Origin: an uncultured Pelagibacteraceae bacterium
Lineage (GTDB): Bacteria > Pseudomonadota > Alphaproteobacteria > Pelagibacterales > Pelagibacteraceae
NCBI GenBank assembly: GCA_902558815.1
Contig: CACEFF010000001.1
Span: 282,918 to 346,917, forward strand
Direction of reading: 5' to 3'
DNA length: 64,000 bases
The notes under the pieces are model-generated. The model was not told where the DNA came from. It saw nothing but the letters and a program-made list of their open reading frames with translations, and did not search any database. Positions 1-64,000 of this stretch are shown here, piece after piece. Position 1 is the stretch's first letter. Every line of letters starts with the position of its first letter. The position numbers and the translations under genes were made by a program.

Positions 1-1138
1 GTTTTCCATCATCTATTTGATAAACATTTAATTTATGGTAGATCTTATTATTTTCTATATTAAAGATTCCTATTTTACCTTTAAAAGAATTTTTGTTTTT
101 AAAAATATTTTTCGTATCAGCTAAGTTATTTTTTAAGGATAAATAGTATATTAAACCAACTAAATCATAACTCAACAAAGATAAATAATTTGGGAATTCT
201 TTAAATTCTTTTTCAAATTTTTTTTCAAATTTTTCAAGATTTTTTTTATTGATAGATGGATAGTATATAGGTTGAATTGTTTTTTCAGATAACAAACTGT
301 CATCAAACCATTGATTAAATGTTATTATAAATTTTTTTTTTGGTGAAACATCAGTATAGAGAAGAGATGTAATTACACTTTTTAAACTTTCATCAAAATC
401 TGAAACAATTACAGCATCAAAATTTACTTTACCTATAGTATATTTTTTATTTAACTTCTCTAATTGTTTATCTTTGTCAACCAAATCAGAATTTTCAACT
501 CTTTTGATCTCATCCTCGAGGTTCTGTTTTCTAATTTTATAATTTGTTATTTTTTCAATTTGTGCTGTTAATTTTGTTGGCTCAGTATCATAAAAATAAT
601 GTTTTGAAATTTTGATTTTTGATTGCTTTATTCCTTTTTTTATTTCTTCCTCATAATCAAGTTTAGGTGTTAAAATTATTGTTTTTTTTATCTCTCTAGA
701 TCTAATAAATTCTTTTATAGCTTTTAATTGTGAGGTTGCATTAACTCCTGCACTTATAACATTGTTTGGAAGATTAATTGTTTTATTAGTCAAAGATAAA
801 AAAGTTATTTCTTTCACTTCATCTAAATAAATCAAACTTTTATAAAATACTGGACCAATAACAATTTTGATTCCCATTTCTTTAAACTCTATTGCTGATT
901 TTATTGTTATATTTGGATCTGAACCTGTATCCTTAAGATAAATTTCCAAGTTTTCAGTTTTAATATCTTTTAATGCTGTTCTGGTTGATTTAATTATTTG
1001 ATGGCCAAGATCTTTATTGTCACCCGTTATTGGTATTAAAAGGCCAATTTTTATTTTATTTTCTTCATAAGCATTAGAGGGAAATTGATGAAAAATTAAA
1101 CAGAAAATTAGAAGAAAAAGTTTTAAAATTTTAAACAT
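1..1138 (-). CDS. LpoA-like periplasmic binding-fold protein (partial)
   Basis: Reading leftward from an ATG at 1136-1138, the frame stays open for 379 codons to the window edge, so the C-terminus is missing. The first 26 residues form a hydrophobic signal peptide with an Ala-Tyr cleavage site (SNA|YEEN). The mature part starts with KIGLLIPITGDNKDLG, the opening strand of the type I periplasmic binding-protein fold used by Leu/Ile/Val-binding proteins and by LpoA, the outer-membrane activator of PBP1A. It is divergent from rsmI with a 32-bp gap, and a BON lipoprotein follows rsmI; E. coli groups lpoA, rsmI and dolP in the same way. That synteny favours an LpoA-like peptidoglycan role over an amino-acid transporter. 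No lipobox cysteine is seen, so unlike E. coli LpoA it is probably soluble. Confidence 0.72.
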   Translation of the reverse strand, partial: MFKILKLFLLIFCLIFHQFPSNAYEENKIKIGLLIPITGDNKDLGHQIIKSTRTALKDIKTENLEIYLKDTGSDPNITIKSAIEFKEMGIKIVIGPVFYKSLIYLDEVKEITFLSLTNKTINLPNNVISAGVNATSQLKAIKEFIRSREIKKTIILTPKLDYEEEIKKGIKQSKIKISKHYFYDTEPTKLTAQIEKITNYKIRKQNLEDEIKRVENSDLVDKDKQLEKLNKKYTIGKVNFDAVIVSDFDESLKSVITSLLYTDVSPKKKFIITFNQWFDDSLLSEKTIQPIYYPSINKKNLEKFEKKFEKEFKEFPNYLSLLSYDLVGLIYYLSLKNNLADTKNIFKNKNSFKGKIGIFNIENNKIYHKLNVYQIDDGK

Positions 1139-1170
1139 TTTAATGATACTATATTATTTTATATGAAACC

Positions 1171-2034
1171 ATGGTTATAAATTATAATCCTAATAACAAG
1201 AAAATTAAAAAAGGACTATACATAGTTTCAACACCAATAGGAAATTTAAGAGACATAACGTTAAGAGCCATTGATACACTAAATATGTCTGAATTTATAT
1301 TATGTGAGGATACCAGGGTATCAAAGGTTTTATTAGAAAAATACGATATTAAATCAAAATTAATATCTAATCATAAATTTAATGAAAAAAAAAATATATC
1401 AAAAATATTAGATTATCTAAAAAATGGATCTATAATTTCAATGATTTCAGATGCGGGTACCCCAGGCATTTCAGATCCTGGAACAATTTTAGTAAATGAA
1501 TGTATAAAAAATAATATAGATATTATTCCTATTCCTGGACCATCATCTGTAACATCAGCTATTTCATTAAGTGGATTTTCTGAAAAATTTTTTTTTTATG
1601 GTTTTTTTCCAGAAAAAAAAAAAGTAATTGAAAATGACTTAAAAATTTTAAGTAATCTAAATTATTCAATTGTTTTTTTTATTTCATCAAAAAAAATAAA
1701 AAAAATCACCTTAGATTTAAAAAAAAATTTTTCTGGCCGTAGTATTTTTATATGTCGTGAAATGACAAAATATTATGAGGAATTTAAAAGACTTGAGGTG
1801 GAGAATCTTGATAGATTAAATTTAGAATTAAAAGGTGAATTGACCATAGTTATTTCTGGAAAAAAAGATGAAAAAAAAACTTCACAAAATCTTAGTGAAT
1901 CAGATAAAAGAATAATAAAGAAAATGATTAATAAACTGAGCATAAAAGAAATAATAAGCATAATTTCAGAAAATAACAAAATAGCAAAGAAAGAAATTTA
2001 TAACTATTGTCTCGGATTAAAGAATGAGAATTAA
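1171..2034 (+). CDS. rsmI: 16S rRNA (cytidine1402-2'-O)-methyltransferase RsmI
   Basis: A 287-residue protein of the tetrapyrrole-methylase fold that 2'-O-methylates C1402 of 16S rRNA with SAM. Visible family motifs are STPIGNLRD (20-28), EDTR (46-49), SDAGTPGISDPG (93-104) and PGPSSVTSA (122-130), in the order and spacing of RsmI/YraL. Length matches the family. The ATG at 1171 leaves a 12-residue Asn/Lys-rich lead before the first strand; a later start is possible but no better codon is seen. Its last 11 bases overlap the next gene, so the two are probably co-translated. Confidence 0.95.
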   Translation: MVINYNPNNKKIKKGLYIVSTPIGNLRDITLRAIDTLNMSEFILCEDTRVSKVLLEKYDIKSKLISNHKFNEKKNISKILDYLKNGSIISMISDAGTPGISDPGTILVNECIKNNIDIIPIPGPSSVTSAISLSGFSEKFFFYGFFPEKKKVIENDLKILSNLNYSIVFFISSKKIKKITLDLKKNFSGRSIFICREMTKYYEEFKRLEVENLDRLNLELKGELTIVISGKKDEKKTSQNLSESDKRIIKKMINKLSIKEIISIISENNKIAKKEIYNYCLGLKNEN

Positions 2035-2617
2035 AATTTTAGTTTTATTTATATCATTTTTAGTACTTTCTGGATGTATTGGAGTTTCTTCAAAAGGTTT
2101 ATTTGGAACTGGTGTGAGTGTTGCTTTTGATCCAAGATCTGTAGGTACTCAAATCGATGATTCTATTATGCAAAAAAGTCTTTCTGCAAAAATTTTACTT
2201 TTAAATAAAAGCTACATTTTATCTATTAAATCTAAAGTTCTGGATGGAAGAATATTTTTGACTGGTAAAGTTGATAATCCTGAGGAAAAGCTTAAATTGA
2301 CCAAATTAGCGTGGGAAACTCAGGGAGTCAGGTCTGTTAGAAATGATATTAAAATTAAAGAGGATTTTGATTTTAAACAATCTGCTAAAGATATTTTGAT
2401 CACATCTCAATTAAGAACAGCTTTTATTTTAAGCAAAGATATTAAGGCAACTAATTATCAAATTGATACATATAAAAAAAAAATATATGTTTATGGTATT
2501 GCTATGACCTCAGAGGAGAGAGACATGGTTTTAGATGAAGCTAGAGAAATTTTAGACGTAGAAGATGTAATTGCAAGTATATTGCTTGTCGAGGATCTAA
2601 GAATACAAAAAAATTAA
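2024..2617 (+). CDS. dolP: BON-domain lipoprotein, DolP (YraP)-like
   Basis: A 197-residue outer-membrane-type lipoprotein. The signal sequence ends in lipobox LSGC with Cys18 as the lipidated residue. Two BON (OsmY/nodulation) modules follow, about 50-115 and 120-195, each with the hydrophobic-Gly pattern (for example GRIFLTGKVDNPEEK). E. coli DolP has the same lipoprotein plus double-BON layout and supports outer-membrane integrity near the division site. It overlaps the rsmI 3' end by 11 bp, and the lpoA-rsmI-dolP neighbourhood supports the name. It converges with maeB, the two stop regions overlapping by 4 bp. Confidence 0.85.
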   Translation: MRIKILVLFISFLVLSGCIGVSSKGLFGTGVSVAFDPRSVGTQIDDSIMQKSLSAKILLLNKSYILSIKSKVLDGRIFLTGKVDNPEEKLKLTKLAWETQGVRSVRNDIKIKEDFDFKQSAKDILITSQLRTAFILSKDIKATNYQIDTYKKKIYVYGIAMTSEERDMVLDEAREILDVEDVIASILLVEDLRIQKN

Positions 2618-4899
2618 TTTTTTTTATAATCAATCACATCTGCAGAATAAGAGGCTATAGAAGCTAGATTTATAATTTCAGATGTTGACGATCTAAGTGG
2701 TGCTATTTCAATAGGTAATCCTAAACCAATCAACAAAGGTCCTATAACTTTTGCTCTACTCATGGATTTTATCATCTTATAGGAAATGGCAGCACTATGT
2801 TGACTAGGCATTATCAATACATTTGAATTTCCAACAATTTCTGAAAATGGATAAAGTTCTTTGTATATTTCTTCAAGAGCAACATCTGGTTGCATCTCAC
2901 CATCAAATTTAAAATCAACTTTTTTCTTTTTTAATATTTCAACTGCATCACTAATTCTTTTTGTTCGATCTGTAACTGGTTGACCAAAGGTTGAATGAGA
3001 TAAAAATGCAACTTTGGGATCAAATCCAAACAGTCTTACTACACGTGAAGCGGATACAGCCATATCAGCTAACTGGTTTGCATCTGGATATTCAATTACT
3101 GAAGTATCACAAATAAATATTGTTTTTCCTCTGTTTACTATAAGATTTAACCCAAACATGATCTCACCAGGTCTTGGATCTACAACTTTTATAATCTTTT
3201 CAAGGGAAGAGGAATATCTTCTAGTATTTCCTGTTATCATTGCGTCTGCATCCTTACAAGCAACCATACAAGAGGCCCAAATTACTCTATCATTTCTGAC
3301 TAATCTGTCACAATCCCATTCTAACATGCCCTGTTCTCTTTGAAGTTTTTTAAATAAATACTCGACGTATTTTTCTCTTTTTGATTTATCTTTAGAATTT
3401 ATAATCTCGATATCAAAATTTTCATTGTAGCCAATCTTTTTTATTTGTTCTTTTATTAATTTTTCTTTTCCAATTAAAATGGGTGTTCCTAACTTGGAAT
3501 TTTTAAAAGCTATAGCTGCTTTGAGCATATTTTCATCTTCACCATCTGCAAAAACAACTTTTTTTGGTTTCTTCTTAATGTAGGTGTTTATACCTTGCAT
3601 TATAGTTACTGTAGGATCTAATCGTTGTTTAAGTTGGTCCTTATATCCCTCAAAATCATCAATTTTTATTCTTGCAACACCTGTATCTATAGCTGCTTTT
3701 GCTACGGCAGCAGGAATTACACTAATTAATCTTGGGTCAAATGTTGATGGAATGATATATTCTTTACCATAATGAGGTCTTTCACCTCCCATTGCAGCAA
3801 CAACCTCATCTGGCACATCTTCCCTTGCTAAATTTGCTATGGCATTTGCAGCAGCAACTTTCATTTCCTCATTAATAGTTTTAGATCTTACATCGAGTGC
3901 ACCTCTAAAAATATAAGGAAAGCCTATTAAGTTGTTTACTTGGTTTGGGTAGTCAGATCTTCCAGTTGCGATAATTGCATCATCTCTCGCTTGTTCAACT
4001 TCTTCAGGTGTAATTTCAGGATCAGGATTTGCGCAGGCAAAAATTATTGGGTTCTTTGCCATTTTTTTAACCATGTCTTTAGTCAAAGCACCCTTAGCAG
4101 ATAATCCCAAAAATACATCAGCATTTTCTATAGCATCATCTAAACTTCGGTTTTTAGTTTCTATTGCATGACTTGATTTCCATTGATTTAGATTTTCTCT
4201 TCCCCGATAGATTACTCCTTTTCTATCAACCATAGTAATATTTTTTTGAGGAACACCACTTTTTTTAAATAAATTTGTACATGCCATTGCTGAAGCACCT
4301 GCACCGTTAACAACTATTTTTATCTTATCAATTTTTTTATTACTTATATCTAATGCATTGATTAATGCTGCCGTTGTAATTATAGCAGTACCATGTTGAT
4401 CATCGTGAAAAACAGGTATATCTAAAGTTTCTTTAAGTTTATCCTCTATAATAAAACAGTCTGGTGCTGCTATATCTTCAAGGTTTATACCCCCAAAGCT
4501 GGGAGCAAAATTTTTAATACTATTTATAATTTCATTTGGGTCAGAGGAATCAATTTCAAGATCTATTGAGTCTATATCAGCAAATCTTTTAAATAGAACT
4601 GCCTTTCCTTCCATTACAGGTTTTGATGCTAAAGCACCTAAATTGCCCATCCCTAGAATTGCAGAACCATTACTTATAACTGCAACTAAATTTCCTTTGC
4701 TAGTATAGTCAAATACAGCTTCTGGATTCTTACTAATAGCTCTTACAGGCGCTGCAACCCCAGGAGAATAAGCTAAAGCCAAATCCCTTTTTGTAGTCAT
4801 GTTTTTTGAAGATGAAATTTCAATCTTCCCAGGTTTTTTATGACTATGAAAATCTAAAGCTTCTTTGTCAGTGTAATGATCAATTTTTGTTTTTTTCAT
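2614..4899 (-). CDS. maeB: NADP-dependent malic enzyme (MaeB type)
   Basis: A 761-residue fusion. The N-terminal ~430 residues are the malic enzyme: AYSPGVAAPV, EDIAAPDCF, the DDQHGTA segment and the Rossmann motif GAGASAMAC are present, which oxidatively decarboxylate malate to pyruvate. Residues ~445-760 are a phosphotransacetylase-like domain (starting KKVVFADGEDENML), which in MaeB enzymes is regulatory rather than catalytic. The length is typical of MaeB (about 760). The start ATG is at 4897-4899, 50 bp from divergent murJ. The enzyme supplies pyruvate and NADPH and fits an organism whose pyruvate dehydrogenase is encoded at 54.5-58.8 kb. Confidence 0.95.
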   Translation of the reverse strand: MKKTKIDHYTDKEALDFHSHKKPGKIEISSSKNMTTKRDLALAYSPGVAAPVRAISKNPEAVFDYTSKGNLVAVISNGSAILGMGNLGALASKPVMEGKAVLFKRFADIDSIDLEIDSSDPNEIINSIKNFAPSFGGINLEDIAAPDCFIIEDKLKETLDIPVFHDDQHGTAIITTAALINALDISNKKIDKIKIVVNGAGASAMACTNLFKKSGVPQKNITMVDRKGVIYRGRENLNQWKSSHAIETKNRSLDDAIENADVFLGLSAKGALTKDMVKKMAKNPIIFACANPDPEITPEEVEQARDDAIIATGRSDYPNQVNNLIGFPYIFRGALDVRSKTINEEMKVAAANAIANLAREDVPDEVVAAMGGERPHYGKEYIIPSTFDPRLISVIPAAVAKAAIDTGVARIKIDDFEGYKDQLKQRLDPTVTIMQGINTYIKKKPKKVVFADGEDENMLKAAIAFKNSKLGTPILIGKEKLIKEQIKKIGYNENFDIEIINSKDKSKREKYVEYLFKKLQREQGMLEWDCDRLVRNDRVIWASCMVACKDADAMITGNTRRYSSSLEKIIKVVDPRPGEIMFGLNLIVNRGKTIFICDTSVIEYPDANQLADMAVSASRVVRLFGFDPKVAFLSHSTFGQPVTDRTKRISDAVEILKKKKVDFKFDGEMQPDVALEEIYKELYPFSEIVGNSNVLIMPSQHSAAISYKMIKSMSRAKVIGPLLIGLGLPIEIAPLRSSTSEIINLASIASYSADVIDYKKN

Positions 4900-4949
4900 T
4901 TATGTTAATTAGGTGTACAAATGGGGTAAAATTAAGACTAATATGATTT

Positions 4950-6479
4950 ATGAATTTAGTTAAGTCAACAGGGACTTTTGGTTTTTATACCATAATCAGC
5001 AGATTACTTGGTTATTTAAGAGATGTTTTAATTGCAATTTTTCTTGGCACAGGTTTCATCGCAGATGTTTTTTTTGTGGCTTTTAGAATACCAAATACAT
5101 TTAGAAGATTATTTGCTGAAGGTACTTTTAATGCAGCATTTGTTCCAAGTTACAGCTCAGAGTTAACAAAAGGTAAATCAAAATCGGACAAATTTGCAAA
5201 TGATATTTTTAATTTACTATTGTTTGGTCTCCTATTTTTAATTCTTGTTATTGAGATTTTTATGCCCGCCTTTGTTCGCTTAATTGCGCCAGGATTTGTA
5301 GAGGATAGTAAAAAAATTGAATTTGCTATAGATTTAACAAGGATAACATTTCCCTTTTTATTGTTTGTAAGCTTATCATCTTTTTTTGCAGCAATATTAA
5401 ACTCACATAATAAATTTGCTGCCGCATCAGCAGCACCAATTATTTTAAATCTCATTTTGATTGGAATTTTGATTTTTGGAAAATATTTAAATGACAATCT
5501 TATTTATTATCTCTCTTATGGAGTATCAGTTGCAGGATTATTACAACTAATATTTTTATATGTATTTGTTAAAAAGTTTTATTTGATAAAATTTAATTTT
5601 AAATTTAAATTAAATCAAAAAGTTAAAATTTTTTTTAAAAAACTTTTACCAAGTATTTTCTCTTCTGGAGTCACGCAAATAAATATTCTTATTGGCACTA
5701 TAATTGCATCATTTCAAGCAAGTGCTGTATCATACTTGTATTATGCTGATAGAATTTATCAAATTAATCTTGCGATTGCTGGAATTGCAATAGGAGTAGT
5801 TGTTTTACCACAACTTTCTAAACATATTTATTTAAAAAAAAAAAATAAGATTTTGCAGATTCAAAATAAAGCATTGGAATTAAGTATGTTTTTAAGCTTA
5901 CCTGCATCTGTTGCTTTAATAGTTGGTTCTGAAGAAATTATTTCTGCGTTATTTGGATATGGTTCTTTTGATAATGAAGCAGTACTAAATTCCTCAAAAG
6001 CTCTCTATTATTTTGCATTAGGTTTACCTTCTTTTGCATTAATTAAAGTTTTTTCTACTTTTTTCTTCGCAAACAATGATACCAAAACTCCGTTTTATAT
6101 TTCTTTAATTTCAGTAATTCTTAACATTTCTATTAGTCTTTATTATTTTAAAAGCATTGGTTTTATAATAATTCCGATAGCAACAACAATTTCCTCTTGG
6201 TTTAACGCAATTATATTGTTTATCTATTTAAAGAATAAAGATCTATTTAAGTTTAATTCAATATTTTTCATAAAATTTTTGAGGATAATATTTGCTTCAA
6301 TTGTAATGGGTATATTTTTCAAATATTTAATAATAATTTTTGGAAATCAATTAATTTATGATTATAATTTTAAATCGTTTTATTTACTTTTATCTGTTTT
6401 ATTATGTTTAACTTTGTATTTAGTAGTGTCTTTTTTTATCAATGCTTTTAATTATAAAGATCTTCAACTAAAGTATTAA
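4950..6479 (+). CDS. murJ: Lipid II flippase MurJ
   Basis: A 509-residue polytopic membrane protein with about 14 hydrophobic segments. The N-terminus shows the MurJ/MviN signature: GFYTIISRLLGYLRD, then DVFFVAFRIPNTFRRLFAEG with the Arg residues of the central cavity, and later YYADRIYQ. It moves lipid II across the inner membrane for peptidoglycan synthesis. Length is normal (E. coli 511). It is divergent from maeB, and trpS follows after 3 bp, so the two are probably co-transcribed. Confidence 0.95.
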   Translation: MNLVKSTGTFGFYTIISRLLGYLRDVLIAIFLGTGFIADVFFVAFRIPNTFRRLFAEGTFNAAFVPSYSSELTKGKSKSDKFANDIFNLLLFGLLFLILVIEIFMPAFVRLIAPGFVEDSKKIEFAIDLTRITFPFLLFVSLSSFFAAILNSHNKFAAASAAPIILNLILIGILIFGKYLNDNLIYYLSYGVSVAGLLQLIFLYVFVKKFYLIKFNFKFKLNQKVKIFFKKLLPSIFSSGVTQINILIGTIIASFQASAVSYLYYADRIYQINLAIAGIAIGVVVLPQLSKHIYLKKKNKILQIQNKALELSMFLSLPASVALIVGSEEIISALFGYGSFDNEAVLNSSKALYYFALGLPSFALIKVFSTFFFANNDTKTPFYISLISVILNISISLYYFKSIGFIIIPIATTISSWFNAIILFIYLKNKDLFKFNSIFFIKFLRIIFASIVMGIFFKYLIIIFGNQLIYDYNFKSFYLLLSVLLCLTLYLVVSFFINAFNYKDLQLKY

Positions 6480-6482
6480 ATT

Positions 6483-7484
6483 ATGAAAAAAAAAATATTT
6501 TCAGGCGTTCAACCTACAGGAAATCTACATTTAGGAAATTATTTAGGAGCAATTAAAAATTTTGTTAAGCTTAATAATGATGACCAAAATAATTGTGTAT
6601 TTTGTGTTGTTGACTTACATGCAATAACTGTAAGTCAAGATCCAAAAAAATTAAGAAATAATATTAGAGAAACCGTAGCCACATTCATTGCAAGTGGAAT
6701 TGATCCAAAAAAGAGTATAATATTTAATCAATCTCAAGTAAGTGCACATTCAGAAGCCGCATGGATACTAAGCTGTATTGCAAGGATGGGCTGGTTAAAC
6801 AGAATGACGCAATTTAAAGAAAAAGCAGGTAAGGATAAAGAAAAAGCAAGCATTGGTCTTTATTCATACCCAGTTTTAATGGCTGCAGATATATTACTCT
6901 ATGACTCAACTCATGTGCCGGTTGGTGATGATCAGAAGCAACATCTAGAACTTTGCAGAGATATTGCACAAAAATTTAATAATGATTTTGGAGTAAAAGA
7001 TTTTTTTAAAGTACCAGAACCATTAATTCAAAAAGAATTTTCAAGAATTATGAGTCTTAAGGATGGTTCAAAAAAAATGAGTAAATCTGATTTATCGGAC
7101 TTAAGTAGAATAAATTTAACTGATGAAAAAGATGAAATTATTAACAAAATCAAAAAAGCAAAAACTGATCCAATGCCAATGCCATCAAATATTGAGGAGT
7201 TAGAAAAAAGATTTGAAGCAAAAAATTTAATTGGTATTTACGCAAGTTTATCTGGTCAACCTCTTGAAAAAACTGTTAAAGAATTTGCCGGAAAAAATTT
7301 TTCTGAATTTAAGGAAAATTTATCGCAAGTTATAGTTGATAAAATTATTCCCATTTCAGTTGAAATAAAAAAGTTATTAAATGAAAAAGATTATTTAGAC
7401 AATATTCTCCTGGATGGATGTAAAAAAGCTAACAATATTGCATCTAATAAGATTAAAAAAATTCACGAAATAGTTGGTTTTTGA
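6483..7484 (+). CDS. trpS: Tryptophan--tRNA ligase
   Basis: A 333-residue class I aminoacyl-tRNA synthetase. The HIGH-type signature reads HLGN at 16-19 within [13 protein letters not shown], and the KMSKS loop is KMSKS at 198-202. Length matches bacterial TrpRS (about 330). The ATG at 6483 follows the murJ stop by 3 bases. It charges tRNA-Trp and acts in the cytoplasm. Confidence 0.97.
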
Positions 7485-7537
7485 AAAAAAATTTATTAAC
7501 AAGTTTCAATTTATTAATTAATGACTATATATAAATC

Positions 7538-8077
7538 ATGTACGTTCAAACAGAAATTACACCTAATCCAAATTCATTAAAATTTTTACCAGGTAAAATA
7601 GTTTCTAATCATGGGTCTTTTGAAATAACTAAAAAAGATGAGACAAACAACGAACTGATTAGAAATATGTTATCTATTAATGGAGTAGAGGGTATTTTTT
7701 TAGGTAAAGATTTTATATCTATAAATAAAAATGATGAAATTTCCTGGGATGAAATAAAACATATTGTTATTTCTTTAATTAATGATTTTTATTCAAGTGG
7801 TAAAGAATGTGTAATTGAAAAAAGTTTGAATGAAGGCCAAGAGAGTCTTGCAGAAATTGAGCAACAAATAGTCAAAATTTTAGATGAAAAAATTAGGCCA
7901 GCTGTTGCAAAAGATGGGGGAGATATAAAGTTTAAAGAATTTAAAGATGGTGTAGTAAAAGTGCAATTGCAAGGTAGTTGTTCAGGATGTCCAAGTTCAA
8001 CTATGACATTAAAACAAGGTGTTCAAAATCTTTTATGCCACTATATACCTGAAGTAAAACAAGTAGAAGCTATTTAA
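7538..8077 (+). CDS. nfuA: NifU-family Fe-S scaffold protein (Nfu)
   Basis: A 179-residue protein with the alphaproteobacterial/mitochondrial Nfu1 layout: an N-terminal Nfu domain (1-~90, starting MYVQTEITPNPNSLKF) and a C-terminal NifU domain (~103-179) with the CxxC pair Cys148 and Cys151 in GSCSGCPSS. The CxxC pairs from two subunits hold a [4Fe-4S] cluster for delivery to client proteins, which may include lipoyl synthase or aconitase. The symbol is by analogy; E. coli NfuA has a different N-terminal domain. The ATG lies 53 bp after trpS. Confidence 0.9.
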   Translation: MYVQTEITPNPNSLKFLPGKIVSNHGSFEITKKDETNNELIRNMLSINGVEGIFLGKDFISINKNDEISWDEIKHIVISLINDFYSSGKECVIEKSLNEGQESLAEIEQQIVKILDEKIRPAVAKDGGDIKFKEFKDGVVKVQLQGSCSGCPSSTMTLKQGVQNLLCHYIPEVKQVEAI

Positions 8078-8078
8078 T

Positions 8079-9143
8079 ATGCGAAAAGAAAGTTACAAAT
8101 TTTTTAAATTTTTCATTCAAAAAGAAATAAGTCCTATTACAAGAACTGTAATTAGCTCATTGATAGTAGTTCTATTTTTTTATACTGCACCAGTTTTAGT
8201 GAATATTGCTAAAATTGAAAATATGGAGTTTCAAAATAATTCAAAAAAGATATTAGCTTATACGCTTAATAATAAAGACAATCTTTTAGATAACGATAAT
8301 AAAATTTTAAATGAAAAAGACCTTTTGGTAGACATCTTAAGCCTCAATGATTTAGAGACAGATACAGTCAGGTTGAATGCCTCTACAATCAAACAGCTAT
8401 TTGAAGATACAAACTACACCCTGAAAGACGTCAGAGAAAAAAAATTAGTTAAACCAGTAGCATTAACTTTGCTACCTGGTGAAATTAAGATGATTGAAAA
8501 CACAAAAAAAAGGAAAGATTTTTTTATTCAAATTGTTTTACCATTAATTCTTAAAGAAAATAACAACATAAAATTAGATAGAAAAAGACTCTTTAGTATA
8601 ATCAATAAAAGCAACAATACTAAATTGGAAAAAAAATGGCTTGAGAAAAAATATAAACAATATGGTGTCCCCTCTAAAGATTTATCAGTTTTAAAAATAA
8701 GAATGGATGAAGTTCCAGTTTCGCTTGCAATCGCGCAAGCAGCAAAAGAAACTGGTTGGGGAACTTCAAGATTTGCTCAAGAAGGTAATGCATTGTTTGG
8801 GCAGTGGACCTGGTCAGGTGAGGGTTTGCAGCCTAAAGATGCTGATAAAAATGAGGGCCACAAAGTCATGAAGTTTAATGTTTTGCAAGCTTCGGTAAGA
8901 GCTTACCAGAGAAATTTAAATACTCACTCATCATATAAAGAATTTAGAAAAAATAGAGCAAAGCTTAGGGACCAAGGTTTGGCTTTAGATAGTTTGATAT
9001 TATCAAAATATTTAGATCAATATGCTGAAACGGGAAGTCAATATGTGGAAGTTTTACAGAAAATTATTAAACAAAATAATTTAAAAGATTTTGATGATGC
9101 AAAATTACTTCCTTCAAGCATTGAGTTAGAAAGTCTAATTTAA
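8079..9143 (+). CDS. Bax-like glucosaminidase-domain protein, membrane anchored
   Basis: A 354-residue protein with one membrane segment at ~24-46 and a long linker. A C-terminal mannosyl-glycoprotein endo-beta-N-acetylglucosaminidase/Bax-like domain spans ~205-340. The predicted catalytic Glu224 lies in AQAAKETGWGTSRFA and is followed by GNALFGQWTW, a strong signature of the family. The likely role is cleaving peptidoglycan glycan strands from the periplasmic side of the inner membrane. It starts 1 bp after nfuA and its 3' end overlaps the convergent deacetylase by 9 bp. Confidence 0.85.
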   Translation: MRKESYKFFKFFIQKEISPITRTVISSLIVVLFFYTAPVLVNIAKIENMEFQNNSKKILAYTLNNKDNLLDNDNKILNEKDLLVDILSLNDLETDTVRLNASTIKQLFEDTNYTLKDVREKKLVKPVALTLLPGEIKMIENTKKRKDFFIQIVLPLILKENNNIKLDRKRLFSIINKSNNTKLEKKWLEKKYKQYGVPSKDLSVLKIRMDEVPVSLAIAQAAKETGWGTSRFAQEGNALFGQWTWSGEGLQPKDADKNEGHKVMKFNVLQASVRAYQRNLNTHSSYKEFRKNRAKLRDQGLALDSLILSKYLDQYAETGSQYVEVLQKIIKQNNLKDFDDAKLLPSSIELESLI

Positions 9144-10202
9144 TTTTTTTACAATAAACTGTACTCCAAACCAACGCCATTTTCCATTATCATTCAATGA
9201 ACAATTTATTCTGCCACGTCTTGGTACAAATGCTTCTCTAAATTTTATTTTTAAAATTTTGTTATTAATTAGTACTTTAGATTTTTCCCATTTATTACCT
9301 TCGTTAGAATAACAAGTAATATTTTCTATATTCTTTTGTTCTTTAAAAAATTCTACGGTAAATTCTGGTGGATTATTTTCCTTTTGCAAACTTTTTTCCT
9401 CTGGTTTTAATTTTTTATATTCAAGAGGTAAATAATTAATAATAGATTTAAATCTTTCTATCTTACCGTATTTTTCATTCATTGGAAATCTTGGTAGCTC
9501 AAATTTATCTTTGTTAATATCAATTACTCCTGAATGTTGACCAAATGATAATTTAAAATTTTTTGATACATAATCTCTCATAAATTTTGAGTATTCACCG
9601 AATGGATAAGAATATAAATCTGGCACATATCCAATCTTATTTAAAAAAATAGAATTAGCTTTTTCAGTATCAGATATAAATTCATCATTTTTTTTATCAA
9701 TTAAATATTCATGAGTATGTGAATGATGTCCAATTGTAACAAAGTCTTCTTTTTCAATTTCTTTAATTTGATCCCAAGTCATATATCCTCTTTTCCCAAC
9801 TGGCTCAGTGGAAACAAATAAAATAAAAGGTATTTTATTTTTTTTTAAATAAGGCCACGCTTCTTTGTAAAAAGATTCAAATGCGTCATCTATGGTAATC
9901 AAAATTTTTTTATTCATTTTTGGAACATCAAACTCTTCATAAAAATTTTTTGGGTTATAGAATTCAAATTTAGAATCTTTAATTAACTCAATATGTTTTT
10001 TAAAAACGTCCATTTGAATATTTGTAGATGGATATTTTGACTCATTAAATCTATGATACATGATTGATAAAATACCTTCATCTTTTGAATAACGTTTGGT
10101 ATCATTAGATTCAGAATATGAAATTGTCGAAAAATAAAAAAAATATAAAATGAATAAACTTGTTATAGATGCTGCAAATGAAAATATTTTTTTAACAATC
10201 AT
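9135..10202 (-). CDS. Exported polysaccharide deacetylase family protein
   Basis: A 355-residue protein with a signal peptide or anchor in the first ~30 residues. The NodB-type deacetylase domain shows the Asp pair in ITIDDAFES (Asp105, Asp106) and the metal-binding His motif HHSHTH (His160, His164). These enzymes remove acetyl groups from GlcNAc polymers. A C-terminal ~75-residue stretch (from ~280) looks like a separate beta-rich module. The ATG at 10200-10202 is needed for the signal peptide and lies inside the divergent tsaB coding region, an unusual 53-bp head-to-head overlap. Confidence 0.82.
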   Translation of the reverse strand: MIVKKIFSFAASITSLFILYFFYFSTISYSESNDTKRYSKDEGILSIMYHRFNESKYPSTNIQMDVFKKHIELIKDSKFEFYNPKNFYEEFDVPKMNKKILITIDDAFESFYKEAWPYLKKNKIPFILFVSTEPVGKRGYMTWDQIKEIEKEDFVTIGHHSHTHEYLIDKKNDEFISDTEKANSIFLNKIGYVPDLYSYPFGEYSKFMRDYVSKNFKLSFGQHSGVIDINKDKFELPRFPMNEKYGKIERFKSIINYLPLEYKKLKPEEKSLQKENNPPEFTVEFFKEQKNIENITCYSNEGNKWEKSKVLINNKILKIKFREAFVPRRGRINCSLNDNGKWRWFGVQFIVKKLN

Positions 10203-10536
10203 CAGTAATGGTTGTCTTTATAATGTTTGTCATGAAAATAGTAAAACTAATTATGAAAAATTAATGATATTGATTATCGATTTTTTAAATTCAAATAATC
10301 TAAATATAAACGACATATCAACTATGTATGTTAATAGAGGGCCTGGAAGCTTCGCTGGTATTCGAAACTCACTATCTACTATTAAAGCAATACATGTGGC
10401 TAAAAAAATTGACTATTATTGTTATAGTTTTAAAGATTTTGACGATGAAAACGATTTAAATTATGGAAATATTCCAAATTTGTGTAATAAATTTAAGATA
10501 AAAAAAAATTTGATTAATCCTATTTATATAAGTTAA
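10150..10536 (+). CDS. tsaB: TsaB-like tRNA t6A protein, short form
   Basis: A 128-residue protein whose central motif VNRGPGSFAGIRNSLSTIKA matches the conserved GPGSFTGVRIG region of TsaB. TsaB is the inactive ASKHA partner of TsaD in threonylcarbamoyladenosine synthesis at tRNA position 37. E. coli TsaB has about 231 residues, so the C-terminal half is missing. The frame ends cleanly at TAA, 8 bp before fur, with no remnant of the lost half. The N-terminus MNKLVIDAANENIFLTI is a plausible first ASKHA strand. Identification rests mainly on the one motif. Confidence 0.72.
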   Translation: MNKLVIDAANENIFLTIISNGCLYNVCHENSKTNYEKLMILIIDFLNSNNLNINDISTMYVNRGPGSFAGIRNSLSTIKAIHVAKKIDYYCYSFKDFDDENDLNYGNIPNLCNKFKIKKNLINPIYIS

Positions 10537-10544
10537 AATTAAAT

Positions 10545-10961
10545 ATGACAGATACCATTGAACAAAAATGTTTATTAAAAGGTGTGAAGCTTACGGATCA
10601 AAGAAGACTTATTGCCAAAGTTATGTCTGAAGCATCAGATCATCCTGATGTTGATGAATTATATAAAAGAGTATCAAAGATAGATCCAAAAATAAGTATT
10701 GCTACAGTTTATAGAACTGTAAAACTTTTTGAAGAGTCCGGTATACTTACAAAACATGAGTTTAAAGGTGGTAAAGCAAGATATGAAGAGCTTAACGAAG
10801 GTCATCATGATCATTTAATAGATGTTAAATCTGGAGAAATTATTGAATTTGTTGATGAGGAGATTGAGGAACTACAAAAAAAAGTTGCCGAAAAACATGG
10901 TTATACTTTAGTTGATCACAAATTAGAATTATATGGGGTAAAAAAAAACCTCAATAAATGA
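10545..10961 (+). CDS. fur: Fur/Mur-type metal-dependent repressor
   Basis: A 138-residue Fur-family regulator. The winged helix (~20-80) contains ISIATVYRTVKLFEESG, and the dimerization/metal region contains HHDH (87-90) and EKHGYTLVDHKLELYG. The usual CxxC structural zinc site is absent: the segment reads HHDHLIDVKSGEIIEF and the only Cys is Cys9. Alphaproteobacterial Fur/Mur (manganese-responsive) proteins share this HLID pattern, so the effector could be Mn(II) or Fe(II). It overlaps miaB by 4 bp. A second family member (Irr) is at 25.9 kb. Confidence 0.93.
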   Translation: MTDTIEQKCLLKGVKLTDQRRLIAKVMSEASDHPDVDELYKRVSKIDPKISIATVYRTVKLFEESGILTKHEFKGGKARYEELNEGHHDHLIDVKSGEIIEFVDEEIEELQKKVAEKHGYTLVDHKLELYGVKKNLNK

Positions 10962-12286
10962 ATCAAAAAATTTTTATTAAAACATTTGGATGTCAAATGA
11001 ATGAGTATGATTCAAATCGTATTTATGATTCAGTAAAAAAAATTGGATTACATAAAACTGAAAAATATGAAGATGCAAACTACTATTTATTGAACACATG
11101 TCATATAAGAGATAAAGCAAAAGAAAAAGTTTATCATGAAATAGGTAGAGTTAAAAAAATTTTTAGATTCAAAAAAAAACCACTTGTAATAATTGCTGGT
11201 TGTGTTGCTCAAGCAGAAAATCAGGAAATGATAAAAAGGGAACCATATATAGATTTAATAATTGGTCCTCAATCTTATCATAAGATTAATGAGATGATTT
11301 TAAGTTATAATGAGAAAGGTAAAAAAATTGAAGAAACAGAGTTTGATGTAGTTTCTAAATTCCAATATTTAAGTCAAATAAAAAACCACACAGGAAAAGT
11401 TTCCTCTTTTTTAACTATTCAGGAAGGTTGTGATAAGTTTTGTCATTTTTGTGTAGTTCCATATACAAGAGGACCTGAATATTCCAGACCATTCAAGCAA
11501 GTTGTAGATGAAGCAAAACATCTTGTTGATAATGGTACAAAAGAAATAATTTTACTTGGTCAAAATGTAAATGCATATGATTCTGGGGGATATAGATTAT
11601 CTAATTTGATATTAGAAATTGAAAATTTTCCAGGAATTGAGAGAGTTAGATATACCACATCTCATCCTAAGGATATGACACAAGATTTAATCGAGGTTTA
11701 TAAGCATTCCAAAAAATTAATGCCATTGGTTCATTTACCAGTTCAAAGTGGATCAGATAAAATTTTGGATTTAATGAATAGAAAACATACTATTAAAGAA
11801 TATTTATCTACATATGACAAATTTAAAAAAATGAACCCAAAAATAGAGTTTTCTAGTGATTTTATCATTGGTTATCCCGGCGAAGATAAGGAAGACTTTA
11901 ACAGAACCCTCGATCTTATTAAAAGAGTTAAGTTTATAAATTCTTACTCATATATTTTTAACCCAAGACCCGGAACAGTCGCAGCTAATTTAAAATTGAC
12001 TGATAAAAAAATTTCAGCTGAAAGACTGGAACAGATCCAGAGCCAATTATATGATAATCAAGTTAAAATGAATAAATCACTAGAAAATCAAACTTTAAAC
12101 GTTTTAGTCGAAAATTTAACTGAAGATAAGCTACAAGTTTTTGGACGATCAGATTATATGACATCAGTTATATTTGATGGAAAAGAAAGTGATATAGGAA
12201 AAATAGTTCCAGTTAAAATAAAAGATACTAATAGAAGTACATTGTTTGGGGAAACTATCAATACATCAAATGAAAAGGTAGCATAA
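10958..12286 (+). CDS. miaB: tRNA-2-methylthio-N6-dimethylallyladenosine synthase MiaB
   Basis: A 442-residue radical-SAM methylthiotransferase. The N-terminal UPF0004 domain supplies Cys12, Cys48 and Cys82 for the auxiliary cluster, and the radical-SAM CxxxCxxC is Cys158, Cys162, Cys165 in GCDKFCHFC. A C-terminal TRAM domain is at ~375-440. It adds the 2-methylthio group to i6A37 of tRNAs. It starts the conserved miaB-phoH-ybeY-lnt order. The start ATG overlaps the fur stop. Confidence 0.96.
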   Translation: MNQKIFIKTFGCQMNEYDSNRIYDSVKKIGLHKTEKYEDANYYLLNTCHIRDKAKEKVYHEIGRVKKIFRFKKKPLVIIAGCVAQAENQEMIKREPYIDLIIGPQSYHKINEMILSYNEKGKKIEETEFDVVSKFQYLSQIKNHTGKVSSFLTIQEGCDKFCHFCVVPYTRGPEYSRPFKQVVDEAKHLVDNGTKEIILLGQNVNAYDSGGYRLSNLILEIENFPGIERVRYTTSHPKDMTQDLIEVYKHSKKLMPLVHLPVQSGSDKILDLMNRKHTIKEYLSTYDKFKKMNPKIEFSSDFIIGYPGEDKEDFNRTLDLIKRVKFINSYSYIFNPRPGTVAANLKLTDKKISAERLEQIQSQLYDNQVKMNKSLENQTLNVLVENLTEDKLQVFGRSDYMTSVIFDGKESDIGKIVPVKIKDTNRSTLFGETINTSNEKVA

Positions 12287-12289
12287 AAA

Positions 12290-13285
12290 TTGAGTGGTTT
12301 AATAAAAAAAAATTTAAATGCATCACTTAAATTTGTTTATTCAGATAATAATTCTCTAAGTGTTATTTTTAATGATAATGATTTATTAATGGGTGTTGTT
12401 GGGGAATTTAATAAAAATTTAAAAGAATTAGAAAAAATCACCAATTCAAATTTATATTCTAGAGGCAACTCAATATTAATCAAATCAAGTCCAGAAAATA
12501 ATGAAATTTTGAAAAATGCTATTCAATTTTTAGCAAATCAATTTATTAATAATGGAAGTATAGAAAATAAAGATATAGTTTCATCATTAGATAAATTTAT
12601 GATTAATGAAAAAGTAAAAAATAACAATGTTACAGATATTATTAAGACCCCAAAAAAATCTATAATACCAAGGTCTGAAAAGCAAAAAGCTTACGTTAGG
12701 GCCTTAAGACAGAGTGATATCATAATATCTGCTGGACCTGCTGGAACAGGTAAAACCTTTTTAGCTGTAGCAGTTGGACTCACTATGTTGTTAGAAAAAA
12801 AAATTGAAAGAATAATTTTATCAAGACCCGCAGTTGAAGCTGGAGAGAGATTAGGGTTTTTACCAGGAGATATGAAAGAAAAAGTTGATCCATATTTAAG
12901 ACCTTTATACGATTCTCTTTATGATCTTTTTGATTTTGTAAAAATCCAGAGAATGATTGAAATTGGTGATATTGAAATTGCACCATTAGCTTTTATGAGA
13001 GGTAGAACTTTAAAAAATTCTTTTGCTATTTTAGACGAAGCTCAAAATGCAACTGATACACAAATTAAAATGTTTTTAACTCGTATTGGAGAAAATTCAA
13101 AAATTGTAGTTAATGGGGACCCTACACAAATAGATTTACCCAACAAAAGCATGTCTGGCCTAGTTAGGTCAAAAAAACTTTTAAATCATTTAAATGAAGT
13201 AGCAGTTGTCGACTTTGACCATTCAGACGTTGTGAGACATCCTCTTGTATCAAAAATAGTTAAAGCTTACTCTGAAAATGATTAA
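12290..13285 (+). CDS. ybeZ: PhoH family ATPase (YbeZ)
   Basis: A 331-residue PhoH-like protein with Walker A GPAGTGKT (149-156) and Walker B FAILDEAQN. A KH-like N-terminal region precedes the ATPase, as in YbeZ, which acts with YbeY in rRNA metabolism. The frame opens with TTG at 12290, 3 bases after the miaB stop. No in-frame ATG occurs until residue 34, which would cut into the N-terminal domain, so TTG is chosen. It overlaps ybeY by 8 bp. Confidence 0.93.
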   Translation: MSGLIKKNLNASLKFVYSDNNSLSVIFNDNDLLMGVVGEFNKNLKELEKITNSNLYSRGNSILIKSSPENNEILKNAIQFLANQFINNGSIENKDIVSSLDKFMINEKVKNNNVTDIIKTPKKSIIPRSEKQKAYVRALRQSDIIISAGPAGTGKTFLAVAVGLTMLLEKKIERIILSRPAVEAGERLGFLPGDMKEKVDPYLRPLYDSLYDLFDFVKIQRMIEIGDIEIAPLAFMRGRTLKNSFAILDEAQNATDTQIKMFLTRIGENSKIVVNGDPTQIDLPNKSMSGLVRSKKLLNHLNEVAVVDFDHSDVVRHPLVSKIVKAYSEND

Positions 13286-13739
13286 TATTAATGTCTTCTC
13301 TAATGAGAAGGCTTGGACCAAAAAAATTAAAAGAAAAAATTTTTTTTTTAATAAAATTTGTAGAGCTTTTCCTAAAAAATATAAATTTTTGAATAAAAAA
13401 GTTAGTCTAACATTGATGCTTTCTAATAGTAAATATATAAAAAGATTGAATAAAGATTTTAGAAATAAAAATAAACCCACTGATATACTGTCATTTCCAT
13501 TTAGTGAAAAATTAAAGATAACGAAAAAAACTTACATTGGTGACATTATAATTAACTATGATTTTATTGATAAACCTAAATTTCAAAAAATAGAAATATT
13601 TAGGGAAAAACTAATTAGAATTTTTATACATGGTTTCCTTCATTTATTAGGATTTAATCATATTAAAGATAAAGATTATAAAAAAATGTTAAAGGAAGAA
13701 AATCGAATTTATCAATCAGTAATTTCAAAATTGAATTAG
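13278..13739 (+). CDS. ybeY: Endoribonuclease YbeY
   Basis: A 153-residue metalloprotein required for 16S rRNA 3'-end maturation and ribosome quality control. The zinc-binding signature is HGFLHLLGFNH with His118, His122 and His128; the Asp usually before the third His is Asn here. PTDILSFPF (67-75) is also a family motif. Neighbours YbeZ and Lnt match E. coli order, but ybeX/corC, which normally lies between ybeY and lnt, is missing. Confidence 0.95.
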   Translation: MININVFSNEKAWTKKIKRKNFFFNKICRAFPKKYKFLNKKVSLTLMLSNSKYIKRLNKDFRNKNKPTDILSFPFSEKLKITKKTYIGDIIINYDFIDKPKFQKIEIFREKLIRIFIHGFLHLLGFNHIKDKDYKKMLKEENRIYQSVISKLN

Positions 13740-13745
13740 ACTAAA

Positions 13746-15290
13746 TTGAATAAGAAATCATATATAGAGTTTATAAATTTAATTATTTTAGGAATGTTTA
13801 CTTCCTTAAGTTTACCTCCTTTTAATTATTGGATTATAAATTTCATCACATTTTCACTATTATTTATATTTTTAATTAAAAAATCTAATAATTATAAGAA
13901 CAAAAAATTCTTCTTTTTTTATGGTTGGTTGTTTGGTTTTGGTTATTTTATTACTAATTTATATTGGATATCAATCTCTTTAACTTTTGATCAAAGTTTC
14001 AAATTTTTAATTCCCTTAACTATTTTTTTAATACCCGCTTTCTTATCTGTATTTTATGGACTAATTTTCTATATCTTTATAATTTTAAAACCAAAAAAAA
14101 TTTTTACTTCTTTTCTAACTTTCTCCTTAATTTTTGGTATTTTAGAATTTTTAAGGGGTTCAATTTTAACTGGTTTTCCCTGGAATTTAATTGTTTTTAG
14201 TTTTTCAAACCAATTAGAAATCTTAAGTGTACTTTCAATAGTTGGAACTTATGGATTTAATTTATTTTGTATCTCTTTATTCACAAGTCCATCTATTTTG
14301 ATTTTGCAGAATACTAAAAAAAACATATTAATTTTCTCATCTTTTTTGATAATTCTTTTACTTTTTTATGTTCATGGTTCTTTATACAAAGAAAAATTTT
14401 ATACTACCGATAAAAAAAATTATGATTTTAAAATAAGGACAATTGGGTCTAATATTAGTTTAGATAGATTCTATAATGCTATAAATCCTGCTGATATAAT
14501 TGAGGAATTAATTGAAATAAGCAATCCTAGTGCAAATGAAAAAGCAATTTTTATTTGGCCTGAGGGAATACTTCCAGGTGTCTATCAAGAGGAATTAAAG
14601 AAATATGATAAAATATTTAACAAAAGTTTTAATAAACATCATTTATTAATAATCGGAACAAATACTAAGTTAACAAATAATGGAAATAACGATTATTTTA
14701 ATTCATTTTCTATTTACAATAACAAATTAGATTTTTTACATTCATACAATAAGATTAAATTAGTTCCTTTTGGTGAATTTCTACCATTTGAAAATTTACT
14801 AAGGCATGTTGGTTTAAAATCGCTGACTAACAATTATCAATCTTATTCAAGTGGAGATCAAAGAAAAATTATTAACATTAAGAATCAAGAATTTTCTTTA
14901 AAAATCTTACCTCTCATTTGTTACGAAATAATCTATTCTGGCGAATTATTTAAAAATTCTGATTTTGATTTAATTATTAACATTTCTGAGGATGGTTGGT
15001 TTGGGCAATCAATTGGTCCTGAACAACATTTTGCACATAGTATATTAAGAGCTATTGAAAGTGGAAAGTACATAGTTCGATCTTCAAATAACGGGATTGC
15101 TGGAATAATAAATCCTTTAGGAATTATTGAAAATAAGGTTAGTTTTGGTAAATCAGGATATGTAGATCTTTCAGAAATTAGAGAAATACAACCAACAATA
15201 TTTTCTATATATGGGAATAAAATTTTTGGACTATTAATTTTATTGTATATTTTTTTAATATTTTCATTTAATAAAATTAGAAATGAGTAA
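13746..15290 (+). CDS. lnt: Apolipoprotein N-acyltransferase
   Basis: A 514-residue inner-membrane enzyme that N-acylates the diacylglyceryl cysteine of lipoproteins. About six to seven N-terminal membrane helices precede a nitrilase-like periplasmic domain with catalytic triad Glu273 (IWPEG), Lys336 ([11 protein letters not shown]) and Cys392 (LICYE). A final helix (~490-508) closes the protein. The start is TTG at 13746, 6 bp after ybeY. The last 8 bp overlap metK. Lipoproteins at 2.0 and 40.9 kb would be its clients. Confidence 0.95.
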
Positions 15291-16452
15291 TCTAAAAAAT
15301 TATCTTTTTACTAGCGAGTCAGTTTCTGAGGGCCATCCAGATAAAGTTTCTGACAGAATTTCTGATATGGTTGTTGATAGTTATCTCTCAAGAGATCCAT
15401 TTTCAAGAGTTGCATGTGAAACACTTACAACCACTAATAAAGTGGTGTTAGCTGGTGAAATAAGGGGACCTGAAATTAAAAAAGATGAGCTGATAGAAAA
15501 AGTTCGAAATTGTATTAAAGATATTGGTTATGATCAAGAGGGTTTCACATGGAAAGATGCAACTCAAATAGAAAGTCATTTACACTCTCAATCCTCTGAT
15601 ATTGCAATGGGAGTTGACTCATCAGGAAATAAAGATGAAGGGGCTGGAGATCAAGGCATTATGTTTGGATATGCTTGTAATGAAACAGATTTATTGATGC
15701 CAGCACCTATTCATTACTCACATAAGATTTTAAGATTAATGGCTGAGGATAGAAAGACTGGTAAACTAAAGAGTATTGAGCCAGATTCAAAAAGTCAGGT
15801 TACATTCGAATATGCGGAGGGCAGACCAATAAAAGTTAAATCTGTGGTAATATCATCTCAGCATTCTTCAGATGTAAATCAAGCTCAAGTTAGAGATTTA
15901 TTAAGACCTTATATGTTAAAGTCTATTCCAAAAAATTTTCTTGAAGGTTTTAATGAGGAAGAATTTTATGTCAATCCGACAGGAAATTTTGTCATTGGTG
16001 GCCCAGATGGTGACTGTGGATTAACAGGTAGAAAAATTATAGTTGATACATATGGTGGAGCTGCCCCTCATGGCGGAGGTGCTTTTTCTGGAAAAGATCC
16101 AACTAAAGTTGATAGGTCAGCAGCTTATGCAGCAAGATATATAGCAAAAAATATTGTTGCCTCCAAAATAGCTGACAAATGTTTAATTCAGTTAGCTTAT
16201 GCAATAGGAGTATCAAAACCATTGTCAATTTATATCGATTTATTTGAAAATGATTTAGATAAAAATAAGTTTGTAGAAGAAAAAATAAAAGAGAACTTTG
16301 ACTTAAGCCCTAGAGGGATTAGAGAAATGCTAAAATTAAACAAACCTATTTATGAAAAAACTTCTGCATATGGTCATTTTGGCAGAACGCCTGAGGACAA
16401 TGGATCATTTTCATGGGAAAAAACTGATAAAAAAAGTGTTTTTTCTAAATAG
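15283..16452 (+). CDS. metK: S-adenosylmethionine synthase
   Basis: A 389-residue MAT enzyme making SAM from methionine and ATP. Signature segments are [19 protein letters not shown] near the start, [12 protein letters not shown] (ATP-binding hexapeptide region) and the P-loop-like [20 protein letters not shown]. The length is typical. The ATG overlaps lnt by 8 bp, so there is no room for a leader riboswitch. In many alphaproteobacteria metK is followed by trmB and rimP; here the next gene is nusA after a promoter and terminator-like hairpin. Confidence 0.97.
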
Positions 16453-16458
16453 TTTCTA

Positions 16459-16486
16459 TTGAATTAAAAAAAAACTTTACTATATT
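16459..16486 (+). promoter_or_regulatory. Putative sigma70 promoter of the nusA operon
   Basis: TTGAAT (16459-16464) and TATATT (16481-16486) are separated by 16 bp. Transcription would start near 16493, about 14 bp before the intrinsic-terminator hairpin at 16507. It is the only convincing promoter in the 98-bp metK-nusA gap, and there is no space for another between the hairpin and the nusA ATG. Confidence 0.5.
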
Positions 16487-16506
16487 TCAAGTACACTGTT
16501 GAATTT

Positions 16507-16535
16507 AAAAAATGGGCATAAGCCCATTTTTTTTT
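16507..16535 (+). terminator. Intrinsic terminator / likely attenuator before nusA
   Basis: An 11-bp perfect stem is formed by AAAAAATGGGC (16507-16517) and GCCCATTTTTT (16522-16532) with loop ATAA, followed by a T run to 16535. It ends metK transcription. Because only 15 bp separate it from the nusA ATG, any nusA transcript from the promoter at 16459 must read through it, which makes it a candidate attenuator. Confidence 0.8.
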
Positions 16536-16550
16536 GGATTAAATAAAAAT

Positions 16551-18104
16551 ATGTTGAATAAACGAGCTGATAAACTTGAATTATTAAGAATTGCTGAAGC
16601 TGTTGCTTTAGAAAAATCAATTGATAAAGAACTCATTATTAATTCAATGGAAACTGGAATTGCCAAGGCTGCAAAGTCAAAATTCGGGCAAGATAATGAA
16701 ATTAAAGTTTTAATTAATAGAGATAATGGAGATATAGAGATTTTTAGGAAGTTAGTAATTGTTGAAAATCCAGAAAATTCAAATACTGAAATTAAATTAG
16801 AAGATGCCATTAATTTAAATGTAACAAATAAAGATAAATCAATTGGGGATGAAGTTTTACAACCATTACCAGCATTTGATTTTGGAAGAATTGCTGCTCA
16901 GACTGCAAAACAAGTAATAAATTTTAATGTTAGAGAGGCTGAAAGAGAAAGACAATTTAATGATTTTATAGATAAAAAAGACACTATTTTAAGTGGTATT
17001 GTAAAACGATTAGAATTTGGAAATGTGATTGTAGATTTAGGTAGAACCGAAGCAATAATTCAAAAAAATGAATTAATACCTAGAGAAAATATAAAAGCTG
17101 GTGACAGAATCAAAGCTTATTGCCATGATGTTAGAAGAGAACCTCGAGGCCAACAAATATTTCTTTCTAGAGCTCATCCAAAATTTATGGAGAAATTATT
17201 TGTTCAAGAAGTTCCAGAAATCTATGATGGATTAATTGAGGTAAAATCATCTTCCAGAGATCCTGGTAGTAGAGCTAAGATTTGTGTTAAAGCAGTTGAT
17301 ACCTCATTAGATCCAGTGGGAGCTTGTGTAGGAATGAGAGGATCAAGAGTTCAAGCAGTTGTTAATGAGCTTCAAGGTGAAAAAATCGATATTGTAAACT
17401 GGTCTGAAGATCCGGCTATTCTAGTTTCAAATGCCTTATCGCCAGCTGAAGTACAAAGGGTTAATGTTGATTCTGAAAGAAAAAAATTAGACGTAATTTT
17501 ATCTGAGGAAAATTTAAGTAAAGCTATTGGTCGAAGAGGACAAAATGTAAGGCTTGCTACAAAGTTGTTAAATTATGAGATTAATATAATGACTGATGCA
17601 GAGGACTCCGAAAGAAGACAATCAGAATTTAAAGAAAAAACTGAGAACTTTGTTAAAAATTTAGAGCTAGATGAAACTCTAGGGCAGTTACTTGTTGCTG
17701 AAGGTTTTTCTTCAATAGACGATATTAAAGAGAGCACTATTGAAAATTTAATAAAGATAGAAGGTATAGAAGAAGATACTGCAGCAGCGTTGATTGAAAG
17801 AGCTAAGGAATTTCACAAAAAAGATCAAGAGGATATATCTAAAAGAATAAAAGACCTGGGTCTTGAAGACGCATTAATAAATTTAAAAGGATTAACTCCA
17901 GGAATGCTGGTTACCTTAGGAGAAAAAAAAATTTTAAAACTAGAGGAATTTGCAGATTTAGCTTCAGATGAATTAACTGGTGGTTTTGATATAGTGAAAG
18001 GTGAACGAATTAAAATTCAAGGTTATTTAGAGGATTTTGCGCTCTCTAAAGAAGAAGCTGATAATTTAATTATGTCAGCAAGAAATATTATTTATAAAGA
18101 TTGA
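16551..18104 (+). CDS. nusA: Transcription termination/antitermination factor NusA
   Basis: A 517-residue protein when started at ATG 16551 (MLNKRADKLELLRIAEAVA). A longer in-frame ATG at 16512 lies inside the terminator hairpin and is rejected. Domains in order: NusA N-terminal RNAP-binding (1-~125), S1 (~135-200, SGIVKRLEFGNVIVDLG), two KH domains (~225-350, GACVGMRGSRVQAVV and SKAIGRRGQNVRLA) and C-terminal acidic/HhH repeats (~365-515). The C-terminal repeats resemble those of gamma/alphaproteobacterial NusA. It heads nusA-infB-rbfA-rpsO-pnp. No ylxR-like gene lies between nusA and infB, and no rimP lies upstream. Confidence 0.96.
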   Translation: MLNKRADKLELLRIAEAVALEKSIDKELIINSMETGIAKAAKSKFGQDNEIKVLINRDNGDIEIFRKLVIVENPENSNTEIKLEDAINLNVTNKDKSIGDEVLQPLPAFDFGRIAAQTAKQVINFNVREAERERQFNDFIDKKDTILSGIVKRLEFGNVIVDLGRTEAIIQKNELIPRENIKAGDRIKAYCHDVRREPRGQQIFLSRAHPKFMEKLFVQEVPEIYDGLIEVKSSSRDPGSRAKICVKAVDTSLDPVGACVGMRGSRVQAVVNELQGEKIDIVNWSEDPAILVSNALSPAEVQRVNVDSERKKLDVILSEENLSKAIGRRGQNVRLATKLLNYEINIMTDAEDSERRQSEFKEKTENFVKNLELDETLGQLLVAEGFSSIDDIKESTIENLIKIEGIEEDTAAALIERAKEFHKKDQEDISKRIKDLGLEDALINLKGLTPGMLVTLGEKKILKLEEFADLASDELTGGFDIVKGERIKIQGYLEDFALSKEEADNLIMSARNIIYKD

Positions 18105-18114
18105 GAGATGAGCT

Positions 18115-20337
18115 ATGGAAAAAAAAAAAACAAAATTAACAATTTCTGGCATAGCCAAAAAATCGATCAAAAATATTGAGATTGCAAAAACTCAGGGTAA
18201 AAATTCTGTAGTAATTGAAAAAAAATCAGGTAAGTTTTCAAGTAAAAGTGGATCGTTTAAATCTAGTGAAGGTAAATTTCAAATTTCACAGAATTTCAAA
18301 AAAAATACACTTATAAAACCCAAGCTTTCATCAAAAACCCCTTATGTAACCAACGATTTTGAAAGAAGAAAACTAGCAGAACAAAGGGCCACGAAAAGAC
18401 TTAAAGGAGAGAATGAAGCAAAGGATAAAAAAAATTTAAAGTCAGGTGTAAAAAAAAGAGAATTAAAATTAACTGTTTCAAGAGCTTTGAGTGATCAAAT
18501 TGAAGCAAGAGAAAGAAGCTTAGCATCAGTAAGGAGAGCTAGACAAAAAGAACAAAAAAATTCTTTGAAGGAAGAAAATATTGAAAATTTAAAACCAATT
18601 AAAAGAGATATAAAAATTCCTGAGGCTATAACAGTAAGAGAGCTTGCTAATTTAATGGCCGAACAATCTAGCAATGTTATTAAATATCTATTTGGTATGG
18701 GAGTAACTGTAACAATTAATCAATCATTAGCAGCTGATACAGCTGAATTTTTAGTAAAAGAATTTGGTCATAATCCAATAAGAGAAGAGAAAGTTGAGGA
18801 AATTATTCAAAAAATAAAAGCATCTAGAACTGAAAATTTAAAAAACAGACCACCTATTGTAACTGTAATGGGACATGTTGATCATGGAAAAACATCAGTT
18901 CTTGATGTATTAAGAAGTGCTAATGTAGTTTCAGGTGAATTTGGTGGAATTACGCAACATGTTGGAGCTTATCAAATTGAAAGCCAATCTAATAAGTTAA
19001 CTTTTATTGATACCCCAGGTCATGCTGCCTTTACTGAGATGAGAGCTAGAGGTTCAAAGCTAACGGATGTTGTGGTTTTAGTAGTAGCTGCTGATGATGG
19101 TGTTAAACCTCAAACTGTTGAATCAATTAAACATGCTAAAGCAGCTAACGTTCCAATAGTAGTTGCTATCAACAAATGTGATTTACCAGAGGCTGATCCA
19201 CAAAAAATAAAAAATCAATTATTAGAACACGAATTGATAGCTGAAGATTTATCTGGTGATACTTTAATGGTCGAAATATCAACTAAGACAAAAAAGAATT
19301 TAGATAAGTTAGTAGAGTCTATAATTCTTCAGGCTGAAATTTTAGATCTTAAGACAGATTTTGAGTCTAAGGCCACAGGAATTGTCTTAGAATCAAAAAT
19401 TGATATTGGTAGAGGACCAGTAGCTAACGTAATTGTAACTACTGGAACTCTTAAAAAAGGTGATTTTTTTGTTAGTGGATTAAGATGGGGCAAAGTAAGA
19501 GCACTTATTAATGATAAAGGTGAGAGCGTCAGTGAGGCACTTCCTTCAACACCTGTAGAAATTTTAGGAATTAATGGAGCAGCAAAAGCAGGTGATGATT
19601 TTATTGTTCTTGATAATGAAAAAGAGGCTAAAACTTTAAGCGAAAGTAGAGCTCAAGAAAGCAAAGACACAAAAAATCCCTTATCTTTTGCAACTCAAGA
19701 ATCTGCTTTTTCAGACAAATCTTCTGAAGAACTCAATTTAATAATTAAATCAGATGTTCATGGATCTTCTGAAGCAATTAAGAATGCCATTAATCAAATT
19801 AAACATGATGAAGTCAAACCAAAGATAATTTTGGCAGATATAGGAATGGTAACTGAGACAGATGTAAATTTAGCAAAAGCATCAGATGCTGTTCTAATTG
19901 CATTCAATGTTAAACCAAGCAAAGAGGCAAAGAAATTAGCAGAAAATGAAAAAATTAAAATTTCGTCTTATAATATTATATATGAGGTGCTTGATTATAT
20001 AAAAAAAAGAATGTCAGGACTCTTGACCCCTGATATCAAAGAGTCAGTTGTAGGTTCAGCACAAATTTTAGAAATATTTAAAGTCTCAGGAGCTGGAAAA
20101 GTTGCGGGTTCAAAGATAATAGACGGAGAAATTACCAGTACTTCAGAGGTTAGAATAATCAGAGATGGAGCAATTATTCATACTGGTAAAATTGAAACTC
20201 TATTCAGAGAAAAAAATCAAGTAAAACAGGTCAGTAGTGGCCAAGAGTGTGGAATAACAGTCAAAGATTATATGGATTTTCAAAAAAATGACACAATAGA
20301 GGCTTTTAGTGTTACATCTACAGAAAGATCAATCTAA
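18115..20337 (+). CDS. infB: Translation initiation factor IF-2
   Basis: A 740-residue GTPase that delivers initiator tRNA to the 30S subunit. A lysine-rich N-terminal region (1-~165) is followed by the IF2-N helical domain and then the G domain with G1 GHVDHGKT (253-260), G3 DTPGHA and G4 NKCD. Domains II-IV follow. It is shorter than the E. coli form (890) because the N-terminal repeats are reduced. The ATG at 18115 is 10 bp after nusA, with GAGAGATGAG just upstream. The stop overlaps the rbfA ATG by one base (TAATG). Confidence 0.97.
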   Translation: MEKKKTKLTISGIAKKSIKNIEIAKTQGKNSVVIEKKSGKFSSKSGSFKSSEGKFQISQNFKKNTLIKPKLSSKTPYVTNDFERRKLAEQRATKRLKGENEAKDKKNLKSGVKKRELKLTVSRALSDQIEARERSLASVRRARQKEQKNSLKEENIENLKPIKRDIKIPEAITVRELANLMAEQSSNVIKYLFGMGVTVTINQSLAADTAEFLVKEFGHNPIREEKVEEIIQKIKASRTENLKNRPPIVTVMGHVDHGKTSVLDVLRSANVVSGEFGGITQHVGAYQIESQSNKLTFIDTPGHAAFTEMRARGSKLTDVVVLVVAADDGVKPQTVESIKHAKAANVPIVVAINKCDLPEADPQKIKNQLLEHELIAEDLSGDTLMVEISTKTKKNLDKLVESIILQAEILDLKTDFESKATGIVLESKIDIGRGPVANVIVTTGTLKKGDFFVSGLRWGKVRALINDKGESVSEALPSTPVEILGINGAAKAGDDFIVLDNEKEAKTLSESRAQESKDTKNPLSFATQESAFSDKSSEELNLIIKSDVHGSSEAIKNAINQIKHDEVKPKIILADIGMVTETDVNLAKASDAVLIAFNVKPSKEAKKLAENEKIKISSYNIIYEVLDYIKKRMSGLLTPDIKESVVGSAQILEIFKVSGAGKVAGSKIIDGEITSTSEVRIIRDGAIIHTGKIETLFREKNQVKQVSSGQECGITVKDYMDFQKNDTIEAFSVTSTERSI

Positions 20338-20705
20338 TGGCAGATAGAATAGGAAAACCGATAACACAAAGACAGCTTAGAGTTGGGGAGATGATTAAAC
20401 AGTCTTTAAGCATGATTTTTATAAGAAATGAAGCTAAGGTCCCAAATTTAGAAACTAATACTATAACAGTTACCGAGGTAAGAATGAGTCAAGATTTGAA
20501 AATTGCTAAAGCATATGTCCTTCCACTTGGAGGAAAAGATGCAGAAGAAACAATTGATGTTTTGAAAGAGTACTCATTTTTAATTAGAAAAATTTTATCC
20601 CAGAAAGTAGCTATGAAATTTTTACCAAAAATACTTTTTAGAAAAGATGAGTCTTTTGAGTATGCGGAAAAAATAGAAAACTTAATTAAACAAACTAATA
20701 AATAG
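20337..20705 (+). CDS. rbfA: Ribosome-binding factor A
   Basis: A 122-residue KH-fold 30S maturation factor. QRQLRVGEMIKQSLS and the segment ITVTEVRMSQDLKIAKAYVL match the RbfA core, and the C-terminal RFRKDES-type motif reads LFRKDESFEYAEKIE. It is translationally coupled to infB through a 1-bp overlap. TruB, which usually follows rbfA, is absent; rpsO comes next after 12 bp. Confidence 0.93.
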   Translation: MADRIGKPITQRQLRVGEMIKQSLSMIFIRNEAKVPNLETNTITVTEVRMSQDLKIAKAYVLPLGGKDAEETIDVLKEYSFLIRKILSQKVAMKFLPKILFRKDESFEYAEKIENLIKQTNK

Positions 20706-20717
20706 GAAAAATAAGAA

Positions 20718-20966
20718 ATGAATAAAAAGATACAAGAATTAGCATTGCATGATAAAGATACAGGATCCTCTGAGATTCAGGTTGCTTTGTTAACAGAAAA
20801 AATTGAAACTCTCTCCAAACATATTAAACAATTCAAAAAAGATAAACATTCATCTGTTGGATTATTGAGAGCAGTAAATAGAAGAAAGAAATTGTTAGAA
20901 TACCTCAAGAAGAATAAAATGGATTCTTACAAAAATGTACTGTCTAAATTGAATTTAAGAAAATAG
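20718..20966 (+). CDS. rpsO: 30S ribosomal protein S15 (uS15)
   Basis: An 82-residue protein with the S15 core: HDKDTGSSEIQVALLTEKIETL and HSSVGLLRAVNRRKKLLEYL, the 16S helix 20-22 binding surfaces. It is about seven residues shorter than the usual 88-89, lost at the N-terminus. The ATG at 20718 follows GGAAAAATAAGA. It precedes pnp, as in most bacteria. Confidence 0.96.
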   Translation: MNKKIQELALHDKDTGSSEIQVALLTEKIETLSKHIKQFKKDKHSSVGLLRAVNRRKKLLEYLKKNKMDSYKNVLSKLNLRK

Positions 20967-21023
20967 AAATCAAAATAGATAGAATGGAATGGAATGAAAC
21001 GAACGTAAAGAAATGGAAATGAA
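20967..21023 (+). other. Purine-rich rpsO-pnp leader
   Basis: This 57-bp gap is nearly all A and G on the plus strand, with repeats built on GGAATGGAATGAAA and GAAATGGAAATGAAATG. It includes two out-of-frame ATGs just before the pnp ATG at 21024. No hairpin is visible. In enterobacteria the pnp leader is a target of RNase III and PNPase autoregulation; here the lack of structure suggests another mode, such as an unstructured ribosome standby tract. Confidence 0.4.
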
Positions 21024-23096
21024 ATGTTTAAAGTGTATAAGAAAGAAATTGAAGTAGCAGGAAAGAAGATAAGTTTAGAAACAGGCAAAGTAGCAAGACA
21101 AGCAGATGGGGCAATCATAGCAACGTGTGGTGAAACAGTTATCTTGGCAACTGTAGTAGGGGCAAAAAAAGTGAATCCAGACATGGATTATTTTCCTTTA
21201 TCAGTAAACTATCAAGAAAAATATTATGCAGGAGGAAAAATTCCTGGAGGATATTTTAAAAGAGAAGCAAGACCAACAGAAAGTGAAACATTAATTTCAA
21301 GGTTAATTGATAGACCAATTAGACCATTGTTTCCTGATGAATTTAAAAATGAAGTTCAGTTATTACCAACTGTAATTTCATATGACAAAGATAACCAAAC
21401 AGATATTCTATCAATTACTGCTTCTTCAGCAGCATTAGCTATTTCAGGAATGCCATTTATGGGTCCTGTCGGAGCATCAAGAGTAGGTTTTGTAGATGGT
21501 AAATATATTCTTAACCCTTCTAAAGCTGAATTGGAGAACTCAAGTTTAGATTTAGTTGTAGCAGGTACAAAAGATGCTGTATTAATGGTTGAGTCTGAAG
21601 CTAATGGTTTAACAGAGGAAGAAATGTTAAATGCAGTTAAGTTTGGACACGAAGGCTTTGTTCCAGTAATTGAGATGATTGAAGAACTTGCCAATGAATG
21701 TAGAAAACCAGAATGGACTATTGAAAAAAAAGACTTGTCAGAAGTTAAGAAAAAACTTGAAGCAACATTTACAGATGATCTTAAAAAAGCTTTTGCTACA
21801 AAAGATAAACAAGATAGATCAAATCAAATTTCAGAAATTACTGATAAGGCCAAAAAACTTTTTGAGGATGATGAAAGCTATACTGATCTGGATGTAAACA
21901 GCCAATTGAAAAATTTAGAAAAATCTATTGTGAGAACCGACATTCTTAAAAATAAAAATAGAATAGATGGAAGAGGCTTATCTGATGTAAGAGCTATTTC
22001 TTGTGAGGTTGGTGTTTTACCAAGAACTCACGGCTCAGCATTATTCACAAGAGGGGAAACACAAGCAATTGTAGTTGCAACTTTAGGTACCTCAGATGAT
22101 GAACAGAGATTAGAAAGTTTAGATGGACAACATAGAGAAAGATTTATGCTTCATTACAACTTTCCTCCTTTTTCAGTTGGTGAAACTGGTAGAATTGGAA
22201 CCGGAAGAAGAGAAATTGGTCATGGTAAACTTGCATGGAGAGCAATAAATTCATCTCTTCCTTCAAAAGAGTCTTTTCCATATACTTTTAGAATAGTATC
22301 AGAAATTACAGAATCTAATGGTTCATCTTCAATGGCAACTGTTTGTGGAACATCCTTAGCATTAATGGATGCTGGTGTACCAATAAAAGAACCAGTTGCA
22401 GGTATTGCAATGGGATTAATAAAAGAAGGTGACGATTTTAGTGTGCTATCAGACATTTTAGGTGATGAAGATCATTTAGGTGATATGGACTTTAAAGTTG
22501 CTGGAACTAAAGATGGAATTACATCTCTTCAAATGGATATTAAAATTACTGGAATTACTTTTGAAATTATGGAGCAGGCTTTAAAGCAGGCTAAAGATGG
22601 AAGAATTCATATTTTAGGTGAAATGAATAAAGCTCTATCAGCTTCAAGAGATGAAGTTGGAAAACACACTCCAAAAATGGAACAAGTAACTGTAGATAAA
22701 AAAGACATTGCAGCTGTTATTGGAAAAGGGGGAGCAACAATTAGAGAGATTGTTGAAAAATCAGGTGCAAAAGTAGATGTAAATGACGAAGGAGTTGTAA
22801 CTGTTGCCGCTCCTGATGAAGAGTCTAGAAACATCGCTATGCAAATGATTAAAGATATCACTGCGAAAGCTGAAATGAATAAAATTTATTCAGGTAAAGT
22901 AATGAAAATCATGGAATTTGGTGCATTTGTTAATTTTTTAGGAAAACAAGATGGACTTGTTCACATTTCTGAACTAGCAGATAAAAGAGTTGCTAAGGTT
23001 ACTGATGTTGTCAAAGAAGGTGATGAGGTAAAAGTTAAGGTAATTGGCTTTGACAGAGGGAAAGTTAAACTTTCTATGAAACAAGCAGCAGATTAA
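21024..23096 (+). CDS. pnp: Polyribonucleotide nucleotidyltransferase (PNPase)
   Basis: A 690-residue phosphorolytic 3'-5' exoribonuclease. It has two RNase PH cores (1-~215 and ~310-545) flanking a helical domain, then KH (~553-615, [15 protein letters not shown]) and S1 (~620-690, [17 protein letters not shown]) domains. Catalytic-core segments include [19 protein letters not shown] and [17 protein letters not shown]. Length is full apart from a short tail. It ends the nusA operon and is the degradosome-type partner of the SUV3-like helicase at 50-52 kb by family analogy. Confidence 0.97.
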
Positions 23097-23136
23097 GTCG
23101 CAGTTAAAAAAAATTATTAGAGGTTAAATTCTATTT

Positions 23137-23259
23137 ATGGAAACTTGGATAATATTATTATTGCTAGTTGTTGTTATATGGGTTCTTTTTAGACCAATTT
23201 CAAAAAAAGAGCTTGATAGATATAACGACAAAGATAATTGGTCAAATATGGGTTTTTAA
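23137..23259 (+). CDS. Small single-span membrane protein (40 aa)
   Basis: An ATG at 23137, preceded at 23120-23123 by an AGAGG-like stretch, opens 40 codons ending in TAA. Residues 4-18 (WIILLLLVVVIWVLF) form a strong membrane helix. A polar tail follows, rich in Lys/Asp/Asn and ending WSNMGF. It lies 40 bp after pnp and 16 bp before the convergent fabI end. I do not recognise the family. Codon use matches the neighbours, but the shortness limits confidence. Confidence 0.55.
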   Translation: METWIILLLLVVVIWVLFRPISKKELDRYNDKDNWSNMGF

Positions 23260-23275
23260 AAAAACTATTTAAAAA

Positions 23276-24061
23276 TTAGGAAATATTTTTAGGATCTGGC
23301 ATTCCGACTTTGTTATATCCAGCATCTACATAGTGAATTTCACCGGTAACACCATTTGCAAGGTCACTCAATAGATATAATGCTGAGTTTCCAACATCAT
23401 GGATATCTACATTTCTTTTTAAAAAAGAATGATCTTCATTCCATTTATATAAGAATTTCGCATCTCCAATAGCAGAAGCTGCTAAAGTTTTAATAGGTCC
23501 AGCACTTATAGCATTTACTCTCATACCTTTAGCTCCTAAATCTCTAGCTAAGTATTTTACACTTGCTTCAAGAGCAGATTTACAAACACCCATTACATTA
23601 TAATTTGGGATAGCTTTAGTAGACTCGTAAGTTAAAGTTAACATACTACCACCTTCTTTCATTACTTTAGATGCTTCTTTTGCAACTTCAGTAAATGAAA
23701 AGCACGAAATTAACATGCTTCTTAAAAAGTTTTCTCTTGTTGTATTTAAATATTCACCTGATAATTCTGATTTATCTGAAAATGCTACAGCATGAACTAC
23801 AAAATCAATTTTACCCCATTCAGATTTAATATCTTCAAATAATTTTATAACTTCATCTTTATTTTCAACATCACAACTAAATGTAAGATTTGAATTTAAT
23901 TTTTCAGCCAAAGGAATAACTCTTTTTTTTAAAGCATCTCCTAAGTAAGTAAATGCAAGTTCAGCTCCAGCTTCAGCAAGTTTTTGTGAAATACCCCAAG
24001 CAATTGATCTTTCATTAGCAACACCCATTATTAATCCTTTTTTGCCTTTCATCAAACTCAT
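23276..24061 (-). CDS. fabI: Enoyl-[acyl-carrier-protein] reductase (NADH)
   Basis: A 261-residue short-chain dehydrogenase fold with FabI-specific features: the nucleotide motif GLIMGVANERSIAWGIS and the catalytic Tyr-x6-Lys in YNVMGVCK. It performs the last reduction of each fatty-acid elongation round. It is the third gene of the minus-strand fabA-fabB-fabI operon, 2 bp after fabB. Confidence 0.97.
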   Translation of the reverse strand: MSLMKGKKGLIMGVANERSIAWGISQKLAEAGAELAFTYLGDALKKRVIPLAEKLNSNLTFSCDVENKDEVIKLFEDIKSEWGKIDFVVHAVAFSDKSELSGEYLNTTRENFLRSMLISCFSFTEVAKEASKVMKEGGSMLTLTYESTKAIPNYNVMGVCKSALEASVKYLARDLGAKGMRVNAISAGPIKTLAASAIGDAKFLYKWNEDHSFLKRNVDIHDVGNSALYLLSDLANGVTGEIHYVDAGYNKVGMPDPKNIS

Positions 24062-24063
24062 AA

Positions 24064-25275
24064 TTAGACCTTTTCAAAAATTAAAGCAGCATTGGTTCCA
24101 CCAAAACCAAAACTATTAGACATAACAGTATTTAAAGTTGTCTCCTTTTCTGTTTTAGCAACTATAGGGAATTTTTTAGCCTCTTCATCCATTTCATTAA
24201 TATTAGCTGATCCAGTAATAAAATTATTTTTCATCATAATTAAACAATAAATTGCCTCATGAACTGATGCAGCTCCCAAAGGATGTCCTGATAAAGATTT
24301 GGTTGAACTAATTTTTGGAATACTATTCCCAAAAGTTTCTTTAAGAGCATTTAATTCTGTAATATCTCCAACTGGAGTAGAAGTTCCATGGGTATTGATA
24401 TAATCAATTTTATTCTTAGTTGTTGCCATAGCCATTTTCATACATCTTACAGCTCCTTCACCTGATGGTGCCACCATATCATACCCATCTGAAGTTGCTC
24501 CATAACCGGTTAATTCTGCATATATTTTAGCCCCTCTAGCTTTTGCATGTTCGTATTCTTCAAGAACTAACACTCCTCCACCACCAGCAATTACAAAACC
24601 ATCTCTAGTTTTATCATATGCTCTTGATGCAGTCTCAGGAGTATCATTATATTTTGATGATAAAGCAGTCATGGCATCGAACATTGCTGTCATTGCCCAA
24701 TGTATTTCTTCACTTCCACCTGCAAAAACAACATCTTGTTTACCCATTTGGATTAATTCCATTGAATTTCCAATGCAGTGTCCACTAGTTGCGCAGGCAG
24801 AACTCATTGTGTAATTAGTCCCTTTAATTTTAAAAGGTACAGCTAAAGTCGCAGATGCAGTGCTTGCCATAGTTCTTGGAACAATAAAAGGCCCCATTAA
24901 CTTAGGTGTCTTAGCTCTAGTTTTATCTGCTGCTAAAATCACATTTTCGATTGAAGGTCCTCCTGATCCCATGACTATTCCAGTTTTAAAATTACTTACT
25001 TCTTTATCTTCAAGCCCTGAGTCTGCTATAGCTTCTTTCATTGCAATATAATTATAAGCTGACCCTGATCCCATAAACCTTATAGTTTTTCTATCTATAT
25101 GATCCTCAAGTTTTATTTTTGGTTTTCCGTGGACATTACTCCTTAAGTTATGCTCCCTATATTCTTCACTGAATGATATCCCAGATTTTGAATTTAAAAG
25201 GGATTGATGAACTTCTTCTTGATTATTGCCCAAACAAGATACAATTCCTATTCCAGTAATTACCACTCTTCTCAT
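24064..25275 (-). CDS. fabB: 3-oxoacyl-ACP synthase I
   Basis: A 403-residue condensing enzyme. The active-site Cys161 lies in [10 protein letters not shown], and the two histidines lie in [11 protein letters not shown] and [11 protein letters not shown], the Cys-His-His triad. Its position directly after fabA (ATG overlapping the fabA stop by one base) and its length support FabB rather than FabF, that is, elongation of the cis-3-decenoyl intermediate for unsaturated fatty acids. Confidence 0.96.
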
Positions 25276-25775
25276 TATTTAAATAATCCTACCTTTAAGC
25301 TATCAGCTGAATATATTTTTTTATCGTCTGCAAAAACCACTCCATTTGCAAGCCCTACGGTTGTACCTCCAGGAGACATAATTTTTTTCATATCTATCTC
25401 ATATCTCACTAACTTTACATTTTGTAGCACTTCACCTGTAAATTTTACAGTTCCAACTCCTAAAGCTCTCCCTTTTCCTGGGTTACCAATCCAGCCTAAA
25501 TAAAAACCAACTAATTGCCACATAGCATCAAGACCAAGGCATCCAGGCATGACAGGATCTTCCTTAAAATGACAATCAAAAAACCATAGGTTTTTTTTAA
25601 TATCCAATTCTGCTTTCAACAAGCCTTTCTTAAAAGAACCTTTATTATCATTAATCTCTGTAATTCTATCAAACATAAGCATTGGTGGAAGGGGTAATTT
25701 AGCATTACCTGGACCAAACAAATTGCCTTCACCACAATTAATTAGTTCATCGTAGGAGTAGGAGTTTTTTTTCAT
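25275..25775 (-). CDS. fabA: 3-hydroxydecanoyl-ACP dehydratase/isomerase
   Basis: A 166-residue hotdog-fold enzyme. The catalytic His69 and Asp83 lie in [20 protein letters not shown], the FabA pattern. It dehydrates 3-hydroxydecanoyl-ACP and isomerises the product to start unsaturated fatty-acid synthesis. It is first in the operon, divergent from irr across 94 bp that hold an Irr-box-like site. Confidence 0.97.
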
Positions 25776-25834
25776 AAAACTGAGTATCCTTATTTACTTG
25801 ATTTTGCCATTATATAATATAATTATAATGGTAG

Positions 25835-25851
25835 TTTAGAATAATTATAAC
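25835..25851. promoter_or_regulatory. Irr-box (ICE)-like site between fabA and irr
   Basis: The 17-mer TTTAGAATAATTATAAC sits in the fabA-irr divergent gap, 19 bp before the irr start. It differs at only two of 17 positions from the site before katG at 26313. My recollection of the alphaproteobacterial Irr box is a TTTAGAA/TTCTAAA inverted repeat; the left arm is exact and the right arm imperfect. It could mediate Irr autoregulation or link fatty-acid synthesis to iron. Confidence 0.45.
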
Positions 25852-25869
25852 TAACAATATGATTAAATT

Positions 25870-26268
25870 GTGAAATATATAGAAAAATTAAGAAATTCTG
25901 GATTACGACCTACTAAACAAAGACTTCAGATATGTGAAGTTTTATTCAATAGAGACAAAACATTTCATTTCACTATCAACGAATTAGAGCAAAGAATTAA
26001 AAAACATACAGATAATAAAATATCACTAGCTACAATTTATAATACCATTCACGCTTTTGAAAAAAAGGGATATTTAAAACAAATCCCTATTAATTCAAAT
26101 CAAACTTATTTTGATACTAACGTAACTGACCATCATCATTTTTATGATTTAAAAGACGAAAAACTTATTGATTTAGAAAAATCTGATGTTGGACCCATTA
26201 ATATTTTAAGAAAAATTGATGGTAAAAAAATTAAATCAGTGGAAGTTCTAGTAAAATTAGAAGATTAA
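25870..26268 (+). CDS. irr: Iron response regulator Irr (Fur family)
   Basis: A 132-residue Fur-superfamily regulator. The winged helix carries SLATIYNTIHAFEKKGYLK. The heme/metal region has the triple His TDHHHFYDL (His88-His90), the Irr hallmark, in place of the Fur HHDH. It lacks the N-terminal heme-regulatory Cys-Pro motif of Bradyrhizobium Irr. The start is GTG at 25870; the first ATG would remove helix 1. As known for rhizobia, Irr represses heme and iron-using genes when iron is low; katG, a heme enzyme, is the next gene. Confidence 0.85.
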   Translation: MKYIEKLRNSGLRPTKQRLQICEVLFNRDKTFHFTINELEQRIKKHTDNKISLATIYNTIHAFEKKGYLKQIPINSNQTYFDTNVTDHHHFYDLKDEKLIDLEKSDVGPINILRKIDGKKIKSVEVLVKLED

Positions 26269-26302
26269 TTTTTTCGATAAATTCAGCGTCATTATTATCC
26301 AA

Positions 26303-26329
26303 TTGACACTTTTTTAGAATCATTATAAA
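26303..26329 (+). promoter_or_regulatory. katG promoter overlapped by an Irr-box-like site
   Basis: TTGACA (26303-26308) and TATAAA (26324-26329) are 15 bp apart. The Irr-box-like 17-mer TTTAGAATCATTATAAA occupies 26313-26329, covering the spacer and the -10. A bound regulator there would block RNA polymerase. A good ribosome site AAGGGG precedes the ATG at 26368. The 15-bp spacer is short for sigma70, so the promoter call is tentative. Confidence 0.5.
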
Positions 26330-26367
26330 CTGCAAAAATTATAATTATTAAATTTAAGGGGAACATA

Positions 26368-28605
26368 ATGAGCACTGAAAATTTTAAAGATAAATCATTT
26401 AAGACGAATGAACTAAGCAAATGTCCTTTCACAGGAGCTGGAACACCTGCAAAATTTTCTGCAGGAAGAGGTCAATCTGTAAGAGATTTTTGGCCAAATA
26501 GTCTTAATCTTAAAATACTTAGTCAACATTCCGATTTATCAAATCCTATGAATAAGAAATTTAATTATTCTAAAGAATTTAAAAAACTTAATTATAAGGC
26601 TCTTAAAAAAGATTTAAAAAAATTAATGACTGATTCTCAAGAGTGGTGGCCAGCTGATTATGGTCATTACGGACCTTTATTCATCAGATTAGCTTGGCAC
26701 GCAGCAGGCACATACAGAACTGGTGATGGTAGAGGTGGAGCTGGAACAGGAAATCAGAGATTTGCGCCACTTAATTCTTGGCCAGATAACGTCAATTTGG
26801 ATAAGGCAAGATTACTACTTTGGCCAATTAAAAAAAAATATGGAAATAAGATTTCTTGGGCAGATTTATTTATCTTAGTGGGTAATGTTGCATTAGATTC
26901 AATGGGATTCAAAACATTTGGTTTTGGTGCTGGAAGAACAGATATTTGGGAACCAGAAGATGATATTTACTGGGGATCAGAAAAAGAAATGCTAGGTGTT
27001 GAACGATATACTGAAAATAGAGATTTAGAACAGCCACTTGGTGCTTCTCATATGGGTTTGATATACGTTAACCCACAAGGTCCTGATGCTAATCCAGATC
27101 CAAAACTTGCAGCACATGATATTAGGGAAACATTTGGTAGAATGGCAATGAATGATTATGAAACAGCAGCATTAGTAGCTGGTGGACATACATTTGGAAA
27201 ATCACATGGAGCAGCACCTGAATCCCATAAGGGTCCTGACCCTGAAGCTTCAAGAATTCAAGATCAGTCAACTGGATGGAATAGCGGATACAAATCTGGA
27301 AAAGGTGTTGATACAATCAGTAGCGGTATAGAAGGTGCTTGGACACAAAATCCTATTCAATGGGATATGGGTTATTTAGACTGTCTTTATGATCATGAAT
27401 GGGAGCTTACAAAAAGTCCTGCTGGCGCTCATCAGTGGACACCAAAAAAAAATGGACAAAAGATAAAAATGGTTCCTGATGCGCATGATAAAAATGTTCT
27501 TCACCCTCCAATGATGCAAACAACAGATATTTCTATGAAAGTTGATCCAAGTTATGGGCCTATTACGAAACATTTTCATAAAAATCCAAAAGAATTTCAT
27601 GATGCATTTGCTAGAGCGTGGTTTAAACTAACTCACAGGGATATGGGACCAAGAGTTTGTTATCTTGGTAGCGATGTTCCAAAAGAACAATTAATTTGGC
27701 AAGATCCAATTGATAAACCAAAATATAAATTAAAATCAAAAGATATTAACGATTTAAAATCAAAAATATTAAAATCAAAAATATCAGTTTCTGATTTAGT
27801 TTCTACTGCTTGGGCTTCAGCTTCAACTTTTAGAGGTTCTGACAAAAGAGGTGGTGCTAATGGGGCAAGAATAATGTTAGAGCCGCAAAAAAATTGGAAA
27901 GTTAATAACCCTTCTAATCTCTCAAAAGTAATCTCAGCGTTAAAGAAAATCAAGAATCAATTTGATAATAAAAAGAAAACAGTTTCAATGGCCGATTTAA
28001 TTGTCTTAGCTGGAGGAGTAGGAGTTGAAATGGCTGCTAAAAAAGCTGGACATAAAATAAAAGTTCCATTTTCTCCTGGTAGAGGAGATGCGAGACAAGA
28101 TCAAACAGATGTAAATTCATTTGGATTATTAGAACCTCAAGCAGATGGTTTTAGAAATTATCTAAATGGTGGTAAGTCAATTGTATCAGCTGAAGAAAAG
28201 CTAATTGATAAAGCACAATTAATGGGTCTTACTGCTCCAGAAATGACAGTGTTAATGGGTGGAATGCGAGTTTTAAATACTAATTTTGATAATTCAATGC
28301 ATGGAGTTTTCACAAAAAAACCTGGTGTATTAACAAATGATTATTTTACAAATTTATTAGACATGAATACAACATGGAAAGAAACTGATAAATCTGAACA
28401 AACATTTGTTGGAGTAGATAGAAAGACCAAAAAAACAAAATGGAAAGGTACAAGAGTTGATCTTATCTTTGGATCAAATTCACAACTAAGAGCTTTAGCC
28501 GAAGTTTATGCATGTGAGGACTCACAAGATAAATTTATCAGTGATTTTATCACGGCATGGGTAAAGGTAATGAATGCTGATAGATTTGATTTAAGACTTA
28601 ACTAA
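26368..28605 (+). CDS. katG: Catalase-peroxidase KatG
   Basis: A 745-residue bifunctional heme enzyme that destroys hydrogen peroxide. It has the two-domain architecture of KatG. The active N-terminal domain has distal Arg107, Trp110 and His111 ([11 protein letters not shown]), proximal His274 ([10 protein letters not shown]), and Tyr233 and Met259, which with Trp110 match the Met-Tyr-Trp cofactor. The C-terminal half (~430-745) is the heme-less repeat. Length is full and no defect is seen. It heads a likely operon with the oxygenase (20-bp gap) and the DUF2061 gene. From memory, cultured SAR11 strains lack catalase, so this may be a lineage-specific gain. Confidence 0.97.
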
Positions 28606-28625
28606 AATAGATCACTAGAAAAAAT

Positions 28626-29222
28626 ATGGAAAAAGCTACTTTTAAAGATTTTTATGAAGTACCTAATCTAAAATTTGATATTTCAAGACTAAGGTCAGAT
28701 TTAGATAAAATACTGGAACATAAAAAGTTTAACTCACCAGGAGTTACACATTTTGGTGCAATACCAATTAATCAAATTCCAAATGATGAGAACTCTATTA
28801 AAGGTAATAATATAAGGGGTAAATATTGGACAATCGCTGATGATACTGGAAAAGAAGTTTCAAGGGATGTAGATATAGATGAGTCCAAATATACTCAATT
28901 AGTTCCGGAGTTTGAAAAAACTTATTTTAAAGAAGTATTCGAAATATTAAGTAAAAAATATAAATTAGGAAGAGTAAGACTTTTGTTAAAAGAACCGAGA
29001 TCAACTTTAAGTTGGCACAAAGATCCTGAATGTAGGCTTCATATACCAATTATAACTAATAAAGGTTGTTCAATGGTAATAGAGAATGTTGCAAAACATC
29101 TTCCAGCTGACGGTAAAGTTTGGATAACAAATAATACCAAATATCACAACTTTTTTAATGGTGGTGAACAGGCAAGAATACACTTAGTAGCGTGTGTACT
29201 AGAAAGTCCTTTCAAAAAATAA
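28626..29222 (+). CDS. Aspartyl/asparaginyl hydroxylase-like 2OG-Fe(II) oxygenase
   Basis: A 198-residue protein with the double-stranded beta-helix iron site: HxD as His131 and Asp133 in SWHKDPECRLHIPI, distal His174 in KYHNFFNGG and Arg184 (ARIHLV) to bind 2-oxoglutarate. This is the pattern of the aspartyl/asparaginyl beta-hydroxylase family. The substrate is unknown. It lies 20 bp after katG and abuts the DUF2061 gene, suggesting co-regulation of iron enzymes. Confidence 0.75.
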   Translation: MEKATFKDFYEVPNLKFDISRLRSDLDKILEHKKFNSPGVTHFGAIPINQIPNDENSIKGNNIRGKYWTIADDTGKEVSRDVDIDESKYTQLVPEFEKTYFKEVFEILSKKYKLGRVRLLLKEPRSTLSWHKDPECRLHIPIITNKGCSMVIENVAKHLPADGKVWITNNTKYHNFFNGGEQARIHLVACVLESPFKK

Positions 29223-29462
29223 ATGGAAGTAACTAGCGGCATATTCAAAGCAGCTGGAAACATTTACAACAATAACAAAGGTTCAATCTTAAGAACGGTA
29301 ATTTATACTATTGGACATTTTGCTATTGCTATCACAGTTTTAATGTTGGTTGCAGATGTCTCTTTCGCTATAGCATTGACAGATGCTATTGTTGAACCAA
29401 TTGCTAACTCTGTTTGGTATTTTATTTTAGATAAGTGGTGGGCGAGTAAATCTAAAAACTAA
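29223..29462 (+). CDS. DUF2061 small membrane protein
   Basis: A 79-residue protein starting on the base after the oxygenase stop. The pattern GSILRTVIYTIGHFAIAITV, a second hydrophobic segment and a tail with WYFILDKWW fit the DUF2061 family of two-helix inner-membrane proteins of unknown function. It is the likely last gene of the katG transcript. Confidence 0.75.
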   Translation: MEVTSGIFKAAGNIYNNNKGSILRTVIYTIGHFAIAITVLMLVADVSFAIALTDAIVEPIANSVWYFILDKWWASKSKN

Positions 29463-29520
29463 TTTTAGTAAAAATTTTCTATTATTAATTTTTTAAATAT
29501 TTCTTAATAAATTGTGATAC

Positions 29521-29565
29521 TAGTAATCATTCTCAAAAAAAAATTGCTAATGATAATTATTCTCA
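29521..29565 (+). promoter_or_regulatory. Tandem Fur-box-like sites
   Basis: Two related 15-mers start exactly 30 bp apart: TAGTAATCATTCTCA (29521-29535) and TGATAATTATTCTCA (29551-29565). Against the 7-1-7 Fur consensus TGATAATnATTATCA the second matches 13 of 14 defined positions and the first 11 of 14. They precede the cysteine-rich small gene at 29610. A candidate promoter TTGCTA (29544)-18 bp-TATTTT (29568) would be straddled by the second site. An alternative is TTGAAT (29576)-16 bp-TAATTT (29598), which would give a nearly leaderless transcript. Confidence 0.45.
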
Positions 29566-29609
29566 CTTATTTTTCTTGAATCTTTTTTTTTCACAAATAA
29601 TTTATTCAT

Positions 29610-29789
29610 ATGCATATAGAAAATTATAATTGTAAAAAATGTGGATTAACTATTTCATCAACTTGTTCAAAATGTGATAAAGTTGTTGATGTTGAGATTC
29701 TTGATGATGGTTGTATTGTACAAAAAACCAAGTGTGGAGATTGTGCAAATACTCCAGTTGTTAAGGATATTTGTACTCAACAAAAATAA
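29610..29789 (+). CDS. Cysteine-rich small protein (59 aa)
   Basis: An ATG at 29610 opens a 59-codon frame ending in TAA. It has eight cysteines at 8, 11, 19, 22, 35, 42, 45 and 55, including three CxxC pairs (CKKC, CSKC, CGDC). That is enough for one or two zinc-ribbon or rubredoxin-like metal sites. There is no signal peptide and no obvious ribosome site. It lies downstream of tandem Fur-box-like sites and of the katG operon, and converges with the SH3 gene 23 bp away. I do not recognise the family; a metal-binding or redox role is inferred from the cysteine spacing. Confidence 0.65.
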   Translation: MHIENYNCKKCGLTISSTCSKCDKVVDVEILDDGCIVQKTKCGDCANTPVVKDICTQQK

Positions 29790-29812
29790 TTAGAATTAAT
29801 TTTTAATTAAGT

Positions 29813-30271
29813 TTAATTAATTGATCCCCAAATATTATTATTTTTTACCCAACCTTTAATTTCATCAGTTTTTATCTTACACCAATCCAATTCACATTTT
29901 AGTAAAAGCAAAACTCTTCCTTTTTGAATCTTTGCTATAGGCTTAGATAAATTTGAAGGTTTATAAAATAAAATTTTATCATTGAGTGGAATAATTGAAT
30001 TTATAGGTTTTAATTGTGATGAATGTATCCATCCACTATTATTTTTTAGGTCTATTATTCTTCTCCAATTTTCTTTTTTATCTATTTGTTTAATTGGTAA
30101 ATTAATTTTTTTATAGATAAATTTAATAGGTGACTCAAAACTTGGACTATATCTAACATTAACTTTATTTTTTTTTAAGGATAGAAAAATTTCTTCTGAC
30201 GAAGCTATTGAAAAAAAGGATAAAAAAAAAAAGATTACAAGATTTTTTTTTGTATAAATTTTATTAAACAT
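29813..30271 (-). CDS. Secreted SH3-domain protein
   Basis: A 152-residue protein with an N-terminal signal peptide (FFLSFFSIASSEE) and two bacterial SH3-like segments. The first has VNVRYSPSFESPIKFIY and ENWRRIIDLKNNSGWIHSSQL; the second ends WCKIKTDEIKGWVKNNNIWG. Bacterial SH3 domains often bind cell-wall peptides. It overlaps the ThiF-like gene by 8 bp and is last in the ubiE-to-SH3 minus-strand run. Confidence 0.8.
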   Translation of the reverse strand: MFNKIYTKKNLVIFFFLSFFSIASSEEIFLSLKKNKVNVRYSPSFESPIKFIYKKINLPIKQIDKKENWRRIIDLKNNSGWIHSSQLKPINSIIPLNDKILFYKPSNLSKPIAKIQKGRVLLLLKCELDWCKIKTDEIKGWVKNNNIWGSIN

Positions 30272-31010
30272 TTTTGATTTTATTTAATTTAACTTTTCTA
30301 AAATTTAGATTTAATAAATCTAAAATAAGAATTTGACCATTCAAATTTTTACCTATATTTAAAATTTTCTTTAGTATTTCATTAGCTTGAATGGTACCAA
30401 TAATTCCTGCTACAGTTCCTAAAATTCCCTCATATTCACAATTTAATATATCATCTGAGATTTTATCTTCTTGAAAAAAACTTCTTATGCAAGGTGTCTT
30501 CTTATTTTTAAAATCAAAAGTAAAAATATGTCCATCAAATTTACTTATAGCACCGGTTACTAGAAATTTTTTTGTTTTTTTACAAAAATCATTTAATAAA
30601 AATTTAGTCTTAAAATTATCTGAACCATCTACTATATAATCATACTTATCTATAAATTTTCTATAATTATTTTTGCTTAGTCTTATTTTATGGCATTTAA
30701 TTTTTGTTTTAAAATTTATTTTATTTAATTTTTTTTTAGCAGCTATTACTTTAGATTTTTTTAAATCAGTAATATCATAAAGACTTTGACGATGAATATT
30801 TGATATATCAACATTATCAGAGTCGACGATACCAATATAACCTACGCCTGCTCTTGTTAAAAATTCTGCTACAGGACACCCCAAACCTCCCATACCAACG
30901 ATTAATACTTTAGATTGAATGATTTTTTTTTGACCAAAGATACCAATATTTTTCAAGATAATTTGCCTTGAAAATCTTTCAATTTGATTTTTGTTTAACT
31001 TTAAATTCAT
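30264..31010 (-). CDS. ThiF/MoeB-family adenylyltransferase
   Basis: A 248-residue E1-like enzyme that would adenylate the C-terminal Gly of a ubiquitin-fold sulfur carrier (ThiS or MoaD). The nucleotide motif GMGGLGCPVAEFL (39-51) and SNIHRQSLY (70-78) are intact, and Cys191 in NCEYEGILG matches the MoeB/ThiF active-site position. The zinc-binding CxxC pairs of MoeB are not seen: the first is CIRS (only Cys174) and the C-terminal pair is gone. It overlaps dut by 4 bp. Thi versus Moa assignment cannot be made here. Confidence 0.85.
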   Translation of the reverse strand: MNLKLNKNQIERFSRQIILKNIGIFGQKKIIQSKVLIVGMGGLGCPVAEFLTRAGVGYIGIVDSDNVDISNIHRQSLYDITDLKKSKVIAAKKKLNKINFKTKIKCHKIRLSKNNYRKFIDKYDYIVDGSDNFKTKFLLNDFCKKTKKFLVTGAISKFDGHIFTFDFKNKKTPCIRSFFQEDKISDDILNCEYEGILGTVAGIIGTIQANEILKKILNIGKNLNGQILILDLLNLNFRKVKLNKIKNV

Positions 31011-31444
31011 TTACCTGTTGACCCAAATCCACCCTCTCCTCTAAATGTCTTAGGTAAATCATTAGTTTCATTTAATTCAATTTTCATTACTGGGGATAAT
31101 ACCATTTGAGCAATACGATCACCATTGTTAACAGTAAAACCAGCATCTCCATGATTATATATAATAACTTTAATTTCTCCTCTATAGTCACTATCTATAG
31201 TTCCGGGCGTATTTAAAACAGTAATATTTTTTTTTGCTGCTAAACCAGATCTTGGTCTTATTTGAATTTCATAATTTTCAGAAAAAGCAACCGATATTCC
31301 TGTAGGTATTAAAGATGAAGTTTTTGGTTTTATATTTATAGATTCTTTAAGGAATGCAATAAGATCCATCCCTGCAGCACCATCTGTTTTATATTCAGGT
31401 AGTTTTACGGCTGAATCTAATTTTTTTATTAAGACTTTGACCAT
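31007..31444 (-). CDS. dut: Deoxyuridine 5'-triphosphate nucleotidohydrolase
   Basis: A 145-residue trimeric dUTPase. All five motifs are seen: AAGMDLIA, RPRSGLAAK, GTIDSDYRGEIKV, RIAQMVLSP and RGEGGFGSTG. It converts dUTP to dUMP and keeps uracil out of DNA. It directly follows coaBC (1-bp overlap), a dfp-dut pairing seen in many proteobacteria. Confidence 0.97.
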   Translation of the reverse strand: MVKVLIKKLDSAVKLPEYKTDGAAGMDLIAFLKESINIKPKTSSLIPTGISVAFSENYEIQIRPRSGLAAKKNITVLNTPGTIDSDYRGEIKVIIYNHGDAGFTVNNGDRIAQMVLSPVMKIELNETNDLPKTFRGEGGFGSTGK

Positions 31445-32649
31445 TAATTGATTTGTGTGACTATTCTATCAACAATTTTTTCAGATATCTCAGATTTTTT
31501 CATTAGTGAAAGTTTTTCTTTTTTTATTTTGGGGTCTTTATAATGAATTGTAACCTCATTATAGTCTGACTCAAAACCAATATTTTTTTTAGATACATCA
31601 TTAACTACAATCCAGTCACAATTTTTATTAGTAAGTTTGGAAATTGCATTTTTATCTATTTCATTAGTTTCAGCCGCAAAACCAATAACCAACTTTGGTC
31701 TCATGGAGTTATGATTTGAAACATAATTTAATATATCGACATTTTTTTCTAAATTAATAGTTAAATTTTCTTGTTTTTTTATCTTATCTTTATTTTTTTT
31801 ATTAATTTTAAAATCTGATACTGCTGCTGAAAATATTGCTATATCAGTAGGTAAATTTCTTTGAGTAGCTTTGAACATTTCTTCAGCTGTTTCTACCTTA
31901 ATTATATTTATATTTTCATCTAAAGTTAAATTAGTAGGACCAGATATTAATGTTGTATCAAAACCTCTTTTAAATAAAGATTTTGCTATTTCATATCCTT
32001 GTTTACCACTTGATTTGTTACTTATAAATCTTACAGGATCCAAATATTCATTAGTAGGACCCGCAGTTACCAACGCTTTAATTTTTTTATTTTTTTTTTT
32101 GTTAACTAAAAAATTTTGAATTTCATTAAAGATTTCTGATGGATCAGACATCTTGCCCTCGCCATACTCACCACAAGCCATATCACCAATTATCGGACCG
32201 ATAAACTTATAACCATATTCTTTTAATATCTTTAAATTTTTTTTAGTTGATTGGTGTTGCCACATTCTAACATTCATTGCTGGTACTAAAAAAACTTGTT
32301 TATTTGAGGCAAGAATTACTGTTGAAGCTAGATCTTCGGAAGACCCTTGGCTTAGTTTAGTAATAGTGTTTGCTGTTGCGGGAACAACAACTATAACATC
32401 TGCCCATCTTGATAAAGTAATATGATCCATTTCAGTCTCATTCTCTAAATTAAAAAGATCATCATAAACTTTTCCCTGAGATAAAGAAGCGATTGACAAA
32501 GGTGTAACAAATTCTTTGGCACTTTTAGTTAAGATTGTTTTTATTTCTGAATTTTTTTTTTTAAATAGTCTAATTATTTCAAGACTTTTATAAGCAGAAA
32601 TTCCACCACAAATAATAAATAGAATTTTTTTATTAGTTAAATCTTTCAT
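31444..32649 (-). CDS. coaBC: Bifunctional CoaBC
   Basis: A 401-residue bifunctional enzyme of coenzyme A synthesis. The N-terminal flavin CoaC domain (1-~185) carries PAMNVRMWQH and MACGEYGEGKM with the active-site flap Cys. The C-terminal CoaB ligase domain (~188-401) carries VTAGPTNEYLDPVRFISNKS and SGKQGYEIA. It makes phosphopantothenoylcysteine and decarboxylates it. It lies 9 bp after ubiB. Confidence 0.96.
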   Translation of the reverse strand: MKDLTNKKILFIICGGISAYKSLEIIRLFKKKNSEIKTILTKSAKEFVTPLSIASLSQGKVYDDLFNLENETEMDHITLSRWADVIVVVPATANTITKLSQGSSEDLASTVILASNKQVFLVPAMNVRMWQHQSTKKNLKILKEYGYKFIGPIIGDMACGEYGEGKMSDPSEIFNEIQNFLVNKKKNKKIKALVTAGPTNEYLDPVRFISNKSSGKQGYEIAKSLFKRGFDTTLISGPTNLTLDENINIIKVETAEEMFKATQRNLPTDIAIFSAAVSDFKINKKNKDKIKKQENLTINLEKNVDILNYVSNHNSMRPKLVIGFAAETNEIDKNAISKLTNKNCDWIVVNDVSKKNIGFESDYNEVTIHYKDPKIKKEKLSLMKKSEISEKIVDRIVTQIN

Positions 32650-32658
32650 TGGATAGAA

Positions 32659-34239
32659 TTAAAATACTAATAACCCAAAAATTACAAGGACTAATAAGCC
32701 AATAACTGACTGATTTCTAAATGTAGTCATTTCAGATTTTTTAGTATTTAAAGCAGTATAAGAATTAGAGTGTTGAGGTATTTGGCCACTAGCTAAATAA
32801 GTAAGGGCTTGGTTTGCTTTGTCCATTATATCTGGAAATTCTGGTAACCTTTTAATTACCTCTGAGGTATTTTGAAGTGTTTCATTTATGGATTTCATTG
32901 GATCCTTAGTTTGTCTTAACCAATTTTCAAGAACTGGCTTTGATGTTGTCCAAATATTAGTGTTGGGATTTAATTTTCTTGCTACACCCTCTACTACAAC
33001 CATTGTTTTTTGTAACATTAATAGTTGAGGTTGTGTTTGCATATTAAATTTTTCAGTTACATCAAATAATTGTTTCAGCAACTTTCCGCCAGAAATATCT
33101 TTAACAGTCTGACCAAATATTGGTTCACCTATAGATCTTAATGCTTGTGCAAGCTCATCTATTGGAACATTTTTAGGAACTAAGCTTGCTGCTAAATGTA
33201 CTTCTGCCACTTTACGATAGTCTCTTTGAATAAAACCAAACAATATTTCAGCTAAAAATCTTTTGCTCATTTTATCGAGTCTTCCCATTATACCAAAATC
33301 TATAGGGATAATATCTCCATTATCATCAATAAATATATTTCCTTGATGCATATCAGCATGAAAGAATCCATCCCTCACAGCATGTCTTAAAAAATTTTGA
33401 ATAATATTTTCTGCAATTTTTTGAGTATCTAAATTTCTTTTTTTTAATTCCTCTGTCTCTCTAATTGAAATTCCTTCGACCCAATCTAATGTCATTACAT
33501 TTTCACTTGTAAAGTTCCAATAGATTTGAGGAACCTTAAAACCAATATCATTCTTGGTATTCTCAGCATATTCATTTGCAGCTGCGGCTTCAAATCTGAG
33601 GTCCATTTCAAGATTTGTAATTTCTTTTAATAAAAAAACCACTTCAACTAATTTAAGTCTTTTGGTTTTTTTAATAAAAGACTCAACTAAAAAAGCAAAA
33701 AGCATTATTGCGTCTATCTCTTCATTAAATATTTTTTTTATGTCTGGACGTAAAATTTTGATAGCAACATCTTTTATAGTTCCATTATCGTTTATTTGAG
33801 CTTTATGTACTTGAGCTATTGATGCAGCTGCAACTGGTTCACTCAAGTCGATTATAGTGTCGTAAGTATCTTTACCCAAATCATTTTTTATTATTTCTTT
33901 AGCCTGAAGTAATGAAAAAGGAGGTAATTTATCTTGAAGGTTTTCAAGTTTATGAGAAAGTTTATCTCCAATAATATCTGGTCTTGTTGCTAAAAATTGG
34001 CCAAGTTTTATAAAAGTTGTTCCCATTGACTCCAGAGAACCAGACAGTCTTTGACCCTCATCTTTTTCAAAATCCATTGGTTTTTTTGAGGAAAAAGAAA
34101 AAGATAAAATTTTGAATAATATTTTAATAGCTAATGGTGGTTTTTGAAATTTTGATGTTATAGCTAATATATCTGATTTAGCTATTTTTCGGGCAAGTTT
34201 AAATAAAGTTATAATTTTACCAAGCATTAACTTTTCCAC
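32659..34239 (-). CDS. ubiB: UbiB (ABC1/ADCK) protein for ubiquinone biosynthesis
   Basis: A 526-residue atypical kinase-like protein. It has the KxGQ-type motif TTFIKLGQFLATRPD, the Ala-rich loop AAASIAQVH, the catalytic-loop segment DGFFHADMHQGNIF and DFG as PIDFGIMG. A C-terminal hydrophobic segment (~508-526) anchors it to the membrane. Its ATPase activity assists the ubiquinone pathway. It overlaps ubiE by 13 bp. Confidence 0.95.
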   Translation of the reverse strand: MEKLMLGKIITLFKLARKIAKSDILAITSKFQKPPLAIKILFKILSFSFSSKKPMDFEKDEGQRLSGSLESMGTTFIKLGQFLATRPDIIGDKLSHKLENLQDKLPPFSLLQAKEIIKNDLGKDTYDTIIDLSEPVAAASIAQVHKAQINDNGTIKDVAIKILRPDIKKIFNEEIDAIMLFAFLVESFIKKTKRLKLVEVVFLLKEITNLEMDLRFEAAAANEYAENTKNDIGFKVPQIYWNFTSENVMTLDWVEGISIRETEELKKRNLDTQKIAENIIQNFLRHAVRDGFFHADMHQGNIFIDDNGDIIPIDFGIMGRLDKMSKRFLAEILFGFIQRDYRKVAEVHLAASLVPKNVPIDELAQALRSIGEPIFGQTVKDISGGKLLKQLFDVTEKFNMQTQPQLLMLQKTMVVVEGVARKLNPNTNIWTTSKPVLENWLRQTKDPMKSINETLQNTSEVIKRLPEFPDIMDKANQALTYLASGQIPQHSNSYTALNTKKSEMTTFRNQSVIGLLVLVIFGLLVF

Positions 34240-34931
34240 CCACTATGTATTGAAACAATCCCACCTGTTAAATTTCTATAAGTACATTTTTCAAAACCAT
34301 TTTTTTTCATTAATTCTATTAATTCATCTTGATTTATAAAATTATTTATACTTTCAATGAGATATTCATAAGGTTCCTTCTCGCCTACAACTAATTGCCC
34401 AATTGAAGGGATAAGTTTAGAATAATTTTTATAAACAAAATTTAAACTTTCATTTTGTATTTTTGAAAATTCTAGGCAAAAATAACGACCTCCAGGTTTT
34501 AAAACTCTATATGCTTCTGCTAAAGCTATATTAATATTTTTTGTATTTCTTAAACCAAAACTTATAGTATAAAAGTCAAATAGATTGTTCTTAACAGGAA
34601 TATTTTCCGCATTTGCCTTGAGCCACTTTAAATTTTTGAATTTGATTAATTTTTCCTTGCCCTTTTTAATCATGCCATTATTTGGGTCTACACAAGTTAC
34701 CTCAGATTTTTGACCAGTATAATTTAAAAAAAGCTTAGCTATATCACCTGTTCCACAAGCCACATCTATTAATTTGTGATTTGATGAGGGATTCATCATA
34801 TTTAATAAGTCTCTCTTCCACAATCGATGAATACCAAGTGACATGAAATCATTCATTAGGTCATATTGGTCATAAACTTTATCAAAAACTTTTTCTACTA
34901 GTCCTTTTTTATTTTGAAGATATTGTTGCAT
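34227..34931 (-). CDS. ubiE: Ubiquinone C-methyltransferase UbiE
   Basis: A 234-residue class I SAM methyltransferase. The opening VFDKVYDQYDLMNDFMSLGIHRLWK, motif I VACGTGDIAKLF and the GLRNTKNINIALAEAYRVLKPGG segment are UbiE signatures. It methylates the benzoquinone ring. The gene is divergent from mutM with a 31-bp AT-only gap, and heads the minus-strand run ubiE-ubiB-coaBC-dut-thiF-SH3. Confidence 0.96.
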   Translation of the reverse strand: MQQYLQNKKGLVEKVFDKVYDQYDLMNDFMSLGIHRLWKRDLLNMMNPSSNHKLIDVACGTGDIAKLFLNYTGQKSEVTCVDPNNGMIKKGKEKLIKFKNLKWLKANAENIPVKNNLFDFYTISFGLRNTKNINIALAEAYRVLKPGGRYFCLEFSKIQNESLNFVYKNYSKLIPSIGQLVVGEKEPYEYLIESINNFINQDELIELMKKNGFEKCTYRNLTGGIVSIHSGWKS

Positions 34932-34962
34932 AATAATAAATATATATTGAATATAGTATTAA

Positions 34963-35826
34963 ATGCCAGAATTACCAGAAGTAGAAGTTGTAAGAAAGTC
35001 TCTAGATAAAAAAATTAAACAAAAAAAGGTAAAAAAAGTAATAATAAGAAATAGGAATTTACGATTCAAAATCCCTTTAAATTTTGAGAGTTTTTTAAAG
35101 AATCAAAAAATAATTAAAGTAGATAGATTTTCTAAATATTTAATTTTACATATATCAAATAAGACCTATTGTTTATTGCATCTTGGAATGTCAGGTACAG
35201 TGCATTTAGTCAGCAATAATGACAAAAGCCTAATAACAAATACTAGTTTTTATAGTAATCCAATCTTACCTAAAAAACATAATCATGTAGAATTAATTTT
35301 CGAGGATTTTAAACTTATTTATAATGATCCAAGAAGATTCGGTTTTTTTCAAATAATAGATAACGATTTTGAATTAAAAAAAAGGTTTTCTCATTTAGGC
35401 CCAGAACCGTTTAGTACAAAATTCAACGTTAGATATATCCTATCATTTTTTAAAAGAAAAAAAAAAAATATTAAAAACTTTTTATTAGATCAATACTTTG
35501 TATCAGGAATTGGAAATATATATGCAAGTGAAATTTTGTTTTTATGTAAAATAAATCCAAGTAAAAAAGTAAGCAAATTGAAAAAAAAAGATTGCCAAAA
35601 AATAATAAATTTTTCAAAAAAAGTTCTTTTGCATGCAATTAAGAAAGGTGGCTCAACCATAAGAGATTTTAAAAGTACATCAGGAAAAAAAGGTAATTTT
35701 CAAAACAAATTTAAAGTTTATGAAAGAGGTGGATTAAAATGTAAAAGAGCTGAATGCGAAGGCACAATTAAAAAAAAAACTATTTCAATGAGATCTACTT
35801 TTTATTGTAATATTTGTCAAAAATAA
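34963..35826 (+). CDS. mutM: Formamidopyrimidine-DNA glycosylase
   Basis: A 287-residue base-excision repair enzyme. It starts MPELPEVEVV, giving the catalytic Pro after Met removal and Glu3. The H2TH region holds DQYFVSGIGNIYASEILF, and the C-terminal zinc finger has four cysteines (CKRAEC and CNIC). It excises 8-oxoguanine. rpsT follows after 50 bp. Confidence 0.97.
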   Translation: MPELPEVEVVRKSLDKKIKQKKVKKVIIRNRNLRFKIPLNFESFLKNQKIIKVDRFSKYLILHISNKTYCLLHLGMSGTVHLVSNNDKSLITNTSFYSNPILPKKHNHVELIFEDFKLIYNDPRRFGFFQIIDNDFELKKRFSHLGPEPFSTKFNVRYILSFFKRKKKNIKNFLLDQYFVSGIGNIYASEILFLCKINPSKKVSKLKKKDCQKIINFSKKVLLHAIKKGGSTIRDFKSTSGKKGNFQNKFKVYERGGLKCKRAECEGTIKKKTISMRSTFYCNICQK

Positions 35827-35876
35827 TAGATTATTTGATTGACCAATTTAAATTCTCAAGCTATACCCCTGCGCAT

Positions 35877-36137
35877 ATGGCTAATACAAAATCTGCAATT
35901 AAGAGAATTAGAAGAATTTCAAAACAAACAAGTGTCAATAAAGCAAGAAAAAGTAGATACAAGAATGCTTTAAAAAAAATGTCTCTCTTAATTGAAGGTA
36001 AAAAAAAATCTGAGGCTATTAAATTCTTACCCAAGTTGAATTCTGAGCTCATGAAAATTGCTAAAACTGGGATTATAAAAAAAAAAAATGCCTCTCGGAA
36101 TGTCTCTAGAATAACAAAAAAGATTGCGGCCATTTAA
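35877..36137 (+). CDS. rpsT: 30S ribosomal protein S20 (bS20)
   Basis: An 86-residue protein starting MANTKSAIKRIRRISKQTSV, the standard S20 N-terminus. A longer frame from 35814 overlaps mutM and is not needed. Its position before dnaA is conserved in alphaproteobacteria. It binds 16S rRNA. Confidence 0.96.
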   Translation: MANTKSAIKRIRRISKQTSVNKARKSRYKNALKKMSLLIEGKKKSEAIKFLPKLNSELMKIAKTGIIKKKNASRNVSRITKKIAAI

Positions 36138-36381
36138 GTTCCTATACTTCTAGTTGATTCAACTGAAAGCATACGCTTTATATATGTTTTTAAAGTTAAC
36201 TTTTACAATATTTAGATTTAGTAAATAAATTAATATGTTTAATTCAATTATAAATTTTAATTATAAAATATAAATTTTTGATCTTTGATCTAAAATATTT
36301 TTAATTTCATTTCTCAATAACACAATCATAGATTTTATTTTTTTTTAATTTATTGAAATTATATGTTGCAATAATTTGATT
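36138..36381 (+). other. AT-rich rpsT-dnaA intergenic region
   Basis: This 244-bp gap is among the longest in the window and precedes dnaA. It contains a perfect 12-bp palindrome AAAGTTAACTTT (36192-36203), a direct repeat TTTGATCTTTGATC near 36279 and many A/T runs. No clear TTATCCACA-type DnaA box cluster is visible, so it does not look like oriC. It most likely holds the dnaA promoter and regulatory sites. Confidence 0.4.
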
Positions 36382-37839
36382 ATGGTTCTAACTGAACTTT
36401 CCCCAATATTTATGAATAAATCTTTTAAAAGCAAAAATTTTGAAAATTTTAAAGCTGAAAATCTAAATTGGAATTTAGTTCAATCCGAAATGAAGAAGAA
36501 ATTGGGTTTGGATATTTACGAGAGTTGGTTGAAAAAAATAGAGTTTGTTGAGGAATTTAATAATTATTTATTATTATCTGTACCTACAAGATTTATTCGT
36601 GATTGGGTAACTTCTCGTTATTTGGATCAAATTTTACAAACAATTAAAAGTTATAAAAAAGAGATAATTCGAATTGAGTTTAAAATTATTGAAAAAAAAG
36701 AGAGAAAAGATCAGGGAAAAAACAACATAGATCAACTAGATAATATAGATGATAAAGAAAATATTTCCTTTATAAAAGACTCATATCTTCAATATAATCG
36801 CATAGATCCTAACAAAAGATTTGATAATTTCGTTACCGGATCAAGTAATAAATTAGCTTATGAAGCCTCTATAAAAGTTTCAGAAAATATATCTCATTAT
36901 AATCCTCTTTATATTTATGGAGGAGTGGGAATGGGTAAAACACATTTATTAAATTCTATAGGCCTTCAACTAAAAAAAAACAACAAGGTTATGTTTATTT
37001 CAGCAGAGCGTTTCATGTATCAATTTGTAAAATCGATTAAAAATAATGATATGGTTAAGTTTAAAGAATACTTTAGAAACACAGATGTTTTATTGATAGA
37101 TGATATACAATTTATGAATGGTAAGGAAGCGATGCAGGAAGAGTTTTTTCATACATTCAATGCATTGCTAGATAAAGGGTCACAAATTATACTTTCTTCA
37201 GATAGAGCTCCAAATAAATTGTCTAGAATACAAGAAAGAATAAAATCAAGATTTTCAGGAGGATTAGTTGTGGATGTTCAAAAACCTGACTATGACCTTC
37301 GAAAAAAAATAGTTCAAAAAAAAACTTCTGAATTAGACAATTTATATTCTGGACAAATTAAAATCTCTAAAGAAATCCAAGAATTTATTGCTACAGAGAT
37401 TTTGGGAAGTGTAAGGGAATTGGTTGGAGCAGTTAATCGAATTGTATCCTTTTCTAGAATTTATAACAAACTTCCAAATTTAGCTGAGACAAAAAGTATA
37501 TTAAAAGATTTACTAAATTTAGTAGAAAATAAAGTAACTATTGATTTAATACAAACTATTGTTTGTAAGTTTTTTAAGATAAGTAAAAATGAAATGCTTT
37601 CATCGCGAAGATCTAGGTATTTAGTTAGACCTAGACAAACAGCAATATATTTAACTAAAATTCTTACTTCAAAATCACTACCAGAAATAGGAAGAGAATT
37701 TTCTAATAGAGATCACACAACCATTATACATTCTGTCAAAACAATTGAAAAATTAAAAGAAAAAGATCCAGTTATGGTAGATAATATCAATAAACTTAAA
37801 AATCAAATACTATACAATAATAAGGAAAATGAAATTTAA
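36382..37839 (+). CDS. dnaA: Chromosomal replication initiator DnaA
   Basis: A 485-residue AAA+ initiator when started at ATG 36382. An in-frame TTG lies at 36376 and a second ATG at 36412, so the start is uncertain by ten codons. Domain I begins at LNWNLVQSEMKKKLG. Domain III has Walker A GGVGMGKTHLLNS and Walker B VLLIDDIQFM. Domain IV ends with the DnaA-box reader GREFSNRDHTTIIHSVKTIEK. It overlaps dnaN by 11 bp. Confidence 0.96.
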   Translation: MVLTELSPIFMNKSFKSKNFENFKAENLNWNLVQSEMKKKLGLDIYESWLKKIEFVEEFNNYLLLSVPTRFIRDWVTSRYLDQILQTIKSYKKEIIRIEFKIIEKKERKDQGKNNIDQLDNIDDKENISFIKDSYLQYNRIDPNKRFDNFVTGSSNKLAYEASIKVSENISHYNPLYIYGGVGMGKTHLLNSIGLQLKKNNKVMFISAERFMYQFVKSIKNNDMVKFKEYFRNTDVLLIDDIQFMNGKEAMQEEFFHTFNALLDKGSQIILSSDRAPNKLSRIQERIKSRFSGGLVVDVQKPDYDLRKKIVQKKTSELDNLYSGQIKISKEIQEFIATEILGSVRELVGAVNRIVSFSRIYNKLPNLAETKSILKDLLNLVENKVTIDLIQTIVCKFFKISKNEMLSSRRSRYLVRPRQTAIYLTKILTSKSLPEIGREFSNRDHTTIIHSVKTIEKLKEKDPVMVDNINKLKNQILYNNKENEI

Positions 37840-38938
37840 CGTTAATCAGCAGGATTTACAGCAAGCATTAAATTATTGTCAAGGAGTAATAGAAAAAAGA
37901 AGCACCTTACCAATATTGTCAAATATTTTATTAGATGCCCAAAATAAAAAATTAACAATTACTGCAACAGATTTAGATTTAATATTCATTCATCAGGTAA
38001 ATAATATTGAGGTTGTTGAAGAGGGAAAAACTACAACAACATCATCCATAATGTACGATATCGTAAGAAAATTTTCTTCAGGAAAAAAAATAAACTTAAC
38101 TTTAAATGAAAATAAACTACATTTGGAGTCTGAGAAATCTATATTTAATTTGAATTGTTTAAGTCCGTCAGAATTTCCACTCACTGATGAAGATTTTAAT
38201 CAAAATCAATTCTCTATAAAGTCAAAACAACTTTTGAAATTACTTAATAAATGTAAATTTTCTATTTCTAATGATGAAACCAGGCACTATTTAAGTGGCA
38301 TATATCTCCATCAAAATGAAGTTGAAGATAAAAATTATTTAACAGCAGTTGCAACAGATAGCCATCGAATGTCCATATCTAAAATAAGACTAGATAAAAA
38401 AATTGATTTTGAGCCAATTATATTGCCAAAAAAAACTATTTTCCAATTATGTTCTTTACTTGATACCTATGAAGGAGAAGTCAAAATTTCTAATATAAAA
38501 TCTAAAATTAAATTTGAACTAGATAATAGCATTCTAATTTCAAAGTTAATTGATGGTAAATTTCCAAATTATATTCAAGTAATTCCAAAAAATAATGATA
38601 AAAAGTTAGAAGTTAGTTTAAACCAGTTTTTAGCCTCAGTTGATAGGGTAGCATCTGTATCATTGGACAAAAAGGATGGTGTTAAATTTAATTTAAAAAA
38701 AGATATTTTAGATTTATCTGTAAATAATACCAGTAGTGGTGATGGAAAAGAAACACTTACAGTTAAATTCGATCATGATTTAGAAATTAGTTTTAACTCA
38801 AGATATTTAATTGATGTAGCCTCACAACTTGATGGGGATCAGATTGAATTATTCTTAAAAGATACAGGGTCTCCTGCATTAATTAAAGACCCAGGTGACT
38901 TTGATAGTATTTTTGTTGTAATGCCAATGAAGGGTTAA
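37829..38938 (+). CDS. dnaN: DNA polymerase III beta sliding clamp
   Basis: A 369-residue clamp subunit with the three-fold repeated fold. The N-terminus MKFNVNQQDLQQALNYCQGV, the ATDLDL and ATDSHRMS segments and the C-terminal VVMPMKG are standard. It is directly downstream of dnaA and overlaps it. The usual third gene recF is absent; plsC comes next on the other strand, overlapping the end by 4 bp. Confidence 0.97.
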   Translation: MKFNVNQQDLQQALNYCQGVIEKRSTLPILSNILLDAQNKKLTITATDLDLIFIHQVNNIEVVEEGKTTTTSSIMYDIVRKFSSGKKINLTLNENKLHLESEKSIFNLNCLSPSEFPLTDEDFNQNQFSIKSKQLLKLLNKCKFSISNDETRHYLSGIYLHQNEVEDKNYLTAVATDSHRMSISKIRLDKKIDFEPIILPKKTIFQLCSLLDTYEGEVKISNIKSKIKFELDNSILISKLIDGKFPNYIQVIPKNNDKKLEVSLNQFLASVDRVASVSLDKKDGVKFNLKKDILDLSVNNTSSGDGKETLTVKFDHDLEISFNSRYLIDVASQLDGDQIELFLKDTGSPALIKDPGDFDSIFVVMPMKG

Positions 38939-39645
38939 TTCAGTAAATCGAGTTCTGAGTATACGTTATTTTCAAGTATTTTTATAAAATCTTCTTTTGA
39001 AAACCCAGTTTTTATTTTTTTTAAAATAGATATTGTTATTGTCTTAGAACTCTTTTTACCACCAATTTTTGGCCAAACATAGCCTGAATTTATTGCTACA
39101 GGTTGACATACAACTTTCAATTCTTGATATATTCTTGAGACACCCTTTTTAAACATTGGTCTTCCTTCTGGTGGTACTCTTGTGCCTTGAGGAAAGATTA
39201 TAATTGGACGACTTGAATTAGACACAACATTTGAAATTTTTTTAAAAAAACCTAAATTATCTTTTGATATTTCATTCCTTCTAATTGAAATAGAACCTAT
39301 TTTCTTTAAATACCACCCAAAAATTGGAATTAAAAGTAATTCTTTTTTAAGAATAAATACAGGAGAATTAAAAATAGTCTGAAGATAAAAAGTTTCAAAC
39401 ATAGATTGATGCGATGCAGCAATAAAGAATTTCTCGTCTTTAATTATATTTTCTTCTCCTTTGATAACTATTTTTGTAGACAAAAAAAATTTTAAACAAA
39501 AACCAGTCCAATAACCCATTAGTTTTCCTCCAAACAAAACTATTTTTTGGGGTAAAAAAAATGCAGGTAAGAAGATTAATGAAATAATTATTATTCCAGA
39601 AAAAAAGAAAATTGAAAAAATTGAATTTCTAATCATTGATACCAA
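38935..39645 (-). CDS. plsC: 1-acyl-sn-glycerol-3-phosphate acyltransferase
   Basis: A 236-residue membrane acyltransferase with an N-terminal hydrophobic hairpin. The catalytic block is SHQSMFET (His-x4-Glu in place of the common His-x4-Asp) and the substrate block is FPQGTR (in place of FPEGTR); these variants are familiar in alphaproteobacteria. It makes phosphatidic acid. It is downstream of lysA with a 3-bp gap, ending the argH-lptM-lysA-plsC run. Confidence 0.92.
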   Translation of the reverse strand: MVSMIRNSIFSIFFFSGIIIISLIFLPAFFLPQKIVLFGGKLMGYWTGFCLKFFLSTKIVIKGEENIIKDEKFFIAASHQSMFETFYLQTIFNSPVFILKKELLLIPIFGWYLKKIGSISIRRNEISKDNLGFFKKISNVVSNSSRPIIIFPQGTRVPPEGRPMFKKGVSRIYQELKVVCQPVAINSGYVWPKIGGKKSSKTITISILKKIKTGFSKEDFIKILENNVYSELDLLN

Positions 39646-39648
39646 AAA

Positions 39649-40863
39649 CTACATTAAATCATTATACTTTTGTCTTTTTCTAATAACTTTAATTTTTGAT
39701 CCTTTAATTAATATTTCTGAAGCCTTAGGTCTTAGATTATAATTTGAACTTAGTGACATTCCATATGCCCCAACATCAGACATTGCAACCACTTCTTTTT
39801 CTTTTAGCTCTTGGAAATTTTTTAATGTTGAAAATTTATCTGTACTTTCACAAATCGGTCCAACAAATTCATAAGTTTTTTTTGATTTTTTAATTCTTTT
39901 AATTGAAGGTGAAATTTTATGTATAGCACCATATAAAGCTGGTCTCATTAGATCATTCATTGCAGCATCTAGAATAACAAAACTTTTTTGTGAATCTTTT
40001 TTTATATAAACTATTTTAGAAATTAAAACTCCTGTATTACCTATTATGGACCTTCCTGGTTCAAATATTATCTTCGAGGAATTTTTTTTTAAAAATTTTT
40101 TTATAGCAAAGTTATATCTTTTATAGTTAAGCTTTTCAGCTTTGTTATCGTAAGAAATACCCATACCACCACCTAGATCAATAAACTCAAATTTATAGTT
40201 TAATTTATTTAAAGTTTTATCAAGTACATTTAGCATTTTTTCATAAGGTCTGTGGTTTAAAATTTGGCTTCCAATATGTACACTAAGACACTTTAATTTT
40301 ATATTTTTTGAATTTTTACAATAGCTTACAAGCTCTAAGAGTGTTTTACTATTAACCCCAAATTTATTTTCTTTTTTTCCAGTAGAAATCTGACTTAAAG
40401 TTTTTGCGTCAGTGTTAGGATTTATTCTAATGCCAATAAAAACTTTTTTTTTTTTTAATTTTGCTATTCTATCAATCTCCAAAACTTCACTTTTTGACTC
40501 AGCATTTATTAGTAAAATTTTTTTGTCTATAGCATATCTTATTTCATCTGTTGTTTTCCCTACTCCTGAAAAAACAATTTTTTTTGGGTTGATACCTGCT
40601 TTTATAGCAATCATAAGCTCTCCTTTAGACACTACATCTGCCCCAAGACCAAATTTTTTAATTTCTCTTATTAAATTAACGTTAGTATTTGATTTAATAG
40701 CAAAACAGATTAGTGGAGAAAAAGATTTAAAATTTTTTTTAAAATTAAGAATATTTTCTTTTAATTTGCTGTACGAGTAGCAATAAATTGGTGTATTATA
40801 TTTTTTGGCAATTGACTCAACACTAACTCTTTCAATTGTAAGTTTTTTATTTATATACTTCAT
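39649..40863 (-). CDS. lysA: Diaminopimelate decarboxylase
   Basis: A 404-residue PLP enzyme of fold type III that makes lysine from meso-diaminopimelate. The Schiff-base Lys57 lies in ICFAIKSNT, and GGGMGISYD (glycine-rich phosphate loop), EPGRSI and the substrate Cys in CESTDKF are present. The start ATG overlaps the stop of the small upstream lipoprotein gene by one base, so the two are translationally coupled. Confidence 0.96.
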   Translation of the reverse strand: MKYINKKLTIERVSVESIAKKYNTPIYCYSYSKLKENILNFKKNFKSFSPLICFAIKSNTNVNLIREIKKFGLGADVVSKGELMIAIKAGINPKKIVFSGVGKTTDEIRYAIDKKILLINAESKSEVLEIDRIAKLKKKKVFIGIRINPNTDAKTLSQISTGKKENKFGVNSKTLLELVSYCKNSKNIKLKCLSVHIGSQILNHRPYEKMLNVLDKTLNKLNYKFEFIDLGGGMGISYDNKAEKLNYKRYNFAIKKFLKKNSSKIIFEPGRSIIGNTGVLISKIVYIKKDSQKSFVILDAAMNDLMRPALYGAIHKISPSIKRIKKSKKTYEFVGPICESTDKFSTLKNFQELKEKEVVAMSDVGAYGMSLSSNYNLRPKASEILIKGSKIKVIRKRQKYNDLM

Positions 40864-40994
40864 TAAGTTATTTTTATAAGAATGCTTTTTATTTCAGTTT
40901 TTGTTTCTAGATTTGCATATTTAGGATCACCTTTTTTTCCACAAGAAATACTCATGCAAGTTAAAATCAATATTAAAGCTATTCTTTTAATCAT
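40863..40994 (-). CDS. lptM: LptM-like small lipoprotein (43 aa)
   Basis: The ATG at 40992-40994 opens 43 codons ending in a TAA that shares a base with the lysA ATG. The sequence is a signal peptide followed by Cys18 in ISCGKKGDPKY. CG-x-KG-x-x-x-Y just after the lipid Cys is the LptM (YifL) signature, and position between argH and lysA is classic for this lipoprotein. In E. coli LptM assists LptD disulfide maturation in LPS export. A second Cys13 in LILTCM could be mistaken for the lipobox. It overlaps argH by 8 bp. Confidence 0.75.
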   Translation of the reverse strand: MIKRIALILILTCMSISCGKKGDPKYANLETKTEIKSILIKIT

Positions 40995-42381
40995 TATATT
41001 TTTTATATTTAGTTATCATGCTTTTAACATTATCAAAAGATGTTCCACCATATGATTTTTTAGAATTGATAGAAGTCTTTAAATCAAATATTTTTAAAAC
41101 ATCATTTGTTAGCTTTGGTTCTATCTTTTTTAATTCTTCTAATGTTAGTTTATCAAGATTTTTTTTCTTCTTTTCAGCCAAATTTACTATAGAAGCAGTT
41201 TTTTGATAAGCTTTTCTAAATGACATAGAATGATTTTTTACTAAATAATCCGCCAAGTCTGTTGCAGTAATGTAGCCTAAATTTGCAAGCTCAAACATTC
41301 TTTTTTTATTTGGAGTTATATTTTTTAAAATTTCATCAAAAATCTCTAGACTATTTATTAGAATATCATTTGACTTAAAAATAATTTCTTTATCATCTTG
41401 TAGATCTTTAAAATATGATAAAGGTAATCCCTTCAAAATCGTAAGCATCGAAAATAAATTCCCATAAACACTACCAGTTTTTCCACGTAAATATTCTAGA
41501 AGATCTGGATTTTTTTTTTGAGGCATTATAGATGAACCAGTTACAATTTTGTCAGATAAATTTATTAATTTAAAACCCTCAGAATTCCAAATGATTAGCT
41601 CTTCAGTAATTCTAGAAATATGCATAGAACATAATGAAACACTGTATAAAAAATCTAAAACAAAATCTCTATCAGAAACAGTATCAACAGAATTATTAGT
41701 TGGTTTTTTAAAACCTAGTTTTCTAGAAGTATAATTTCTATCAATATTAAAAGAGGTCCCAGTTAAAGCAGCAACACCCAATGGATTTTCATATAAATTC
41801 TCTAAACTATTTTTAAATCTTTTTTTATCTCTAGAGAACATTTCTACATAAGCCATTAAATAATGAGCAAAAGATATAGCCTGAGCATTTTTTAGATGTG
41901 TAAAGCCAGGCATGATTGTATCTATATTTTTTTCTGCTATTTTTAATGTGCTTTTTATTATCTTATCTATTGAAACATTAATTTTTTTTGTTGCAGATCT
42001 TAGCCAAATTTTTAAATCGGTAATTACTTGGTCATTTCTTGATCTTGCAGTATGAACATAACCTGCTTCATCTCCAATTATTTGAAATAGTCTTTTTTCG
42101 ATATTTATATGAATGTCTTCATATTTTTTATTGAATTGAAATTTATTACTTGAAATTTCTTTTTCTATTTTATTAAGACCGAAAACAATTTTATTTTTAA
42201 TTTTAAAAGAAATTATTTTTTGCTTGAAAAGCATTTCAACATGAGCAATAGAGCCTTTTATATCTTCTCTGTAAAGTCTTTTATCAATATCAATAGAGCT
42301 TCCAATTTTTTGAAAAAGGCTAGATGTACTACTTTTAATTCTAGTATCCCATATTGTCTTGTTGTTTTTATTTTTTGTCAT
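40987..42381 (-). CDS. argH: Argininosuccinate lyase
   Basis: A 464-residue fumarase/aspartase-superfamily enzyme, last step of arginine synthesis. The signature loop is GSSIMPQKKNPD, and TARSRNDQV and PGFTHLKNAQ are also family blocks (the canonical Gln of TH-x-Q is shifted by one). Length is normal. It is divergent from the TlpA-like thioredoxin gene across 24 bp. Confidence 0.96.
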   Translation of the reverse strand: MTKNKNNKTIWDTRIKSSTSSLFQKIGSSIDIDKRLYREDIKGSIAHVEMLFKQKIISFKIKNKIVFGLNKIEKEISSNKFQFNKKYEDIHINIEKRLFQIIGDEAGYVHTARSRNDQVITDLKIWLRSATKKINVSIDKIIKSTLKIAEKNIDTIMPGFTHLKNAQAISFAHYLMAYVEMFSRDKKRFKNSLENLYENPLGVAALTGTSFNIDRNYTSRKLGFKKPTNNSVDTVSDRDFVLDFLYSVSLCSMHISRITEELIIWNSEGFKLINLSDKIVTGSSIMPQKKNPDLLEYLRGKTGSVYGNLFSMLTILKGLPLSYFKDLQDDKEIIFKSNDILINSLEIFDEILKNITPNKKRMFELANLGYITATDLADYLVKNHSMSFRKAYQKTASIVNLAEKKKKNLDKLTLEELKKIEPKLTNDVLKIFDLKTSINSKKSYGGTSFDNVKSMITKYKKYND

Positions 42382-42405
42382 GATAATTAATTATACCTAT
42401 TTAAC

Positions 42406-42915
42406 ATGAGATTTTTAATAATATTTATTTTTTTGCTGTCAAATTCATTTGCTAATGAACAAGTTGGTATAAAAAATCTTGTTATTAACAAAGAGTTAAA
42501 AAAATACGAGGGTTTGAGGTTTTTAGATGCAGATAATGAAATATTAAATTTGAGTGATTATCAGGGGAATCTGGTTTTGTTGAATTTTTGGGCTACTTGG
42601 TGTGCTCCATGTAAAGAGGAAATGCCTTCTCTAGATTTATTACTAGATAATGCGAATTTAAATAATTTAAAAATTTTTCCAATAAATGTAGGTCAAGATA
42701 ATTATGATAAAGCAAATAACTTTTTAAATGACTTAAATATTAAAAATTTAAATTTATATTTTGATACACCTATAACTTTAGCTAAAAGATTTAAGCTAAG
42801 AGGAATACCAACTTCAATTTTATTTAACAAAGAAGGTTTAGAATTTGCAAGAATAATTGGATCAACTGATTTTGCAGATAAAAAATTTATAGAATGGTTA
42901 AGTAAATATAATTAA
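42406..42915 (+). CDS. Exported TlpA-family thioredoxin
   Basis: A 169-residue protein with a signal peptide (to SFANEQ, about residue 16-18) and a thioredoxin fold with active site WATWCAPCKEEMPSLD (Cys66, Cys69). The Cys-Ala-Pro-Cys form is usual for TlpA-type reductants of periplasmic proteins such as cytochrome c apoprotein. It is divergent from argH and its last 4 bp overlap the twin-TM gene on the minus strand. Confidence 0.88.
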   Translation: MRFLIIFIFLLSNSFANEQVGIKNLVINKELKKYEGLRFLDADNEILNLSDYQGNLVLLNFWATWCAPCKEEMPSLDLLLDNANLNNLKIFPINVGQDNYDKANNFLNDLNIKNLNLYFDTPITLAKRFKLRGIPTSILFNKEGLEFARIIGSTDFADKKFIEWLSKYN

Positions 42916-43115
42916 TCTTTAAAAAAATATGCAAAACCTACTAAAGCAATAATTGCTATAAATTGTAACAAAACTCTTAATTGCATCAATTTATTTGAAT
43001 ATTTTTTACTAGTTTCACCACCTTTGAATAAAGTTCCAATACCTAAAATAAGAACAATCCCTACAGTAATTAACAAAACTATAGCAATTATTTTAACTAA
43101 TGTTCCAGAAATCAT
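42912..43115 (-). CDS. Twin-transmembrane HIG1-like small protein
   Basis: A 67-residue protein with two membrane helices (~8-29 and ~48-64) separated by a loop reading SKKYSNKLMQLRVLLQF. The SNKLM-x-x-R-x-x-x-Q motif matches the alphaproteobacterial twin transmembrane protein related to the HIG1 domain of mitochondrial respiratory supercomplex factors. Function in bacteria is not established. Confidence 0.75.
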   Translation of the reverse strand: MISGTLVKIIAIVLLITVGIVLILGIGTLFKGGETSKKYSNKLMQLRVLLQFIAIIALVGFAYFFKD

Positions 43116-43164
43116 ATTAGTATTGTAGGGTGTTTAAAAAAAATAAAAACATAAATTACTTAGT

Positions 43165-43815
43165 ATGACATTTTGCCTAGATACTATCATAGTAAAACCA
43201 GAAAAAAATGAAAAGATTAAAAATGCTATTATTCTAATGCATGGATATGGTGGTGATGGAAAAGATATAAGTTTATTAACTCTCAATTGGAAAAGACATT
43301 TACCAAATACGATATTTTTATGTCCTAATGGACATGAAGAATGCCCAATAAATCCATCAGGCTTTCAATGGTTTGATTTAACAAAAGATGATCCAAATTA
43401 CATCATTGAACAATCAATAAAAGCTGAAAATAAACTAAATAAATTTATTTATGAAGTTAAAAATGAGTACAACTTAAAAAACAAAGAAATTTGTTTATCC
43501 GGGTTTAGTCAAGGTTGTATGATGTCAATTAATTTAGGTCTAACATCTGATGAAGAGTATAATTGTATTGTAGGTTTTTCAGGTAAAATCATTAATCAGG
43601 AGGATTTAAAGTTACGGAAAAAAAATTCAACAAATATTTTACTAATACATGGTGATTCAGACCAAGTTGTTCAACCTAGTTTTATGCTAGAAGCAAAAGA
43701 TTTCTTTTTAAGGAATAATATAGACATTGAGACACATTTACTTAAAAACTGCGACCATCATATTCCTATCGAAGCATCAAGTATAGCTTTAAATTATATT
43801 ATAAAAAAAATTTAA
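43165..43815 (+). CDS. Alpha/beta-hydrolase, phospholipase/carboxylesterase family
   Basis: A 216-residue enzyme with nucleophile Ser115 in GFSQGC, acid Asp166 in HGDSDQVV and His198/199 in NCDHHIP. MHGYGGDGKD near the N-terminus forms the oxyanion-hole strand. This is the Est/LYPLA-like family that cleaves short acyl esters or thioesters. The natural substrate is unknown. Confidence 0.88.
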   Translation: MTFCLDTIIVKPEKNEKIKNAIILMHGYGGDGKDISLLTLNWKRHLPNTIFLCPNGHEECPINPSGFQWFDLTKDDPNYIIEQSIKAENKLNKFIYEVKNEYNLKNKEICLSGFSQGCMMSINLGLTSDEEYNCIVGFSGKIINQEDLKLRKKNSTNILLIHGDSDQVVQPSFMLEAKDFFLRNNIDIETHLLKNCDHHIPIEASSIALNYIIKKI

Positions 43816-43863
43816 TACTTGCTAAAGATTGAAATAATTTTTTATTTAAGTTAAACTTTAATT

Positions 43864-44433
43864 ATGAATAGCTTTGTTGAACAAAATGTATCTTTAGAAA
43901 AATGCCCTGCTTTGGTATTAAATGCAGATTACAGACCTTTAAGCTATTATCCATTGTCACTTTGGTCATGGCAAGATACAGTAAAGTCAGTTTTTTTGGA
44001 TAGAGTAACTATAGTAAGTAATTATGATAGAGTAGTAAGAAGCCCCTCATTTAATATGCAATTACCAAGCGTTATAGCACTGAAAGATTATATTGTGCCT
44101 CAGTCTAAACCTAGTTTTACTAGGTTTAATGTCTTTCTAAGAGATAAATTTTCTTGCCAATATTGTGGTAGCAATGAGGAATTAACATTTGATCATTTGT
44201 TACCTAGATCTAAAGGTGGAGAAACACATTGGGATAATGTTGTAACTGCATGTTCAGCTTGTAATGTAAAAAAAGGCGGGAAATTATTAAAATCTTCAGG
44301 AATGCAACTTAACCAACATCCTTACCAACCATCAACAGAAGATCTACATCGAAATGGTAAAAATTTTCCTCCAAATTATTTACATAAAAGCTGGATGGAT
44401 TATCTGTATTGGGATGTTGAGCTAGAAGCGTAA
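43864..44433 (+). CDS. HNH endonuclease family protein
   Basis: A 189-residue protein. An HNH domain at ~95-140 has the zinc pairs CQYC (98, 101) and CSAC (130, 133), the FDHLLPRSKGG strand with His111, and WDNVVTAC with Asn125. The N-terminal ~80 residues (LVLNADYRPLSYYPLSLWSW) are conserved in stand-alone chromosomal HNH proteins found widely in alphaproteobacteria and cyanobacteria. No restriction partner or mobile context is seen, so a housekeeping or repair role is more likely than a homing function. Confidence 0.87.
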   Translation: MNSFVEQNVSLEKCPALVLNADYRPLSYYPLSLWSWQDTVKSVFLDRVTIVSNYDRVVRSPSFNMQLPSVIALKDYIVPQSKPSFTRFNVFLRDKFSCQYCGSNEELTFDHLLPRSKGGETHWDNVVTACSACNVKKGGKLLKSSGMQLNQHPYQPSTEDLHRNGKNFPPNYLHKSWMDYLYWDVELEA

Positions 44434-44434
44434 C

Positions 44435-44965
44435 TTATACTTTTTCTGAAATATTTATTGCTATTTTAGAACCTGTTTTAATTATTTTATCGAGTATAGA
44501 GTAAAAGCCCTTTTTTGATGCCCCTTTCTCATAAGCAATATCTTTATGATGTAATTCATCTTCTCTAAATTTAGTGATCTTTTTTTTAAGTTCTTTTTCT
44601 TCAGATCCCAATTGATTAATTTGATTTAAATAATGTTTGTCTATTACTTCTTCTACTGAAGCAGTACATAGCATAGCTCCTTTTTTTCCTAAAAGAGTTG
44701 AACCAAAACCAAGTCCTACACCTAATAAGTCCCACAGAGGTAAAAATTTGGTTGGTTTGATATTTCTTTTTTTAATTTCTTTTTCAAAAAATTGACAATG
44801 TTCCATTTCATGAACCTTCATTTCCTCAATAGTCTTTTTTAAATCTTCATTTTTTACAAGAGTATTTAGTGCTAACAATTGACCTTCATAAATTTTTACT
44901 GCACCACGTTCACCAGCATGGTCAACTCTTATAAATTCTTCTACTTTGCTACTTGTTTTTTTCAT
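44435..44965 (-). CDS. coq7: Demethoxyubiquinone hydroxylase Coq7
   Basis: A 176-residue di-iron monooxygenase of the ferritin-like fold. Ligand segments are HAGERGAVKIYEG, MKVHEMEHCQFF (ExxH), TASVEEVID and REDELHHKD (ExxH). It hydroxylates demethoxyubiquinone. This Coq7 is used in place of UbiF. It overlaps dsbB by 17 bp at its start. Confidence 0.95.
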   Translation of the reverse strand: MKKTSSKVEEFIRVDHAGERGAVKIYEGQLLALNTLVKNEDLKKTIEEMKVHEMEHCQFFEKEIKKRNIKPTKFLPLWDLLGVGLGFGSTLLGKKGAMLCTASVEEVIDKHYLNQINQLGSEEKELKKKITKFREDELHHKDIAYEKGASKKGFYSILDKIIKTGSKIAINISEKV

Positions 44966-45434
44966 ATGAAATATAAATTTTTGTAAGTAATGTTATTAAT
45001 ATTAAACTTAATAATATATTAATACTTGTTAGAGATAATCCAAAAATTCTAAATGTCACATCTTTACAACTGATAGTTTTTTCCTGTAATTGTTTGAGCA
45101 ATTCTTCTTTTGAGATAATTCCAGTTGTATTTTTTAAACCACAAGCTGCAGACTCTTCAAATAAACCCTGTTCAATCCCCAAATGGTAAGCTGAAATAGC
45201 AAAAGAGAAGAAGAATGTGAGTATTAATAATAAAATTATAAACTTTTCATTTTTTTTGGAAAAATAACTTAAAGTTATTAGGATTATGCTTAATCCATAA
45301 GGAATTCTTTCTATTAGACATAAATTACAAGGCTGATACCCAAGAACGTATTCTATAAAATATGCAGAAATAATTGAAAATAAACTTATTATAAGAATTA
45401 ACTTTAGATAAAACTCAGTTTTTAAATTAGCCAT
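44949..45434 (-). CDS. dsbB: Disulfide bond formation protein DsbB
   Basis: A 161-residue inner-membrane protein with four helices. The first active pair is CNLC in GYQPCNLCLIERIPYG, the DsbB hallmark. The second periplasmic pair is the Cys in SAACGLKN and the Cys in TISCKD. It passes electrons from a DsbA to ubiquinone, which links it to coq7 next door. It overlaps the DedA-like gene by 8 bp. Confidence 0.93.
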   Translation of the reverse strand: MANLKTEFYLKLILIISLFSIISAYFIEYVLGYQPCNLCLIERIPYGLSIILITLSYFSKKNEKFIILLLILTFFFSFAISAYHLGIEQGLFEESAACGLKNTTGIISKEELLKQLQEKTISCKDVTFRIFGLSLTSINILLSLILITLLTKIYISYEKNK

Positions 45435-46032
45435 AAAATTTTGAAGTTAAATAAATTATGGATCCGATTATAACAATTAATATTCCAATAATTGTAAACC
45501 ACTTTGATCCATGTTTTTCCATGAATTGAGTAAATAGATTTCCAAATCTGTAAGACAAATAAGAAATAATAAAAAAACGCAACCCTCTAGATATTAAACT
45601 TATTATTATAAAAATTAAGATGTTAAATCCAATCAAACCACTAGCTATAGTAAAAACTTTATAAGGTAATGGAGTAAAACCAGCTAAAAAAAGTATACCT
45701 AGCCAAGCATAAAATCCCTCACTATTAATAAGATTATTTTTTAGGCTAATTAATTCATCCTCATATCCATAAAAAGTCATAACTTGCATTCCCATATCAA
45801 AAAAGAAGGCTCCAATGAAATATCCTAATATACCACCTAATACAGAGAATATTGTTGTTATAAGAAATATCTTAACAAAATCAGTTTTTTTTGAAATAAC
45901 CATAGGCACTACCATCACGTCTGGTGGAATAGGGAAAAATGAACTTTCAATAAAAGAAACAGCCGCTAAGTAGTATTTAGAACTTTTATGTGCTGCTAAA
46001 TCTAAACATTTTTTATAAAGATTATTAAACAT
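45427..46032 (-). CDS. DedA/VTT-domain membrane protein (YqaA-like)
   Basis: A 201-residue polytopic protein with the VTT (SNARE-associated) domain. FIESSFFPIPPDVMVVPMVI and GFTPLPYKVFTIASGL are the conserved re-entrant loops of the DedA superfamily, members of which act in lipid-carrier or phospholipid translocation. Its length and loop sequence resemble YqaA. It is first in the DedA-dsbB-coq7 run and divergent from tRNA-Leu. Confidence 0.87.
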   Translation of the reverse strand: MFNNLYKKCLDLAAHKSSKYYLAAVSFIESSFFPIPPDVMVVPMVISKKTDFVKIFLITTIFSVLGGILGYFIGAFFFDMGMQVMTFYGYEDELISLKNNLINSEGFYAWLGILFLAGFTPLPYKVFTIASGLIGFNILIFIIISLISRGLRFFIISYLSYRFGNLFTQFMEKHGSKWFTIIGILIVIIGSIIYLTSKFYG

Positions 46033-46091
46033 TTTTTGGTTTTAATATAATTTTAGTTCTTATACTATTTAATAAATAATTAAACAATCGA

Positions 46092-46176
46092 GGGCGAATG
46101 GCGGAACTGGTAGACGCGCACGACTCAAAATCGTGTTTCGCAAGAAGTGAGAGTTCGATTCTCTCTTCGCCCACCA
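46092..46176 (+). tRNA. tRNA-Leu (CAA)
   Basis: An 85-nt class II tRNA. Acceptor arm GGGCGAA (46092-46098) pairs with TTCGCCC (46166-46172), then A and an encoded CCA. The anticodon stem CACGA/TCGTG encloses the loop CTCAAAA with anticodon CAA (46126-46128), reading UUG. A short variable arm precedes the T arm GAGAGTTCGATTCTCTC. The next gene starts 4 bp later. Confidence 0.96.
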
Positions 46177-46180
46177 TTAT

Positions 46181-47923
46181 ATGGAATTAAAAGAAATAAA
46201 TAGTTTAGTTGAGCTTTTTTTTAAGAAATATGATGAAAAATTTTCAAAAGATATACAAAAAATTAATGAAGAGATCTTTTTAGTATCATTAAAAAATAAA
46301 GATTTAGCTGATACACATTCAGGACCCTTCACTTATTCATGGGGAAACATTAATACAAAAATAAAAATATTATCAAACTATTTAGAAAAAATTATCTCTA
46401 GAGGTGATAGATGTATTTTATTATCAGAAAATCGACCTGAATGGTTAATTTCTGACATAGCGATAATGAATGCGGGTGGAGTAACTGTACCACTTTTTAC
46501 AACTTATTCCAAAAATGATTATGAATACATTATAAAAGATTGTGAACCCAGAGCATGTATTGTTTCAAATATCGAAGAATTTAAAAAAATTAAAAATTAC
46601 ATTAGCAAAAATACAATTATTATTTCAATCGATGACTTTGATAAAAAAGTAGAATGTTTTGAAAATATTTTTTTTCAAGCAGAAAAAGATCTTAAAACGC
46701 TTGCGGAAAGTGTAAAACCCTACAATAATAATTTAAGAAGAAATGATTTAGCCTGCATAATTTATACATCAGGAACTACAGGAAACCCAAAAGGAGTAAT
46801 GTTGAGCCATGGAGGAATTTTATCAAATTGCGAAGGGGCACAAGAAATTTTAAAATCATTAACTAAAAAAGATCCTCCAGTCTTTTTAACTTGGCTTCCA
46901 CTATCTCATTCATATGAGCACACCGTTCAATATGTTCAAATTTTGCTTGGAGCAAAAATTTATTATGCTGAGAGCTTAGAAAAACTTTTACCTAATATGT
47001 CGATTGCCAAACCTACAATAATGACTGCAGTGCCAAGATTTTATCAAAATTTATATAGTAAAATTTCTCTAAATTTTTCTAAACAAAAAGGTATTAAAAA
47101 AAGATTAATTAAAAATACAATTTTGCTTGGAATAAAAATATTGAATAAAGAAAGATTAAATTTTAAAGAAAAAATTATCAATTTTTTATGTGAATTATTA
47201 GTAAGAAAAAAAATAAAAGATCAATTTGGAGGCAAATTAAAGGCCTTTGTTTCTGGAGGAGGAGCTTTAGATCAAAAAGTAGGTGAGTTTTTAAATTCTA
47301 TTGGTCTCCCAACTCTTCAAGGATATGGGCTAACTGAAACCTCTCCAGTAGTCAGTTGCAATATACCTGAAAAAATTAAGATTGAAACAGTAGGTCCACC
47401 TTTTAAAACCAACGAAGTAAAAATTGCTGATGATGGTGAAATTTTAGTTAAGGGAGAAAATGTAATGCTTGGTTATTGGAACAAAAATAAAGAGACTGAC
47501 GAAGTTATTAAGGATGGTTGGTTACATACAGGTGATATAGGTGAAATAACTAAAGAAGGAAATTTAAAAATTACAGATAGAAAAAAAGAAATAATAGTAA
47601 ATCTTGGTGGAGATAACATTTCACCTTCTAAACTTGAAAATCTATTATGTTTAAATGAAAAAATTAAACAAAGTTTTATTTATGGAGATAAAAAAACATA
47701 TTTAGTTGCATTAATTGTAAGTGAAAGTGAAGAAAATGAAAAAGAAATTCGTTTATATGTTGAAAACTTGAATAATAATTTATCATTAGTAGAAAGAATT
47801 AAAAAATTTAGATTGATTAAAGAAGAATTTACAATTGAAAATGGAATGTTAACACCAACATTAAAACTAAAAAGAAAAAAAATTTTAGAAAAACATAAAG
47901 AAGATTTAGAAAAACTTTATTAA
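46181..47923 (+). CDS. Long-chain acyl-CoA synthetase (AMP-forming)
   Basis: A 580-residue ANL-superfamily ligase. The ATP-binding P-loop is YTSGTTGNPKGVMLSHGG (from ~194), the adenylate motif is GYGLTETSPVVS, and the hinge reads GWLHTGDIGEI, followed by DRKKEIIVNLGGDNISP. It activates fatty acids for lipid synthesis or degradation. It is close to FadD/FAA-type enzymes that lack a C-terminal extension. The final Lys (LKLKRKKILE) fits the usual catalytic position. It begins right after tRNA-Leu. Confidence 0.92.
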   Translation: MELKEINSLVELFFKKYDEKFSKDIQKINEEIFLVSLKNKDLADTHSGPFTYSWGNINTKIKILSNYLEKIISRGDRCILLSENRPEWLISDIAIMNAGGVTVPLFTTYSKNDYEYIIKDCEPRACIVSNIEEFKKIKNYISKNTIIISIDDFDKKVECFENIFFQAEKDLKTLAESVKPYNNNLRRNDLACIIYTSGTTGNPKGVMLSHGGILSNCEGAQEILKSLTKKDPPVFLTWLPLSHSYEHTVQYVQILLGAKIYYAESLEKLLPNMSIAKPTIMTAVPRFYQNLYSKISLNFSKQKGIKKRLIKNTILLGIKILNKERLNFKEKIINFLCELLVRKKIKDQFGGKLKAFVSGGGALDQKVGEFLNSIGLPTLQGYGLTETSPVVSCNIPEKIKIETVGPPFKTNEVKIADDGEILVKGENVMLGYWNKNKETDEVIKDGWLHTGDIGEITKEGNLKITDRKKEIIVNLGGDNISPSKLENLLCLNEKIKQSFIYGDKKTYLVALIVSESEENEKEIRLYVENLNNNLSLVERIKKFRLIKEEFTIENGMLTPTLKLKRKKILEKHKEDLEKLY

Positions 47924-48040
47924 TTTAGTAAAATACTTGGTTATAAAGCGCATAAACATTAACTTTTTATACATTAAAATTATAAAATATTTATTTTATT
48001 AAAAAATTTAATTTTGAAAGTTTTAACTTTAATTAAATAA

Positions 48041-48097
48041 TTGACATAACGTATATAAAAAAATAAAAATAACATATCAGCGAATCATTTTGATTCG
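48041..48097 (+). promoter_or_regulatory. Promoter and hairpin leader of the polybasic peptide gene
   Basis: A perfect -35 TTGACA lies at 48041-48046; the matching -10 is weak (TAAAAA at 48064-48069, 17-bp spacer). Downstream, CGAATCA (48081-48087) and TGATTCG (48091-48097) make a perfect 7-bp hairpin with loop TTT in the leader. A strong ribosome site, GGGAG at 48111-48115, precedes the ATG at 48122. The hairpin could be an mRNA stabiliser or an operator. Confidence 0.5.
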
Positions 48098-48121
48098 TTT
48101 AACTAAAAAAGGGAGCTAAAG

Positions 48122-48199
48122 ATGCCTAAGAGAAGAAAAAAAGCAAAGAAGGCTAAGAAAAAAGCTAAGAAAAAAGCTAAAAAAAGAAGAAGAAGATAA
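48122..48199 (+). CDS. 25-residue polybasic peptide
   Basis: ATG at 48122 to TAA at 48199. After Met-Pro, all 23 remaining residues are Lys, Arg or Ala: PKRRKKAKKAKK, then Lys/Ala repeats with Ala mostly every fourth residue, and a closing RRRR. It has a TTGACA promoter element, a hairpin leader, a strong GGGAG ribosome site and an intrinsic terminator, so it looks like an independent and well-expressed gene. The composition suggests nucleic-acid binding. Candidates are a ribosome-embedded micro-protein (eukaryotic eL41 is also 25 basic residues) or a nucleoid peptide. I do not recognise a named family. Confidence 0.7.
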   Translation: MPKRRKKAKKAKKKAKKKAKKRRRR

Positions 48200-48218
48200 T
48201 AACTTAGTATTCTTTATT

Positions 48219-48264
48219 AAAAACGCTTCTCATAACGATTTACGTGTGAGAGGCGTTTTTTTTT
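48219..48264. terminator. Bidirectional intrinsic terminator
   Basis: ACGCTTCTCA (48223-48232) pairs with TGAGAGGCGT (48247-48256), a 10-bp stem with one G-U pair, extended by A/T pairs outward and by a short inner helix. It is followed by a run of T to 48264 on the plus strand and preceded by an A run, so it can work for both the polybasic gene and convergent carD, whose stop codon begins in the T run. Confidence 0.85.
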
Positions 48265-49105
48265 ATTCTTCTAAAGGTTCTTCTGAAACTGCTTCATCAA
48301 CAGATTCTTCTGGACTTGTAGTTTTTGAAGTTTGTACCTCAGCTTTTGGCTGGGTAACAATGTTTCTTTTTAAAGCTTTATCTAATTTTTTTTGCGTATC
48401 TTCAGTAGAGGTGCTGAGTATTATCTGAAATTCAGACAAAATTCTTTCATAAGCTTTTTCAAAAAGTTGTCTTTCACTATAAGATTGATCTACCATTATG
48501 TCGTCTCCTTTATTTAGGTCTCTCACAACTTCTGCTAGCTCATAAATTTTTCCAGAGGAAATTTTGGCTTCATACTCTTGTGCTCTTCTGCTCCACATAG
48601 ACCTTTTAATTTTTGGTTTACTTTTAAGAATAGAAATACATTTATTAACTTGATTAATAGTAGCTAGTGATCGAAGATGAGATTGTTTATTTACTGGCAC
48701 CATTCCATTAGCTTTATCTTTCTCAAACTTAATGATATAGGTTTCGATATCAATTCCACCAATATTTATTTTTTTAAATTCAGTAATTTGTCCAACCCCA
48801 TGTTTTGGATATACAACATAATCTTTAATTTTAAATTCTCTTTTTTCTGTATCTTGTTTTTTTACCTTTTTTATTTCTGGCTTAACCTCGTTACCTTTTG
48901 AAATTCTTAAATTATCTGTTTTACTTTCAGCAACTTTCTTTTCGGATATTTTAGAGGATTTTTTAGAGGCAGATTTTTTATTAACTGATTTGATTATCTT
49001 TTTTATTTTTTTTGATTTTGTAACTTTTTTTTTTGTTACTTTTTTTTTAGTTTTTTTCTTATTAAATGTTTTCTTTAAAATATTTTTCAAACTTATTTTG
49101 CTCAT
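48263..49105 (-). CDS. carD: CarD-family RNA polymerase-binding regulator with Lys-rich extension
   Basis: A 280-residue protein when started at ATG 49103-49105 ([14 protein letters not shown]). A longer frame reaches 49147 but overlaps the ferredoxin gene more. Residues ~5-90 are extremely lysine-rich and low in complexity. The CarD/CdnL domain then begins near [18 protein letters not shown], with the RNAP-binding Tudor-like part and the DNA-contact helical part containing [17 protein letters not shown]. The tail is acidic. Alphaproteobacterial CarD proteins are usually ~170 residues, so the extension is the unusual part. It overlaps the ferredoxin stop by 44 bp. Confidence 0.88.
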
Positions 49106-49388
49106 TTTTATATTTATCATGATCCGAAGGTGGATCTTTTTTCTCACTTATGTTAGGCCAGATTTCAGAATACTGTTTGTTGATTTCTAACCATTTTTCG
49201 CTACCAGGTTCAGTATCAGCTTTAATCGCATCAACCGGACATTCTGGCTCACAAACGCCACAATCTATACACTCATCCGGTTTAATTACAAGCATATTTT
49301 TTCCCTCATAAAAACAATCTACCGGACATACTTCTACACAATCCATTAATTTACATTTAATACATTTGTCATTAACTATGTATGTCAT
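49062..49388 (-). CDS. fdxA: Seven-iron ferredoxin FdxA
   Basis: A 108-residue ferredoxin. Cluster-binding cysteines are Cys9, 12, 17 and 21 and Cys40, 43, 46 and 50 ([13 protein letters not shown]), fitting one [3Fe-4S] and one [4Fe-4S] centre. A charged C-terminal extension contains [15 protein letters not shown]. The helicase-ferredoxin-carD order is conserved in alphaproteobacteria. It overlaps the TerB-like gene by 4 bp. Confidence 0.95.
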
Positions 49389-49801
49389 ATTGAATTCTCT
49401 TTTTTAATTTTTTCTTTAATATCTCCCATTGTTTTATTATCAATATACAATAATCCAGAAAGTCTTCTCATCAAATTTGTCTCATACATGTCGGCTTTTT
49501 TGTTTGAATAGATTATTCGCCAAAGGGTTTCTATAATCTTAATCTTATTTTGTTCATCAATATTTTTTACTTCTTTTGTAAAATCTAGTATTTGATTTGC
49601 ATTTTCCTCTATTTCTTTCCCTTTTTTAATTATATCTTGAATGTCTTTATTATCGGGATCTATTTTTTGGAGAGCTTCTTTAATAATTTCCTCCTCTTGT
49701 TTTGAGTAATTTTCATCTATTTTAGCTGCATATATCAACAGTGCTGCTATTTTAGCTAAATCACTTTTCTTTCCATCAACTTTATTTTTTTTAAAAAACA
49801 T
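49385..49801 (-). CDS. TerB-like protein
   Basis: A 138-residue all-alpha protein of the TerB/DUF533 superfamily (tellurite-resistance TerB). The conserved segments are [22 protein letters not shown] and [27 protein letters not shown], which carry the acidic metal-binding positions. In other alphaproteobacteria an S4-domain RNA-binding gene often occupies this place between helicase and ferredoxin. The function is unknown. Confidence 0.75.
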
Positions 49802-49805
49802 CGAA

Positions 49806-52283
49806 TTAATTAAAGTTTAAATTTTTTAATACATCAAAAGGATTTTCTTTTGTAACAATTTTATTAGATTTTTTTTGAACTTTTTTGGGAGCATATTTGA
49901 AAAATATCTGATCCTCTTTTTCTATAATTTTATAATTCATACTTTTAAGAAGTTTCTTGAAATTATCTTTACTACATCCTAATAAATTCACCATTTCTGG
50001 AACCAATTTAATTTCTTTTTGTTTTTCAGAACTGGAATTTATTATTTGCATGAATAATCTTTCCAAAATATCAATTCTAACGTAAAATTTTTCAAATTTT
50101 TCAAAGCCGCAAAGTAACATAAAATTTTTATTTTGAATTTTAGTATCATCTAAAAAGTTAAGTCCAAATGTTGGTGGCTTTAGATTAAAAAATTTTTGAT
50201 GATAATTCTTCCAAAGCAATGTTCGTAATGAAACAGGTTCAGGTTTAATTAGTCTATATAAAAAGACGTGATATCTTCCAAACTTTACTCCAAGATCTCT
50301 TAAGATTTTTCTCTCATTTTGTCCTAGTTCTTTGACATATTCTGAAACTTGATCTCTCTTAAGAACACCATTGTTTTCATACAACTGATAAGCAAGCGCT
50401 TTAATTGATGAGTTTTTTTCTTTCAAATTTTTTAAATCAATTAAACTTTTGAGAATATCTTCAATCTTATTTTTTAACCATTTTTCTAAAAAGTTAGTTA
50501 ATCTCTTCCTTTGATCTGTTTCTAGGATGTCATCAACTATAAGCTCAATATTCGGATTTAAATAATCTTTACCAGATAATAATCTTCCTATTGGTGACTT
50601 ATTCCAATAAATCTTAAAATCATCATTCAAATCTATTAAACCAGTTTCTATAATTATTTGGATTCTTTTTTCAAGTTCAGGCCCCACGGTTTGTCTTGCA
50701 GCTTTTTTTAAGGATTTTATGTCAGTTTCTAGTGCTCCTTTTTTTAGGTCTAGCTCTAATTTCAAACCATTAATTTTACCTATAAACTGATTATCAATTA
50801 TGACATCATTATTTTCTAAAATTTTTGTATCAAATTCCATATTTTGTTTTAAACCTCTTGCAAGAATACTTGCTCGTTTATCAATGAAAGTCTTTGTAAG
50901 TTCTTCATGAAGTCTATCTGAGAGCTGGTCCTCTAAAAATTTTGTTTTTTCTATCCAATAGTCTTGATTTTCTATCCAATTATTTTTATTTGAAACATAA
51001 GACCAAGTTCTCACATTTGCAATTCTATTTGATAAAGAATCAACATTTCCATCCAATTTATTAAGTTTTAATAGTTGTAAATGCATATAATCATCAGTTA
51101 TTTTACCCTTTTCACTATTAAGATATTTAAAAACACTAGCAATCACCTCATAATGGTTACCATAAGTTTTTTTAACAAAATCTGGTATTTGACAACATTC
51201 CCACAATAAACTTAATTTTTCCTTGTTAAATTCAATATTTTCAAAATTTTTATCTTTTAAGAAAAACTTAAGAGCTTTTTCATCTTCACATTCATGTATT
51301 TTCCTTAACCAATTTTTATTAGGTTTTTCATCCAATGATTTAATGAGTGCAGTTGGATTATTAAAGTTTAAGTTCGAATTTCTCCAAAATAAGTATCGAA
51401 TTTCCTCAAATTTGTGATTTTCTAATAAGTCAACTTCTTCAGCATTTATTTCCTTACACTCACCTGTTATACCAAAACTACCATCATTTAAATACCTTCC
51501 TGCCCTTCCTGCAATTTGTCCAATCTCGGATAAATTCAATTTTCTTAATTTTTTTCCATCAAATTTTTTTAAATTAGAAAAATAAACATGATCAAGATCC
51601 ATGTTTATACCCATGCCTATTGCATCCGTTGCAACTAAAAAATCAACATCACCAGATTGATATAATTCTACTTGAGCATTACGTGTTTTTGGACTTAGAG
51701 ACCCCATTACAATGGCAGCCCCTCCTTTTTGTCTTCTGATCAATTCAGCAATTGCATAAACTTCTTCAGCTGAAAATGCTATTATTGCTGTCTTCCTATT
51801 TATTCTTGAAATTTTTTTATGACCAGCATAAGAAAGTTTTGATAATCTATTTCTGTCTATAAATTCTATATCACCATCAAGTTTTGAGATTATTTTCTTA
51901 ATTGAATTAGAACCCATCAACATAGTTAGTTTATTGCCTCTTATATTAAGTAATCGGTCTGTAAAGATATGTCCACGCTCGTGGTCAGAACACATTTGTA
52001 TTTCATCAACTCCAACAAAATCGAGTTCTTTATCGATGGGCATAGATTCCACAGTACATAAATAATATTTTGCATTAAGAGGAATAATTTTTTCTTCACC
52101 AGTAATTAAAGCTACTTTGTTTAATTCAGTTTTTTTAATTATTTTATCATATACTTCTCGAGCTAATAATCTTAGAGGAAAACCAATCATACCACTATCA
52201 AATGACAACATAGTTTCGATAGCTAAATGAGTTTTACCAGTATTAGTTGGACCAAGAACAGCTGTAATTTTTTTTTTATTCAT
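49806..52283 (-). CDS. SUV3-like ATP-dependent RNA helicase
   Basis: An 825-residue superfamily 2 helicase. Motif I is GPTNTGKTHLAIET (11-24), motif II VDEIQM and motif VI QIAGRAGR. The sequence resembles mitochondrial SUV3 and its alphaproteobacterial homologues, helped by GFPLRLLAREVYDK. SUV3 works with PNPase in mitochondria; pnp is at 21-23 kb here. The C-terminal half (from ~300) has no motif I can name; its last ~80 residues hold an S4-like stretch (MVNLLGCSKDNFKKLLKSM). Confidence 0.88.
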   Translation of the reverse strand: MNKKKITAVLGPTNTGKTHLAIETMLSFDSGMIGFPLRLLAREVYDKIIKKTELNKVALITGEEKIIPLNAKYYLCTVESMPIDKELDFVGVDEIQMCSDHERGHIFTDRLLNIRGNKLTMLMGSNSIKKIISKLDGDIEFIDRNRLSKLSYAGHKKISRINRKTAIIAFSAEEVYAIAELIRRQKGGAAIVMGSLSPKTRNAQVELYQSGDVDFLVATDAIGMGINMDLDHVYFSNLKKFDGKKLRKLNLSEIGQIAGRAGRYLNDGSFGITGECKEINAEEVDLLENHKFEEIRYLFWRNSNLNFNNPTALIKSLDEKPNKNWLRKIHECEDEKALKFFLKDKNFENIEFNKEKLSLLWECCQIPDFVKKTYGNHYEVIASVFKYLNSEKGKITDDYMHLQLLKLNKLDGNVDSLSNRIANVRTWSYVSNKNNWIENQDYWIEKTKFLEDQLSDRLHEELTKTFIDKRASILARGLKQNMEFDTKILENNDVIIDNQFIGKINGLKLELDLKKGALETDIKSLKKAARQTVGPELEKRIQIIIETGLIDLNDDFKIYWNKSPIGRLLSGKDYLNPNIELIVDDILETDQRKRLTNFLEKWLKNKIEDILKSLIDLKNLKEKNSSIKALAYQLYENNGVLKRDQVSEYVKELGQNERKILRDLGVKFGRYHVFLYRLIKPEPVSLRTLLWKNYHQKFFNLKPPTFGLNFLDDTKIQNKNFMLLCGFEKFEKFYVRIDILERLFMQIINSSSEKQKEIKLVPEMVNLLGCSKDNFKKLLKSMNYKIIEKEDQIFFKYAPKKVQKKSNKIVTKENPFDVLKNLNFN

Positions 52284-52478
52284 TTCTATCTTTGGTATGG
52301 TTAAATTTTTATCTACCAGATGTTGTTAGTACTAAAGAACAAAAATAGACTAAAACAAGACCGAATCGGAGGATAAAAAGTTCTCATTTAGCTTAATAAT
52401 ATATTTATTCTAACACAATTGAAATTTTTTCTATAACATTAATTACAACGCTTAGACTTAACCACCTGCGCGTAAATT
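52284..52478. other. Helicase-thioesterase gap, nothing recognised
   Basis: A 195-bp gap between two minus-strand genes. It contains a GC-richer patch around 52448-52475 (CGCTTAGACTTAACCACCTG followed by CGCG) and another near 52360-52373 (GACCGAATCGGAGG), both unusual in this AT-rich window. No open frame or stable hairpin is visible. A small RNA is possible but not supported beyond composition. Confidence 0.3.
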
Positions 52479-52883
52479 TTAGGGTTTTACTTTTAAAATT
52501 TTCCAAACACCTGAAGCCGAAGTAATAATTTTATTTTTACATTTTAATTCACAAAATAAAAAGACAAGAGTTTTTGTCTTTTTCAGAATTTTTACATTAC
52601 CAAAGATTTCATCTCCTATTTTGGAAGCACCTATAAATTTTAAATCTAGAGATATAGTAACGCAAGGTGCATTTTCAGCTGATCTGTGTGCTGCAGTACC
52701 AGCACCAGCATCAATCAAAGCTGATAAATAACCTCCATGAGTAATACCTGCAGCATTTAAGTGATTATCATTAATAGTTGATTTAAATTCGTATTCATTT
52801 TCAGAAACATTTCTAAACAAAACACCACCATTATGTTTCATGAAACCTGGCTTTAGACTAATTTGTTCAAATTTATTGGACAT
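52479..52883 (-). CDS. PaaI-type hotdog thioesterase
   Basis: A 134-residue hotdog-fold protein. HLNAAGITHGGYLSALIDAGAG matches the PaaI/YbgC-type active-site helix (Asn, HGG, Asp). It would hydrolyse an acyl-CoA thioester of unknown identity. Length is normal. It has no operon partner in the adjacent gap. Confidence 0.85.
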   Translation of the reverse strand: MSNKFEQISLKPGFMKHNGGVLFRNVSENEYEFKSTINDNHLNAAGITHGGYLSALIDAGAGTAAHRSAENAPCVTISLDLKFIGASKIGDEIFGNVKILKKTKTLVFLFCELKCKNKIITSASGVWKILKVKP

Positions 52884-53003
52884 ATATTTTTATAATATGA
52901 GAGTTAAAATGATTAAAATAATTATAATAATCAAAAAAAAATATATTACAGACATTTGCAAAGATGATTTTAAAAGCCATTTTAACATAAGCGTCCCTAT
53001 TAA

Positions 53004-53080
53004 TGGTGCGCCTGCTAGGAGTCGAACCCAGAACCTCCTGGTCCGTAGCCAAGCGCTCTATCCAGTTGAGCTACAGGCGC
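53004..53080 (-). tRNA. tRNA-Arg (ACG)
   Basis: A 77-nt tRNA read on the minus strand. Acceptor GCGCCTG (53080-53074) pairs with CAGGCGC (53014-53008), then A and encoded CCA (53006-53004). The anticodon stem CTTGG/CCAGG encloses loop CTACGGA, giving anticodon ACG (to be A34-to-I edited), reading CGN. The T arm contains GGGTTCGACTCC. Confidence 0.96.
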
Positions 53081-53153
53081 ATTTTTAAATTTTTATATAT
53101 TATAGTATATTAATTCTTAGTGTATTTTTAAAATAAGACAAATTTAAAATTTT

Positions 53154-54329
53154 ATGATCAATAAATCAAAAGAGGTTGTCATCATAGGTGCAGTCAGAAC
53201 GCCAATTGGCACACATAATGGTTCTTTAAAAAAAATGAAGGCACACCAATTAGGATCAATAGTAATTAATGAGGTGTTAAAGAGAAGTAAAATTAAACCA
53301 AATGAAATTGATGAAGTAATCATGGGTCAGGTTTTGACCGCTGGTGCAGGGCAAAACCCAGCAAGACAAGCTGCAGTTAACGCAGGAATACCAATTTCAA
53401 AACCAGCGTATATGGTGAACCAAGTTTGTGGTTCAGGATTAAGAGCAGTAATTGCAGGATATCAGTCAATTAAATTAGGTGAGTCAAAAAAAGTTATTTG
53501 TGGAGGTCAAGAAACTATGTCAATAGCACCGCATTCAATTTTTTTTAGGGAAAAAGAAATAATTTCTGCGGATAGATTAATTGATACAATGATGAATGAT
53601 GGTTTGATAGATGCATTTAATAATTATCATATGGGTGTAACAGCAGAAAATGTTGCAAAAAAATTTAATATTTCTAGAGAAGAACAAGATGAGTTTGCTT
53701 TAAATTCTCAAAAAAAAACTCAGGCAGCTTTTATGATAAATAAATTTGATGATGAATCGATTAAGGTGAGCCAAAATGGAAACGTACTTGATCGAGATGA
53801 ACACCCAAGATTTAATTTAAAATTATCTGACTTGAAAAAATTAAAAACAGTTTTTAGAAATAATGGAACAGTTACCCCCGGTAATTCTTCAGGAATAAAT
53901 GATGGAGCAGCAGCCTTGTTGTTAACTAGTTCAGAAGAAGCTAAGAAAAAAAAAATAGAGCCATTAGTAAAAGTAGTGTCATGGGCTTCAGTTGGGGTTG
54001 AGCCCTCATTAATGGGTTTAGGGCCTATAGAGGCTGTTCGTGAGGCTGTAAAAAAAGCAAATTGGAATTTACAAGAAGTTGATTTATTTGAAATTAATGA
54101 GGCATTTGCAGCTCAAAGTTTAGCTGTAATCAGAGAATTAGATATTGATCAAAATAAAGTAAATGTTAACGGTGGAGCTATTTCTCTAGGCCATCCTATC
54201 GGTGCCTCAGGAGCTAGAATATTAGTTACATTGATATATGAGATGAAAAGACAAAATAAAAATAAAGGATGTGCTACACTTTGTATTGGTGGTGGGATGG
54301 GTATAGCTTTATGTATTCAAAGAGTTTAA
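53154..54329 (+). CDS. phaA: Acetyl-CoA acetyltransferase (thiolase)
   Basis: A 391-residue biosynthetic-type thiolase. The acyl-enzyme Cys92 lies in NQVCGSGLRA, the NEAFAAQ and GGAISLGHPIGASGAR blocks hold the active-site His, and Cys in CIGGGMG is the base. It interconverts acetyl-CoA and acetoacetyl-CoA. There is no phaB/phaC next door, so the symbol is tentative (atoB is equally good). Confidence 0.93.
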   Translation: MINKSKEVVIIGAVRTPIGTHNGSLKKMKAHQLGSIVINEVLKRSKIKPNEIDEVIMGQVLTAGAGQNPARQAAVNAGIPISKPAYMVNQVCGSGLRAVIAGYQSIKLGESKKVICGGQETMSIAPHSIFFREKEIISADRLIDTMMNDGLIDAFNNYHMGVTAENVAKKFNISREEQDEFALNSQKKTQAAFMINKFDDESIKVSQNGNVLDRDEHPRFNLKLSDLKKLKTVFRNNGTVTPGNSSGINDGAAALLLTSSEEAKKKKIEPLVKVVSWASVGVEPSLMGLGPIEAVREAVKKANWNLQEVDLFEINEAFAAQSLAVIRELDIDQNKVNVNGGAISLGHPIGASGARILVTLIYEMKRQNKNKGCATLCIGGGMGIALCIQRV

Positions 54330-54442
54330 GATTTAATTTTTCCATATTTTTCCTCTAACAAAATTTTTTGTATCCATGTTTTAGCATCAATACAGGTACT
54401 TACTTTTGGTTGAATAAGTGCTTTTAATAACTTTTTAATCAT
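54326..54442 (-). CDS. Possible 38-residue small protein
   Basis: A minus-strand frame from ATG 54440-54442 encodes 38 residues (MIKKLLKALIQPKVST, then ITWIQK-like and KYGKIKS segments), ending 4 bp inside the thiolase 3' end. It is basic with an amphipathic N-terminal helix. No ribosome site is clear and no family is recognised, so it may be chance. Confidence 0.3.
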   Translation of the reverse strand: MIKKLLKALIQPKVSTCIDAKTWIQKILLEEKYGKIKS

Positions 54443-54540
54443 TTTTGAAGTGTGAACTTAAAGAGTGTCAAAAAATTGAGCATAATGTGTTAAAATTTGA
54501 AAATAAGTGTATTTTTATAGTGTATAAGACTTAAAATTAA

Positions 54541-57500
54541 ATGACTGAAAAATTATTAGTTCCTGATATCGGCGATTTTGAAAATGTAGAGGTTATTGAA
54601 CTTCTGGTAAAAGAAGGACAAGAAGTAAAAAAAAATGATCCAGTTATAACTATCGAAAGTGATAAATCTAGTGTTGAAATACCATCTATATTTTCAGGTA
54701 GAGTAAAAACTATTAGTGTCAAAGTTGGAGATAAAGTTTCAAAAGGTGATTTAATCCTAAATATAACAAACTCAAATCAATCATCTTCTTCATCTACAGT
54801 TATCCCAAAAGATACTGAGAATTTGATACAAGAAGCAGAAAGTGCATTAAAGAAGAATAAAGATCAAGCTACTAAAGTTAAAGAAAAAGAAAAACCAGAA
54901 ATAATTAAGGTTTTAAATGATGGTGACTTAGATCCACTAGAGACCAACGAATGGATTGAGTCTCTTTCTGCAGTTATCGAAAAAGATGGTAATCAAAGAG
55001 CCCATTATTTAATAAAAGAATTAATTAATAATGCCTATATGAAGGGTGCTAATATTCCTTATACTCAAAATACTCCCTACATAAATACGATCCCAGTGAA
55101 CGAGGAAAAAAAATCAGGTGGAGATCAGAACATAGAAAGAAGAATAAGATCACTAATCAGATGGAATGCTGCAGCAATGGTTGTGAGAGCAAACAAAAAA
55201 TATCCAGAACTTGGGGGACATATAGGAACATTTGCATCTGCAGCAACTCTATATGATGTAGGAATGAATCATTTCTGGAGAGCTAAGAATAATAAATTTG
55301 GAGGAGATTTAATTTATTTTCAAGGACACAGTGCACCAGGCATGTATGCTAGAGCATTTCTTGAAGGCAGACTTAATGAAAAGCAATTAGATAGTTTTAG
55401 ACAAGAAGTTAACCCAGGCGGATTATCTTCTTATCCACACCCATGGTTGATGCCAAAATTTTGGCAGTTTCCTACGGTCTCAATGGGATTAGGGCCGATG
55501 CTTGCTATCTATCAAGCTAGATATATGAAATATTTAATTAATAGAGGTTTAATTAAAGATGAAGGTAGAAAAGTATGGGCATTTTTAGGAGATGGAGAAA
55601 TGGATGAACCTGAATCTTTAGGAGCTATTGGCTTAGCTGCAAGAGAGAAGTTAGATAATTTAATTTTTGTTGTGAATTGTAATTTACAAAGATTAGATGG
55701 ACCAGTTCGAGGTAATGGAAAAATTATACAAGAATTAGAGGGAATTTTTAGAGGAGCTGGATGGAATGTGATTAAAGTAATTTGGGGTTCTTATTGGGAT
55801 CCATTATTAGCAAATGACAAAACAGGTCATCTAGTTAAAACTATGAATGAAACTGTAGATGGCGAATATCAAGCAATGAAAGCAAGAAATGGGGCTTATG
55901 TCAGAGAAAAATTTTTTGGCAAATATCCAGAAACAAAAGAATTAGTATCAAGTCTATCAGATAAGGATATTTGGAGATTAAATAGAGGTGGGCACGATCC
56001 CCACAAAGTTTTTGCTGCTTATGATAGAGCATCAAAAAATATTGGAAGTCCAACAGTTGTAATTGCTAAAACCATAAAAGGTTATGGCATGGGGAAAAGT
56101 GGAGAAAGCGTTAACACAACACACCAAACAAAAAAATTAGATATAGAGGACCTAATGTACTATAGGGATAGATTTGATGTTCCTTTAACTGATCAACAAG
56201 TAAAAAATATTGAGTATTACAAGCCTGATCAAAACTCCCAAGAAATAAAATATATCAAAGAAAAAAGACTTCAGCTTGGAGGGTTTATTCCAGAGAGAAC
56301 TACTTATGCAAAACCTATTAAAGTACCTTCTAAAAATATTTTTGATAATATGAAAGAGTCTACTGGCTCTAAAGAAATGTCTACTACAATGGCATTAGTT
56401 AGAATGTTGACAAATTTATTAAGAGATAAAAATGTTGCACCAAGGTTAGTTCCTATTATTCCTGATGAAGCAAGAACATTTGGCATGGAAGGTTTTTTTC
56501 AAAAAGTTGGTATATATGCTCATGAAGGTCAGAAATATGAACCAGAGGACTCTGCTCAATTGAGCTCATATAGAGAGGAAAAAGGTGGGCAAGTTTTAGA
56601 AGAAGGGATTACTGAAGCTGGTGCTATGTCCTCTTGGATTGCAGCTGGAACTTCTTACACAAATCATGATATTGAAATGATACCTATCTATCTTTTTTAT
56701 TCGATGTTTGGATTTCAAAGAATAGGGGATTTTGCTTGGGCAGGAGCAGATAGTCAATCTAGGGGATTTTTAATTGGTGCTACAGCAGGTAGAACAACTT
56801 TAGCTGGTGAAGGACTCCAGCACCAGGATGGTCACAGTCATCTATTGGCCTCAACAATACCAAACTGTATATCATATGACCCAACTTTTCATTATGAACT
56901 TGCAGTTATTTTTAGAGAAGGATTGAGAAGGATGCATGAAAAAAAAGAAAACATTTTTTATTACATAACAACTATGAATGAAAACTATTCTCATCCTGCA
57001 ATTCCTAAAGATAAATTTTGCGAAGAAGGAATTTTAAAAGGAATGTACAAAATTAAAGAATTTAACAAGTATAAGAAAACAAAAATACAGTTTCTTGGCT
57101 CAGGTACAATTTTAAGAGAAATGTTAGCTGGTGCTGAAATTTTGCAAAAAGAATATCAAATAGATAGTGAAATTTGGAGTGTTACAAGTTTTAATGAACT
57201 AAGAAGGGATGGCTTGGAAGTTGAAAGATTTAATCTTTTAAATCCAGATAAAGAAAACAAAAAATCATATGTTGAAAAATGTTTAGGTAAAACTGAAGGT
57301 CCTATATTAGCTGCTTCTGATTACATGAGAATGAATTCAGATCAAATTAGACCATATGTAAATAAAAGTTTTTATTCGTTAGGAACAGATGGATTTGGTA
57401 GAAGTGATACTAGAAAAAATTTAAGAAAATTTTTTGAAGTTGATAAAGAACATGTGGTTACATATGGATTGAGCATACTAGCCAAAGAGCAACTTATAGC

Positions 57501-57573
57501 TTCCAAATTTGCCAAAGAGGCAATTAAAAAATATAAAATTAACTCTAATAAACCAATGCCAACGAAGCTATAA
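54541..57573 (+). CDS. aceE: Pyruvate dehydrogenase E1 with N-terminal lipoyl domain
   Basis: A 1010-residue homodimeric-type E1. Residues ~129-1010 align with E. coli AceE from its first helix (DPLETNEW) to the end and include the ThDP motif GDGEMDEPES...NCNLQRLDGPV and GFQRIGDFAWAGADSQSRGF. The extra N-terminal part (1-76) is a complete lipoyl domain with target Lys42 in IESDKSSVEIPS, joined by a Ser/Lys/Glu linker. E. coli AceE (887) has no such domain. It is ~69% identical (49 of 71, hand aligned) to the AceF lipoyl domain. aceF follows after 1 bp. Confidence 0.96.
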   Translation: MTEKLLVPDIGDFENVEVIELLVKEGQEVKKNDPVITIESDKSSVEIPSIFSGRVKTISVKVGDKVSKGDLILNITNSNQSSSSSTVIPKDTENLIQEAESALKKNKDQATKVKEKEKPEIIKVLNDGDLDPLETNEWIESLSAVIEKDGNQRAHYLIKELINNAYMKGANIPYTQNTPYINTIPVNEEKKSGGDQNIERRIRSLIRWNAAAMVVRANKKYPELGGHIGTFASAATLYDVGMNHFWRAKNNKFGGDLIYFQGHSAPGMYARAFLEGRLNEKQLDSFRQEVNPGGLSSYPHPWLMPKFWQFPTVSMGLGPMLAIYQARYMKYLINRGLIKDEGRKVWAFLGDGEMDEPESLGAIGLAAREKLDNLIFVVNCNLQRLDGPVRGNGKIIQELEGIFRGAGWNVIKVIWGSYWDPLLANDKTGHLVKTMNETVDGEYQAMKARNGAYVREKFFGKYPETKELVSSLSDKDIWRLNRGGHDPHKVFAAYDRASKNIGSPTVVIAKTIKGYGMGKSGESVNTTHQTKKLDIEDLMYYRDRFDVPLTDQQVKNIEYYKPDQNSQEIKYIKEKRLQLGGFIPERTTYAKPIKVPSKNIFDNMKESTGSKEMSTTMALVRMLTNLLRDKNVAPRLVPIIPDEARTFGMEGFFQKVGIYAHEGQKYEPEDSAQLSSYREEKGGQVLEEGITEAGAMSSWIAAGTSYTNHDIEMIPIYLFYSMFGFQRIGDFAWAGADSQSRGFLIGATAGRTTLAGEGLQHQDGHSHLLASTIPNCISYDPTFHYELAVIFREGLRRMHEKKENIFYYITTMNENYSHPAIPKDKFCEEGILKGMYKIKEFNKYKKTKIQFLGSGTILREMLAGAEILQKEYQIDSEIWSVTSFNELRRDGLEVERFNLLNPDKENKKSYVEKCLGKTEGPILAASDYMRMNSDQIRPYVNKSFYSLGTDGFGRSDTRKNLRKFFEVDKEHVVTYGLSILAKEQLIASKFAKEAIKKYKINSNKPMPTKL

Positions 57574-57574
57574 G

Positions 57575-58849
57575 ATGTCAACGAAAGATATTAAGGTTCC
57601 TAATATTGGAGAATTCAAGGATGTGGAAGTTATAGAGGTTTTAATTAAAAAGGGTCAAGAAATAAAAAAAAATGATCCATTAATAACGATCGAAAGTGAT
57701 AAATCGAGTGTTGAGATTCCCTCAACATTTGAAGGAATAGTTAAAGCTATTAATCTCAAAATTGGAGATAAAGTCTCAGAAGGTGATAAGATCTTGGAAG
57801 TTGAAATCAACGAAGACTCAAAAAAAGAACAAGAAACCAAATTAGTTAAAGAAGAAAATCCAAAAAAAATTATATTAGATAAAATTTCGGAAACAAAAAG
57901 AGCAATTGACCCTCAAAATTTGATTAACAATGATACATCCTCTGTAACTTTAGCATCTCCTAAGGCAAGAAAATTTGCTAGAGAATTGGGAGTGGATATT
58001 CAGAAAGTTATGGGAAGTGAAAGAAAAGGAAGGGTAGTCGAAAGTGACATAAAATTGTTTGTATCTTCTTATTCGAACAAAAAAACTGAAAACAAAATTA
58101 AAGAACAAGAAAAGATTAAACAAGAATATTCCCATTCAGAATTTGGTGAAGTAGAGGTAAAAGATATTCCAAGAGTAAAGAGGCTTTCATCAAAATATCT
58201 AATAAATTCTTGGTCTAATATTCCACATGTTACAAATCACGATGAGGCAGATATTACCGAATTAGAAGAATTTAGAACTTCTCTTACTGATATATATACT
58301 GGAGAAAAGAAAAAAATTACTCCTTTAGCTTTTATAATAAAAGCATTAACCGCATCATTAAAAAAATTTCCAACTTTTAACTCTTCCATAGATGAAATTG
58401 AAGATGGAAAAATGACAATTAAAAAATATTATCATATAGGAATAGCAGTTGATACACCTCATGGCCTAATGGTTCCAAAGCTTAGAAACGCAAATAATAA
58501 AAATATTTCTTTAATAGGCAAAGAACTAAAAAAATTGAGTGAACAATGTAAAAATCTTAAAATTGACAAAAAGGAGTTATTTGGAGGTTCAATGACAATC
58601 ACTAGTCTTGGTGGAATTGGCGGTTCCTTTTTTACTCCTATCATTAACTATCCTGAGGTTGCTATTTTAGGAGTGGGAAAATCAGAAAAAAAACAAATTT
58701 ATTTAGATGATAAATTTGTAACAAGAACGATGCTTCCCCTTTCTTTATCATATGATCATAGAATAATTGATGGAGCTGAAGCTGCTCGTTTTAATAATGA
58801 CTTAAAAGAAAATCTGGGAAAAAACTTTGCTTATAAATTAGCTGTATAA
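57575..58849 (+). CDS. aceF: Dihydrolipoyllysine acetyltransferase (PDH E2)
   Basis: A 424-residue E2 when started at ATG 57575; the longer frame from 57509 overlaps aceE and is rejected. It has one lipoyl domain (1-~78, Lys in ESDKSSVEIPS), a peripheral subunit-binding domain (~125-165, SPKARKFARELGVDIQKVMG) and the catalytic core with YDHRIIDGAEAARF (His-x3-Asp-Gly). It transfers acetyl groups to CoA. With a single lipoyl domain the E2 is minimal, and the second is on E1. No E3 (lpd) gene follows. Confidence 0.95.
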   Translation: MSTKDIKVPNIGEFKDVEVIEVLIKKGQEIKKNDPLITIESDKSSVEIPSTFEGIVKAINLKIGDKVSEGDKILEVEINEDSKKEQETKLVKEENPKKIILDKISETKRAIDPQNLINNDTSSVTLASPKARKFARELGVDIQKVMGSERKGRVVESDIKLFVSSYSNKKTENKIKEQEKIKQEYSHSEFGEVEVKDIPRVKRLSSKYLINSWSNIPHVTNHDEADITELEEFRTSLTDIYTGEKKKITPLAFIIKALTASLKKFPTFNSSIDEIEDGKMTIKKYYHIGIAVDTPHGLMVPKLRNANNKNISLIGKELKKLSEQCKNLKIDKKELFGGSMTITSLGGIGGSFFTPIINYPEVAILGVGKSEKKQIYLDDKFVTRTMLPLSLSYDHRIIDGAEAARFNNDLKENLGKNFAYKLAV

Positions 58850-58857
58850 TTAAGATT

Positions 58858-59748
58858 ATGTCTAAGACTGTTTCATTATTAAGTGCTTTATTGTGCACTT
58901 TCATTTGGGGAACCACATTCATTGCTCAAGATACAGGAATGGATGATATAGGCCCTTTTACATTCAATGCAGTTAGATTTTTTGTGGGTTTTTTAGCAAT
59001 TATTCCACTAGCTTTTTTATTTGAAATTAAAAAGTTTAAATCAGAATTTAGATCAGATATCAAAACTTTTGCTATTCTCTCTTTTTTAATCGGCATATCA
59101 CTTTTTTTAGGTTCAGCATTACAACAAGTTGCTTTACTTTATACGGATGTTGCAAATGCAGCATTTTTTACGATTTTTTATGTTCCAATGGTACCAATAA
59201 TAATTTTTTTATTTGGAAAAAAAACAATTCATTGGAGTGTTTGGCCATCAGTGGTTTTGTGTTTAATAGGAGGATATCTATTAACAAATTTTTATGATGC
59301 TACAGTAAGACTAGGAGATAGTCTTGTATTATTAGGCGCCTTGTTTTGGAGTACACATATTATTTTTACTGGTATGATTATTACAAAATATAATCTACCA
59401 TTAACTATAGGTGCTGTTCAAACACTAATAGTAGCTTTATTTTCTTTTATAGTTGGAGCAACCTATGAAGAGTTTATTTTTGAAAATATCCTTAAAGAAA
59501 TAGACTCCATTTTATATGCTGGAATTTTATCAGGGGGTTTAGCTTTTGTCTTACAAATTTATGCACAAAGAAATATTACGCCTGCACCAGCAGCTATAAT
59601 TTTTTCCTTAGAGGGAGTTTTTGCAACAGTTGCTGCCTGGTTTTTGTTAAATCAAATCTTAGGTGTTAATAATTTATTAGGGTGTTTTTTCATATTATGT
59701 GGTGTCTTACTTTCTCAATTATTACCTTTAATAAAAAAAACTGTCTAA
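58858..59748 (+). CDS. EamA-family (DMT) transporter
   Basis: A 296-residue protein with ten predicted helices in two EamA halves. The N-terminus LLSALLCTFIWGTTFIAQDTG has the Trp-Gly-x-x-Phe motif of each EamA repeat; a second repeat is at ~150 (LVLLGALFWSTHIIFTGM). The substrate is unknown; amino acids, metabolites or nucleotide precursors are typical. It is the last gene of the aceE-aceF run and converges with uppP. Confidence 0.9.
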   Translation: MSKTVSLLSALLCTFIWGTTFIAQDTGMDDIGPFTFNAVRFFVGFLAIIPLAFLFEIKKFKSEFRSDIKTFAILSFLIGISLFLGSALQQVALLYTDVANAAFFTIFYVPMVPIIIFLFGKKTIHWSVWPSVVLCLIGGYLLTNFYDATVRLGDSLVLLGALFWSTHIIFTGMIITKYNLPLTIGAVQTLIVALFSFIVGATYEEFIFENILKEIDSILYAGILSGGLAFVLQIYAQRNITPAPAAIIFSLEGVFATVAAWFLLNQILGVNNLLGCFFILCGVLLSQLLPLIKKTV

Positions 59749-60512
59749 AGATAAATTATTTTAAAAATTACAAGGGCTATAATAATTCTATAAATTATAA
59801 AAATATTTAAAGAAAATTTATTAACATAGATTAAAAAAAATTTAACTGTAATATAAGAAAATAATAATGAAAAAATCACAGCAGATACATTCAAATAACT
59901 TATCTCAATTGATTGACTAAATGCATCTTTTAAACCAAGAAAACTTGCTCCAGCTAAGGCTGGAATTGATAATAAAAAAGAAATTTTACTAGAGTCAACT
60001 CTATTAAATTTTAAGTATCTAGCTGCTGTCAAAGTGATTCCCGCCCTACTTACACCAGGTATTAAAGCTAGTATCTGAAATAAACCAATGAATATTATAG
60101 ATTTAATATTTAAGTTTGATGATATATTTTGATTGGTTTCTTTTTGATCAGCAAAATAAAGAAGTACACCAAAAAATAAAGTTGTCCAAGCGATTACTTT
60201 TATATTTCTTAGAAGATAAATTACCTCAGTAGAATAAAGTATATATCCAAAAATGATAAGAGGTAATGAACCAACAACAATTAGATTTAAGAATTTTTTA
60301 TTATATCTAAGGTTAAATAAATCTTTTCTAAAATAGAAAATTATTGCAAGCAATGATCCTAAATGTAAACTTATATCAATTAATAATGAACTTGTTTTAA
60401 AATCATAAATTTTAGAAACTAGAATTAAATGAGCTGATGAGCTTATAGGTAGAAACTCTGATACTCCCTGAACAAATGAAAGAATTAGAATTTCTATAAA
60501 TTCTTGAAACAT
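59745..60512 (-). CDS. uppP: Undecaprenyl-diphosphatase
   Basis: A 255-residue polytopic enzyme of the BacA/UppP family. The signatures are SFVQGVSEFLPISSSAHLIL near the N-terminus and PGVSRAGIT (canonical PG-x-SRSG with Ser to Ala). It recycles undecaprenyl diphosphate, the lipid carrier of peptidoglycan synthesis that MurJ also uses. Its 3' end overlaps the EamA gene by 4 bp. Confidence 0.95.
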   Translation of the reverse strand: MFQEFIEILILSFVQGVSEFLPISSSAHLILVSKIYDFKTSSLLIDISLHLGSLLAIIFYFRKDLFNLRYNKKFLNLIVVGSLPLIIFGYILYSTEVIYLLRNIKVIAWTTLFFGVLLYFADQKETNQNISSNLNIKSIIFIGLFQILALIPGVSRAGITLTAARYLKFNRVDSSKISFLLSIPALAGASFLGLKDAFSQSIEISYLNVSAVIFSLLFSYITVKFFLIYVNKFSLNIFIIYRIIIALVIFKIIYL

Positions 60513-60598
60513 ATAAGTGTGGTAACTTAAAAAATATCAATTTTAAACAATTCGATTTCCACATAATAGCTATGCATTAATTAAATTCTTCCCAGTAA

Positions 60599-60639
60599 AG
60601 GTCATTTATTTATAAAAATAGGTCATATATACTGACCTA
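60599..60639 (+). promoter_or_regulatory. AGGTCA repeat operator upstream of gltD
   Basis: AGGTCA occurs at 60599-60604 and again 21 bp later at 60620-60625, then its inverse TGACCT at 60633-60638. The last two make a perfect inverted repeat TAGGTCA-7 bp-TGACCTA (60619-60639). Two sites 21 bp apart are on the same face of the helix. A TATAAT at 60668-60673 could be the -10, so the site would lie at about -60 to -40, an activator-type location. The regulator is not identified. Confidence 0.55.
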
Positions 60640-60694
60640 AATAATTCTTTTACTAATAAAAACAATGTATAATTTGCCTTAAATTTAAAAAATT

Positions 60695-62134
60695 ATGAAT
60701 AATAAAATGCTAAAATTTGTAGAAATAGGTCAACAAACTCCACCTAAAAGAGATATTGGAATTAGAAAAGATGATTTCAAAGAGATCTATGATGATTTTA
60801 TTAATAGAAAAGCTCAAGAGCAATCTAGTAGATGTTCGCAATGTGGAGTTCCATTCTGCCAGGTTCATTGTCCTTTAAGCAACAATATACCTGATTGGTT
60901 AAAACTAACTGCTGAGGGGAGATTAAAGGAAGCCTATGAATTATCTCAAAGCACTAACAATATGCCAGAAGTATGTGGAAGAATATGTCCTCAAGATAGA
61001 CTGTGTGAAGGTAATTGCGTAATAGAACAATCAGGCCATGGAACAGTAACTATTGGTTCAGTAGAAAAATACATTACTGATAAAGCTTGGGAAGAAGGTT
61101 GGATTAAACCAATTGAAGTAAAATTTGAAAAGAACCAAAGTATTGGAATAATAGGTGCGGGTCCAGCAGGGTTAGCTGCTGGGGAAGAATTAAGAAAAAA
61201 TGGATATAAAATAACAATTTATGATCGATACGATCGAGCTGGAGGATTATTAATATATGGTATTCCTAATTTCAAATTAGAAAAAAATGTAGTTGAAAGA
61301 AGAACTAAACTTTTAAAAGATGGTGGTATAAAATTTATTCAAAATTTTGAAGTAGGTAAGGATGCTACTTTGGAACAGCTTAGAAAAAAACATGATGCAA
61401 TTTTGATTGCAACTGGAGTTTATAAACCTAGAGAAATAAATTTACCTGGAAGTGATTTAGAAAATATCTTTCCAGCTATGGATTTTTTAACAGCATCAAA
61501 TAAAAAAGGTTTAGGAGATAAAGTTGAATTATTTGATAAAGGAATATTAAATGCTGAAGGTAAAGATGTTGTTGTTATTGGTGGTGGTGACACTGCAATG
61601 GATTGTGTTAGAACATCAATAAGACAAAAAGCTAGATCAGTTAAATGTCTTTATAGAAGAGATAAAGAAAACATGCCTGGATCTGCTAGAGAAGTTGCTA
61701 ATGCTGAAGAGGAAGGTGTCAAGTTTGTGTGGTTGTCAAGCCCTAAAGAATTTAAAGGCACTAATAAAATTGAAAATCTAGTTGTTGATCAAATTGAATT
61801 GGGTGAACCAGATGACTCAGGCAGAAGAAGACCAGAAATTAAAGAGGGTTCAGAATTTGAAATTAAAACTGATATGGTCATTAAAGCTCTTGGTTTTGAT
61901 GCAGAAGATCTCCCATATTTATTTGATGCAAAAGATTTACAAGTTACAAAATGGGGAACAATAAAAACAGATTTTGATACTATGGAAACAAACTTGAAGG
62001 GAATTTTTGCTGCAGGAGATATTGTTAGAGGAGCATCACTTGTTGTATGGGCTATTAAAGATGGAAGAGATGCAGCTACATCTATAAAAACCTATTTGGA
62101 AAATATTGAGTTTAAAAAAACAAGAGTAGCATAA
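60695..62134 (+). CDS. gltD: Glutamate synthase small subunit
   Basis: A 479-residue flavoprotein. The N-terminal Fe-S binding part holds SRCSQCGVPFCQVHCPL and CGRICPQDRLCEGNC. The FAD domain starts GIIGAGPAGLAAGEEL, and the NADPH domain has VVIGGGDTAMDC. It feeds electrons from NAD(P)H to GltB. A second in-frame ATG at 60707 is also possible. The stop overlaps the gltB ATG by one base. Confidence 0.97.
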   Translation: MNNKMLKFVEIGQQTPPKRDIGIRKDDFKEIYDDFINRKAQEQSSRCSQCGVPFCQVHCPLSNNIPDWLKLTAEGRLKEAYELSQSTNNMPEVCGRICPQDRLCEGNCVIEQSGHGTVTIGSVEKYITDKAWEEGWIKPIEVKFEKNQSIGIIGAGPAGLAAGEELRKNGYKITIYDRYDRAGGLLIYGIPNFKLEKNVVERRTKLLKDGGIKFIQNFEVGKDATLEQLRKKHDAILIATGVYKPREINLPGSDLENIFPAMDFLTASNKKGLGDKVELFDKGILNAEGKDVVVIGGGDTAMDCVRTSIRQKARSVKCLYRRDKENMPGSAREVANAEEEGVKFVWLSSPKEFKGTNKIENLVVDQIELGEPDDSGRRRPEIKEGSEFEIKTDMVIKALGFDAEDLPYLFDAKDLQVTKWGTIKTDFDTMETNLKGIFAAGDIVRGASLVVWAIKDGRDAATSIKTYLENIEFKKTRVA

Positions 62135-64000
62135 TGGAGCTCTATAAAAACAATCTCAAACTATTGACTCAAAATCATGTTTATTCAAAAGAAATGGAGC
62201 ATGATGCTTGTGGTGTTGGTTTAATTGCATCAACAGAAGGAAAAAAAACTAGAGCAGTTGTAGATTATGGGATCGAGGCGTTAAAAGCGGTTTGGCATAG
62301 AGGAGCAGTGGATGCCGATGGGAAGACTGGAGATGGAGCAGGAATACATCTTGAAATACCAAAAGATTTTTTTATAGAAAAAATTGAAGTTACTGGACAT
62401 GACTACGATAACGCTGAGATTTGTGTGGGTATGATTTTTTTACCTAAAAATGATTATTCTGCACAAGAAAGTTGTAAAACAATTGTTGAAAGTGAACTAA
62501 CAAAAAACGATTTTAGTATTTATGGCTGGAGACAAGTCCCAGTAAATCCAAAAGTTTTAGGTGAAAAGGCATTACAAACTATGCCTGAAATAATTCAGGT
62601 TTTATTTAAGTCTAATGATACTAATTTACTTGATAAAGAACTAGAAAGAAAAATTTATGAAACTAGAAAAAAAATAGAAAATAAAGCTTTTGACCTGTCT
62701 TTAAATAACTTTTATATTTGCTCGATTAGCTCTAAATCTATTATTTACAAAGGAATGTTTTTAGCAGAAGCAATTTCTGATTTTTTTTTAGATTTAAAAG
62801 ATGAGAGATTTATATCAAGATTTGCCATTTTTCACCAAAGGTTTTCAACTAACACTGCGCCAAGTTGGAGTTTAGCCCAACCATTCAGAGCTGTAGCTCA
62901 TAATGGAGAAATTAATACTTACAAAGGAAATAAAAATTGGATGAAAGTTCATGAACAAGAAATGAGTAGTCCACTTTTTGAGGATGTAAATAACTTAAAG
63001 CCAGTAATTCAAAATGGTGTTTCAGACTCTGCTGCACTAGATAATGTTTTTGAACTATTAAACAAATCTGGCCAACCTGCGCCATTAGCTAAATTAATGT
63101 TAATCCCAGATGCATGGTCAAAAAAAAATAAAACTCTTCCAAAAAGTCATCAGCAGTTATTTAATTTTTTAAATAGTACAATGGAACCATGGGATGGCCC
63201 AGCTGCAATAGCTGCGACAGATAACGAGTGGGTTATTGCTGCAAATGATAGAAATGGCTTAAGACCTTTAAGATACGCAATAACTAAAGACAAACTTCTT
63301 TTTGCTGGTTCAGAAACAGGAATGATAGAACTTAATGAAAAAAAGATTTTATCTAAAGGGAGACTTGGCCCTGGAGAAATTATAGGTGTTAGAATTGAGA
63401 AAGGAAAAGTTTTTTCAAATGATCAAATTAAAGATTACTTAGCAAAAGAGTTTAAACATTTTAATTCACAAATAATTGATTTGGATGAAAAATTATCTAT
63501 CTCTAAAGAAAAATATAGTTTTAAAGGAGAAGATTTAAGAAGAAGACAACATACATTTGGAATAAGCCTAGAGGATCTTGAATTAATTTTACATCCAATG
63601 GCTGAGGAGGCAAAAGAAGCTACTGGCTCAATGGGTGATGATACACCATTAGCAGTCTTATCAGATAAATATAGACCACTTTACCATTTTTTTAGACAAA
63701 ACTTTAGTCAAGTGACTAATCCTCCGATCGACTCATTAAGAGAGAATAAAGTTATGAGTTTAAAGACTCGATTTGGAAATTTAGGTAATATCTTAGATTT
63801 TGATACTTTAACTAAAGAAAATATCTATGTTTTAAATAGTCCAATATTATCTAACTCACAATTTAGTAAATTCATAAATTTTTTTGGAAAAAATTCCTTA
63901 GCTATAGATTGCACTTTTTCAAATGAAGAAAATTTAGTAAATGCTATTGAAAGAATACAAAAAGAATCAGAGATAGCAGTTAGACAAGGTGTAACTCAAT
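62134..64000 (+). CDS. gltB: Glutamate synthase large subunit (partial)
   Basis: The frame is open for 622 codons from ATG 62134 to the window end, with the C-terminus beyond. A 25-residue propeptide precedes the N-terminal nucleophile Cys26 in HDACGVGLIA. The class II amidotransferase domain continues with RFAIFHQRFSTNTAPSW and PFRAVAHNGEINT. The synthase and Fe-S domains should lie outside. GltBD is normally the main route of ammonium into glutamate, together with glutamine synthetase. Coupled to gltD by TAATG. Confidence 0.97.
   Translation, partial: MELYKNNLKLLTQNHVYSKEMEHDACGVGLIASTEGKKTRAVVDYGIEALKAVWHRGAVDADGKTGDGAGIHLEIPKDFFIEKIEVTGHDYDNAEICVGMIFLPKNDYSAQESCKTIVESELTKNDFSIYGWRQVPVNPKVLGEKALQTMPEIIQVLFKSNDTNLLDKELERKIYETRKKIENKAFDLSLNNFYICSISSKSIIYKGMFLAEAISDFFLDLKDERFISRFAIFHQRFSTNTAPSWSLAQPFRAVAHNGEINTYKGNKNWMKVHEQEMSSPLFEDVNNLKPVIQNGVSDSAALDNVFELLNKSGQPAPLAKLMLIPDAWSKKNKTLPKSHQQLFNFLNSTMEPWDGPAAIAATDNEWVIAANDRNGLRPLRYAITKDKLLFAGSETGMIELNEKKILSKGRLGPGEIIGVRIEKGKVFSNDQIKDYLAKEFKHFNSQIIDLDEKLSISKEKYSFKGEDLRRRQHTFGISLEDLELILHPMAEEAKEATGSMGDDTPLAVLSDKYRPLYHFFRQNFSQVTNPPIDSLRENKVMSLKTRFGNLGNILDFDTLTKENIYVLNSPILSNSQFSKFINFFGKNSLAIDCTFSNEENLVNAIERIQKESEIAVRQGVTQ

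Follow-up and report, generated by a model that had tools for sequence, protein, structure and literature searches.

Here we describe a micropeptide gene that is convergent with carD in the window, the stretch of 64,000 nucleotides analysed here, together with the rhtB RNA (RF01814) as its candidate antisense regulator. The peptide is likely a shrunken histone-H1-tail-like binder, the translation of which is likely blocked by pairing of the rhtB RNA loop with the ribosome-binding site. Sequence comparison shows directly that the gene exists and is conserved, that its match to the RNA loop is exact, and that the two partners have changed together. The initial annotation missed the antisense match to the rhtB RNA, which is located on another contig. 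The features of the locus are listed in Table 1.

Table 1. Features of the micropeptide locus (positions are those of the window)
Feature	Position	Strand	Description
Predicted promoter	48041-48070	+	TTGACA at 48041-48046; A/T-rich -10-like stretch at 48064-48070
5' leader hairpin	48079-48099	+	AGCGAATCA-TTT-TGATTCGTT; predicted fold
Ribosome-binding site to start codon	48111-48124	+	GGGAGCTAAAGATG, with GGGAG beginning at 48111; predicted pairing site for the loop of the rhtB sRNA
Micropeptide gene	48122-48199	+	25 aa, MPKRRKKAKKAKKKAKKKAKKRRRR; from open reading frame list and translation
Intrinsic terminator	48219-48260	+	stem AACGCTTCTCATAAC.../...GTGTGAGAGGCGTT, then a U-run; separates the micropeptide gene from the convergent carD
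carD	48263-49147	-	convergent neighbour and synteny anchor; PF02559, PF21095

Comparison of related genomes identifies the reading frame as a real, stand-alone gene, as initially proposed. The micropeptide is in frame at 37 of the 40 same-genus carD loci read, which comprised 30 loci from one set of 37 genomes and 10 from another of 16. The other three loci (L019, L028 and L108) stop at contig edges before the micropeptide site, so that the frame is kept in every locus that reaches it, and all 37 frames follow GGGAGCTAAA[GA]ATG. The loss of the frame in relatives, which would have spoken against the initial proposal, is thus not seen. The 95 same-genus mRNA sites read encode 38 different peptides of 21-35 residues, with a composition of 54% K, 20% R and 18% A. 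Among codons with a single difference, 17154 of 28078 comparisons were synonymous (61%, against 20% expected under uniform mutation); these comparisons are pairwise and hence not independent. Within the window, the micropeptide is the sole case with K+R of at least 50% among 528 open reading frames of 20-60 residues, which, together with the conservation, argues against a chance reading frame.

The predicted transcript region runs from the TTGACA element through the leader hairpin, AGGGAGCTAAAGATG and the terminator to the convergent carD. The TTGACA element, the GGGAG ribosome site and the terminator named in the initial annotation are all present and conserved across same-genus loci: of the 90 loci whose upstream sequence spans 85 nt or more, 89 carry TTGACAT at a distance of 38-41 nt from the hairpin, and the terminator stem recurs across aligned loci, with altered stem letters in some. 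The leader hairpin, represented in 92 of the 95 loci, had been called perfect, which is nearly right: a 7-bp core (CGAATCA/TGATTCG) and one A-U pair are perfect, and one further pair is G.U. In a simple promoter scan of positions 44000-52000, 44 promoter-like sites were detected compared with 46.0 in shuffled sequence, that is, no excess, and the micropeptide terminator was absent from the list produced by the same scan; the support for the promoter, hairpin and terminator thus comes from conservation, not from single-sequence scanning. The 206-nt micropeptide stretch has a predicted folding energy of -43.2 kcal/mol (z = -3.89; none of 200 shuffles folded equally well), and the target site is mostly unpaired in the predicted fold of its own mRNA.

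GANTC, the CcrM methylation site, is present in each arm of the leader hairpin and is nearly invariant within the genus. We considered the palindrome as a methylation or operator site, but in genus g5 of the same family the hairpin keeps its form with other letters, which favours an RNA structure. A role of the micropeptide as a leader peptide or attenuator of carD was ruled out because the micropeptide gene and carD are oriented towards each other and are separated by a terminator.

The neighbour is indeed a carD gene, as noted initially: its product has a lysine-rich N-terminus and matches PF02559 and PF21095 in Pfam, with no match in an NCBIfam search. The carD locus served to find relatives of the micropeptide outside the genus. 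The micropeptide is present in all 8 genomes of genus g5 examined, where it follows a different ribosome site, (GGG or GAG)AGGAACGGAGATG. Family f2 belongs to the same order; of its 20 carD loci fetched, two are cut off by contig edges and 18 hold a convergent H1-tail-like protein of 40-91 residues. The f2 proteins are encoded 35-41 bp from carD and consist of KAAPKKK repeats (for example, MEELKVIFAKARKKAKKKAAPKKKRKAAKRKPAKKKAAPKKKK...), with a composition of 49% K, 25% A, 10% R and 7% P. A hairpin beginning with ACGAATCA occurs upstream of the homologous genes in both g5 and f2, the f2 leader hairpin likewise starting with GAATCA. In the f2 loci L032-L050, the leader CCTCTAACTAAACCCAAANGGGGGGAGATAATTATG is strikingly conserved, and its CCC and GGG could pair; GGGGGGAGATAATT is an f2 stretch that was considered as a possible antisense target.

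The likeness to histone-H1 tails suggested in the initial annotation is thus borne out by the syntenic f2 proteins, and both these and the genus peptides have the K/A-rich tail composition typical of histone-H1-like proteins. It seems that the micropeptide is a reduced version of such an H1-tail-like protein, a view based on synteny, leader and composition, as alignment of such simple sequences proves little. As a polycation of the H1-tail kind, it would be expected to bind nucleic acid, and binding of RNA or DNA is its likely, candidate function. Neither the micropeptide nor its g5 form nor either of two f2 homologs matched any Pfam family up to E = 1, and in a protein search with an 85-residue f2 homolog only two metagenomic fragments passed. 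DUF1127 includes small RNA-binding proteins of the CcaF1 type; the micropeptide has no match to this Pfam family. The proposed resemblance to the ribosomal micro-proteins eL41 and bTHX found no support either, with no Pfam or NCBIfam match to such models, which are weak on simple sequences of 25 residues.

The candidate partner of the micropeptide mRNA was found through a second genomic copy of GGGAGCTAAAGATGGCTAA, which corresponds to the RF01814 loop read on its opposite strand. In the genome to which the window belongs (G000; 1,105,900 bases in 25 contigs), this second site is located at G000:C3:3411 (locus L057), and the RF01814 element occupies positions 1548-1466 (-) of L057 with 81.1 bits. 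Covariance-model scores in L053, L055 and L057 are 80.3-83.8 bits, compared with a gathering score of 55. In the rhtB RNA, an outer stem of 9 bp (GATAGTCCT/AGGACTATC) is followed by an internal loop and by an inner stem (AGCC/GGUU) that closes a 13-nt apical loop, AUCUUUAGCUCCC; according to the Rfam alignment and the fold, this loop is the exact antisense of GGGAGCUAAAGAU. In the window's genome, the pairing resumes at 48126-48130 beyond a single mismatch at 48125. The sRNA and the micropeptide mRNA are encoded on different contigs of this genome, and the sequences flanking the two loci are dissimilar.

To describe the distribution of the pair, we used 150 same-genus genomes at least 75% complete, with individual sites read from a chosen part of these. 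The 14-mer GGGAGCTAAAGATG is present in two copies in 93 genomes, as a single copy in 41, and absent from 16; a reversed-pattern control gave no genome out of 150. In nearly all other genomes read, the second site is, again, the complement of the RF01814 loop. Two matches nearly always represent one of each partner, the sole exception seen being G551, where the mRNA site occurs twice. Among the 41 single-site genomes, many of which are incomplete, 25 show the sRNA, the pattern used for this count matching the sRNA only, and others show the mRNA. The sRNA may be truly missing from G552 (97% complete), G009 (92%) and G544 (91%), given that these genomes are near-complete and carry the mRNA, with no RF01814 hit over the cut-off. 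Among 18 further same-genus genomes, RF01814 exceeded the cut-off in one, G476. A class-wide pattern scan of 385 genomes, only five of which represent the family, gave two sites each in three genomes; all three belong to the window's genus, with no site elsewhere. Viral contigs yielded at least 129 matches; among those listed, none has an rhtB stem or a peptide rich in K and R, which points to chance matches, and phage-borne copies were rejected.

Functional pairing is also supported by coupled changes in the two partners. Among the 16 genomes without the 14-mer, RF01814 scored over the cut-off in nine and not in seven. All nine sRNA loops read AUUUUUAGCUCCC, a C to U change, and all nine matching mRNAs, located independently via carD, read GGGAGCTAAAAATG, the corresponding G to A change, which affects the spacer and leaves the Shine-Dalgarno core untouched. 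When the same 150 genomes were scanned for GGGAGCTAAAHATG, these nine were found to carry two copies each, and four genomes carried a single site. None of the four represents an mRNA/sRNA pair: in the window's genome the site marks the start of a gene resembling speD-speE, in G545 it belongs to a protein gene, and in G036 and G501 it lies in coding sequence. Across the 70 genomes where both sites were read, 60 pairs are G/G, nine are A/A, one is a G.U wobble (G476, where the sRNA reads AGCUCUC), and in none is the 14-nt core disrupted. Because the exact 14-mer was used to gather the G/G pairs, their perfect pairing was to some extent built in by the selection; no such bias applies to the A-type pairs, and both the A/A set and G476 came to light by other routes.

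The nine A-type genomes do not form a single clade (AU test, p = 6e-5) in the carD tree, a tree of one gene (40 CarD domains, 170 columns), where the A-type falls in two places, with G522 inside a G-type clade at 100/100 support. This gives two independent contrasts on well-supported branches, both in the same direction and too few for a significant sign test. The complementarity to an mRNA encoded at another locus is thus kept by coupled changes, as in trans-acting antisense RNAs.

The complementarity extends beyond the core in most cases. Among 65 pairs, the contiguous match spans 14 nt in 29, 17 nt in three, 18 nt in 25, 19 nt in four and 20 nt in four; in the 29 cases with 14 nt, codon 2 is CCT and the one mismatch is located on the inner stem of the sRNA. 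The duplex of the loop alone has a predicted energy of -20.7 kcal/mol, and the full duplex a mean of -41.4 kcal/mol (69 genomes), compared with -36.1 and -38.3 kcal/mol when the G and A types are swapped. Duplexes with 1000 shuffled sRNAs averaged -21.4 kcal/mol (sd 4.0), the best reaching -38.4 compared with -40.3 for the window's genome.

These results bear on the view that the two sites are sequences of the anti-Shine-Dalgarno type, or of shared ancestry, with no functional pairing. The CUCCC loops do resemble the 16S 3' end, and the ribosome site of genus g5 is well conserved with no antisense partner found: no sRNA was detected in the g5 genomes (8 genomes) or in SCGC AAA288-N07 (L156), which all carry the micropeptide, and a search of the eight g5 genomes for a second antisense partner with GGGAGGAACGGAGATG at up to two mismatches returned the peptide site and two coding-sequence sites only. 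Conservation of a ribosome site by itself therefore proves nothing. However, complementarity of 14-20 nt that covers the spacer and the start codon, a coupled spacer change outside the Shine-Dalgarno core in two clades, and the unlike flanks of the two loci make the absence of functional pairing very unlikely.

The genomic setting of the sRNA raises the question of its strand and of a role in cis. In L057 (1567-2148) and relatives, genes for a TIGR03643 protein and glutaredoxin 3 are divergent from the rhtB RNA; the TIGR03643 gene is present in 24 of the 24 loci read and is more constant than rhtB. The opposite strand might thus be the one transcribed, as the 5' leader of a TIGR03643-glutaredoxin operon, and serve as a decoy ribosome site for a shared RNA-binding regulator; its loop is identical to the ribosome site, including the start codon. 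Yet the outer stems of 92 sRNAs are free of mismatches, with 815 Watson-Crick pairs and 13 that are G.U when read on the antisense strand, and no position would form a G.U pair on the other strand. This indicates selection on the antisense strand, as in Rfam. In the genomes for which both strands were listed, RF01814 reaches 66-77 bits on the antisense strand but 23-34 on the decoy strand. We therefore consider a decoy to be extremely unlikely. A -10-like match was found upstream of the sRNA in 86 of 92 cases, a count obtained in A/T-rich sequence with no shuffle control.

Alternatively, the hairpin could act mainly in cis, as a 5' leader or attenuator of a LysE/RhtB-type exporter gene, with the micropeptide mRNA as a trans-acting RNA or sponge. 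A start codon follows the hairpin within 18-25 nt in 20 of the 24 loci, and in 19 of these it belongs to an rhtB/LysE-like gene, 19-25 nt away, the product of which (MLPL...) is weakly similar to homoserine/threonine exporters, below the NCBIfam cut-offs. A clear U-run ends only 32 of the 92 hairpins, as would fit a leader, and the micropeptide mRNA, strongly promoted and terminated judging by its predicted elements, could serve as a sponge. Against this stand the unchanged loop in the four loci with no rhtB-type gene closely downstream and in the one with another gene, which indicate that the sRNA is not tied to rhtB, as well as the constancy of the divergent TIGR03643 gene and the identity of the paired bases with the micropeptide ribosome site, a classic position for a translation block. 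A predominantly cis-acting element thus appears unlikely, with a cis role on rhtB being possible where the two are adjacent.

In the preferred reading, the candidate sRNA and the micropeptide mRNA would meet in the cell, the 13-nt rhtB loop would pair with the entire ribosome-binding site and start codon, and the 30S subunit would be shut out of the mRNA, turning translation off. A translational block is the simplest interpretation because the pairing spans the Shine-Dalgarno sequence to the AUG and the site folds mostly open. The pairing would need no Hfq. A search of 59 same-genus genomes, of which 44 are at least 90% complete, gave no match to Hfq (PF17209), while the same profile matched five of 14 control genomes, including E. 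coli and Caulobacter; the pair thus appears to fall outside the Hfq-dependent sRNAs. A long, perfect match presented in a loop is what we would expect of antisense pairs that lack a matchmaker.

A bolder extension is that in these streamlined bacteria, which appear to lack Hfq, the micropeptide is itself an RNA annealer for sRNA/mRNA pairs, including its own silencer, keeping the polycation level constant. A 25-residue, cut-down histone tail would then speed up the annealing that silences its own mRNA. We assign this extension a low probability.

Two of the single GGGAGCTAAAHATG sites deserve description. In the window's genome, L287 (1501-2555; G000:C8:20327) encodes a SpeD-SpeE-like fusion of AdoMet decarboxylase and spermidine synthase domains, the ribosome site of which, GGGAGCTAAAAATGG, is complementary to the rhtB loop over 10 bp plus 4 bp. 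From this complementarity, the SpeD-SpeE-like mRNA is a possible second target of the rhtB RNA, again concerned with a polycation; none of the other 149 genomes has a SpeD-SpeE-like gene with the exact 14-mer. In G545, L389 (201-424; G545:C2) encodes a hydrophobic protein of 71 residues with no Pfam match, preceded by a hairpin and then ACAAAAAGGGAGCTAAATATG, in a similar leader style.

As an RNA, the rhtB element is a candidate, known as a computed family (Rfam; Meyer 2009). It has been described from 'Candidatus Pelagibacter ubique' as one of four rhtB-type candidate motifs in a 2009 survey of Pelagibacter, in the form of a single bulged hairpin with a conserved loop and bulge, about 1250 representatives and a poly-U after about half of these, and with a possible role as a terminator or regulatory element (PMC2704228). 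In the accessible text of that article, 'trans-acting' and 'carD' do not occur, and 'antisense' occurs once, about something else. The accessible portions of PMC2864753 and PMC5069720 contain nothing bearing on the micropeptide/rhtB RNA pair, and no literature was found that links Pelagibacter with lysine-rich small proteins or histone H1-like proteins. As far as literature searches show, the target of the rhtB RNA and its trans-covariation with this target are new.

A conserved orphan RNA thereby gains a concrete candidate target, and a genus-wide gene emerges from an annotation gap; standard tryptic proteomics would destroy its product. If the proposed regulation is true, a one-to-one antisense switch would control a histone-tail-like polycation in what are very likely SAR11 bacteria, judging by the initial annotation and by the description of the rhtB family from 'Candidatus Pelagibacter ubique'. 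Classical regulators are few in these bacteria, and no Hfq was detected in the genomes searched here. Such a switch would bear on nucleoid organisation and on regulation in small genomes without the usual machinery.

Bacterial histone-H1-like proteins of the Hc1/Hc2 and AlgP type have tails of lysine, alanine and proline repeats. The proteins described here share such repeats, most clearly in the f2 homologs, but have no Pfam match, and the form found in the window's genus, at 21-35 residues, is tail only. The RNA partner belongs to the rhtB family, scoring over its gathering threshold; unlike the account of the family available from PMC2704228, we propose an mRNA target and trans-covariation. 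In B. subtilis, according to the portion of PMC8464778 available, the sRNA FsrA acts with the small basic proteins FbpA, FbpB and FbpC (29-54 residues), which are postulated RNA chaperones. In both cases an sRNA is tied to a very small basic protein; whereas the Fbp proteins are separate helpers, here the mRNA of the basic peptide itself is the predicted target, and we do not claim homology. In the parts available, the closest parallels for the pairing are S. aureus IsrR (PMC9410917) and B. subtilis FsrA, in which a C-rich loop likewise faces the Shine-Dalgarno sequence and AUG, in a similar setting of a low-GC genome where G-runs are rare outside ribosome sites. In contrast to IsrR and FsrA, which address many mRNAs through short, imperfect pairing, the rhtB RNA would direct one loop to one site, over its full length and genus-wide.
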